From positions 1-38,385 of IMG/VR virus record IMGVR_UViG_3300033149_005501: a DNA stretch of 38,385 bases; one strand, written 5' to 3'. Below are positions 1-38,385 of the stretch, one piece after another. The DNA is from a virus. A program made the translations under genes and the position numbers. The notes beneath the pieces are model-generated. The model saw only the letters and a program-made list of their open reading frames with translations, ran no database searches and was not told the origin of the DNA. The stretch's first letter is position 1. Each line of letters starts with the position of its first letter.

Positions 1-127
1 TCCACTGGCCCCGTGGATTATCGGCTAAGCCCGGTTCAACATCAACTAGTAATACTGGATCATTCTCAACTCAAACTACTCAACGGAAACATTGTGGATC
101 TTTATGTTCATCATCTATACCCCCCAT
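1..127 (-). pseudogene. possible broken reading frame at the left edge
   Basis: On the minus strand an ATG at 127 opens a frame that runs off the left edge and is interrupted by two TGA codons close together. The residues after the stops (ENDPVLLVDVEPGLADNPRG) look like ordinary protein, which suggests a decayed gene end. No Shine-Dalgarno sequence precedes the ATG, and two plus-strand frames are also open over much of this stretch, so chance is possible. TGA is a normal stop elsewhere in the window (for example at 4305, 17715 and 21361), so recoding is not supported. I see no other feature in 1-269 apart from an 8-bp inverted repeat (ATACAACG at 153-160, CGTTGTAT at 224-231) upstream of the first gene. 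Confidence 0.2.
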
Positions 128-269
128 TTTACTACTTGCTTATAAATTTATCAATACAACGTCATATGATCTATATAAATATATAGTGAATTTGCTCGGA
201 TTTGAGTGTTTTTATTACTATACCGTTGTATGAATCGATTTCTATTATAGAAGGGGAGAGAATAAACAC

Positions 270-1160
270 ATGATCTCCGACGACATAATTAACTTCTATA
301 CCTATTTGGCTATTCGTAATAAAAACTTAGCTCCAGATAATTTTATATACAATGCGGAAAAGGCTTTCGAGAAAATTAAAGAGCGGATAAAAGATAGTTT
401 AATTGTCGAAGGATATTGCGCGATAGCAGATGAACTATCATATTATCCAATGCCAAAGAAGGGCAAAGATACCACTTATTTTCCTATAGATGAGATGGAA
501 ATATTATGTGAAAAGGGGAAAAACTTTCGGGACTTATTACATGGTTATATTATAGGGATGTGGGCGGATTACATTTATAAAACTATAGATAGGGAATATA
601 AACGCAAGGCATCAGCGATACCGAAACTACAAAGCGTTACTAAGGCAGCGTTTGTCGATGCGTTGGATTTTGTGTATAATAATATTGATAAGTATAAAGA
701 TTATGTGGAGCTCCACATATTCTTTAAAGAATATGTGGAGGAGGCGCGTAGATATTCGTCGGATGCATTGGCGTGTATTGATAGAATTGCGCAGGATGCA
801 ATAGAATTTGAGCAAGATAATTTTCCTTCAGTAGAGCTTTTTATCGCCTACGCTATTAAGACTTTTAAGCGAGGTAAGTATTGGGCAGCGGAATATGGTG
901 GTGCGTCATGGGCCAGAATTGCCCATGATTTCTTGGCATTTTATAAATCGCGTGCCCCTTCTATAACAGACATCGACCACATGTTGGATTTGGTACATAA
1001 TACTGATACGTGGCTTGATAAATTTGTGTATGCTGATGATCTATCGGATGCGCTTTATCTCAAATTTGTCCTTTCACCGGAAAAGCTTGCGGATAAATGC
1101 ACCGATAAAGATATTAAAAGGTTGGCAAAATACACTCAAATCCGGTTTGAATCACTATAG
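270..1160 (+). CDS. hypothetical protein, 296 aa
   Basis: I do not recognise the function. The start is the ATG at 270, about 8 bases after a good GGGGAGAG ribosome binding site. The protein is soluble, mostly helical by composition, rich in aromatic and acidic residues, with no signal peptide or membrane segment. Its C-terminal third contains a segment with several Gly, Ala and Trp residues (around 210-220) and a HNTDTWLDKF stretch that recall uncharacterised proteins of other large phages, but I cannot name a family. It is the only long intact gene on the plus strand and is followed by decayed short frames. Codons for YVE-LHIFFKEYVE lie in a perfect palindrome (711-740) that looks inserted, since its removal would leave the reading frame intact. 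Confidence 0.75.
   Translation: MISDDIINFYTYLAIRNKNLAPDNFIYNAEKAFEKIKERIKDSLIVEGYCAIADELSYYPMPKKGKDTTYFPIDEMEILCEKGKNFRDLLHGYIIGMWADYIYKTIDREYKRKASAIPKLQSVTKAAFVDALDFVYNNIDKYKDYVELHIFFKEYVEEARRYSSDALACIDRIAQDAIEFEQDNFPSVELFIAYAIKTFKRGKYWAAEYGGASWARIAHDFLAFYKSRAPSITDIDHMLDLVHNTDTWLDKFVYADDLSDALYLKFVLSPEKLADKCTDKDIKRLAKYTQIRFESL
702..740. repeat. nested perfect palindromes inside a gene
   Basis: CTCCACATATTCTTT at 711-725 is followed directly by its exact reverse complement at 726-740, a 30-bp perfect inverted repeat with no loop. A second palindrome, TATGTGGAG (702-710) plus CTCCACATA (711-719), overlaps it. The 9-mer TATGTGGAG therefore occurs directly at 702-710 and 732-740 and inverted between them. 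It lies in frame inside the 270-1160 gene and adds 10 codons. Confidence 0.9.
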
Positions 1161-1215
1161 TGATTATGCTTTGACTATTGGTTGTTGAATAGGATGCGCA
1201 GCAAAGAGGTGTTAC

Positions 1216-1338
1216 ATGGTTTTGGCTAAGTCGACTCAATGCGTGTTTCAATACAACGTTGTGTTTGACGTGTTTGTATCAAAAACAGAACAATACAATT
1301 CTATTGGTGGTATTGACTCTCCCTTGCGCAAAATATAG
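1216..1338 (+). CDS. possible small ORF, 40 aa
   Basis: An ATG at 1216 follows AAGAGGTG at about 6 bases and opens 40 codons ending in TAG. The predicted peptide begins MVLAKSTQCVFQYNVVFDVF. I recognise no family. It lies in a zone where most frames look broken, so it may be a remnant or a chance ORF. The 10-bp palindrome ACAACGTTGT (1253-1262) within it resembles the ATACAACG repeat upstream of the first gene. Confidence 0.25.
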   Translation: MVLAKSTQCVFQYNVVFDVFVSKTEQYNSIGGIDSPLRKI

Positions 1339-1391
1339 CACTACAATTACAAGTGATTAAGTTCCCTTTGGTTGCTGTCCTAAGGAGGGCC

Positions 1392-1629
1392 ATGAAAATG
1401 AAAATTACAGTAGTTGGATCGGATTTGTATATTATACATACTGGTGACACTAGTTATAGTCTAATATAGGAGTATGACAAAGGGTGGGTGGTATTTCAGT
1501 AGAAATATTGCAGATTTCAGTACTATATCGGGAAAGGGCGTTTGCTTTAGTATCGTCTATGGTACTTTGGAGCAAGCGATAAACGCGGCTATAGACAATA
1601 GTATTCAATGGAAAGCCAGTGATAAATAA
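1392..1629 (+). pseudogene. decayed small gene with a strong RBS
   Basis: A very good AAGGAGGG site precedes an ATG at 1392 that gives 25 codons and then TAG (1467-1469). In the same frame the next residues are EYDKGWVVF. Then a shift of frame near 1493-1497 leads into a 40-residue stretch ending KASDK and TAA at 1629. That last frame can also be read from its own ATG at 1474 as a 51-aa ORF. The pieces join naturally into one protein of about 78 residues with one stop and one frameshift. An intact pair of tiny genes is the alternative reading. No family recognised. Confidence 0.4.
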
Positions 1630-1640
1630 GGGGGGTGATT

Positions 1641-1900
1641 ATGGATGAAAATGCTGAGGTCGCCCCCCATACCTTCGAAGTACTGTCGATATTATTAATA
1701 TAACATACTGTGACCAATTACGACCAAAATCATATTATACCATACCACTCTGGAAACATGGAATAATAGAACAATGTACAAATCCATTCCAATATATTCA
1801 AATTTGGCTAAGATAGTACTAATGGGCACAGGCAGACGTAGTCAATCCCATATTATGGATAAAGGTATCGCGTGTAATAACCCGTGGTACCGCATTATAA
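1641..1900 (+). pseudogene. decayed small gene, second remnant
   Basis: GGGGGGTG precedes an ATG at 1641 that gives 20 codons before TAA (1701-1703). The same frame continues readably (HTVTNYDQNHIIP), then shifts near 1735-1743 into a frame reading LWKHGIIEQCTNPFQYIQIW. After a TAG and a TAA close together, that frame continues with WAQADVVNPILWIKVSRVI and ends at TAA 1898-1900. The residue pattern looks like real protein across the breaks, so I read this as one gene with at least one frameshift and three stops. This is inferred from composition only; no family is recognised. Confidence 0.35.
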
Positions 1901-1954
1901 AATACTATAATAATAAGTAGTGTTTTTTAGTTATAGAAAAATAAAAAAATTCTT

Positions 1955-1982
1955 TTGACTTAATACTCATATTGTATATAAT
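1955..1982 (+). promoter_or_regulatory. sigma70-like promoter
   Basis: TTGACT at 1955-1960 and TATAAT at 1977-1982 are separated by 16 bases, a close match to the bacterial housekeeping consensus. The surrounding DNA is very AT-rich. It points right, towards the two tRNA genes and the terminator at 2935-2972, so the probable product is a tRNA-bearing transcript made by unmodified host RNA polymerase. Confidence 0.55.
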
Positions 1983-2017
1983 TATAGCGTGCATAAAGAA
2001 GATTTGGTCGGAGAGAT

Positions 2018-2097
2018 TTGGATATAGCGGAATATAAAGTAAAAGTACTGTCGAAATAAAGCAACTCGACTATGATGAATGGTGCGAGATGAAATAA
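2018..2097 (+). pseudogene. short frameshifted remnant downstream of the promoter
   Basis: From TTG 2018 the frame reads LDIAEYKVKVLSK and stops at TAA 2057-2059. The +2 frame then reads IKQLDYDEWCEMK and stops at 2095-2097. Together they look like one short protein broken by a single-base slip. A GGAGAG lies just before the TTG. The stretch is too short to assign to any family, and chance is possible. Confidence 0.25.
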
Positions 2098-2243
2098 GTT
2101 TATTATAGTACAAATTTACACAAATGCCATCTACAAATTGATAGAAAATTGAGTAAATAAAAAACTATATTGGGCGTAAGATCTCTTAATACACGAGATT
2201 GTAACGGCCCACAAGGTATGATGTATATAAGGAATATATCCAT

Positions 2244-2465
2244 ATGGTTGCATTTTCCAACCAAAAGGAACTTTGCAATGGAGGATATACGCGGGCATGT
2301 CGTGTTTGTCGGGGTTACCCCCACCAAACACTTGATAATATTGGGCGTAACGAAACCGAATTGAATACTCGCGAGGGCGCCTGGGAACTTGCCGATACGG
2401 TTATAGCAAGATGCTTCGGGGCGCCGCATGGTGGCTTTCTTTGTCGGATTAAAGTGGGCTCGTAG
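2244..2465 (+). CDS. possible small ORF overlapping a tRNA, 73 aa
   Basis: An ATG at 2244 preceded by AAGGAA gives 73 codons ending in TAG at 2463-2465, ten bases inside the tRNA-Ile gene. The product has five Cys (including CRVCRG) and a plausible C-terminal stretch (REGAWELADTVIARCFGAPH). Overlap with a tRNA argues against it being functional, and the opposite strand is open as well. The 13-mer ATATTGGGCGTAA occurs near 2167 and again near 2338, so part of this sequence may have arisen by duplication. Confidence 0.25.
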   Translation: MVAFSNQKELCNGGYTRACRVCRGYPHQTLDNIGRNETELNTREGAWELADTVIARCFGAPHGGFLCRIKVGS

Positions 2466-2532
2466 CTCAGCTGGTCAGAGCGCGCCCCTGATAAGGGCGA
2501 GGTCGGTAGTTCGAATCTACCCGGGCTCACCA
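2456..2532 (+). tRNA. tRNA-Ile (anticodon GAT)
   Basis: A complete cloverleaf can be folded. The acceptor stem GGGCTCG pairs with CGGGCTC, with two G-U pairs. The D arm is GCTC/GAGC. The anticodon loop CTGATAA carries GAT, and the T arm is GGTAG-TTCGAAT-CTACC. The discriminator A is followed by an encoded CCA (2530-2532). It is GC-richer than its surroundings and strongly resembles bacterial tRNA-Ile(GAU), so it is probably of host origin. It would help decode AUC and AUU codons during infection. Confidence 0.95.
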
Positions 2533-2540
2533 GGGATAAA

Positions 2541-2554
2541 CCGGCCCGGGCCGG
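2541..2554. repeat. GC palindrome between the two tRNAs
   Basis: CCGGCCCGGGCCGG is a perfect 14-bp palindrome nine bases after the CCA of tRNA-Ile. In RNA it could fold as a short hairpin separating the two tRNAs, perhaps as a processing signal. A related CCGGCC...GGCCGG core occurs in the hairpin element at 5122-5157. Confidence 0.6.
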
Positions 2555-2568
2555 AGATCTTTGAAAGC

Positions 2569-2643
2569 GGGGACGTAGCTCAAGGGGAGAGCACCTGGTT
2601 TGCAACCAGGGGGTTGGCGGTTCGAATCCGCACGCGGCTGCAG
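2569..2643 (+). tRNA. tRNA-Ala-like (anticodon TGC), acceptor stem degenerate
   Basis: The D arm GCTC/GAGC, the anticodon arm CCTGG-TTTGCAA-CCAGG with anticodon TGC, and the T loop TTCGAAT are all present in the right spacing. The 3' side is poor. The first T-stem pair is G-A, and the acceptor strand after it (CGCGGCT) forms only about four of seven pairs with GGGGACG. No CCA is encoded. The gene may be a decayed tRNA, a tRNA with a rearranged 3' end, or one that needs repair. The body is clear but function is doubtful. Confidence 0.55.
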
Positions 2644-2645
2644 TA

Positions 2646-2822
2646 TTGAGGCGCTTTGCAGCAAGGGCATATAAGACCAAAACCCGCGGCTGGGGTATCG
2701 ATCTATATTGCATGGACACGGGTTATGAGGCCCAGTGCGTCTGCGCAAATGCCAAAACACGTGTGTTTACCGACTGGGCCGATGCAGTACTTACAATCGG
2801 GGATGAGGCAGAAAAGCAATAG
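2646..2822 (+). pseudogene. gene remnant after the tRNAs
   Basis: A frame open from TTG 2646 (or ATG 2712) to TAG 2820-2822 reads like real protein, for example MDTGYEAQCVCANAKTRVFT followed by DWADAVLTIGDEAEKQ. It has no ribosome binding site, and its upstream codons run back into the 3' half of the tRNA-Ala-like gene. GC content is higher than in neighbouring genes. I read it as the tail of a small gene whose start was lost, perhaps in the event that altered the tRNA 3' end. A strong orphan ribosome binding site (AAGGAGGT near 2861) further on has no ORF behind it. Confidence 0.35.
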
Positions 2823-2934
2823 AAAATCTGGTATCCCAATGGTTCATTTTAATACTATAAGGAGGTATATATAGGGGACATATTGGTCTAGTGCATCATG
2901 TTTTATCATATCTCCACGTCTATTAGGCGTGATG

Positions 2935-2972
2935 GTAATGGGATGTGGCCCACCTACATCCCATTACTTTTT
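2935..2972 (+). terminator. strong intrinsic terminator
   Basis: GTAATGGGATGT (2935-2946) and ACATCCCATTAC (2956-2967) form a perfect 12-bp stem with a 9-base loop, followed by TTTTT (2968-2972). It would end rightward transcription from the tRNA region exactly where the leftward block ends, so it separates the two convergent units. With A residues on its other side it could also slow leftward transcripts. Confidence 0.9.
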
Positions 2973-3336
2973 ACCTCAATTCCTTCTTGATAATTCTTAA
3001 GGCCCGTTGCATTTCACGATCAACCTTAAATACTGATGCAACTGGTTCATATAATCCATTGGCAATAGTCTTTATTGCATCATTTAGTTGCCGTATTGCT
3101 TCTATTTCTTTTGAATCCGCAAGTGGATGAATATTGCTCACCATATCATCCAATTGATATGACACTTCGGCAAGGTTATCATCAAAATTTCGGGCAACAT
3201 CTAGTACTGTAGCATCTTCGGCTATATAAATAAGATAATCTATTATTTTTTCCAGTACCTGCTGATGGCTTGGTAGTAGTGCTTCGGAAATACGGGTCAA
3301 CAATGCTCTACTTACTCGTTCCTTTATTCTAGACAT
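2971..3336 (-). CDS. putative internal head protein with capsid-targeting-like N-terminus, 121 aa
   Basis: I do not recognise a named family. The protein is helical and charged, with no Cys and no membrane segment. Residues 1-18 form a basic amphipathic helix (MSRIKERVSRALLTRISE) ending in I-S-E before Ala. This is the pattern of T4 internal proteins, whose N-terminal peptide directs them into the prohead core and is then cut after [IL]-x-E. The C-terminus is again basic (RALRIIKKELR). The ATG at 3336 follows AGGAAAT. It is the last gene of the leftward block. The packaging role is inference from the motif shared with several neighbours. Confidence 0.6.
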   Translation of the reverse strand: MSRIKERVSRALLTRISEALLPSHQQVLEKIIDYLIYIAEDATVLDVARNFDDNLAEVSYQLDDMVSNIHPLADSKEIEAIRQLNDAIKTIANGLYEPVASVFKVDREMQRALRIIKKELR

Positions 3337-3364
3337 AATATTTCCTCGCTATGGGATTGGATAT

Positions 3365-3502
3365 CTATTGCCGGTTCTTTCTCCATTTTGTAAGTTTAAT
3401 AACCCTCATTACGCAATCATCGGCTATTTCGACCACATCATCATCTATATCAACATTAAGAGCATGAATAATCTTATCTTGTAGGTCCATTTCCAAATCC
3501 AT
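3365..3502 (-). CDS. small hypothetical protein, 45 aa
   Basis: A short frame lies in the gap between two clear genes. It starts at ATG 3502, 17 bases after the preceding stop, or at an internal ATG at 3490, and ends in TAG at 3365. The protein has an acidic first half with a run of Asp and a basic end (KLTKWRKNRQ). The ribosome binding site is weak. Position and strand fit the operon, and frame use looks coding, but no family is recognised. Confidence 0.5.
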   Translation of the reverse strand: MDLEMDLQDKIIHALNVDIDDDVVEIADDCVMRVIKLTKWRKNRQ

Positions 3503-3519
3503 TATTTGGAATAATATCT

Positions 3520-3837
3520 TTATCGCGCTTCCACAATATTTAGAAGTTTTTCTGCACAGGAACTGGCCACTTTATATGCATCATCCAGGGCTCGACCCTT
3601 TAGTATTTTTACTAATTCATCAAGGTCATCTGCAACCTCATCCCATCCTTCTGCATCGAAATCCTCTCCTGCTTTCTCATCGGCCCATTTATATAAATCG
3701 CTGAGCTCCCATTTACATTGAGAAAGGAAATCACATTCTTTAGCTATTTCCATTAAAAAATTTATAGATTCATAAATCTCTGAATTTTCGTCCCGTGCTT
3801 CAGTAATTGCATGGGCAATTTTATCGTATAGATTCAT
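3520..3837 (-). CDS. putative internal head protein, paralogue of 3958-4290, 105 aa
   Basis: A helical acidic protein. It is clearly related to the next gene upstream: both have EARD near residue 14, a central WEL followed by Asp/Leu-rich sequence, WDEVA with LDE about residues 65-75, and an AEK[IL]L near the end. The first 13 residues (MNLYDKIAHAITE) end in I-T-E before Ala, matching the T4 prohead protease site rule and closely resembling the FIAE-A site of T4 internal proteins. The ATG at 3837 follows GAGGTAAAG. Function as a packaged head protein is inferred; the paralogy is seen directly. Confidence 0.6.
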   Translation of the reverse strand: MNLYDKIAHAITEARDENSEIYESINFLMEIAKECDFLSQCKWELSDLYKWADEKAGEDFDAEGWDEVADDLDELVKILKGRALDDAYKVASSCAEKLLNIVEAR

Positions 3838-3914
3838 TCTTTACCTCCTCTGGTATAATAATTATGGAAGTATAATTTCTATTTATTTTCCATCTTAGCA
3901 TATAATATAATAAT

Positions 3915-3940
3915 GGGGATATTTACCGGTAAGCATCCCC
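3915..3940 (-). terminator. hairpin between paralogous genes
   Basis: GGGGAT at 3915-3920 pairs with ATCCCC at 3935-3940, and the interior contains the palindrome TTACCGGTAA, giving an extended stem with one small internal loop. On the minus strand it is followed by an AT-rich stretch (ATTATTATATT) without a strict U run. It lies between the stop of the gene at 3958 and the start of the gene at 3837, so it is probably a weak terminator or an mRNA end-stabilising hairpin. Confidence 0.4.
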
Positions 3941-3957
3941 TATATATACGCTGAATT

Positions 3958-4290
3958 TTAGCGTCGCTTTTCTAGATTTTTTGCAATGGCTAAAATCTTT
4001 TCTGCGGCGTCATTTGTTAATTCATATAAGTCTTTCATATCGGCGTCTTCCATGGATACCAATATTTCGTCGAGATAACTTGCAACTTCATCCCAGGCTG
4101 ACGCATCTACGTTCGTTTTTGAAAAATCAACAGCCAAATCATATAATTGTTCAAGCTCCCATTCAGAATTTAAAAGACGATCAAATAAATCGGCAACGGT
4201 CTGCAGAAAATCTACCGAATCATAGATTCTTTCAACACTAACTTCCATATCCCGTGCTTCGTTAAAAGCGCGATTTCTTTTGTATTTCAT
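3958..4290 (-). CDS. putative internal head protein, paralogue of 3520-3837, 110 aa
   Basis: The shared pattern with the downstream gene (EARD near the N-terminus, WEL, WDEVA, LDEI, AEKIL) shows a tandem duplication followed by divergence. The start at ATG 4290 (MKYKRNRAFNEARD) is preferred because it aligns with its paralogue and has GAGGAG about 10 bases upstream. An in-frame ATG at 4308 overlaps the previous stop as ATGA but sits directly against its AAGAGG. The N-terminus is strongly basic and ends in F-N-E before Ala, one residue off the [IL]-x-E rule. The protein is helical with a basic C-terminus (NLEKRR). Internal head protein is inference. Confidence 0.6.
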   Translation of the reverse strand: MKYKRNRAFNEARDMEVSVERIYDSVDFLQTVADLFDRLLNSEWELEQLYDLAVDFSKTNVDASAWDEVASYLDEILVSMEDADMKDLYELTNDAAEKILAIAKNLEKRR

Positions 4291-4304
4291 TTTCGTTATG
4301 CTCC

Positions 4305-4730
4305 TCATCCTCTTGGGTATTCGCGATCCAGTTTCCGCCTTAGATCTTTTCGTATTTTATATTGATATCTATCAATATATGCTTGTGATGGACGTTCTGC
4401 ATCAATGTCATTATGAATTTCGTTTATAAGGTTTGCTATATCGAATAGATAATCCATTACCTTGATGCCTAACCGTCGTTGTTCTTCAGTATCACCACTA
4501 CGGTTATGTGGTATATTCGCGATTGTGGATATACTACTCACAACATTTTTATTATACGAAGCCATTTTCTCTGCTCCATCTCTAATCGTATCACTAAGAT
4601 CGATCAACATCTCAATAAGTACATTGGTATCACGTGCAACTTCATCCACCGCTTCCCAAAATGTATCTCCATTTGCTTCGTTTAGTTTACCTCGTATTGC
4701 GGTTCGTATTGCACGTTCAATTTTTTTCAT
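4305..4730 (-). CDS. putative internal head protein with capsid-targeting-like N-terminus, 141 aa
   Basis: The N-terminus MKKIERAIRTAIRGKLNE is a textbook basic amphipathic helix ending in L-N-E before Ala, as in capsid-targeting peptides of T4 internal proteins. The rest is helical with alternating charge and a basic end (KIRKDLRRKLDREYPRG). The start is the second of two adjacent ATGs (4730) because GGAGGAGG then lies at 5 bases; an upstream TTG overlaps the ribosome site and is rejected. The TGA stop overlaps a possible ATG of the next gene. No named family. Confidence 0.6.
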   Translation of the reverse strand: MKKIERAIRTAIRGKLNEANGDTFWEAVDEVARDTNVLIEMLIDLSDTIRDGAEKMASYNKNVVSSISTIANIPHNRSGDTEEQRRLGIKVMDYLFDIANLINEIHNDIDAERPSQAYIDRYQYKIRKDLRRKLDREYPRG

Positions 4731-4776
4731 CATAACCTCCTCCAAATATTTATAGTCCTGATAAGATCTTTATGCT

Positions 4777-4926
4777 CTAATGTTGTAGTTTTTCGACTTT
4801 GGCGCGTAGCAACTCAGATGACCGGACAGCATCTTCGAATCGCCCAGTAACGATATCTGCTGCATCATTTATAATGCATCTTTCATATTCATAATGGTTA
4901 ACCCGTAATGCCGCTTCCTGTCCCAT
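4777..4926 (-). CDS. small hypothetical protein, 49 aa
   Basis: The start is ATG 4926 with AAAGGAAAG upstream, and the stop is TAG at 4777. The sequence begins MGQEAALRVNHYEYERCIIN and continues as a charged helix ending KVEKLQH. It is placed 11 bases after the previous gene's stop, so it belongs to the same operon. No domain is recognised, but coding character and a good ribosome site support it. Confidence 0.6.
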   Translation of the reverse strand: MGQEAALRVNHYEYERCIINDAADIVTGRFEDAVRSSELLRAKVEKLQH

Positions 4927-4937
4927 ATCTTTCCTTT

Positions 4938-5111
4938 CTATTTTGCTAAGCGCGATAGTAATGGATATCGCCTATTTAATTCATCATCGATATAAACTTC
5001 TATTTCTCGTTCAGTTGGATTCTTCGCGAGAATTTGTTCACTGCGCCATACAATTTGACTGGCTTGGTCATATATATCTTCTAATGCCGATATGGCTTTT
5101 GGTGGTAGCAT
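4938..5111 (-). CDS. small hypothetical protein, 57 aa
   Basis: The start is ATG 5111, four bases after a G-rich ribosome site (GGGGGGAG), and the stop is TAG at 4938. The protein is charged and helical (MLPPKAISALEDIYDQASQI at the start, NRRYPLLSRLAK at the end). Its ribosome site abuts a strong GC hairpin (5122-5157), so its translation may be controlled by RNA structure. Function unknown. Confidence 0.6.
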   Translation of the reverse strand: MLPPKAISALEDIYDQASQIVWRSEQILAKNPTEREIEVYIDDELNRRYPLLSRLAK

Positions 5112-5121
5112 AACACTCCCC

Positions 5122-5157
5122 CCGGATCACTGAGTGATCCGGCCGGGGCCGGATCAC
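5122..5157 (-). promoter_or_regulatory. GC-rich hairpin with three copies of one arm, next to a start site
   Basis: CCGGATCAC (5122-5130), a TGA loop and GTGATCCGG (5134-5142) form a perfect 9-bp hairpin. A second CCGGATCAC follows at 5149-5157, so the middle arm can pair with either outer copy. In the leftward transcript the proximal hairpin ends within a few bases of the GGGGGGAG ribosome site of the gene at 5111. Upstream C-rich bases (CCCCGG) could also pair with that site. This suggests an attenuator or translational switch. The three arms are seen; the regulatory role is inferred. Confidence 0.5.
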
Positions 5158-5223
5158 TCCAACTACATAATTATGCTTATTATTAAATCATTGATAAATT
5201 TTGGCACCAAATGATTTTGTTTA

Positions 5224-5604
5224 CTATCGATACTCATTTGTAACTATATGATCAAGTGTGGATTTTATATATTCAAGCTGCGTCATTAGACTTTCACTAT
5301 TATGAATAATCTCTCTCACATATGTATTTGCACTAAGCAATTCGCTTATTACATCTTCAACATCGTCACACATACGTGATGGCTCCATTTGACGTACAAT
5401 TGCCTCGGCAAAGTCGATGTATCCATCGATGGTATTTGCATTTGTATAAAATGGATCAAAAATTCTATCCAGCAATCGTTGATATCCCCTAATTTCATCC
5501 GATATTTTTTCCAAATCTTTGCGGGGGTCAGCAGATACCGTTTGCCACTTCTTTTCCATTAATGCTCTTCTTATTCTTTTATTTAGAGATAAATCTTTTT
5601 TCAT
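5224..5604 (-). CDS. putative internal head protein with capsid-targeting-like N-terminus, 126 aa
   Basis: The N-terminus MKKDLSLNKRIRRALME is basic and amphipathic and ends in L-M-E before Lys. The remainder is a helical, acidic protein without Cys clusters or membrane segments. A strong AAGGAGGAG lies just upstream of the ATG at 5604. It sits among other small genes with the same kind of N-terminus. Prohead targeting is inferred from the motif; the protein itself matches nothing I can name. Upstream at about 5638-5651 is a short AT dinucleotide run that may mark a promoter. Confidence 0.6.
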   Translation of the reverse strand: MKKDLSLNKRIRRALMEKKWQTVSADPRKDLEKISDEIRGYQRLLDRIFDPFYTNANTIDGYIDFAEAIVRQMEPSRMCDDVEDVISELLSANTYVREIIHNSESLMTQLEYIKSTLDHIVTNEYR

Positions 5605-5671
5605 ATGTACTCCTCCTTGTCTCCTTGTTAGTTTTCATATATATATATATATTACTCCGTTATTTACATTA

Positions 5672-6001
5672 TCATTTGGGAATTTGATTGGCAATAGCGA
5701 TTTTGGCTGTACTACCATGTATTGCTGCCTCATATTCTTGCTTGGCTGTTGGAGTAAACGGCCCATAATCAATATATTCAATGGCAGAGGGCTGAATATG
5801 TACTTCGCCATCATGTTCCATACCATTTAATGTATTTAATGGTATAATTCGGTAACCAAATCGACCATCTGGAGTTTGGCCCATTATTTTAAGTATAGGA
5901 TTCTTAAGTACTATTCGTCCAGCTGGATTAGTATCTAAACTTCCCATTCCCATGATAGCTTGCCCGGTAGTAAGATGCACTACTAATAACCGACTTTCCA
6001 T
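5672..6001 (-). CDS. hypothetical protein, possible Sm-like small barrel, 109 aa
   Basis: The N-terminal two thirds are beta-rich. They contain an L-x-TGQ-x-I turn followed by IVLKNP and a further strand, a layout seen in Sm/Lsm-like small proteins that occur in T4-type phages. This assignment is tentative because it rests on pattern only. The C-terminal part is Ala-rich with GPFTPTAKQEYEAA. The ATG at 6001 overlaps the previous gene's TAA as TAATG, which points to translational coupling. Role unknown. Confidence 0.5.
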   Translation of the reverse strand: MESRLLVVHLTTGQAIMGMGSLDTNPAGRIVLKNPILKIMGQTPDGRFGYRIIPLNTLNGMEHDGEVHIQPSAIEYIDYGPFTPTAKQEYEAAIHGSTAKIAIANQIPK

Positions 6002-6228
6002 TATTGTTCCTCGTTTTCTTTGTCATTATATTCCAAGTCGGTTCCACACTCCGGGCATTTTTTGGGATATCGGCCAGGGTATAAAGGAATTGGGAACCCA
6101 CAGTCTTTGCATATAGTTACCGTAGTAGTTTTAGAAAATGCTTTCTTTAGCCCAGCAGATATACCTTTGGTAGATTTGTCTATTTTATCTTTAATCTTCT
6201 TTTTTAGATCGTCTTTTTCCATAAGCAT
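6001..6228 (-). CDS. small zinc-ribbon protein with basic N-terminal helix, 75 aa
   Basis: The start at 6228 (or 6222) is chosen because the open frame further upstream overlaps the gene at 6257-6442. Residues 5-33 are a Lys-rich amphipathic helix (KKKIKDKIDKSTKG). Residues 41-64 hold two CxxC pairs (CKDCG and CPECG) about 20 residues apart, the pattern of a zinc ribbon. The C-terminus is acidic (NDKENEEQ). It could bind nucleic acid or another protein through the ribbon. Its basic N-terminus resembles the neighbouring putative head proteins but lacks [IL]-x-E. Confidence 0.6.
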   Translation of the reverse strand: MLMEKDDLKKKIKDKIDKSTKGISAGLKKAFSKTTTVTICKDCGFPIPLYPGRYPKKCPECGTDLEYNDKENEEQ

Positions 6229-6256
6229 CCCATAATCATAAATAGTACAAGTAAAT

Positions 6257-6442
6257 TTATTCACTCCATGGTGATAGTGGCACATCCGGATTGTTGTATT
6301 CAGGCCATGTCCTATATCTCCGATTTCTACGACCACCAAAGAAAGGATACATTTTTCCATTAGATTTATATATACCGGAATTTCGTTCTCGTTTATATTG
6401 TTTGTTAAAATCGGGATGGGATATATCGCTCATCTTTGTCAT
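6257..6442 (-). CDS. small basic hypothetical protein, 61 aa
   Basis: The start at ATG 6442 (MTKMSDISHPDFNKQYKRER) is supported by GAGGAG eight bases upstream; a longer frame to 6475 lacks such a site. The protein is rich in Arg, Tyr and Pro (FFGGRRNRRYRTWPEYNNP) and looks largely unstructured. It might be a DNA-binding or minor virion peptide, but no family is recognised. Confidence 0.55.
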   Translation of the reverse strand: MTKMSDISHPDFNKQYKRERNSGIYKSNGKMYPFFGGRRNRRYRTWPEYNNPDVPLSPWSE

Positions 6443-6498
6443 CTTTGTCACTCCTCTATTTTCAATACGAAACATATTATAAATAGATCTCGTATTTT

Positions 6499-6951
6499 CT
6501 ATCTCTTTGACATTGGTTTAAGTGTCATATTAATTGCTTTGCCGCCCCTATTTTTAATTTTAACTGAGTCCTCATGGTAGCATATGCCACCAGGCATAAC
6601 AACCACGTTGGCGCCATCATAGGCATAACATTGTCCGCCGTCTTCTACCGTAACTTTTGCGCCACGATATGCCCGGCATAATCCCCCATCTTTAACTGTT
6701 ACAATTGCCCCATCCGAGGCAATACATGTTCCCTGATTTGTAACAGTAACGCGTGCACCCTTTCTTGCTTCGACGATGCTACCTGCACCAGCCTCAATAA
6801 TGGCATTTCCGGTCGCCACGACATGAATCTGTTTGCTGGAAGAAATTGATTCTTGGTGATATGACCGGTGTTTAGTGTAGTCCTTAATACCATTCAGCTT
6901 CTTCTTAATCGATGATTTAATATGTTCCGTACTACTTTTCATATAACGCAT
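6499..6951 (-). CDS. beta-solenoid repeat protein with cysteine ladder, 150 aa
   Basis: Residues 65-128 are four exact 16-residue repeats of the form GA-x-VTV-xx-GG-x-C-x-AY. The cysteines fall at 76, 92, 108 and 124, one per turn. Residues 47-63 look like a degenerate first turn. Such regular repeats form right-handed beta-solenoids, here with a stacked Cys column on one face that could bind metal or form disulfides. Residues 1-24 are a basic helix (HIKSSIKKKLNG). The ATG at 6951 lies 5 bases after GAGGT and inside the end of the previous gene. No known family; it could be a virion decoration, a needle-like part or a packaged protein. Confidence 0.7.
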   Translation of the reverse strand: MRYMKSSTEHIKSSIKKKLNGIKDYTKHRSYHQESISSSKQIHVVATGNAIIEAGAGSIVEARKGARVTVTNQGTCIASDGAIVTVKDGGLCRAYRGAKVTVEDGGQCYAYDGANVVVMPGGICYHEDSVKIKNRGGKAINMTLKPMSKR

Positions 6952-7183
6952 TTTCTACCTCTTTTTTGCTCCAATATTTTGGTGTAATACGCACACTCAT
7001 ATCAACAACCATATCAATGGGCACATCAAACGTTTCTTTATCGTGTACATCCCATAATGTTACATTTCTTCGGGTTATTTGCAAAACAATATAATAATCA
7101 CCGGCTTCATCTTCAATTCTATCTCCAACATTAATATCTCTCACATTGAGTATTTGTCTTTCTCTTTCTCTTCCTCTCAGCAT
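6932..7183 (-). CDS. hypothetical protein, possible SH3-like fold, 83 aa
   Basis: After a basic N-terminus (MLRGRERERQ) the sequence VGDRIEDEAGDYYIVLQITR and the strands after it have the spacing of a small SH3 or KOW-like beta barrel. The ATG at 7183 has AGGTGAAAT upstream. Its end overlaps the start of the solenoid gene by 20 bases, so the two are probably translated together. Function unknown. Confidence 0.55.
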   Translation of the reverse strand: MLRGRERERQILNVRDINVGDRIEDEAGDYYIVLQITRRNVTLWDVHDKETFDVPIDMVVDMSVRITPKYWSKKEVENALYEK

Positions 7184-7206
7184 ATTTCACCTATAAGATG
7201 TATATA

Positions 7207-7596
7207 TTATTTTCCGTTTTCCTTTTTATCCGATGATTTGTCTACTTTTTCTTTTTCCTTTTCCTTTTCCTTTTTCTTAGCATCATTGAAAGCGGCAGTT
7301 ATTTTGTCGGCAATATCTGACATCTTTCTTGCCCCGGCATTATTTTCTCCACCCGCCTTCTTAAGTGTCTTAACTATTTTCATATATTTCTCTTCATCTT
7401 CATCCGACATTGCAGCAATTAATTGGCCAATCTTTATACAATCCGCGTCGGTCAGCTTATCATCCACGGGTTTTCCAATTAAGTTCTTAAGTTCTCCTTT
7501 TTCAAGAATAACATCTGCGCAATGCGCGGGGTCGAAAACAGGCGCATAGACATCAAGTTTTTCTCTAATCCTCTTCTTTATCTGCTCTACATTCAT
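7207..7596 (-). CDS. putative internal head protein with Lys/Glu-rich tail, 129 aa
   Basis: The start at ATG 7596 (MNVEQIKKRIREKLDVYAP) is preferred over 7674 because GAAGGAGA lies just upstream and the longer frame runs through the FmdB-type gene. The N-terminus is a basic amphipathic helix with I-R-E at 10-12. The middle is helical with two Cys. The C-terminal 30 residues are almost all Lys, Glu and Asp (KKKEKEKEKEKVDKSSDKKE), resembling the very charged tails of some phage core or internal proteins. No named family. Confidence 0.6.
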   Translation of the reverse strand: MNVEQIKKRIREKLDVYAPVFDPAHCADVILEKGELKNLIGKPVDDKLTDADCIKIGQLIAAMSDEDEEKYMKIVKTLKKAGGENNAGARKMSDIADKITAAFNDAKKKEKEKEKEKVDKSSDKKENGK

Positions 7597-7795
7597 TATC
7601 TTTCTCCTTCGACCTTTTATAGTCTGTCTGATAAAATCCACTACCTCTAAAGATAATACCGGCTGGGCATGCAATTAGCCGATGAAGGGCATCAGCATGA
7701 CACCGTGGGCATATGGTCAATCTTTCATCATACATAGATTGAACCACTTCAAATACATAACCACAATTATTACATTCATAATCATATGTAGGCAT
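7565..7795 (-). CDS. FmdB-family zinc ribbon protein, 76 aa
   Basis: The N-terminus MPTYDYECNNCGYVFEVVQS and the second pair CPRC (Cys 8, 11, 29, 32) are the signature of the FmdB/CxxC zinc ribbon family, which is widespread in bacteria and poorly understood (named after a putative regulator of formamidase genes). The Gly and Phe-rich stretch after the ribbon (IIFRGSGFYQTDYK) is also typical. The C-terminus is charged. It overlaps the following gene by 32 bases. In a phage it may be a small transcription-linked factor or a virion peptide; the family call is firm, the role is not. Confidence 0.85.
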   Translation of the reverse strand: MPTYDYECNNCGYVFEVVQSMYDERLTICPRCHADALHRLIACPAGIIFRGSGFYQTDYKRSKEKDNECRADKEED

Positions 7796-7805
7796 TATTG
7801 ACTCT

Positions 7806-8102
7806 CTATTTAGCGCGTTTAAGATCTTCTAATATATATATAACATCAAGAATATCGCGCCGCCTCGCGCTTATATTATTTACTATGCCAACTGTTTCTT
7901 CGTTAATTGTATTAGTGGTAGTGTCCAAATCTAATATAAGTTGTCTAAGTTGTGTAGAAATTGTTGTTAATATATCTATACTATTTTGTAACTTCTCGGT
8001 GAAATTTTTGTTTTTGCTGCGTGCAAACACTTCTTCGGCTGCATCGATGCGAGATTCGGCTGCGGCTACGGCCTCCAGTATATTTTTGACATGGTCAACC
8101 AT
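7806..8102 (-). CDS. coiled-coil hypothetical protein, 98 aa
   Basis: The whole protein has heptad-like spacing of Ile, Leu and Ala and no Pro or Gly-rich breaks, so it is probably one long helix or a helical hairpin. A stretch such as IDILTTISTQLRQLILDLD is typical of coiled coils. AAGGAG precedes the ATG at 8102, which overlaps the stop of the previous gene as TAATG. No family recognised; an assembly or structural role is possible. Confidence 0.55.
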   Translation of the reverse strand: MVDHVKNILEAVAAAESRIDAAEEVFARSKNKNFTEKLQNSIDILTTISTQLRQLILDLDTTTNTINEETVGIVNNISARRRDILDVIYILEDLKRAK

Positions 8103-8716
8103 TATATTCTCCTTATAGGCGGCAACACATCTGGTGGTTCTTCATCACAATGTTGACGAGTAATTATGTGATTTTCTGCAGCAAATGGCAATTTTGCCAA
8201 TACTTGTTTGGTCTTGGCATCTAATGCTATGACCATGACTGCCTGTTTGAGGGTGTTGGCATGGTAAATAGCGCTAACGGGTTCATTGCTATTGGCCAGG
8301 ATTTCTTGCCCATTGCCAAAGATCCAAAAGATCTTCTCGGGAAGATTTGAGCCGGATAACATAAAGCGAACTCCATATCTCCTCGAATCATTATAGAAGC
8401 GAGGATCATGCATAATTATCGGACCAACCAATTTAATCTCGACATCTCCAGTTACAGTATCTCCAGATATGATTGATTGATTGGGTTGTGTTTCGGGAAT
8501 TGTTATTTCACCCAATTCGGCTTTTACTTCTTCCATAAGTTCTTCATTAATATCTGTGGGTGGATTATAGGCATCATTTGGTGCTAATGTCGTTGTTGTA
8601 CAATTTATTTCACTATCGATCTGTTTCGATGCCGAATCATCTTCTGGAAATAATATATCTTTGATGAATATGGCCCCATTACCATCAATGTGTATCACAA
8701 TATCAATTGGCTTCAT
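8102..8716 (-). CDS. PKD/Ig-like domain protein, 204 aa
   Basis: The start at ATG 8716 follows GAGGAG at 6 bases and overlaps the previous stop as ATGA. Around residues 120-180 a segment with FWIFGNG, a downstream SAIYH and alternating hydrophobic strands has the spacing of a PKD-type Ig fold, a module common in surface and adhesive proteins. Near residue 40 is CTTTTLAP, a short echo of the TTTTTAAP stalk in the fibre gene at 12533. The end is Pro-rich. It may be a virion surface decoration or tail-associated protein; this is inferred from the fold pattern. Confidence 0.55.
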   Translation of the reverse strand: MKPIDIVIHIDGNGAIFIKDILFPEDDSASKQIDSEINCTTTTLAPNDAYNPPTDINEELMEEVKAELGEITIPETQPNQSIISGDTVTGDVEIKLVGPIIMHDPRFYNDSRRYGVRFMLSGSNLPEKIFWIFGNGQEILANSNEPVSAIYHANTLKQAVMVIALDAKTKQVLAKLPFAAENHIITRQHCDEEPPDVLPPIRRI

Positions 8717-9204
8717 GCAAAACTCCTCTCTAAAATAATTTTTCGATTCCAATGAAAATCATATATAACAACGACGTCATCTGCCGAATCATCTATATAA
8801 TAATCTGAACTCAATGCCGGTATTGCGGATTCATCAATAAGATATGAAATAAGTTGAGATGTAGTTTTATATGGTGGAACAGGTATAGACGCTAACTTAA
8901 TATCATTTACACTTGTAGAAATATACATTTGTTGAGAATCTTTATATCCCAAATCTTGAAGTTTTTCTATATACCTATCTATTTCTTTTTGTGGTATTGG
9001 TTTTTGATATATCATCTTCTTTATCGACCTAAGAAAATCAATCTTACATGAATCGGGAAAATTAACACTATCCCACCACTTTTCAATCAACTTGACATAA
9101 GACATATTTTCGCGCAAAGATCCCAAATTAGATACCCATCGTAGGAATTTACGTGGGTGTTGTCCTATAGTATTTGTATCAGAAATAAATGCCTTCGCGG
9201 ACAT
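8713..9204 (-). CDS. hypothetical protein, 163 aa
   Basis: A soluble mixed alpha/beta protein with no recognised domain. The N-terminal half is helical with several Trp and Lys (KFLRWVSNLGSLRENMSYVK) and the C-terminal half has beta strands and a short acidic loop (DDSADDVVVIYDF). GAGGAAAT precedes the ATG at 9204. Its TGA overlaps the next start as ATGA, indicating coupled translation with the PKD-like protein. Confidence 0.55.
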   Translation of the reverse strand: MSAKAFISDTNTIGQHPRKFLRWVSNLGSLRENMSYVKLIEKWWDSVNFPDSCKIDFLRSIKKMIYQKPIPQKEIDRYIEKLQDLGYKDSQQMYISTSVNDIKLASIPVPPYKTTSQLISYLIDESAIPALSSDYYIDDSADDVVVIYDFHWNRKIILERSFA

Positions 9205-9220
9205 TGTTATTTCCTCAATT

Positions 9221-9466
9221 TTATTCTTGATTATTTCCTAACATTTCGTTTGCTATTTCGGTAGTAGCGGCATCGAGTTTTTTCATAAATTCATTAGCAA
9301 TATCAGAATCCGAGACTGCCAGTCCCTTTAGCAATTGAACTGCTTTCATTTGTTCTTCATTTGAACCGCTAAAGCTATTGGCTAAATCTGATATTATTTT
9401 TTTAACATCGACATCATCCTCTTGCTCAAATAATTTTCTTCTAATTCTTTCTGCTATTATATTCAT
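9221..9466 (-). CDS. putative internal head protein with capsid-targeting-like N-terminus, 81 aa
   Basis: The first 14 residues, MNIIAERIRRKLFE, form a basic amphipathic helix ending in L-F-E before Gln, the best short match in the window to a T4-type prohead targeting peptide. The remaining 67 residues are acidic and helical, so the mature protein would be a small negatively charged helical bundle. A strong AAGGAGG lies 6 bases before the ATG at 9466. No named family. Confidence 0.65.
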   Translation of the reverse strand: MNIIAERIRRKLFEQEDDVDVKKIISDLANSFSGSNEEQMKAVQLLKGLAVSDSDIANEFMKKLDAATTEIANEMLGNNQE

Positions 9467-9477
9467 TTGTTGCCTCC

Positions 9478-10611
9478 TTATTCACAACGCCAATAATCTA
9501 TTAGAAATCCCTGGTCATATCTTGGAATTTTCCCCCTAACCCCAATACCCCCAGGGTCGTGTTGTGATGTATCCGTTATCGATAACGTTACGCCTCTCCA
9601 GTTAGCCGATATCGTATTACCTGATATTGATATTGTTAATGTTCGCCATGTATTATCTGGGATCTGAACATCCCATTGAGAATCGGATAAAACAACTGCG
9701 CCGTTTTCATATTTGCCAAGAGCAGCTGACGTTCGGTTTCCCAAATCCAAACTTACTCTAAAATAATAATAATCCATAAATGTACTATCTTGCAATGCGA
9801 AATATATAAATAAATCGCTATCGCGTGAATATCCATATTCCATTGGATTACGGATATCAACCTTTAAATCGCCATCACTTGGTGTCCATATCAACGTTGG
9901 CGCATATGCCCGAACCATTATCGAATCGGTTGTGGGAGAGGGCGCTTCAAGATATCTTGAACCATCACTGGCCGTTAATGAGCTACCTAAACTCCAGCCT
10001 GCAGATTCTTTATCTCCAGTCCATTCAACACCATCATGGTATTCACCATACCAGGCCAGATCCCAGTACGTACTTCCCAATTCATAGCTTTCAGGTAATG
10101 AATATGTTGGATCTGTTGGTTCATCGGGGTTATCTACATCATCATATGGGAAGGTATGACCGGGTTCATCGGTAAATATAAATGACCATTGACCGGTGAC
10201 GGCGATTCCAGCAGTTTTATAAAATACCTCATTCGAATTAAGCGTATACCTGGAAAATAGTGTGCCATCTGAGAAATATAATCCAAACTCTTTTACCCAA
10301 GTATTTATGTGTTCATTTGGTGGTATTTGAAAATAAAATGTGCATGACCGTGGGTTTTTTATAAATTTTCTGGTATCTATCCTGTGTTTAGTAATATTTG
10401 ATCCACGCAATTCAGTCATTGAAATGTTTGTTGGGTTGTTATTATCACCCACTCCAAACGTAGATATACTTTCCGTACCAAATACAGATTGCCAGAATTT
10501 ATTAATACCACAGATCAATATTGTATTTGGTCGCTTTGATATATAATTAAACAATTTTCCATTTTTATATATATATAACTCAAGTGCACCAGAAACTAAA
10601 CCTGCAGCCAT
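9478..10611 (-). CDS. tail fibre or adhesin with lectin-like C-terminal domain, 377 aa
   Basis: Residues 25-145 are a beta-rich domain that includes KEFGLYFSDGTLFSRY. The equivalent in the fibre gene at 12533 reads AEIGLFSENDILFAR, so both share a virion-attachment domain. After a Pro/Asp linker (DDVDNPDEPTDPTYSLPES), residues 180-377 have alternating strands, many Trp and Tyr, and the profile of a concanavalin-like jelly roll, probably a glycan-binding receptor domain. AGAGAGAT precedes the ATG at 10611. It lies with the other host-contact genes. The fibre role is well supported; the ligand is unknown. Confidence 0.7.
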   Translation of the reverse strand: MAAGLVSGALELYIYKNGKLFNYISKRPNTILICGINKFWQSVFGTESISTFGVGDNNNPTNISMTELRGSNITKHRIDTRKFIKNPRSCTFYFQIPPNEHINTWVKEFGLYFSDGTLFSRYTLNSNEVFYKTAGIAVTGQWSFIFTDEPGHTFPYDDVDNPDEPTDPTYSLPESYELGSTYWDLAWYGEYHDGVEWTGDKESAGWSLGSSLTASDGSRYLEAPSPTTDSIMVRAYAPTLIWTPSDGDLKVDIRNPMEYGYSRDSDLFIYFALQDSTFMDYYYFRVSLDLGNRTSAALGKYENGAVVLSDSQWDVQIPDNTWRTLTISISGNTISANWRGVTLSITDTSQHDPGGIGVRGKIPRYDQGFLIDYWRCE

Positions 10612-10625
10612 ATTTATCTCTCTAA

Positions 10626-10829
10626 TTAAAAGCCTTGGCCATATGGACCCCTGCCGAATCCTCTGCCGAATCCTCTACCGAAGCCTCTACCAAGACCTCT
10701 ACCAAAACCGCGACTGAAACCTCTACCGAGTCCAGGACGCAATGTTGTGTTAGTCACGCGGCAGAAACCCATGCCGCGGCCAGTTCTTGGCCCTTGCCCG
10801 TTTGGCCCAGTTCCATCAAATGCTGGCAT
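10626..10829 (-). CDS. DUF5320-type Gly/Arg-rich small protein, 67 aa
   Basis: The N-terminus MPAFDGTGPNGQGPRTGRGM followed by GFC is the hallmark of the DUF5320 family, small proteins of unknown function found mainly in anaerobic bacteria and archaea. The second half is a tandem repeat of GRGF/GRGL units, making it extremely Arg, Gly and Phe-rich like RGG/FG-repeat sequences that bind RNA or condense. AAAGGAT lies before the ATG at 10829. It sits between a fibre gene and a glycosyltransferase gene. Its role in a phage is unknown. Confidence 0.75.
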   Translation of the reverse strand: MPAFDGTGPNGQGPRTGRGMGFCRVTNTTLRPGLGRGFSRGFGRGLGRGFGRGFGRGFGRGPYGQGF

Positions 10830-10833
10830 TGTA

Positions 10834-12021
10834 TTATCCTTTCTTTTCTATTATAGTTCTAGAAATAGTTGTTGCCTTAACAGCTTCAATAGGCATATTT
10901 TCTATAAGTTCATTTTCGGCTTCACTGCTCCATGGTCTATTAACACCCGCTCGAGCATTTTTTATAATCTTATCTTTTTCATTCTTCGATACTGCACGGG
11001 TTCGGTAGCAAAAGCCATGACACCACTTATTCCATGTCTTTGGCGAAAATATGCTTGACGTACCGAAAATGATATTCTTTATCTTCTCTTTATGCGCCGG
11101 ATACCGTTGCTTTTTAGGTCGTTTCTCATTTACAGGTCGATAATAATGTTGAGTTACACAATCCCTTGATACGTAAATTGGAATATTTAGCAACCAAGCC
11201 TTAATTGAAAATGGTTCTAGTAGGAATCCCCATCGCCCAACTGGAGTTTCCCATAAGCGCTTTGTTGGTGATTTGAGTTGTTTGATGGTATTGGCAGAAT
11301 ATGCATAAAATGCACCAAGTGGTACTTGAACCTTGCCCCACGGGCCGTCGGGGCCAATACCATTTTTCCACTTCGTTCCCATCCATTTAGCAGCAAATAA
11401 ATTATTATCAGATCGAACTAAATATGCCCCAAATTGTTTGAATTTGGAATTACTATTTAAATTAGTAGAACCAGAACAAACTACACAAGTCTCAGATAGT
11501 GCCTTATCAGATAAATATTCAATACTCCCTTCAGGAATTTGCATATGTGCATCGGCTACACCAACAACATCAGCGCCCAATTCTAGTGCCATATCCGTGG
11601 CCATGTTTATATTATAACCAATTCCCATTGGTTTTTTATTATGAATAACAATAATATTTTTGGCTATTTGATCTAAATCCTCTGCAGAGTCATCTGCAGA
11701 GGCATCATCTACAACTATACATCTAAAATCCAATAAGGGATCTACTATGGATTTATATAAACTATCAATAGTATTTATAAGCATTTCTCCTTCATTCCAC
11801 GAAGAAATTACCCAAACAACAGTAATAGGTTTAGCTGGTATCCATTTTGGTGGATCTGCCGGACAACACATATTTATTCGGCGCAATCTGGCGGTTCGTT
11901 CACATGGTGAACATTGCATAAGTGCGCATGTATTTTTATATTCACAATTATCACATATTTTTTGTCTACGAGGCAAAGTAGAATCAGAAAACCGACGCTT
12001 TATATTATCATATCGACCCAC
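10834..12021 (-). CDS. GT-A fold glycosyltransferase (family 2-like) with Cys-rich N-terminus, 395 aa
   Basis: Residues 66-170 form a GT-A nucleotide-sugar binding domain: a VVWVISSWNEGE first strand, VVDDAS at 103-108, and DAH at 157-159 as the metal-binding D-x-H. A C-terminal half with GRWGFLLEP (262-270) and H292-YYR matches the acceptor and metal part of GT2/GT27 enzymes. D-x-H plus this ending is typical of polypeptide GalNAc-transferases rather than the usual D-x-D. Residues 23-53 hold seven Cys, probably a metal site. The start is GTG 12021 after GAGGAG, overlapping the previous TAG. It is likely cytoplasmic, modifying a virion protein; the mucin-like fibre two genes upstream is the obvious candidate acceptor. 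Confidence 0.8.
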   Translation of the reverse strand: MGRYDNIKRRFSDSTLPRRQKICDNCEYKNTCALMQCSPCERTARLRRINMCCPADPPKWIPAKPITVVWVISSWNEGEMLINTIDSLYKSIVDPLLDFRCIVVDDASADDSAEDLDQIAKNIIVIHNKKPMGIGYNINMATDMALELGADVVGVADAHMQIPEGSIEYLSDKALSETCVVCSGSTNLNSNSKFKQFGAYLVRSDNNLFAAKWMGTKWKNGIGPDGPWGKVQVPLGAFYAYSANTIKQLKSPTKRLWETPVGRWGFLLEPFSIKAWLLNIPIYVSRDCVTQHYYRPVNEKRPKKQRYPAHKEKIKNIIFGTSSIFSPKTWNKWCHGFCYRTRAVSKNEKDKIIKNARAGVNRPWSSEAENELIENMPIEAVKATTISRTIIEKKG

Positions 12022-12518
12022 TATAAAGTCTCCTCATCTACGCGGCTTAGATTCTTTTTTTCTATAAGGGATTCGGCAGTTGGTATATCTATAGATTCAT
12101 TATAAACTAAGGAATCTATAAAACGAAGTGCGACTTCATCATCGGCAAACTTTTTAATATTATCTATGGCTATAGATACTTCTTCAGCCGATGGATGTTT
12201 GGCCTCTTTCTCATAATATCCTGCAATACACGAAGAATATGCTACTTGAAGAACATGCTTTTGTAATGCTTTATTTGTCATTACATTAGGTTCGCCATTA
12301 CACATACATACCTTACATGTATCAGCATCGACAGCCACACTTCGCCCACAGATGGCCGAAAGAACACCACATTCCGCAAAAGGTATACCAGATTTTTTTG
12401 TTGTAGCCTCTACGCCCCGCGCTGGGCAAGATGCTGGATTTTTTGATCTTATTTCTGCGGGCCCTGGCTTAATATAATTACTTTTCTCGCCCAACTCTTT
12501 GAAACTTATTGGTTTCAT
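12021..12518 (-). CDS. Cys-rich hypothetical protein, 165 aa
   Basis: The N-terminal half carries seven Cys within about 55 residues (SCPARG, AECG, AICG, DTCKVCMCNGEP), suggesting metal binding; an eighth Cys lies in the helical C-terminal half. The latter has DNIKKFADDEVALRFIDS and a basic end. AGAGGAG precedes the ATG at 12518. Its stop overlaps the GTG of the glycosyltransferase (TAGTG), so the two proteins are made together. With the Cys cluster in the transferase N-terminus, the two may form a complex acting on the fibre encoded just upstream. That is inference from context. Confidence 0.6.
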   Translation of the reverse strand: MKPISFKELGEKSNYIKPGPAEIRSKNPASCPARGVEATTKKSGIPFAECGVLSAICGRSVAVDADTCKVCMCNGEPNVMTNKALQKHVLQVAYSSCIAGYYEKEAKHPSAEEVSIAIDNIKKFADDEVALRFIDSLVYNESIDIPTAESLIEKKNLSRVDEETL

Positions 12519-12532
12519 ATATCATTCTCCTC

Positions 12533-13363
12533 TTATGCGGCTTGATATGGGATACAATCACTGCTATTATACATATATCTTGAATCTGGACTACATGTAT
12601 GAACGGGATCTGTTATCCTATCATAATGGCAACTGCCAGTTTTGGTGGCACATGCCGCTTCTTCGCCATCACTACAAGCCCTAATAACGGTGGACGCAGT
12701 ACCCGCTGCACAGATACAACAACCATTATTACAAGGCGGCGCAGAAAAGCCACTATCACAACAACATTCATCTGCAGCTGGATTATTGGTTGTTGTCGTT
12801 GGAGCTGCTGTAGTTGTCGTAGTTGGAGCTGCTGTAGTTGTCGTCGTTGGAGCTGCTGTAGTTGTTGTCGTTGGAGCTGCTGTAGTTGTTGTCGTTGGAG
12901 CTGCTGTAGTTGTCGTAGTTGGAGCTGCTGTAGTTGTCGTAGTTGGAGCCGCTGTAGTTGTCGTTGTCGTGCTTCCAATAAAGAAATCAAATTCCCATTC
13001 ATATTCTACATATGTTGCTCCCTTAATACCAGGGGCAACCACTGCACGGGCAAACAAAATATCATTTTCGGAAAACAGGCCGATTTCTGCTATAGTACCA
13101 TCTATCAATTCTGATTCATCTAAATGAAACTTAACTTTGGCGCGTGTATTGTTTATATATTCAATACTGTCAATGTTCTTAGTATATAGAACATTTCCCT
13201 CAAGCTTTTCGGGAGTTGCATTAGCCGCATTACTATCCCCGAATTTTACTTTGGTAACCTGATAATTTGTACTTAAACCTGCTAAATTATATAATATTAT
13301 ATCACCTACATATTTACCATATGCATTTAATATATTGCTATCTTTAAATTTCAATATGCCCAC
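12533..13363 (-). CDS. tail fibre with mucin-like Thr stalk and Cys-rich tip, 276 aa
   Basis: Three parts are visible. Residues 1-130 are a beta-rich attachment domain related to the N-terminal domain of the fibre at 9478. Residues 132-192 consist only of Thr, Ala and Pro in seven TTTTTAAP units, the composition of mucin-type O-glycosylated stalks. Residues 198-276 hold 12 Cys in 79 residues (starting ECCCDSG), surely disulfide-bonded or metal-bound, forming a compact tip. The start is GTG 13363 with AAGGAG at 6 bases. A glycosyltransferase is encoded two genes downstream. This architecture is unusual for a phage fibre; receptor binding by the tip is inferred. Confidence 0.75.
   Translation of the reverse strand: MGILKFKDSNILNAYGKYVGDIILYNLAGLSTNYQVTKVKFGDSNAANATPEKLEGNVLYTKNIDSIEYINNTRAKVKFHLDESELIDGTIAEIGLFSENDILFARAVVAPGIKGATYVEYEWEFDFFIGSTTTTTTAAPTTTTTAAPTTTTTAAPTTTTTAAPTTTTTAAPTTTTTAAPTTTTTAAPTTTTNNPAADECCCDSGFSAPPCNNGCCICAAGTASTVIRACSDGEEAACATKTGSCHYDRITDPVHTCSPDSRYMYNSSDCIPYQAA
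12788..12970 (-). repeat. 24-bp tandem repeat encoding TTTTTAAP
   Basis: Seven units of 24 bp in frame encode TTTTTAAP, with silent variation mainly in the third base of the Thr codons. Tandem repeats of this sort can change copy number by slippage in steps of eight residues without disturbing the frame, altering stalk length. Confidence 0.95.
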
Positions 13364-13366
13364 AAA

Positions 13367-16300
13367 CTACTCCTTATATATATATGTTTCGCCAGTCCGA
13401 ATATTAACTATCCAAATATACCAAGTATTATGCATCCAGAACCGTCGTGCAACATGATCGAGATTATATGATATTGGCATTATTCCATGAGCTTCCATTT
13501 TGCTCTGGTAATCTCTAATTATCGGAACTATACGTTGTTCATATGAAAATAGATTTCCAGTCTGGGGGTCTTCTGCTAATGGAACCTGTGATAAGCTGGC
13601 TGTTGGATATCGAGGATATCCTCTTGGTAGAAAATCATATGACTGTTCACCATCTCCCGTCCAATACCACCGACCGCTAAGAAATAAGTTTTCATAATTA
13701 TTTAATTCATCCGCCTCGCCCTTAATCCAATCAGGGATATATGATGCAACACCATCGCCTTCTTCCGTCATTATGGTTCCACCATTAGAAACATAATCTT
13801 GCAATATGGTTTGCTGATCTTCTGTTAGATAACTAAGAGTTGTATAGTTTGCCCTTGGTATTACAAGTACAGTATAGTTGTTAAGCTTGGTCGCTAAATC
13901 CCCAATCCTTATTATATCAAAATCGACGTTGGATCGACACATCATTTCATAAATCACCCTATTATATGCCCCATTCATTGGATCAAATCTAAGCAATGCT
14001 ACCTTCGGTTGTTCAGCACGGGCTGTAGGTGATATATCTAAATCAGTAATGGCCTCATATGCATCATCGACTATAGGTAATAATCTATCAATATCACTAT
14101 ATTTATCCAGTCCCCAATGCAATCCGGTAAATTTATTGAGGGTAAACATACCAACAAGTGCAACCGAAGCCCTAATATTTGCCTCGGTTTCATATTGATA
14201 TTCTGTATTATATGTTCTATTTACCAATTGACATCCAGCATATATTCGAGTTTTGCCTGCCGCCTGCATTTCCTTTACCCGCGCTACAATTGTATATAGA
14301 CGTCTATTCAATGATCCTGTAGAATCATTTCCAGCAACTCGACACCATATATAACCAGCCTCATGGTAAAGCGGATCTGGGTCATTGATAAAATATGTTT
14401 GTGGAACTTCCGGTAGTACTTTTATAACCGAGTCTGGAATTCGTAGGGCATATGCTTCATAAACGGTATCATCTTTTGGATTTTCAGAATCCGCCATAAA
14501 TAATGTTGGCCAATCATTATCATCAATTTGCTCCAATGATTCCGGAGTAGTATATTCCGTTTGAATATATGAATGAAAATCTATACCGGTTTCATTTGCT
14601 ATTTGTTTAAATGTATGCATCATTTGCCTAATTCTATGTGAATCAAACCAATGTGGCCATCCAGGCGATACAAAGGAAACATTTGTATCATTGGCTAACT
14701 TGGTCATCGCGGTTCTTATTTGAGATATATTAGCACTATCACTATTATCAGGTTCAGCAGGAATTTGCCATAAACCATACGTAACTGTTATAGTATCTAG
14801 ATATAATCCAAATGAATCACCAATGCTTATTGTACTATTTTCTGAAACTTTAGTAGCATTAAATTCAAAATCATCGAAAACCTCTATAGTTTCCAACCAA
14901 TTCTGTATTAAGTTAGTTGCTCCAACCGAAATAGAATCGGTCATGGAAATGCTTTCACCAAATATTAAATATACATTTTCAAAGACCGATAGCGTTACGG
15001 TATCGTTTATTGAAATATCTTCGGTTCCTATATATTTGAATGTTGCCGTTAGGGATTCAGATAGATCGTCTTCATAAATTATATCTATAGGCTGAAAATT
15101 TTCGGTTCCAATCTTGAATGTACTTATATCTATCCTATGCCAATCGGTATAAGCTGGTTTAACGGAATCAACATAGCGATCAAGGATATCATGAATGTTT
15201 TGTATAGATGCGGTTTCGGTTAAATTAGAAGCATCTATTTCTGCTATAAATTTATTTGATTTTAATGGTGGAGTATGTCCATAGAAAATAAAATCATCTA
15301 TGGAATATAATTTTTGTATTGTAGCCGAACTACCAACCGTTGTAATTCGGTTATCAATATATATTGTATTATTTACATCTATTAATGACGATGTTACAAT
15401 ATTTTCAGTAACATGATTATATTCTGAAGGAGAAAAGAAAGAAGTTATATCATATCCAAGTAAATCCCTATACAATGAATAATATGAATATATGTCATCA
15501 TCATCTAATCCTGTATTAAAATTCCCACCATAATATCCCCATATATAATTATGTGTAGGTGATAGATTTGGCACCCTAACAAAGAATTTTTGTGAAGATT
15601 CTGTAGTTACCAAATATGGTAAATAACTATAACTACCTCGCTCTTTTACAAATCTAACATTTGTCCCATCTAAAAATTTGAATGAATCTACATCTGACAT
15701 ATCAACATATACCAAACTATCATCTACTTCGGTTGATGGCATACCAATATCAAATTGCTGACAATATGCAAATAATCCATGGTTTAACCCATCATTGGTT
15801 GAATCGGTAGAAATTTCCCCCGATACCGAACTGGCAGGAGTATATAATGTTCCTTGAAGTAATATATCTTCTGGTAAATTACCATGCCCTAATATCAAGG
15901 CCCCCTGGTATACATTATAGAAAGAACCATTTATTCTTTCAGTTATATATTTCGAATCCGCCATCATAATATTACTAAGATATGTAGCATATTGGTAGTT
16001 GGTTTCTAGTAATGCACCAAGAGATGGCTTTATTGTAAATACATCAGATGATACTATGGTACCATCTACAATTAACGAACAGGTATAATTATTAAACGCA
16101 TTACCTGACGTTGCAGATATGGTCGTAAGACGACCATTAAACCCAATTGTATGAACATCTAGATCTGACAACCCAACTGCTGATGCTGATATAGATGGTG
16201 ATTCTGTTAGAATATTGCTATACACTGGTAATTCAACTTTAAGTGCATCATCGCTTGGCCGATAGTATACACCTAATACCGAACCAAAGCTATAGAGTTC

Positions 16301-16465
16301 TTGCCAATCGGCTATAGACACGTCATGAGATGATAATTGTAATTCATCTGAAAACATTAAATTAACATCATCAAATGTCGTTTCATATGATGTTAATGAT
16401 TTATTCACCAAATCTACAGCTACATCATGTGACCATGCATCTCCTGTTATAAACGGTGTGACCAT
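13367..16465 (-). CDS. large tail spike/fibre with glycoside-hydrolase-like C-terminal half, 1032 aa
   Basis: The N-terminal 560 residues are beta-rich and Ser/Thr/Tyr-rich, as in spike shafts. From about 575 to 825 the sequence looks like a TIM-barrel enzyme region (GWPHWFDSHRIRQMMHTFKQ, then FTGLHWGLDKY). Residues 840-935 resemble the GATase-like domain that follows the barrel in family 42-type glycosidases (VLVIPRANYTTLSYLTEDQQ followed by DYVSNGGTIM). This points to a polysaccharide-degrading spike. The ATG at 16465 has AGGAG four bases upstream, inside the 29-bp duplication. The gene is very probably the separated 3' part of a longer ORF that included 16447-17718. Enzyme class is tentative. 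Confidence 0.65.
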   Translation of the reverse strand: MVTPFITGDAWSHDVAVDLVNKSLTSYETTFDDVNLMFSDELQLSSHDVSIADWQELYSFGSVLGVYYRPSDDALKVELPVYSNILTESPSISASAVGLSDLDVHTIGFNGRLTTISATSGNAFNNYTCSLIVDGTIVSSDVFTIKPSLGALLETNYQYATYLSNIMMADSKYITERINGSFYNVYQGALILGHGNLPEDILLQGTLYTPASSVSGEISTDSTNDGLNHGLFAYCQQFDIGMPSTEVDDSLVYVDMSDVDSFKFLDGTNVRFVKERGSYSYLPYLVTTESSQKFFVRVPNLSPTHNYIWGYYGGNFNTGLDDDDIYSYYSLYRDLLGYDITSFFSPSEYNHVTENIVTSSLIDVNNTIYIDNRITTVGSSATIQKLYSIDDFIFYGHTPPLKSNKFIAEIDASNLTETASIQNIHDILDRYVDSVKPAYTDWHRIDISTFKIGTENFQPIDIIYEDDLSESLTATFKYIGTEDISINDTVTLSVFENVYLIFGESISMTDSISVGATNLIQNWLETIEVFDDFEFNATKVSENSTISIGDSFGLYLDTITVTYGLWQIPAEPDNSDSANISQIRTAMTKLANDTNVSFVSPGWPHWFDSHRIRQMMHTFKQIANETGIDFHSYIQTEYTTPESLEQIDDNDWPTLFMADSENPKDDTVYEAYALRIPDSVIKVLPEVPQTYFINDPDPLYHEAGYIWCRVAGNDSTGSLNRRLYTIVARVKEMQAAGKTRIYAGCQLVNRTYNTEYQYETEANIRASVALVGMFTLNKFTGLHWGLDKYSDIDRLLPIVDDAYEAITDLDISPTARAEQPKVALLRFDPMNGAYNRVIYEMMCRSNVDFDIIRIGDLATKLNNYTVLVIPRANYTTLSYLTEDQQTILQDYVSNGGTIMTEEGDGVASYIPDWIKGEADELNNYENLFLSGRWYWTGDGEQSYDFLPRGYPRYPTASLSQVPLAEDPQTGNLFSYEQRIVPIIRDYQSKMEAHGIMPISYNLDHVARRFWMHNTWYIWIVNIRTGETYIYKE

Positions 16466-16485
16466 GCATCTCCTGTTATAAACGG
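16428..16485. repeat. perfect 29-bp tandem duplication splitting a gene
   Basis: The 29 bases at 16428-16456 are repeated exactly at 16457-16485. Because 29 is not a multiple of three, the upstream ORF is thrown out of frame and stops (TAA, 16447-16449), while the downstream ORF begins in the same segment. Both ORFs encode FITGDAWSH from the two copies. The stretch 13367-17718 minus 29 bases is 4323 bases, exactly 1441 codons. Confidence 0.95.
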
Positions 16486-17718
16486 GCTTGACGCGCTGGT
16501 AGACCCGCTAATAGTCCATGTTTTTGTAGAAGTTCGATCTACAATTTTCTTATTGTAGTAGTCTGTTATATCCGGTAAATTAAATGGTTGTAACCGAACA
16601 TTGTAAAATTCATCCGAATATTTATAGCTATTAACAATGTCACCTTCAGTTAGTAGAAATCCTCGCGTAAGGCCATCATAATCATTTGCTATAAAGATAA
16701 AAGCATCTTCGAGCTGAAATACCTTTGTAGCACATATAGTAGGTGCTAATTTAATTTGTTCGGTTATATCTCCAGTATCCGCATCATATATGGTAACATG
16801 GGTTTCGTTGTCAATATTATGAAATATAAAGGCATAGTTACCAATATTACTGCTCTGGAAAATAGCTGATGGAGCAGAATCACCATATGCAGAATGCGTT
16901 GCCAGTAAATCAATACTATCTACTATATTAGTACTCAAATATAATTCATATGGGTCTATATTTGAGCTTGATGTAGCATATGTTTTGGCGCATGCTGAAG
17001 AGCCCTTAGTATATAGGAATGTAGTTAAATCACCATGTTCCATTATACATTGAAGTGATTTATGTTCATATATTTCGGTAGGTGGATCAAATTCACTGGT
17101 GATTAGAACTTGATAATTGCCTATACTTTTAAGAAAATGGATATTATCGGTTGCAATATCATTTCGATCTCCATATTCCCATCCGGAACCATCAGATGCT
17201 ATATATATTTCAACGGTATCTGTTATTTTTATGGTATCATCATTTTCGCTCTGGTAACCTCCAGAAACTTCTGTTTCCTTACTTGTAGATGTTAATACAA
17301 AATATGGAAGTCCCGTTGAGGATTCTATGAAAATACCATCGACTTGAACCCCACATGAGCTTAGATATTCATTATATTCCATATTTCCTTCTAAAGGACT
17401 ATAGAATACAGGTGTTATTTCATTTTGTAGTCCATCTATAAATACTCTCAATTCCCCATCTACGGTCCGAGCAAAAATAACATTTTCGTAAATTTCAAAT
17501 TCAGATATATTAGTAACACCCTTAAAATATTCGCTTCCCATATGAGAGGCATAGAGAGTATCATCAATTTGAACTATAATAGCATTATCAACGGTGTGCC
17601 TAATTTTTATGATATCTACAGAGGTAGTTCCCGTCAATGTATGTAGTTCTGATAAGAACATAGATTCTTCAGTACTATGATAGGGTTTACCATATGTTTT
17701 GTTTAACTGGTTGGTCAT
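16447..17718 (-). CDS. N-terminal part of a large tail fibre/spike, 423 aa
   Basis: A beta-rich protein with repeated strand-turn motifs, many Tyr, Thr and Asp, and no recognised enzyme motif. The pattern of short repeated segments such as FIFHNIDNETHVTIYDADTG suggests a beta-propeller or fibre domain. Its last residues, FITGDAWSHRL, duplicate the start of the next gene because of the 29-bp repeat. The ATG overlaps the previous stop as ATGA and has only a weak GGGAC ribosome site, so it is probably coupled to the preceding gene. Deleting one repeat copy would join it to 13367-16465. Confidence 0.65.
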   Translation of the reverse strand: MTNQLNKTYGKPYHSTEESMFLSELHTLTGTTSVDIIKIRHTVDNAIIVQIDDTLYASHMGSEYFKGVTNISEFEIYENVIFARTVDGELRVFIDGLQNEITPVFYSPLEGNMEYNEYLSSCGVQVDGIFIESSTGLPYFVLTSTSKETEVSGGYQSENDDTIKITDTVEIYIASDGSGWEYGDRNDIATDNIHFLKSIGNYQVLITSEFDPPTEIYEHKSLQCIMEHGDLTTFLYTKGSSACAKTYATSSSNIDPYELYLSTNIVDSIDLLATHSAYGDSAPSAIFQSSNIGNYAFIFHNIDNETHVTIYDADTGDITEQIKLAPTICATKVFQLEDAFIFIANDYDGLTRGFLLTEGDIVNSYKYSDEFYNVRLQPFNLPDITDYYNKKIVDRTSTKTWTISGSTSASSPFITGDAWSHRL

Positions 17719-19781
17719 ATAATAGTCCCATTTATAGCCACATCTGATATAGTAGTGCCCAGATCCCCGAAACTAAATCCAATTCGCAACGACGATATCT
17801 CAGGTAATGGTTCATTTAATATAGTGGAGTGTACATTGCGTTCATAATTCCATACATCGGCAAGAATTGGAGGTATGCCTAATAATATTCCTCTCGACGT
17901 TGATGATGTCGATGTGCTATCATATACTATTATGGGCGTCCAACTACTCGAGTCGCTTTCGCGAATATATAGATAAAAAACACCTGATGCATATGATAGT
18001 TTAATATCGTAAGAGGTGCCGGCTACTATATGATTAATAATATTTGCACCTCCGAGAAAGCTTTTTGAGTTTTCACTCGATTCTCTACTATATTTATATA
18101 ATACGACATCATACCCTATTCGATTTGTTTCATATGATAGAAATGTTCCATTATAGTGCCACTCACCCATGCACTTATCAAATTTTGGTGCAGCGAGTGC
18201 AATACCAACTTTTGGATCACTTTCGTTATTAATAAATGAAAATGTCATTTCCATATATGCGGGAATTTCGAAGTCACTTATTAGAAATGCGGATTCGTCT
18301 GAACTTAGCGTACCAAGATCAGAAACTACTATGGTGTTTGTATCGTCATCGGCCGATATTATCAAAGAAGAATTACGCTTGAGAATATATGCAGAAGTGG
18401 CACAAGACGTACTATTTAGCTCATGTGTTGCTGTGAAAAAATTAAGGTCACTAACATCATATGTTTTACTAAGAGCATTGTTATAAGAAATTTCTGGTGC
18501 CCCATATCGTTCCGATATTTTGGACTTTACCGAATTCCTATAATCTGACTCAGTAAAGTAATTGGGTTCTGCGCGACCTTGTGGCCTTACTGATAAATAC
18601 TTAACATTTACAATGGCATCTTTAACTCTAAATCCATATGCACCACCAATATTATAGTAATCATAACGTCTATTAGTAGGAAATGCGGTTCCATCATAAT
18701 GGAATTTCTCTATATTAGTCCCAGTATCCACAACATTTAGGTCAGTGGTCATTGCAAGGGTAGTAATTCCTGCAACACTTAGCGATGACTGGACTATGGA
18801 ACCTGCTATATTTATTGAAAGCTCCATTGGAATATCAGTAGGTATTTTTCCATCCATCACTACTTCATCGCCATCAGTTAAATAATCAATTATCGAATAA
18901 TAATATTCATCAAAATTTGAATTGTAAGTAAATTTTCCTATTACCATTGCAAATCCAAACATACCAAGCCCAACAAAGTAATAATCATCTATATCATAAG
19001 TTGTGCTATCCGTTCGTTTATTGCCCCTAAATATAAATGCAAAATTCTTAGTGTTTGAACTAGAATCTATATCTAATTGAATTAAGCACTCTGCATCATT
19101 AAACGAATTGCCTACTTCTGATGGCCGTTGGGCTACCACTAAAATAGTATCGGGCGCGGATATAACTAATTTATTGTCATCATCATCCACATATATATTA
19201 CCGGAATCATTGGGATTATATTCCACGGTTTCTGGTGTTCTAACATATTGGTTAAGTTGAGATACCGAATGGACGAGTGAAGTGTCAAAAATATCTATTA
19301 GGGCATCTCTTTCCTCAAATCCCCATGAATCAGTCCAGAGGTCTTTAACATTAGACGTAAAATTGAAATTCTTAAATGCTCGATTTATAGATCCGGGTGT
19401 TCCTTTAATTCGAAATTGGTTTGCCAAGCCAAAAACATATGCTTTTAGTTGCTGTTTTTCAGCGTTGCTGGCTATACCCCGCGATATTCGTTCAAAAATA
19501 TTATAATCATCATATTGGTCATATGCCAACCCGGATTGTCCAAATCCTATTTTTTGGGCTGCACGATATGAACCACCGAACGTTCTAATTACATATGGAA
19601 TTAAATCTATAGAATCATCATCAAGAGCAAAAGTTTCTGTCACTTTGCCTGTATTAGAATATAAATCATATAGGAAGTCTGCTATCGCCTCTAAAATCTG
19701 AGTAGCTTCCAATGTTTGGTATTCACTAATTGGGGGTGCTATATCTTTAACCCAACTCTTAAATTGTTCCCGAGTTATCAT
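17715..19781 (-). CDS. tail/baseplate-associated protein with two lectin-like domains, 688 aa
   Basis: Start ATG 19781 (MITREQFKSWVKD) follows AAGGTGG; a frame up to 19814 runs into the end of the portal gene and is rejected. Residues 1-170 are helical and resemble phage tail protein I-like baseplate connectors, including QFRIKGTPGSINRAFKNFNF followed by Trp-rich sequence. Residues around 205-420 and 460-685 each look like a concanavalin-type jelly roll (for example FAFIFRGNKR and YDIKLSYASGVFYLYIRES). It probably anchors the spike or fibre proteins encoded next to it to the baseplate and binds glycans. The order portal, connector, spike suggests a join between baseplate and host-binding parts. 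Confidence 0.6.
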   Translation of the reverse strand: MITREQFKSWVKDIAPPISEYQTLEATQILEAIADFLYDLYSNTGKVTETFALDDDSIDLIPYVIRTFGGSYRAAQKIGFGQSGLAYDQYDDYNIFERISRGIASNAEKQQLKAYVFGLANQFRIKGTPGSINRAFKNFNFTSNVKDLWTDSWGFEERDALIDIFDTSLVHSVSQLNQYVRTPETVEYNPNDSGNIYVDDDDNKLVISAPDTILVVAQRPSEVGNSFNDAECLIQLDIDSSSNTKNFAFIFRGNKRTDSTTYDIDDYYFVGLGMFGFAMVIGKFTYNSNFDEYYYSIIDYLTDGDEVVMDGKIPTDIPMELSINIAGSIVQSSLSVAGITTLAMTTDLNVVDTGTNIEKFHYDGTAFPTNRRYDYYNIGGAYGFRVKDAIVNVKYLSVRPQGRAEPNYFTESDYRNSVKSKISERYGAPEISYNNALSKTYDVSDLNFFTATHELNSTSCATSAYILKRNSSLIISADDDTNTIVVSDLGTLSSDESAFLISDFEIPAYMEMTFSFINNESDPKVGIALAAPKFDKCMGEWHYNGTFLSYETNRIGYDVVLYKYSRESSENSKSFLGGANIINHIVAGTSYDIKLSYASGVFYLYIRESDSSSWTPIIVYDSTSTSSTSRGILLGIPPILADVWNYERNVHSTILNEPLPEISSLRIGFSFGDLGTTISDVAINGTII

Positions 19782-19785
19782 TCCA

Positions 19786-21348
19786 TTACCACCTTCTACC
19801 CGAAGAACCCGCATTCCCCTCTTCAGCTTTGGCTTGTTTCACTCGTTCTTTCTCTTGTTCTAGAAGTCTATTATTTTCGGCCAATTCTTCTTGGGTAAGT
19901 CCCATAAAATGCTTAAGAGCAAATTCTTGTGAAATTGGGCCCTGCTCATTATCTGCCGTATATATTATTCTATCGGCCGATGAGTATGTATCTAACCGCG
20001 CGTTATTAATCTCTATTTGTTTAAGCAGGTGGATCTCATTGTTATATTTTAGCCGCAGCCTTATTGCCCCGTTATCAGCTTCTTCCTGCGTAATAATTTC
20101 TTGTAGTACTAAATGATCTAAGAAAACTTTATTAATTAGACGAGTGAACTTCTCAGATTCGCGACTAACCATTCTCGCAAAATTTATTTCCTGTTGTTCA
20201 ATACTTCCAGCCAATCTAACTTCATGTTGATAATCTGGTTCCAGCCGAGATACTGGTACTCGAAGCGCTCGATATAATTTTCTAAGGAAATACATTACAT
20301 CTTCAACTTCTCCAAGATTCTCGCCACCGCTAAGCGTATCGACTTCTGTACCACCTCTCGAGGTTTTGGCAAAATAGAAATCTTCAGTCATTGCCATTGC
20401 ATCGGGACTCGTTTCTACAGTTCCAGTCTGAGGATTGTAATATAATCTATTTCTATACCGACGCATTAAATCATTTAGATATGCTTCCGCGCGATTTGGT
20501 GGTAACATGCCCGTATCGATATTAAATATTCTACGCTCCGGCGCTCGCGCAATTCGGTATATTATGAGACTGTCTTCAAGCTGCTTTAATTGATAGAAAA
20601 TTCGCTTCGCGCGCTCTAGATAACTAACAACTACTTTAGCATATGTCGTAGCCGTTAATCCACGCATCCTGGTTCTTACTTGAATTAATTTATATCGGTC
20701 TGATGATGTATAAGAAATTTCATCTAAACTGAGTTGTTCTTGTATCGTTTGTAGCCCCGGAGACATAATATATATACATTCCAATGGCCCTATACCATTT
20801 TCAAAAACAGGAAGCATCAATTCATTATGTATTTTTTCTACCGAAGTTATACCTTTATCCGATCCGGAAGTTATCCGATTAATTCTATAAGCAATCTCAC
20901 CGTAAATTAGAAATTCTCTAAATATATCCCATGCATATTCTTGTAACTTAAACATTGTTACTATTTCGCGCCGCGCTTGATCAATTATTTTCCGAGTGCT
21001 TTTATTTGGAGTATAAAATGGAGCATAGACTATTTCTGTAATCTCACCATCTGGACCAGGACATATAGCTTCATCGCATATTGCATCTATGGCACTTCCA
21101 ATTTCTGGAAACATTGACATCTCATGATATAGTGATAGTCGCTGGCTCTTACTATTTTCCAGGGTATCGATAAATACGCCACGTGAATTAAATCCACCAA
21201 TATTCCAATTTGGCGCAAGAATACCACCAGTCGCCACAGCAGCCGGCCCGGATTCAACAATAATATCTCCACTGCTGCTATCTTCTGAGGTATTTTTCGC
21301 CGCAGAGTGAATAGCATTAACAAGACGTATTTTTTTATTTTGCGTCAT
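19786..21348 (-). CDS. gp20: portal protein (T4 gp20 family), 520 aa
   Basis: Forms the dodecameric ring at the unique capsid vertex through which DNA enters and leaves; it also starts head assembly. The central block has clear T4 gp20 family motifs: QLEDSLIIYRIARAPERRIF (about 259-278), LPPNRAEAYLNDLMRRYRNR, then TEVDTLSGGENLGEVEDVMY and VPVSRLEPD. Length (520) is almost that of T4 gp20 (524). GGGAG precedes the ATG at 21348. In T4 the portal gene is next to the prohead genes. Here it lies far downstream, after the baseplate gene gp6. Confidence 0.95.
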   Translation of the reverse strand: MTQNKKIRLVNAIHSAAKNTSEDSSSGDIIVESGPAAVATGGILAPNWNIGGFNSRGVFIDTLENSKSQRLSLYHEMSMFPEIGSAIDAICDEAICPGPDGEITEIVYAPFYTPNKSTRKIIDQARREIVTMFKLQEYAWDIFREFLIYGEIAYRINRITSGSDKGITSVEKIHNELMLPVFENGIGPLECIYIMSPGLQTIQEQLSLDEISYTSSDRYKLIQVRTRMRGLTATTYAKVVVSYLERAKRIFYQLKQLEDSLIIYRIARAPERRIFNIDTGMLPPNRAEAYLNDLMRRYRNRLYYNPQTGTVETSPDAMAMTEDFYFAKTSRGGTEVDTLSGGENLGEVEDVMYFLRKLYRALRVPVSRLEPDYQHEVRLAGSIEQQEINFARMVSRESEKFTRLINKVFLDHLVLQEIITQEEADNGAIRLRLKYNNEIHLLKQIEINNARLDTYSSADRIIYTADNEQGPISQEFALKHFMGLTQEELAENNRLLEQEKERVKQAKAEEGNAGSSGRRW

Positions 21349-21360
21349 TTTTACTCCCTA

Positions 21361-23901
21361 TCAAATTTCTTCTTCCTCAAAATAAACATCTCTTAGTATT
21401 GGAAATTCGTTAAATTCCAATATTATATCGAGTGGCATGCTCCAAACACGCTTAGTTGTTCCCGTTAGTGGATCTTTGATTACCTCATAATCAAATAATG
21501 GTTGATGTTTCTTTATCAATCCTTTATGCTCTAATTCAGCGATTTTGCGTTCTTGTAAAGCAGCCAAATCTTCACTTCCGGTATAGTCTCCTACCTTAAT
21601 ATCAATGTCATACTCCGACGCTGTATAAATATCTAATGCATCTCCTTTTATCAACATAAGTTCAACGGAAGATGTACCACTAACTTCGCATTCATCTAAA
21701 ACTTCTGGATAGCGTATTGCTTGTCCTATACTAATATTATCTCTTCTAAAATATATTTGTAGTGCATTTCTAATAGCCGCTTCAATCGTCGATTTTAATT
21801 TTACATTATTTGTATCGATAACATATCTAACCAATACATCCAGATATACTGGTGTTGCCGATTCTATAATGTAAGAAGTTGTTAGCAATTTTGTATATTC
21901 ATCTGATAGTGCATCTCTGATTAATGACTTTTGATAATTCGATATTGATGTTCCAATCATCGGTACTACGTAAATCCATACTGAATTAAAGAATTCTTGA
22001 ACATAGTTTTGTGACGTTATTAAGCCTAATTTGGTAAGATCCGTATAATTAACAACTTTAACATCCGCTACAAATGATGAAAACTTTTGTTTTATATATG
22101 CCTCATGGTCGCTTTTGCTAACAATGCGTTTTTGCGTTGCATACATCGCCGGCGCATTTACTCTAATCTCATCAACTGTTTCAGGATCTCTACCACCAGA
22201 GGCTGCCGATTTCTGGTTTAAGGTATATTCGACATCGGCACCACTATTATCTGTTATATTATTTGTTGTATCTCCAGTAGAAATGAACGCAGAAAATTGA
22301 AGGGCTTGTAAGTCACTGCCCAATGTAGATGGTATTATAGTATCGCCTATAGAATTCGCGGGAATATTACCTTCTTCCCCATCACATTGGATGCCTAATA
22401 TCAATATTTTTGAACCTGATGGATCTAGCCCATAATCATTTTGCCCAAATCTAATCTCTATCCGTTGGTCTTGATTAACCCGAACGAAAAATACTTTGGA
22501 TGTAGATGTAATATTAGCAGTATATTCATCGCTTGCTCGTTCCCATTCTTCTATGCCATCATCGGTTTCTACAAATACCCGAATAGAATTCGCAGATATC
22601 TTTTCAGTGCCTACCGTATATGTATTTGTGGTACTGTCATATGATAAATTCATATAGTTAGTAGCACTATTTGGATTCATATCAGCCTTGGCAATTAAAC
22701 TATATGTAGGGATGCCTTGTTGTAAATCTGATATTTTTACGCTTTCCGATAAATGTTGCCATGATAAATTTGCATTAAATAATGACCATGTAATATTTCC
22801 AGAAGAATCGATAACCGAACTATCTAATGTTGCAATGGTCACTTGGTTTGCCGTTGGTGAAGATTCGGTTACCAACAATTGCGCATCAACCACTGAGCTT
22901 GGTGGACTACTTACCGATAAAATGATATTGAGATCGCCGGTCACATCCGCAAAATGTCCATCTGAAAATACCGATGAGCTAATAGTAGCACCATCGCTAA
23001 AAGAATATATGAGACCATCAATCAACACCCTATATGTTTTGCCATCATCTACCGTCAATGTAATTTGATTTGTCTCCGAATCCGTTCGTGCTAACGTTAC
23101 ATTTGAAAGACCGATTTGGCCAACGCGACCCAAATAAAATTTTTGATAAGCATTATTCTGGGTTATAGTTATACTGTCCGTTGAACTACTATATGTAAAT
23201 TGTGCAATCTCATTTGCATCTCCCGTAGGAGAATCAATCGTTATAGCAGCAGGCGAACTACTAAAAAACAATCCATAAGTAGTTCCATCAACCAAGCTCG
23301 ATGCATCCACTGTCAAATTATTTGTTACCGTAGTTTCGGGTTGATAATTGGAATCTAGCGCTGTAAATGGGTTTTTATCGGAGCAATAAATTGTTATGGC
23401 ACCATTTGCATAAGTAATTTCCGAATCTTCTATGGGATGGATTCCATATCCCTTAACAGTGTATATAAAATCATCAACATTAGTAAACATGATAGTTTTT
23501 CCATCGGATGTCGCTTTAGTAGTTGGAAACTTAGAATAACTTGGAATTTCAAAATATAACCCTTCACTTCCAAAAACATACTCCGGCGCTAATTCTAAAA
23601 TAACATCTACTAAAGCAACATCATATCCAGCTGGCGCATACCCCAACATCTTTGCTATTTTATTTGCATTTTTATATAGACGAGTGGCAGGCAAAAATGA
23701 TTCATTAGCTGTTGCGTTTATATAGAATCCCAATATCGAACCAATATATGCCACCATCTCTGCTAATGTTGTAATATTACTCGAGTCAAAATCAATATCA
23801 GCAAACGTATCTTTACTCTTAATATAATCCTTAACAGCTTCGGTAAGCTCATCAAAATCATATGATGTATAGTCTATAATTTTCGCAGGCGTCTTAGCCA
23901 T
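21361..23901 (-). CDS. gp6: baseplate wedge protein (T4 gp6 / baseplate J type), 846 aa
   Basis: gp6-type proteins join neighbouring wedges into the baseplate ring. The N-terminus (YTSYDFDELTEAVKDYIKSK, then NITTLAEMVAYIGSILGFYI) has the pattern of gp6/J family proteins, as does the C-terminal region with DVLVRYVIDTNNVKLKSTIE and FRRDNISIGQAIRYPEV. Length exceeds that of T4 gp6 (660 aa); the extra is a beta-rich Ser/Thr region at about 200-400, probably an inserted surface domain. It follows the gp25-like gene, as in many contractile systems where gp25 and gp6/J genes are neighbours. Confidence 0.85.
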   Translation of the reverse strand: MAKTPAKIIDYTSYDFDELTEAVKDYIKSKDTFADIDFDSSNITTLAEMVAYIGSILGFYINATANESFLPATRLYKNANKIAKMLGYAPAGYDVALVDVILELAPEYVFGSEGLYFEIPSYSKFPTTKATSDGKTIMFTNVDDFIYTVKGYGIHPIEDSEITYANGAITIYCSDKNPFTALDSNYQPETTVTNNLTVDASSLVDGTTYGLFFSSSPAAITIDSPTGDANEIAQFTYSSSTDSITITQNNAYQKFYLGRVGQIGLSNVTLARTDSETNQITLTVDDGKTYRVLIDGLIYSFSDGATISSSVFSDGHFADVTGDLNIILSVSSPPSSVVDAQLLVTESSPTANQVTIATLDSSVIDSSGNITWSLFNANLSWQHLSESVKISDLQQGIPTYSLIAKADMNPNSATNYMNLSYDSTTNTYTVGTEKISANSIRVFVETDDGIEEWERASDEYTANITSTSKVFFVRVNQDQRIEIRFGQNDYGLDPSGSKILILGIQCDGEEGNIPANSIGDTIIPSTLGSDLQALQFSAFISTGDTTNNITDNSGADVEYTLNQKSAASGGRDPETVDEIRVNAPAMYATQKRIVSKSDHEAYIKQKFSSFVADVKVVNYTDLTKLGLITSQNYVQEFFNSVWIYVVPMIGTSISNYQKSLIRDALSDEYTKLLTTSYIIESATPVYLDVLVRYVIDTNNVKLKSTIEAAIRNALQIYFRRDNISIGQAIRYPEVLDECEVSGTSSVELMLIKGDALDIYTASEYDIDIKVGDYTGSEDLAALQERKIAELEHKGLIKKHQPLFDYEVIKDPLTGTTKRVWSMPLDIILEFNEFPILRDVYFEEEEI

Positions 23902-23904
23902 ATC

Positions 23905-24285
23905 TTATATTTTCCTTAGAGCCAAATTTAATGAATCCACCATTTGCGTTGTAACAATTCGATATAATATCTCAATATCATATTGTCCGTTATCTGGGTC
24001 GTTGGTTACTATTATTTGCTGTACATCAATACGTGGTTCAAACAATTCAATTGCCTCTAAAATTTCTTCGCCTATTTGTTGACTTGTTATTTCATCCATT
24101 GGATGGAAAAGGTATTCGCGTAAGAAGCATCCATAATCTGGACGCATAACACGTTCACCGGGGGTTGTATTTAATAATAGACGAAGAGCTTGTTTTATGG
24201 CATCTCTATCAACTTCTCTCTTAATATCCTTATCAGTTGCAATAGAAAAATCTAAATCGAGATCTGAATATAGAATATTACTCAT
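23905..24285 (-). CDS. gp25: baseplate wedge protein (T4 gp25 family), 126 aa
   Basis: gp25 sits where wedges meet the sheath and helps start sheath polymerisation. The signature is present: KQALRLLLNTTPGERVMRPD followed by YGCFLREYLF and a later RIVTTQ segment, over a length typical of the family. GGGGGAAT precedes the ATG at 24285. It lies directly before the gp6-type gene. Confidence 0.93.
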   Translation of the reverse strand: MSNILYSDLDLDFSIATDKDIKREVDRDAIKQALRLLLNTTPGERVMRPDYGCFLREYLFHPMDEITSQQIGEEILEAIELFEPRIDVQQIIVTNDPDNGQYDIEILYRIVTTQMVDSLNLALRKI

Positions 24286-24286
24286 A

Positions 24287-25045
24287 CTATTCCCCCAGTA
24301 CGCCTATATCAGCTGTAGTTGATACCATGCCAGTAGCCAACTTTTCTCCCGTAATTGTTATGGTATTGCCTTCCGTAGATGATGTTGAATGACAATATAC
24401 ATTTGTAGTAATCGATGTAATTGGATATACCGTTTTCAGTGGTTTATATAGAACAATATCCATCGTAAAATCTAATGACCACCAAGCGAACAATCGTTGA
24501 TCTTCCGGAGAAAATTCTTCTGGTACTTCTATATTTACACTTTCCAATACTATATTGCAATCACGCTCAAGGTTGAAGGTTCTTTCCTTTATACGCTTCG
24601 ATGCACATGGTGTAAAATTAGGTAAAATATTTTCTAGAATTTGAAACATATTAGTAATATATCGGCCACCAATATTCAAAGTTAAATTTAATTTATATGG
24701 TATTGGGTTATAGTCTACACTATATGATGTAGCAACATCATTTTCGTAAGTTATATTCAATACTCTACGTTCAAATCTACCCGCCATTTTCTCAGTATCC
24801 AATTCGATTCCCTGTAATGTCGTTACGAGTACAGGAAAAAGTGGTTGTGTTGCATTAGCATCCGCCTGAAGTTGTTTAATTCGTTGATATGCCTTTTCTT
24901 TAGTACCAAACATAATAGGTACCGAGATAGTATCGACAACATTATCATTAGAATCGTATTGTTTGATTTGGATATCATTAAAGATATCCATAAACGCAGC
25001 TAAATATGTCTTCAGGCTATTTCCGAAATAATATGTAAATGCCAT
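24287..25045 (-). CDS. gp15: tail terminator / sheath stabiliser (T4 gp15 family), 252 aa
   Basis: gp15 caps the finished tail tube and sheath so that it can join the head. The N-terminus (FGNSLKTYLAAFMDIFNDIQ, then IKQ and a VPIMFGTKE strand) matches the start of T4 gp15, and YNPIPYKLNLTLNI followed by MFQILENILPNFTP matches its central part. T4 gp15 is 272 aa, close to this. Lying between the spike and gp25 genes is a rearranged position compared with T4. Confidence 0.85.
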   Translation of the reverse strand: MAFTYYFGNSLKTYLAAFMDIFNDIQIKQYDSNDNVVDTISVPIMFGTKEKAYQRIKQLQADANATQPLFPVLVTTLQGIELDTEKMAGRFERRVLNITYENDVATSYSVDYNPIPYKLNLTLNIGGRYITNMFQILENILPNFTPCASKRIKERTFNLERDCNIVLESVNIEVPEEFSPEDQRLFAWWSLDFTMDIVLYKPLKTVYPITSITTNVYCHSTSSTEGNTITITGEKLATGMVSTTADIGVLGE

Positions 25046-25048
25046 ATA

Positions 25049-25768
25049 CTATCCCGTTTCGTTAATTACCACCTGGGCTCCAGTTAATGTTAGAATACCT
25101 TGTGTTGTTATATTGAGATTGCCGGTAGAACTAATATTTAATATTGTGCCGCTTTCAATATCTCCTTGCCCCGTTGAACTAATATCAAAGGTTCCACCGG
25201 ATATAGAGATTTTACTACTTCCACTTATATTTATATCGCTACTACCGGAAATATTAATTTTACCCTGATTGTTTTTTATTGTTATTTCATTATTTTTACT
25301 AAAACAAATAACACTACCATCATGTCCCAATGCCATCCACTCTGAACCATGATGAAACATTAAAAATGCATGTCCATCAGATAGTAATGTCATATTATCA
25401 AGTGGCCGTTTATTTGCCTCTGTATATTGTCCTGATACCGCTGCATTAACTTTGGCTCCTATGGCATCTACATCCTCTTTCCAATTATCCGCGCCAGGGC
25501 AAATAGCAAAATATACCGGCGTAGCAATATTGCCATTTTCAAAAAATACCCACACCGTGGAATTTACCTCAGGTACTGCAAGGTTACCATTATGGTGCTG
25601 TATGGGCAAAGCTGGTTCTGCTATCGGCCATGCATTTTCATATTTTTGTTCTGCATCGGCATCATCATAGAGCTGTGGTATAAATATTCTAATTCGTCCA
25701 TCTCCCAATGATGATTTGACGACAGCCCTATAAAATCCAAATATATTTCGTTGTTTAGTAAGTTTCAT
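25049..25768 (-). CDS. baseplate central spike (gp5/VgrG-like, no lysozyme domain), 239 aa
   Basis: Residues 1-110 have the OB-fold layout of gp5 and VgrG proteins (GRIRIFIPQLYDD, then VNSTVWVFFENGN and a PVYFAICPG strand). Residues 160-239 are short repeats (GKINISGSSDINISGSSKIS, then similar turns) typical of a triple-stranded beta-helix needle. The T4 lysozyme domain between them is missing, so wall digestion must be done by another protein. The gene overlaps the end of the hub gene by 14 bases. Confidence 0.8.
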   Translation of the reverse strand: MKLTKQRNIFGFYRAVVKSSLGDGRIRIFIPQLYDDADAEQKYENAWPIAEPALPIQHHNGNLAVPEVNSTVWVFFENGNIATPVYFAICPGADNWKEDVDAIGAKVNAAVSGQYTEANKRPLDNMTLLSDGHAFLMFHHGSEWMALGHDGSVICFSKNNEITIKNNQGKINISGSSDINISGSSKISISGGTFDISSTGQGDIESGTILNISSTGNLNITTQGILTLTGAQVVINETG

Positions 25769-27017
25769 TGTTATAACAATTCTTTATAAAAGTAATATAG
25801 TTTAGATATGTACCATCAATATCAATATTGTGCTCTACACTTGCAACTATCCATTGTCCCGAATATTGCGAATCTTCATCCGGAACAATTGACATTGTAG
25901 TTTGTGTATTACGTTTAGATTGAAATATAATTTTGGCCTGTTGTCCCAAGGATCGGATTTGATGTCCATATACTACCGCATGTAATATAATATTATCTGC
26001 ATTTGCCATAGCCATTGAGTTTTTATCAATATTGATATTCTCTTGCTCATCTCTACTATTTGCTGCTGATAACCGTTTGGTTTTTTTAACAATTTCTTCA
26101 TCTGATAAATTATCATTATAATAATATACAGGATAATTATCGGAGGTCATATATGGTGTTGGTTTAAATGTAGAAGATAGTCGATGAAATGAATTTGTCG
26201 TATAATCATAAACAACCGATTCCCTGGCCCATGCTGAATGTGGCCAAATTGCTCCCGCCTTCGAGTATAGTTCATAGTTCAATATTAAGTTGTAGTTTTC
26301 CACATTGGCTAATTCCGTTGAAGTAATTGGTTGCACTATATAATATTCTTTACTAAATTCATTAGCCATTGAAGTTAATGATTGTAATCTAATTTCTTTT
26401 CTCATATATGGTTCGGCTTCTTCAATAGCACTATCAGCCCATAAAAAATATGGTCCATCAGCAGCTGCTCCCAGTGCATATTCAATAATGTCAATAGCAA
26501 ACCAATTTCGTGGAAATCCGATACGAACATTTTCATTGGATGAAAAATTTCCGTTTAGTGTATACTCCGGAACAACTCGTCGCATGCAGGTTTCTACAAT
26601 TTGTAAATATGAATGTTGGGTGAAAAACATCCGGGCCGGCGAATCCAAGTATGCGTATAAATTCCTATATAGTGGATATTCAACAAGCCGCAATGATATA
26701 GTATTACCATATATTGCCGTTGGCGCTTCACGATTGAAAATCTCTGCCATATTTATCGGTTCAAAGTAAATTTCAAGAGCAGGAAACTCATCTCGTAGCT
26801 TAATATTTTGAATACGCAAAACAAAAATTTCATTCCCAGTTAATTGCGATAGCTCGCGATGTGCATCCACATCTACAAAGGTTACTGTTGCTGTTCTATA
26901 AAATTGATTAATACCCGTACATAGCTTTAAATTAAACTTATAATTCATAATAACTTCTTCACTACCTTTAATATACGCCAACTGAGCAACACCGCCCCGA
27001 CCATGATTAATCACCAT
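25755..27017 (-). CDS. baseplate hub protein (gp27-like), 420 aa
   Basis: Hub proteins form the trimeric ring holding the spike under the tail tube. The protein is beta-rich with ATVTFVDVDAHRELSQLTGN and later QWIVASVEHNIDIDGTYLNY, which fit the end strands of gp27/gpD-type hubs (a 'replacement of membrane' style barrel ending). Its place directly before the spike gene and after the gp53-like gene supports this. GAGGAAT precedes the ATG at 27017. Sequence similarity to T4 gp27 itself is too low for me to be certain. Confidence 0.7.
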   Translation of the reverse strand: MVINHGRGGVAQLAYIKGSEEVIMNYKFNLKLCTGINQFYRTATVTFVDVDAHRELSQLTGNEIFVLRIQNIKLRDEFPALEIYFEPINMAEIFNREAPTAIYGNTISLRLVEYPLYRNLYAYLDSPARMFFTQHSYLQIVETCMRRVVPEYTLNGNFSSNENVRIGFPRNWFAIDIIEYALGAAADGPYFLWADSAIEEAEPYMRKEIRLQSLTSMANEFSKEYYIVQPITSTELANVENYNLILNYELYSKAGAIWPHSAWARESVVYDYTTNSFHRLSSTFKPTPYMTSDNYPVYYYNDNLSDEEIVKKTKRLSAANSRDEQENINIDKNSMAMANADNIILHAVVYGHQIRSLGQQAKIIFQSKRNTQTTMSIVPDEDSQYSGQWIVASVEHNIDIDGTYLNYITFIKNCYNNETY

Positions 27018-27019
27018 AC

Positions 27020-27367
27020 TTATTCCTCATGAGATTGTTTTTGCTCTTTAATGATTTTGAATATTTCAGCTAAGTATACAGGCTTAATAATTTTTATAAC
27101 CCGGTCTTCATCATATGCCAATTCGAATGGATCAATAATTGAATTAAATAGATAAATGAACCACCAGAGGTTTGGCGTACCATAATATTCATTTGCTATT
27201 AAATCCCATCGTTTTGCAAGATGTGTCGGCACAACAAATTCATCATAGTATTTAATATCTCCGACATACCGTTCAATAACTTCATATACATTCCATATAT
27301 CATAGATTTTTATATCATCATAGGATATTACCGGAAATAAATTACTCATCTTGGTGGTGTTTGCCAC
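27020..27367 (-). CDS. gp53: baseplate wedge protein (T4 gp53 family), 115 aa
   Basis: gp53 clamps adjacent wedges during baseplate ring closure. The family block is clear: LAKRWDLIANEYYGTPNLWW followed by FIYLFNSIIDPFEL, a LysM-like layout also seen in T4 gp53, though T4's protein is longer (196 aa). The start is taken as GTG 27367 because GAGGT lies about 8 bases upstream. A GTG at 27382 overlapping the previous TGA and an ATG at 27349 are alternatives. Confidence 0.85.
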   Translation of the reverse strand: MANTTKMSNLFPVISYDDIKIYDIWNVYEVIERYVGDIKYYDEFVVPTHLAKRWDLIANEYYGTPNLWWFIYLFNSIIDPFELAYDEDRVIKIIKPVYLAEIFKIIKEQKQSHEE

Positions 27368-27378
27368 TTTTATGTACC

Positions 27379-28716
27379 TCACCTATAATGATCAAATCCT
27401 CGATCCGTCGGCATTGGCTCAGTGCCGGACCTCACCTCGACTGGCTTTGGTCGTTCTATTTGTCTAATTTGAACTTTGCTTTCCTTTGATTGTACGCTCT
27501 TCAAAATATCATCTCTAAACATTGGTACCAGACTTGTAAACGTAACATTCACCTCTGCCCATAATGGATATCCAGCCAACACCATATTTTCTTTATCAAA
27601 TACCGAAATTCGTTTGCGTTTGTCCTGTTGATTAAGTGCGCGCTCGATAAGTTTAGATCCCAGTCTGCCCGCAGTACCCGCATATTTATTAATTTCTTCA
27701 AGATATCGAGTTCCGATGCGTTCGGCTCCTCGTATTAAAGTCCGTTTACTTCGCTTTGATGATGTATGTGACATGGCATTTGCATAGGCGCGCCAAGGAC
27801 CATGATATGTAGTTTCAATTGCCGTAATCGCGCAACGTTCTAAATCTAAAATTTGGTTTGAAAAACTAATTGACCAATAACATGGTGCAACCCAAGATAC
27901 GAAACTGTAAGTATCGATGGATGCTGCGGCAGAACGCCTAAGAAAATTATATATTACTTGAAGATTAGATTTTGTTCCATCCGAATCCGTTGAACCCAGT
28001 GCGGATTCTATGGAATCCATAATATCTTGCATTTTGTTTTTGATGGTATTTATAATTTGATAATCTATTTTAGATGGATATGACAATGCACTCAATATAG
28101 TTGCCGGAACAACAACATCAAAAAGTGGATCCGATGTAGCAATTAGAACCAATGGAACTGTAATTTCTATTGGTTCACTTTCCGAATATGCTTTTGGTCT
28201 TACAATTCTACCGCCTCTAACATCCGATGTTATACCGTTTGCAATAGCAAGGCCCCAATGCCCCCAACCTATTAATTTATCTAGAATTGCCATTCCCATC
28301 GAATCTTTATCTTCCCAAGAATGCGAATGTGATATTGCAATTTCTGCTGCATTTACTAAACAAATATAAGTTCCTATAGATCGCTTTTTATTATAAACCG
28401 TATTAAGCATTGATTGACTGGTAACATTTTCTTTAGTAGAGCTGCGTTCGGCTTCTAGATTTTCTATATTAATTTGTCGCCATGCAGAAACTGATGTTGC
28501 TGGATCATATACTTTTCCTCGTAGCCAACAAAACGAATCTTCACCATATTCCCTATATAGTTTATCAACCAAACCATTGTTTTGTGGAATTTTGAAGAAG
28601 AATCCTTTATCTTGTCCTGTTAGATCAAAGGTTTTGATAGATTCCCCACTACTTGTTGTTTGTTCTGATGTGGTAACTCCAATTGCACCACCAGGGGATA
28701 TTGTTGGTAATAACAT
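27379..28716 (-). CDS. putative baseplate tail-tube junction protein (gp48/54-like position), 445 aa
   Basis: A large soluble protein with Ser/Thr-rich N-terminus, a helical middle, and a C-terminal strand LWAEVNVTFTSLVPMFRDDI that resembles the ending of tube-like initiator proteins. It lies between the tape measure and gp53 genes, where T4-like and other myophages encode the tail-tube initiator or baseplate cap. The basic segment SKRSKRTLIRGAER is notable. The assignment to gp48/54 function is inference from position and length (T4 gp48 is 364 aa, gp54 320 aa). Confidence 0.45.
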   Translation of the reverse strand: MLLPTISPGGAIGVTTSEQTTSSGESIKTFDLTGQDKGFFFKIPQNNGLVDKLYREYGEDSFCWLRGKVYDPATSVSAWRQINIENLEAERSSTKENVTSQSMLNTVYNKKRSIGTYICLVNAAEIAISHSHSWEDKDSMGMAILDKLIGWGHWGLAIANGITSDVRGGRIVRPKAYSESEPIEITVPLVLIATSDPLFDVVVPATILSALSYPSKIDYQIINTIKNKMQDIMDSIESALGSTDSDGTKSNLQVIYNFLRRSAAASIDTYSFVSWVAPCYWSISFSNQILDLERCAITAIETTYHGPWRAYANAMSHTSSKRSKRTLIRGAERIGTRYLEEINKYAGTAGRLGSKLIERALNQQDKRKRISVFDKENMVLAGYPLWAEVNVTFTSLVPMFRDDILKSVQSKESKVQIRQIERPKPVEVRSGTEPMPTDRGFDHYR

Positions 28717-28727
28717 CTATATCTCCA

Positions 28728-30239
28728 TTATCGATTCGATTCTAATATTGGCAATTGCCTACCAATATATATTGAATTATTGTCGGTTAAATTATTACCA
28801 ACTGGTACTGGTACAACTAATGGATGAGATGTCCCGGCCTCTTTCGCGCCTTCTCGTGCGCCATTTCGGGCAGATTCCGCTACACTATTAGCCAATTCCT
28901 CTGGAGAAATATGCAGAGTTCGAATAGCCTCCAATATAGCTTCCCGGTCTTCCGGAGAAAGTTGCATATAATTTCGGCCGCGGCCTTCATTAAGATATAC
29001 CCAATAATTGGGTCGTATGCCCCATTCCTTTGGTACTCCAGGTATTAGATTTTCTGATAACATACGTACAAGGGATTGGTCCAGGGGCTCACCTGGCTTG
29101 ATGTTTAATGACTCAAGTATTTCTTGACCTTGCCTGTCGGCTATTAAGCCTCTTGTGGCTTGTCTATTTAAATTGAGAGCTGTCTGTATAGCACTAAATT
29201 TTGATAAACCACTCTCCATCAGGGCATAGACGAGCATATTTAAAAAATCTTCATCTTTAAATAAACGTGGATTCTCTCTATATGTACGATGGGCAATAGC
29301 CAGCGCCTTTGATGGTGTTTCGGCTCTTCTTATTCTATTAAGCGGTTTCTTAATTTCTATAGCTTGAATACCAGGTATCATTAAAGCTATATTATATAAA
29401 GCGGCATCAATGCCAGAAATAATATTATACATGCGCGAGAAAAAAGATATTAGTACTGGAACAGTCTCCTTAAGAATATCCCACCCTTGAGTAAGAGCCC
29501 ATTTCCCAAAGTCAGCTATATCGGCTGCTATAGGCTTTATATATTGATTCCAAAATTTAGGAATATCCTCTTCGATAAACTTTACTATCCGATTTGTAAT
29601 GTCTTCCCAATTAAGTTCATTAAGATATTTCACCATACCATGGAATTTTTTGCTAAAGAACTCACTAATTTTATCCCAATATGTATATATAGTTGCGGCC
29701 ACTAACCCCAATGCAAAGAGTGTTAGAGTTCCTATTACTAGTATAGGAATAAGTGCTACCGTTAGCGTGGCAACCGCCGATGCAATAGTAGTAATGATAA
29801 GCGGTATCATTGTAACCAAATATGTAAATATGCTACCAATTCTCGCAAAAATGCCACGTTTTTTATCATTTATATCAGACTTAATACCCGCAATCTCTAA
29901 TTTCAATTTAGCTACAACTCCACCAAATACTTTATCATTGCTTTCTTTAATAACAGTGGTTACTTTCTCAGTGGCTTCATAGAGGGATTTGGTATCATCG
30001 GCCATCTTTGATAATACTTTATCTATTTCCATAGCAAGATTGGCCTTATCCTCGGCTTCTAATTTCTGCACCCATTTTGGCATTTCGGTATCTTTAACAG
30101 CATCGATTGCAGCTTGATGAACGCTCTCCGCAAGTTGTTTGGCAAGAGCCTCTTGCTCCTCTTTTGATGGCCCTTTAAATATATCTACAAGAGCTGCAAA
30201 GGCTTCTTTGGTTTCATTTTGTTCATCGCGTTTTAGCAT
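28728..30239 (-). CDS. tail tape measure protein, 503 aa
   Basis: Tape measure proteins fix tail length and are ejected ahead of the DNA. Residues 1-130 are coiled coil, 133-187 are a long hydrophobic stretch (LVTMIPLIITTIASAVATLT onwards) able to cross the host membrane, and the rest is helical. This layout, and the position after tube and assembly genes and before baseplate genes, identify it. Using the general rule of about 0.15 nm per residue gives a tail of very roughly 75 nm, shorter than T4 (gp29, 590 aa). GGATAT precedes the ATG at 30239. Confidence 0.8.
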   Translation of the reverse strand: MLKRDEQNETKEAFAALVDIFKGPSKEEQEALAKQLAESVHQAAIDAVKDTEMPKWVQKLEAEDKANLAMEIDKVLSKMADDTKSLYEATEKVTTVIKESNDKVFGGVVAKLKLEIAGIKSDINDKKRGIFARIGSIFTYLVTMIPLIITTIASAVATLTVALIPILVIGTLTLFALGLVAATIYTYWDKISEFFSKKFHGMVKYLNELNWEDITNRIVKFIEEDIPKFWNQYIKPIAADIADFGKWALTQGWDILKETVPVLISFFSRMYNIISGIDAALYNIALMIPGIQAIEIKKPLNRIRRAETPSKALAIAHRTYRENPRLFKDEDFLNMLVYALMESGLSKFSAIQTALNLNRQATRGLIADRQGQEILESLNIKPGEPLDQSLVRMLSENLIPGVPKEWGIRPNYWVYLNEGRGRNYMQLSPEDREAILEAIRTLHISPEELANSVAESARNGAREGAKEAGTSHPLVVPVPVGNNLTDNNSIYIGRQLPILESNR

Positions 30240-30252
30240 TATATATTATATC

Positions 30253-30588
30253 CTATTTGAGACGATATATAGTTCCCAAAGATGGAATTTTACTACGACG
30301 CTTTATTGTAGATATTTTATTATCCATATTTTTTGTAGCCTTCTCTAATTCACGTTTCTCATTTGCTATTTCCATCAATATCAATTCATACAAACTAAAC
30401 GCCTCATATACCGGCATATTATCAATCTCATTGAACGATATATTTCGAGTAGATGAAATAAAGTACTTCATCTTAAATATATCTGAAGCCCGAATACCGG
30501 CTGAAATAATATCATATATATTAAGAGATGAACTATTATCAAACGGCCGAACGAAAAAAGCGCGATAAGTCCTGTGTAAAGCGCACAT
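30253..30588 (-). CDS. tail assembly protein, possibly made by frameshift from the upstream gene, 111 aa
   Basis: The ORF overlaps the 3' end of the upstream gene by 50 bases in the +1 frame and has no convincing ribosome site at its ATG (30588) or at the internal ATG coding for MKYFISS. It is helical with YELILMEIANEKRELEKATK, and lies directly before the tape measure gene, the place of tail assembly chaperones, whose longer form is often made by ribosomal frameshifting. In the overlap the mRNA has a run of six U (complement of 30554-30559). A fused product would be about 370 residues. Either a separate gene or a frameshift extension is possible. Confidence 0.55.
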   Translation of the reverse strand: MCALHRTYRAFFVRPFDNSSSLNIYDIISAGIRASDIFKMKYFISSTRNISFNEIDNMPVYEAFSLYELILMEIANEKRELEKATKNMDNKISTIKRRSKIPSLGTIYRLK

Positions 30589-31357
30589 CGACTTCTATTT
30601 CATTACCGCATGACTTACATAATGTATTTACTTTTGTTCGAATGCCATATTCCCGTAAGTCAAGAATATATTGTTCAAGCGCTTCTCTCGCATCACCGCT
30701 TAAAACATCTAATAGTTTGATTTTTTGTTGGAGTGTAAATGGGATATACTCTTCACTATCTTTTGGTTTCCACCCTTCTAATACAGACAGATATCCTGCA
30801 AATAAGATATCAAACATAGAGCGTGCTGCTCCGGTTTCGAGTTTAGGGTTCTGATATAGAAATTGTTCTATTTCCACTTCTTTTCGTCGGGTGGGTGGAG
30901 TGAGTATAATAGTAGTATCGACAGACCTCAGAGGCAATTCCCGCATAAATATATCCGTCGTTCCTTCAGGTGATTTTGTCGATAGTTCTAAGATTGATAA
31001 TTTAATTTCATTATCTGTTTGACATTGTGAACAAACCCCACGCAATACTATATCATCTGATTTTGAATATGCCTTTAACATTAATAATAAATACTCTCTA
31101 TCAAAAATATACATATCCAAAACATCATCACAACCTTCAATTATACATTTTCGGAAAAGAGCATCAATCGCTTTATTCGCAACCCTAATATCACCATCTT
31201 CAAACGCTTTTATTATAGACATAAAATCCTTAGTGGTCATAGCCTTAATTGTAATTGATTCGCCGCTGAATGGCAATGTTATAATATGTTCAGGATACTC
31301 TACCTCGGTATATTGCTTCAAAATTTTATCAAACGCACCATTGGTATTTTGTTGCAT
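30539..31357 (-). CDS. gp26: gp26-like baseplate hub / tail assembly protein with zinc-ribbon pairs, 272 aa
   Basis: The N-terminal block (HIITLPFSGESITIKAMTTK, later IFDREYLLLMLKAYSKSDD and CSQCQTD) matches the T4 gp26 family, which helps assemble the baseplate hub in T4. Cys pairs CSQC (about 109-112) and CKSC (about 250-253) may bind zinc. T4 gp26 is shorter (208 aa). Its position between tube and tape measure is that of tail assembly chaperones in other myophages. GAAAGG precedes the ATG at 31357. Confidence 0.75.
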   Translation of the reverse strand: MQQNTNGAFDKILKQYTEVEYPEHIITLPFSGESITIKAMTTKDFMSIIKAFEDGDIRVANKAIDALFRKCIIEGCDDVLDMYIFDREYLLLMLKAYSKSDDIVLRGVCSQCQTDNEIKLSILELSTKSPEGTTDIFMRELPLRSVDTTIILTPPTRRKEVEIEQFLYQNPKLETGAARSMFDILFAGYLSVLEGWKPKDSEEYIPFTLQQKIKLLDVLSGDAREALEQYILDLREYGIRTKVNTLCKSCGNEIEVDVRFTQDLSRFFRSAV

Positions 31358-31402
31358 ATCAATGCCTTTCTAATATAGGTTAACAAAAACGTTAATTGGA
31401 TA

Positions 31403-31969
31403 TTATATGCTTACCGATGCAGCTGCAGCGAAACCCGTATCATCTTGAGCTGTCCAATATGCATATGAAAATGTTACATCAAATTCCTCAGGACCGGTCT
31501 CTTCTTGGCTTAATGCAATTTCACCCACTGTTGCGGGCCATGCTTGCACCAACCGAATCGAAGTAATAAAAGTACCATCTCTATGCAATTGATGAACTTT
31601 AACATTATCTGATAGATATTGCGATGGAGATCCATATTCCAATTCAGCTGGATTATAACAACGGTCTTGCCATTCTAATAACGCATTGCGCAATGCATGT
31701 GCGGCATCCGCCATAAGCGTAACTGTCCAATCATCATATGTTGGATTGCCTGGTAATCTAAGCCTTAATCCTTGAAATGGTATTTCAACTAATTCTAAAG
31801 TTCTTGGTGGTAGTGTTGTTGCACGCGCATATATACTCTGTGATATAGCATCCCATTCACCACCTAATCCTTCAGGCGGAGCAATCTCAATCAAAAATAA
31901 ATTTGGTCGAGCAAAATCCTTAACTTCATCCGAAAATCGTTTTGGCGTAAAACCTGCAATGCCTGCCAT
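31403..31969 (-). CDS. gp19: tail tube protein (T4 gp19 family), 188 aa
   Basis: Builds the inner tube through which DNA passes. The sequence has the family layout: RPNLFLIEIAPPEGLGG, a strand pair with EIPFQGLRLRLPGNPTYDDW, VTLMADAAHALRNALLEWQD and a final EEFDVTFSYAYW. The start at ATG 31969 (MAGIAGF) has AGGAGG at 9 bases; the GTG at 31975 would leave only 3. It follows the sheath gene as in T4 (gp18-gp19) and is slightly longer than T4 gp19 (163 aa). Confidence 0.93.
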   Translation of the reverse strand: MAGIAGFTPKRFSDEVKDFARPNLFLIEIAPPEGLGGEWDAISQSIYARATTLPPRTLELVEIPFQGLRLRLPGNPTYDDWTVTLMADAAHALRNALLEWQDRCYNPAELEYGSPSQYLSDNVKVHQLHRDGTFITSIRLVQAWPATVGEIALSQEETGPEEFDVTFSYAYWTAQDDTGFAAAASVSI

Positions 31970-31989
31970 TGGCACTATCCTCCTAAATT

Positions 31990-33900
31990 TTAATCTGTCA
32001 CAATTTCTGAGAATTCAATACCAGTTGCCGTGGCAATAAAAGTCAGATTGATTATCTTAATGGCATGAACTGGTTTAATATAAATATCTACAACTAATTC
32101 ACCATTATCTACGACGGATGCTGGATTATTTGTTTCATTACAAATAACATTATAGTCGGTGATTCCTCGCTTACCCTGAATTAATGATAGATAGTGATCT
32201 ATTTGCGTTACCAGTCGGGAGCGAGTAAATACATCGTTTAGCAAAAATAGAAAATCTTCAGCAAAATCGCGAATGGATTTTTCTATTTCGATAAATAGAC
32301 GTCGAATATTAATCTCTCTGAAAGCACCATATGATGTTGACATTGTCCTAAAGCCATATATCATTACGCCCTTATCATTCTTAATAATAGGATTAATTCT
32401 ATTTTGATATAGAGCATCACGTCTCGTTAGTTTAGGATTAACTTTAACATCTACTACATTTTCTATGATACCTCGAGGATTGCCCGCAGGTGCCCACCAT
32501 AGAGCTTCAAGTCTATCATTTTTAACATAAGCGCCGGCCACATAACCAGCAACAGGCACCCACTTATATTCATTTATATAGATATCATATATCTTAAAAT
32601 AGTTACCATATATGGCAGCATAATTTGAATTAATATTTAATGTATTAGATACATAATCGCTCATTGATGAAATTGGATATGCTGCTTCGGTATATGTTTT
32701 GGGCATCGACAATATAACAAACATATCTTTTCTTTCTTCAGCGATTGACACCAATTGTTGTTTCATAACATCGGCCAATCCTGGATCAATTAAGAGATCT
32801 ACATCAAAATCTTCATTATTTGCTATTTCAGAATCAGATACCGAAATCATATTCGCTGTTGGTAGTGTATTTCGGTCATCAAGGCCGCCGCCCAGAGCAG
32901 TTTTAGGGAATGATACCGCATTTACACCAGTAGCAACATCATCACCTGCTATAAATACATTGATGTAGTTTGAACTATCATTAACTACATTCTTCGCAAA
33001 TAAACTTTCGTTTCTCCAATCCTTTTCATTGGGATCTGTGGAGCATAGAAAATGCTCGGCTAAATTATCATTTTCATCGTATACCAAAAGAACAAATTGT
33101 GTTGTTGTTTCCGGACCTGGTTCCCTTGTATATTCACCTAATCGCGTAATATCAACATCATATGTAGAACTATTGATAACATCATCTTTTAGTAATGAAC
33201 TACTAAGATCACCGCTTGTTGACCAGGTATAAGTATTTCCATCGGTTCCTATTCCAGATGTTGATGCGCTACCGGTATAGAAAGCTTCGCCTATTAATTT
33301 TTCATGTGCGGTGCTTGTAGCTTCTGATATCGACGTGCGAAGGGCATTCAATGTATCCCAATCTGTTTTGTTTATTCCCACAACGTCAATATCATTATAG
33401 AATGACCCGGTGCCTATGGCTGAGATATATAATAATTCTTCGACACCCGTCAAATCATCCATATCGGAATATTCTAGCGGAAAATCATCCGGTTCGATTA
33501 GGAGGTGGGTTCCGGCTACTGCACCCGCTGATGTTGGAACAGTTGTTGACCCGCTTGTATCAACAACCATGGTTGCGGCGCGGGCATTATCCCCTTCGCA
33601 ACGGATGAAATATAATGTATTACCGTGATTGAAATATCCCTTGGCCGAATAATATGAATTTGATGTAGTTTCAATAGAAGTGCCACCGCCGGCTGACGGC
33701 GACGCCGAATTCGTGGTTGTATCGGGTTTACCAAAGGTATCAACAAAATCTTGTTCATTAGTAACCAATGTTGCTTCATTGAGCGGTCCGCGTGTACTAA
33801 CACCTATAATACACGCTGAAGTTGTACCTACTAACGGAACAACTTGCGATCTGTCCTTTTCTTTTATAATAATAGTAGGGCTTCGTTCCCCTTTTGCCAT
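31990..33900 (-). CDS. gp18: tail sheath protein (T4 gp18 family), 636 aa
   Basis: The contractile sheath subunit. The N-terminus (SPTIIIKEKDRSQVVPLVGT followed by TSACIIGVSTRGPLNE) and the C-terminal domain (VNPKLTRRDALYQNRINPII, then IRRLFIEIEKSIRDFAEDFL and a final AIKIINLTFIATATGIEF strand) are typical of gp18-type sheaths. Length is near T4 gp18 (659 aa). ATG 33900 is chosen over GTG 33903 because AGGAGG lies 6 bases before it. A TATAAATA box at 34049-34056 and the capsid terminator lie upstream, so this gene starts the tail unit. Confidence 0.95.
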   Translation of the reverse strand: MAKGERSPTIIIKEKDRSQVVPLVGTTSACIIGVSTRGPLNEATLVTNEQDFVDTFGKPDTTTNSASPSAGGGTSIETTSNSYYSAKGYFNHGNTLYFIRCEGDNARAATMVVDTSGSTTVPTSAGAVAGTHLLIEPDDFPLEYSDMDDLTGVEELLYISAIGTGSFYNDIDVVGINKTDWDTLNALRTSISEATSTAHEKLIGEAFYTGSASTSGIGTDGNTYTWSTSGDLSSSLLKDDVINSSTYDVDITRLGEYTREPGPETTTQFVLLVYDENDNLAEHFLCSTDPNEKDWRNESLFAKNVVNDSSNYINVFIAGDDVATGVNAVSFPKTALGGGLDDRNTLPTANMISVSDSEIANNEDFDVDLLIDPGLADVMKQQLVSIAEERKDMFVILSMPKTYTEAAYPISSMSDYVSNTLNINSNYAAIYGNYFKIYDIYINEYKWVPVAGYVAGAYVKNDRLEALWWAPAGNPRGIIENVVDVKVNPKLTRRDALYQNRINPIIKNDKGVMIYGFRTMSTSYGAFREINIRRLFIEIEKSIRDFAEDFLFLLNDVFTRSRLVTQIDHYLSLIQGKRGITDYNVICNETNNPASVVDNGELVVDIYIKPVHAIKIINLTFIATATGIEFSEIVTD

Positions 33901-34048
33901 CACTGTCCTCCTCGTATAGCAATTACAGCATTTGGAGTCTTAAGCAGTAAATGATATTGGGCTTTCAAATAATAGGTCTGGTTTCATATATACACCCCAT
34001 ATCATTATTATATATAAGAAAACAGACTCATTTACTATAATAATTAAC

Positions 34049-34056
34049 TATTTATA
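34049..34056 (-). promoter_or_regulatory. T4-late-type TATAAATA box
   Basis: The minus strand reads TATAAATA, the exact consensus of T4 late promoters, which are used by a phage sigma factor with a sliding clamp. It lies just after the capsid terminator and about 150 bases before the sheath start, a sensible place for a late promoter of the tail genes. An eight-base AT motif also arises by chance in AT-rich DNA. A similar TATAAAAATA occurs upstream of the capsid gene. Confidence 0.4.
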
Positions 34057-34059
34057 TAA

Positions 34060-34091
34060 AGAAAGGCGGTGGATATATCCACCGCCTTTCT
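34060..34091 (-). terminator. terminator after the capsid gene, perfect 32-bp palindrome
   Basis: AGAAAGGCGGTGGATA at 34060-34075 is followed by its exact reverse complement to 34091. On the minus strand it folds as a 14-bp stem with a 4-base loop, beginning 21 bases after the capsid stop and followed by TTTATATAAAT. It should end most transcripts of the head genes, keeping capsid expression separate from the tail genes. Confidence 0.9.
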
Positions 34092-34112
34092 AATATAACC
34101 ACTATGGATCTA

Positions 34113-35495
34113 TTAACCAATAGCAGTTGATCCTTCAGTGATATTGCTACCGCTGCTAACGTAAGGAACGGTTGTGCTACCACCAGTTGTCGTCCAAGTA
34201 CCCATGCTACCACCAAGGTCAACTGAAATGTAACGATAATAATTTTCAGCACCAAATAGGTTGGTTGCAAGAGCGTATCTTGACATTACGCCCATGCGTG
34301 GGTTGAACGAATCTTGAGAAGTTGCACGACTAAGCATTATTGGTACGTATGGGCAGAAAACTAAGCCGGAGTCGGCACCGCCGGCGCCCTTATAACCAAC
34401 AATTGCATAGTCATTAGTGTTCTCATACATATCGCGATAGACGGTAAAGCGGCCGCAGCGGCCAACTTTCGACACGCCTACCTGAGCAGTATTAATATCT
34501 TCATCCACTACTGATGAAACGAATTCTGACATACTTTCCAGCATTGCGCAAACCCTCGGCGATGCAATAACCCAATTGCCGGCACCCCGACGGGTTGACC
34601 GTGCAATATCATTACTTGCAGCAAGAAGTTTGGTGTAGAAAGTACGATAGATTTCTTGTTCCCAACGTCCATCGGCTCCCGGACCACCACCAGTGGTGTA
34701 AGTCCAGGTATATGCGCCACCTGCTTGTGCTAATTGCTTGAGATAGTAAAGAACTTCTCTATCTATCTCAGCACCAATCTCATATTGGAGAGCATCAGCA
34801 ATTTGGTCGCCAACACTTAGATTATGCATGGTTTCCAGGTCTTGATCTGTTTCAAGTGTCCAAAGTGCTCTGAGTTTGCGGCTCTTTGCGTAGATAACGC
34901 TTGACTGTACCGTAACGGTTAAGTCATTCATTTGTGCGCCCGAAGCACCGGCGATTTCAGTAGCACTTTCACCAAGACGCTCTGCTTCGTACGTCCAATA
35001 TGGGCCAGAATAGCCAGAAACAGGTGCGGTTGATGGGGCCCCAATCTCATTACCAGCTGTCGCGCCATCTGCCGTTGTGCCATAGTGGAACCGTAATGCA
35101 TATGCAAGTCCCACTGGGCCAGCCATTGGCTGAACAGCAACGAGTTCGTTGGTAATAAGAGCTGGGAAGATACGCCTTAGCATAGGCAGGACTATTTGCT
35201 TGTATCTTTCAATACCCGATATATCGGTGTCACCAACAGGAAAGCCGCCGGTTCCAACGGAACCAAATCCAGCTTCCTGAATCATTTTACGACCCGATTG
35301 GCTATTGAAGAAGCGATCGGTCGTATCAAGAATCTTCATGGTGTTCTCGCGAACATCCTTGTCCTTGATAGCCAACTCACCTTGTACAAGCTTGCCCCAC
35401 TTTTCGTATAGCCGATGGAGATCGTTTTGAGTCCATTGAGGAATATTTTGGATTTCCTCTTGGACCCGTCTACGACGCGATAGTCTCCGATTCAT
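34113..35495 (-). CDS. gp23: major capsid protein (T4 gp23 family), 460 aa
   Basis: The shell protein with an HK97-type fold. The hallmark stretch PALITNELVAVQPMAGPVGL with AYALRFHYG after it (111-139) matches gp23 proteins. The N-terminal 74 residues are a propeptide starting MNRRLSRRRRVQEEIQ. By alignment with T4 (cut after Glu65), the prohead protease should cut MIQE-A between Glu74 and Ala75, leaving a mature protein of 386 residues. GAGGAGG lies 6 bases before the ATG at 35495, consistent with very high expression. It is followed directly by a strong terminator. Confidence 0.97.
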   Translation of the reverse strand: MNRRLSRRRRVQEEIQNIPQWTQNDLHRLYEKWGKLVQGELAIKDKDVRENTMKILDTTDRFFNSQSGRKMIQEAGFGSVGTGGFPVGDTDISGIERYKQIVLPMLRRIFPALITNELVAVQPMAGPVGLAYALRFHYGTTADGATAGNEIGAPSTAPVSGYSGPYWTYEAERLGESATEIAGASGAQMNDLTVTVQSSVIYAKSRKLRALWTLETDQDLETMHNLSVGDQIADALQYEIGAEIDREVLYYLKQLAQAGGAYTWTYTTGGGPGADGRWEQEIYRTFYTKLLAASNDIARSTRRGAGNWVIASPRVCAMLESMSEFVSSVVDEDINTAQVGVSKVGRCGRFTVYRDMYENTNDYAIVGYKGAGGADSGLVFCPYVPIMLSRATSQDSFNPRMGVMSRYALATNLFGAENYYRYISVDLGGSMGTWTTTGGSTTVPYVSSGSNITEGSTAIG

Positions 35496-35609
35496 AGACG
35501 ACCTCCTCGTTACAAAAAGTTATCCTTATCTATTTTACTCCTTGTTAACGACCTCTCTGCCCCATTCAAATAGCAAAGATAGTAATTTCTGTATTTTTAT
35601 AATATCAAT

Positions 35610-36779
35610 TTATTTTGACATTACTGCATCAGCTACGACATCCCAATTAATAGCATCTGCACGCCAAAGATTTGACATTGTGTTCTTTACATATTGCCTG
35701 GCGTCCTTGATAAGCGTTTCCTTTGTCATTTCATCATCGACGAGATGACGTTCAAGATAGCTCGCAAGTCTCTCTGCTTCCGTTCTCCCGGATGTTAAGA
35801 ATTTAAGAAATTTCTTAGTATAACTATCGCGGGACTCTTTTATTTCAACATCTCGTAATTTTTTGTCATCTGGGCCATTGCCCGTTAAGCGTGCGGCATA
35901 TATCTCAACCGGATCTGGTTTTTGGTTCTCTCTAATAGCTTGTCTTGAATTTCGACGTATTCTATCGCGATCGACTGTTAAAGTGCCATCTGATAAGCTG
36001 CGACGTAGGCTACGTCTACCTGATCTCGATTCTCTTAGTGACCGACGACGAGTAGTTTTAGATCCGGTGGAATGCTGGATCAATGCATCAAAAAGAGACT
36101 CCCAAGAATTTTTTACCTCTTCGGCACTTTCCTTGGTTTCCAAAAGCTCCCGCATTTGGTCTCTATACTTAACGGGCAATTCACTAACAATCGTACTAAT
36201 TGCCTCGTTCTTTTGTGCCTCTTTTAGACGAGTAGCAAAATCTAGTTTTTCTTCAATCAGCTTTGATCGCTTTGCTTCGCTTTCTTCAAGAGCCATCTTT
36301 AGCTCTTCAACATATGATGCTGCTTCCGAATCAAGTCCAAGTGCGCTTTCAGCAAATGCGGTCCTAATTGAATCTATAATTGGCTCAAATGTTGCTACCT
36401 TAGCTTCGGCTATAAGTAGATCTTCAGGAATAGCATTATCAATGTAAAACTCAAGATATTTCGAAATGTTCTCGACCAGTTTTGCTATCTCTGATTCATA
36501 TTTCCTCTCTGTCTTTTGCTTATATGCTGCTAGCTCTTCGTCAAGAATTTTCATTACTTCTTCAACGTTTTCTTCGAAAATCTCCGTTGCTGCATCAGCT
36601 GCTTTGTCGGCAATTTCGGCCTCCGCCACTTCAACGGCTGCAGCAACTTTATCATCAACCTTTTCATTGAGTACTTCACCGATAAAGGCTGTTATCTCAT
36701 CGACAATCTTATCAGATACTGCATCCTTATCAAAGGCGGCTATAAGCATGGCCCGAACTTGCGTTTTAATTTTATCCAT
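35610..36779 (-). CDS. gp22: prohead core scaffold protein (gp22-like) with C-terminal extension, 389 aa
   Basis: Scaffold proteins fill the prohead and are degraded by the prohead protease. Residues 1-235 are acidic, Ala/Glu-rich coiled coil (KVAAAVEVAEAEIADKAADA), with possible cut sites FIGE (32-35) and VLNE (36-39), as in T4 gp22. The gene sits between gp67-like and capsid genes as in T4. Unusually, it continues with an Arg/Ser-rich linker (RRRSLRESRSGRRSLRRSLS, about 245-264) and a further helical domain of over 100 residues that T4 gp22 (269 aa) lacks. GAGGTG precedes the ATG, which overlaps the gp67-like stop. Confidence 0.85.
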   Translation of the reverse strand: MDKIKTQVRAMLIAAFDKDAVSDKIVDEITAFIGEVLNEKVDDKVAAAVEVAEAEIADKAADAATEIFEENVEEVMKILDEELAAYKQKTERKYESEIAKLVENISKYLEFYIDNAIPEDLLIAEAKVATFEPIIDSIRTAFAESALGLDSEAASYVEELKMALEESEAKRSKLIEEKLDFATRLKEAQKNEAISTIVSELPVKYRDQMRELLETKESAEEVKNSWESLFDALIQHSTGSKTTRRRSLRESRSGRRSLRRSLSDGTLTVDRDRIRRNSRQAIRENQKPDPVEIYAARLTGNGPDDKKLRDVEIKESRDSYTKKFLKFLTSGRTEAERLASYLERHLVDDEMTKETLIKDARQYVKNTMSNLWRADAINWDVVADAVMSK

Positions 36780-36981
36780 CGCTCACCTCATTGTTTGGTT
36801 CCGTGTCGGGTTTACTATCTGCTTGTTCTGAATCTATATCAAACATAAACCGTGCAGTATCTGCAACTCTGTCAACAATACGATCTTCGATCTCTCTGGT
36901 CAGAAAACTTTCTGCCCCGGCATAATCCCCCGACTGAATGGCATTCACAAAATTTTTCAAATTTTTTTGATCTGCACACAT
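36772..36981 (-). CDS. gp67: small prohead core protein (gp67-like), 69 aa
   Basis: The layout is that of T4 gp67: an N-terminal helix (NLKNFVNAIQSGDYAGAESF) with the NAI-x-SGD motif seen in T4-family core proteins, a basic/acidic middle helix, and a disordered acidic tail (IDSEQADSKPDTEPNNEVSD). T4 gp67 is 80 aa and sits in the core with gp22. The gene lies between protease and scaffold; in T4 it lies before the protease. GAGGAG precedes the ATG at 36981. Confidence 0.75.
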   Translation of the reverse strand: MCADQKNLKNFVNAIQSGDYAGAESFLTREIEDRIVDRVADTARFMFDIDSEQADSKPDTEPNNEVSDG

Positions 36982-37012
36982 ATAGCATTCTCCTCAATAG
37001 ATATATATAGCG

Positions 37013-37711
37013 TTACTTAGTAATTTTCTGTAAAAATTCTGAAAAAGTAGTAAGTTTTGTTTGATTTATATTAGATTTAGGTAGGTTTGCCAGTGCTTCC
37101 TCAAACCAATCATATGCTTCCTCTATAACTCGAATTCTTCCATCCTTGCTTTCTTGAATAATATACTCTTTATTTTCTCTCACTGCATCAATTAGCGCAT
37201 CCGGTTGAGATGGCGTGCCCACCAAATCATAAGCTATAATATCATAATCAGAGACAAAATCTACATTATTTCCAGTATTTTCATTCTTCCTCTCATTCAC
37301 AACACCAAGACCACGAGAACTAATACCAATAACAACATCGTCATTTATTAGAGTAGCTCCAATTTTTCCAAGAGGAGTGTTTAATAATCTTGCTTCTCCA
37401 ATGACAACATTGTCTTTCCAAAACAAGCGCTCAACGATATGAGATGCTCGTTCCAGATTAATCGATACACTTTCTGGGTGGTCTAATTCACCAAGTGATT
37501 GTTTCTTTGCAATCTTATTGACAGTATATGCCTCTACTGAAACATCTAAAACCGATTTGGGATATACGCGACCATTCTGATTCTCTATATCCGCAAAGTG
37601 AAATGGCCCCCTGAATCGCATTATGGGGGCGCCATTGCGTTTTTCGTTGATAACCTCAAAATCGCTAAAAGATAGCATTTCTGTTAAAAGCGTTCCTTTT
37701 TTTAGTGTCAT
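37013..37711 (-). CDS. gp21: prohead maturation protease (T4 gp21 family), 232 aa
   Basis: Cuts the scaffold, capsid propeptide and internal proteins during head maturation. The serine protease motifs are clear: GELDHPE with catalytic His78, and GISSRG with Ser131/132, then YDLVGTPSQPDA, all as in gp21/S77 proteases. Near the C-terminus YIIQE-S (Ile185-Gln186-Glu187) matches the MIQE-A site predicted in the capsid protein and may be a self-cleavage site. T4 gp21 is similar in size (212 aa). AGGAGG precedes the ATG at 37711. Confidence 0.95.
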   Translation of the reverse strand: MTLKKGTLLTEMLSFSDFEVINEKRNGAPIMRFRGPFHFADIENQNGRVYPKSVLDVSVEAYTVNKIAKKQSLGELDHPESVSINLERASHIVERLFWKDNVVIGEARLLNTPLGKIGATLINDDVVIGISSRGLGVVNERKNENTGNNVDFVSDYDIIAYDLVGTPSQPDALIDAVRENKEYIIQESKDGRIRVIEEAYDWFEEALANLPKSNINQTKLTTFSEFLQKITK

Positions 37712-37723
37712 GGTGTCCTCCTA

Positions 37724-38119
37724 CTAACCACCAGCAAATATTTTTAGCGCGGCCAATATTAATGAAATTATGCTGGCTGAAATCGAAGATATTAATGCCA
37801 ACATGACTTTTCTATTTTTGCTTGAGCCGCGTAGCTCCGAAAGTTGTATTTGTATTGATTGTATTCGTTCATCTATGGCATTAAGCCATTGATATATTTT
37901 TTCCACATCCTCTTGAGTTAATGGGAAAAATTCCTTGTGTTTAGACATATATAATTGCAGTACATTAGTAACCAATGCCGAAATTTGATCGATTTCCTTC
38001 TTTGATAAATCTCGCTCTTTGTAAAATTCAGAAATTATATCGCGAACATAAAGTTTAAAATAATTCTCATCAAAATTAGCCAGAAATCCTATATGTGATG
38101 ATCTATTACCTTCGACCAT
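37724..38119 (-). CDS. tail-anchored membrane protein, 131 aa
   Basis: The first 100 residues are helical and charged, including ERIQSIQIQLSELRG, a likely coiled coil. Residues about 104-128 are one hydrophobic segment (VMLALISSISASIISLILAA) preceded by KNRK, so the protein is anchored by its C-terminus with the bulk in the cytoplasm. It lies directly before the protease gene. In T4, proheads start on the inner membrane, so a membrane-bound assembly role is possible, but a role in lysis cannot be excluded. No family recognised. Confidence 0.65.
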   Translation of the reverse strand: MVEGNRSSHIGFLANFDENYFKLYVRDIISEFYKERDLSKKEIDQISALVTNVLQLYMSKHKEFFPLTQEDVEKIYQWLNAIDERIQSIQIQLSELRGSSKNRKVMLALISSISASIISLILAALKIFAGG

Positions 38120-38130
38120 AATTTTCTATC

Positions 38131-38385
38131 TTACCTCGTTGAAGAAAAGGCAGTAGCAAATATCCCACCCAATAATACCAATCGTACAAGGGTGGATATT
38201 TCCCCAGGGCCATCTAGTTTTCCATTCTCCGGATTTTTGATTCGATTAAGTATTTCATCGTCATTCATATCCGATGTTAGTATTTCACATAGATTATTAA
38301 AATCTGAATCAATAATGATAGTATTGTTCGGAATATACAATAGAATTCGTCGCGCGATTCGCTTCGAATAAATATTGCGTATAAG
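38131..38385 (-). CDS. partial protein with C-terminal hydrophobic segment, start beyond the right edge
   Basis: The frame is open to the end of the window. A TTG at 38340 is possible, but the codons before it (IRNIYSKRIARRILL) look coding and resemble the basic N-terminal helices of the small head-protein genes, so the true start is probably outside. Near the C-terminus TLVRLVLLGGIFATAFSS is hydrophobic enough to be a short membrane segment. It is the first gene seen of the head unit, 11 bases before the next start. Function unknown. Confidence 0.5.
   Translation of the reverse strand, partial: LIRNIYSKRIARRILLYIPNNTIIIDSDFNNLCEILTSDMNDDEILNRIKNPENGKLDGPGEISTLVRLVLLGGIFATAFSSTR

Follow-up and report, generated by a model that had tools for sequence, protein, structure and literature searches.

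A threonine-repeat tail fibre beside a DxH-motif glycosyltransferase in a T4-superfamily myovirus, and a GT27-like transferase family in uncultured phages

A tail-fibre operon with a threonine repeat and a transferase

Virus record IMGVR_UViG_3300033149_005501 is a 38,385-base IMG/VR fragment of a T4-superfamily myovirus, analysed here over its full length (the window). Its portal shares about 32 percent identity with cyanophage gp20, and it also encodes sheath, tube, baseplate wedge, major head protein, scaffold and prohead protease. In its tail-fibre region, the genes for a threonine-repeat fibre, a 165-aa protein and a glycosyltransferase lie contiguously on the minus strand, where the full order is 1032-aa tail protein, repeat fibre, 165-aa protein, transferase, DUF5320 protein and 377-aa fibre-like protein. 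An earlier note on this DNA described the three genes as consecutive, overlapping or nearly touching, and the gaps bear this out: 3 nt between the tail gene and the fibre, 14 nt between the fibre and the 165-aa gene and -1 nt between the latter and the transferase (a TAG/GTG overlap), followed by 4 nt to the DUF5320 gene and 14 nt from there to the 377-aa gene. Plausible ribosome-binding sites are present in the operon, whose features are as follows.

12533..13363, minus strand: tail-fibre-like protein, 276 aa, with an N-terminal domain, a Thr-repeat stalk and a Cys-rich tip (phrog_5417, E 3.9e-6)
12800..12967, minus strand: seven exact TTTTTAAP units, residues 133-188 (seen directly); proposed O-glycan acceptor stalk
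12536..12796, minus strand: fibre tip at the C-terminus, with 12 Cys among 87 residues (residue count)
12021..12518, minus strand: 165-aa protein, 7 Cys, 4 percent (open reading frame and residue count)
10834..12021, minus strand: GT2-like glycosyltransferase, 395 aa, without a transmembrane segment (PF00535, E 1.3e-16)
11863..11955, minus strand: Cys cluster, 7 Cys within residues 23-53, ahead of the transferase domain; by eye, perhaps a zinc ribbon
11464..11814, minus strand: GT-A nucleotide-sugar half, residues 70-186 (PF00535; pLDDT mostly 73-90, the best part of the model)
11545..11553, minus strand: DAH metal motif where DxD is expected, residues 157-159, aligning with the D-C-H of the phage DxH family described below
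11137..11148, minus strand: HYYR, residues 292-295; compared by eye with GT27, it may supply a third metal ligand and the Arg
10626..10829, minus strand: DUF5320 Gly/Arg-repeat protein, the gene after the transferase (PF17253, E 4.8e-11), tied to the other genes by position
9478..10611, minus strand: second fibre-like protein, 377 aa, with the N-terminal domain of the repeat fibre (phrog_5417 and a tail-fibre phrog)

The fibre gene starts with GTG, preceded by AAGGAG. As both fibre-like proteins carry the same N-terminal domain, the repeat fibre probably attaches to the tail as the 377-aa protein does. The seven repeat units and the 12 cysteines in the last 87 residues are exactly those that had been described earlier, and the fibre as a whole contains 4.3 percent Cys. 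At the DNA level the repeat is a 24-bp tandem array (12789-12964, 7.3 copies, TRF score 303) whose seven TTTTTAAP copies differ by synonymous third-position changes only, which indicates that the repeat is conserved as protein and not only as DNA. The repeat alone is not rare among uncultured phages, as a degenerate DNA search found at least two TTTTTAAP units in 68 viral-contig stretches.

The protein encoded between fibre and transferase had been called Cys-rich and cast as a partner in glycosylation. It does adjoin both genes, but with 7 Cys it is only moderately Cys-rich, and the partner role found no support. Searches of Pfam and NCBIfam gave no match, one marginal phrog of unknown function was hit, and a search for relatives found none.

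The transferase matches PF00535 at 61.5 bits, against a curated cut-off of 23.3, and is thus a GT2-type match. DDAS lies at residue 105, DAH at 157 and QHYYR at 291, so that the reading of a GT-A enzyme with DDAS, DAH and a final H-x-YR stood. Its highest 19-residue hydropathy mean is 1.22, which argues that it lacks membrane helices, unlike GtrB and ArnC. Among the window open reading frames scanned, there was no other Pfam glycan-synthesis gene, and no base-modification gene was recognised.

Three further observations concern the surrounding genes. The 1032-aa tail protein (13367-16465) shows weak similarity to Glyco_hydro_42M and other glycosidase domains of this kind and is possibly a glycosidase-like tail spike. 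Where it meets the 423-aa tail gene lies a perfect 29-bp tandem duplication (16428-16485), and PFITGDAWSH is common to the end of the 423-aa gene and the start of the 1032-aa gene, from which it seems that a frame-shifting duplication split a single long tail gene into these two. By eye, a small protein at 7565-7795 (MPTYDYECNNCGY), within a late phage gene cluster, contains what looks like a zinc ribbon of the FmdB-like type.

DxH transferases beside threonine-rich proteins in uncultured phages

PF00535 genes were sought in viral records holding TTTTTAAP repeats. Three of these records, independent of one another, place the repeat gene immediately next to a transferase with D-C-H in place of DxD, and these enzymes share a C-terminal part, GGEE...HRFGRP. 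Using the alignment of the three as a query, we retrieved 46 viral and 65 bacterial loci, which define a D-[CS]-H transferase family with members from uncultured phages (L086-L131) and from bacteria (L132-L196), hereafter the phage DxH family. No member was found in isolate phages; BFVD holds one uncultured Caudovirales protein with 28 percent identity to the family.

Viral loci usually have a Thr-rich frame on the same strand as the transferase frame, a few to about 130 bases away from it. Counting as neighbours frames with at least 12 Thr in 24 residues, on the same strand and at most 450 nt from the transferase, and after removing redundant transferases, we found such a neighbour in 29 of 34 viral DxH loci and in 1 of 59 control loci, the control being a DxD phage transferase family retrieved by the same procedure. 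The Fisher p of 7e-18 for this comparison is not a true probability, as the loci are related and not independent; the DxH seeds came from Thr-repeat contigs, as did the control seeds. When a Thr-rich frame anywhere in the locus (within about 6 kb) is counted, the numbers become 30/34 and 17/59. The refuting observation named in the earlier note, homologues without Thr-repeat fibres, does not bear on the window enzyme, for which no homologues were found. In the DxH family, the neighbour is absent from 5 of the 34 viral loci and from 54 of 64 bacterial ones (present in 10/64). The Thr-rich neighbours are also rich in cysteine, with a median of 7.6 percent, as compared with 1.2 for Thr-rich frames of TTTTTAAP contigs generally and 1.6 for other frames; the 4.3 percent of the window fibre places it within the range of these proteins.

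In a tree of 77 members (scored with a slightly laxer cut-off of 46 percent Thr), most phage members cluster together and hold most of the Thr-rich neighbours, the others being scattered in bacterial branches, and the association requires at least 10 changes of state. The genes around DxH loci include head, virion-structural, tail-fibre and tail-tip families, which marks these loci as virion regions. In the reverse direction, a family member lies near the repeat in only three independent TTTTTAAP contigs, so that Thr stalks mostly occur without such an enzyme. Among the loci collected, no DxH enzyme from outside the family was found beside other Thr-rich frames, the single match being a family member.

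The predicted fold of the family points to GT27. The AlphaFold model of a DxH-family enzyme has a pLDDT of 94, and its best 50 PDB chains in Foldseek are all polypeptide GalNAc-transferases. By VIA, it matches GalNAc-T2 at Z 24.3 over 262 residues and GalNAc-transferases at Z 20-24, with the first other glycosyltransferase families appearing at Z 20 or below. The family profile matches GalNAc-T10 (E 2e-6) across the DxH, GGE and final His; it matches TarP equally highly, though over the nucleotide half alone. On the strength of the modelled fold and the GalNAc-T10 match, we regard the phage DxH family as GT27-like, its predicted fold being closest to polypeptide GalNAc-transferases.

Several side observations emerged from these loci. 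The bacterial DxH transferase at L132:6563-7483 adjoins a PqqD-domain protein whose tail is Thr-rich, which may point to a pathway for a glycosylated peptide. Directly after the TTTTTAAP gene, L005:3273-3464 and L052:3740-3931 encode a DUF6171-like zinc ribbon of 64 aa, and several of the phage DxH transferases end in the same module. In a set of related contigs (L050, L051, L064, L032, L057 and L070), a different transferase with a DDDD motif lies about 2.7-3.3 kb from the TTTTTAAP repeats.

Placement of the window transferase

The window enzyme shares several traits with this family, namely the DxH motif, a location in a virion gene region and a Thr-rich, Cys-rich neighbour on the same strand, here the fibre encoded two genes upstream at about 0.5 kb. 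It differs in lacking the GGEE and HRF.RP motifs and in carrying its Cys module at the N-terminus, whereas that of the phage DxH enzymes is C-terminal. We considered whether this N-terminal cluster is a DUF6171-like zinc ribbon (CxxC..CxxC..CP..W of phage transferases); the two are alike by eye, but there was no HMM match and the assignment was dropped.

Membership of the family itself is not supported. The DxH-family profile scores the window transferase at 9.9 bits, level with the DxD background (best control 9.5; another frame in L232 reaches 11.9), hhalign gives a probability of 35 percent over the nucleotide half only, and identity to the family is about 17 percent. Searches with the full-length protein and with the C-terminal half alone found no relatives in viral contigs, nor were any found in bacterial genome contigs; isolate phages yielded none up to E 10, save a single 58-residue chance match, and 14 bacterial genomes showed no similarity outside the GT2 half. 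At the search sensitivity used, the enzyme is an orphan. Its weak matches are to the GtrB-like phrog_841 (E 2e-6), PgaC and ArnC-type models.

The window model is too poor overall (pLDDT 58) to decide on the fold, and its best matches are mixed (TarP, RmlT, GtrB, ArnC, WrtF and GalNAc-T2), with GalNAc-T2, GtrB, ArnC, WrtF and 6p61 tied at Z of about 11-12. The longest alignment, 222-233 residues, is with GalNAc-T2, although the alignment behind the model included GT27-like DxH-family relatives and may bias it in this direction. A ricin-type C-terminal lectin domain is usual in GT27. The window enzyme has no Pfam match to one at its C-terminus and belongs to a prokaryotic virus without a secretory pathway; what it shares with GT27 is the D-x-H metal motif, a late H-x-x-R and a Thr/Pro/Ala-rich candidate acceptor next door. 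With TarP, RmlT and GtrB/ArnC, which act on polymer or lipid acceptors, it has in common the GT-A nucleotide half and weak similarity in sequence and fold.

The earlier note had read the enzyme as GT27-type. The DAH motif does occupy the DxD position, but neither profile nor fold separates the protein from ordinary GT2 enzymes, and the comparison with GT27 and GT2 structures favours GT27 for the DxH family while leaving the window model tied. We file it as a GT2 enzyme with a DxH motif that may function like the DxH cassettes rather than as a proven member of them. The broader idea, of a phage that pairs a Thr-rich virion protein with a GT27-like DxH enzyme, finds its support in the separate phage family and not in a closeness of the window enzyme to GT27. 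Because that family pairs Thr-rich proteins with a GalNAc-transferase-like enzyme, the window most likely carries a mucin-like cassette for virion O-glycosylation, in a version that is either divergent or convergent.

Candidate acceptors and wider meaning

The best explanation for the locus, to which we give somewhat better than an even chance, is that the transferase O-glycosylates threonines of the TTTTTAAP stalk of the neighbouring fibre. A soluble, metal-dependent GT-A enzyme (10834-12021), produced late alongside the tail genes, would add sugar to the stalk of this fibre, whose gene lies shortly upstream, either ahead of tail assembly or in the course of it. With dense O-glycans, the stalk would become a stiffer spacer that separates the tail-anchored N-terminal domain from a disulfide-rich tip, and would be protected against proteases or binding proteins. 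It is inferred that the enzyme acts on this fibre, and so are the residues it modifies, the sugar it adds and the advantage gained.

Another virion protein, such as the 377-aa fibre, the sheath or the capsid, might be the target instead, with the Thr stalk serving as a flexible, unmodified linker. We hold this to be unlikely. In its favour, Thr-rich frames are common in the wider control loci, and most of the 68 repeat stretches lack an adjoining DxH transferase. Known phage virion glycosylation also concerns capsid and tail tube (PMC12363180, PMC12619734). What speaks for the stalk is direct adjacency, nearly absent from the control and prevalent in the DxH family. An enzyme that modifies the host surface, by glycosylating O-antigen or teichoic acid for superinfection exclusion, and that sits among the tail genes by chance, is less probable still. 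The weak GtrB-like phrog_841, PgaC and ArnC-type matches and the structural matches to TarP, RmlT and GtrB suggest it, but all are confined to the common nucleotide half, the lack of a transmembrane segment argues against a lipid-linked enzyme of the GtrB/ArnC type, neither a flippase nor a GtrA-like partner was noticed, and the gene sits within a late tail operon.

Two further readings we hold to be highly improbable. The orphan sequence without close relatives could be that of a decayed, inactive enzyme with no role, against which stand the intact 395-aa frame, its ribosome-binding site, translational coupling and the retained GT-A motifs. Lowest of all we place glycosylation of modified bases in the phage DNA; T4-superfamily phages often glycosylate their DNA and the window is only part of the genome, but the gene lies among fibre genes and the window frames scanned contain no recognised base-modification gene.

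Glycosylation of phage virions as such is already known, and the earlier statement that no phage system of this design had been described was too strong. In mycobacteriophages (Che8 gp110, Corndog gp38, Myrna), phage-encoded transferases are reported to modify the phage's own capsid and tail tube (Freeman 2023, as cited in PMC12363180 and PMC12619734), which resembles the stalk-glycosylation reading; the acceptors given in the available parts of these two sources are capsid and tail-tube C-termini, and a Thr-repeat fibre stalk goes unmentioned there. In the open-access literature, nothing relevant was found on Thr-rich phage proteins with transferases, on prokaryotic GT27 or on phage GT27-like enzymes, and the pairing of a Thr-rich protein with a DxH transferase is without a description found there.

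Uncultured phages probably sugar-coat Thr-rich virion proteins encoded beside DxH transferases. That they widely encode mucin-type O-glycosylation cassettes, with the window as an independent version built on another DxH transferase and the design having arisen more than once, is a tentative proposal that we rate a little short of even. The wider DxH cassette family is a more valuable result than the window cassette.

Mucin-type O-glycosylation by GT27 enzymes is generally considered a trait of eukaryotes. If the reading is true, a prokaryotic and viral family with the GT27 fold and motif, encoded beside Thr-rich proteins, would be its bacterial or phage counterpart, and the phage DxH enzymes may be a source of soluble O-glycosylation tools. 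It would also explain why Thr-rich stalks are common among uncultured phages.
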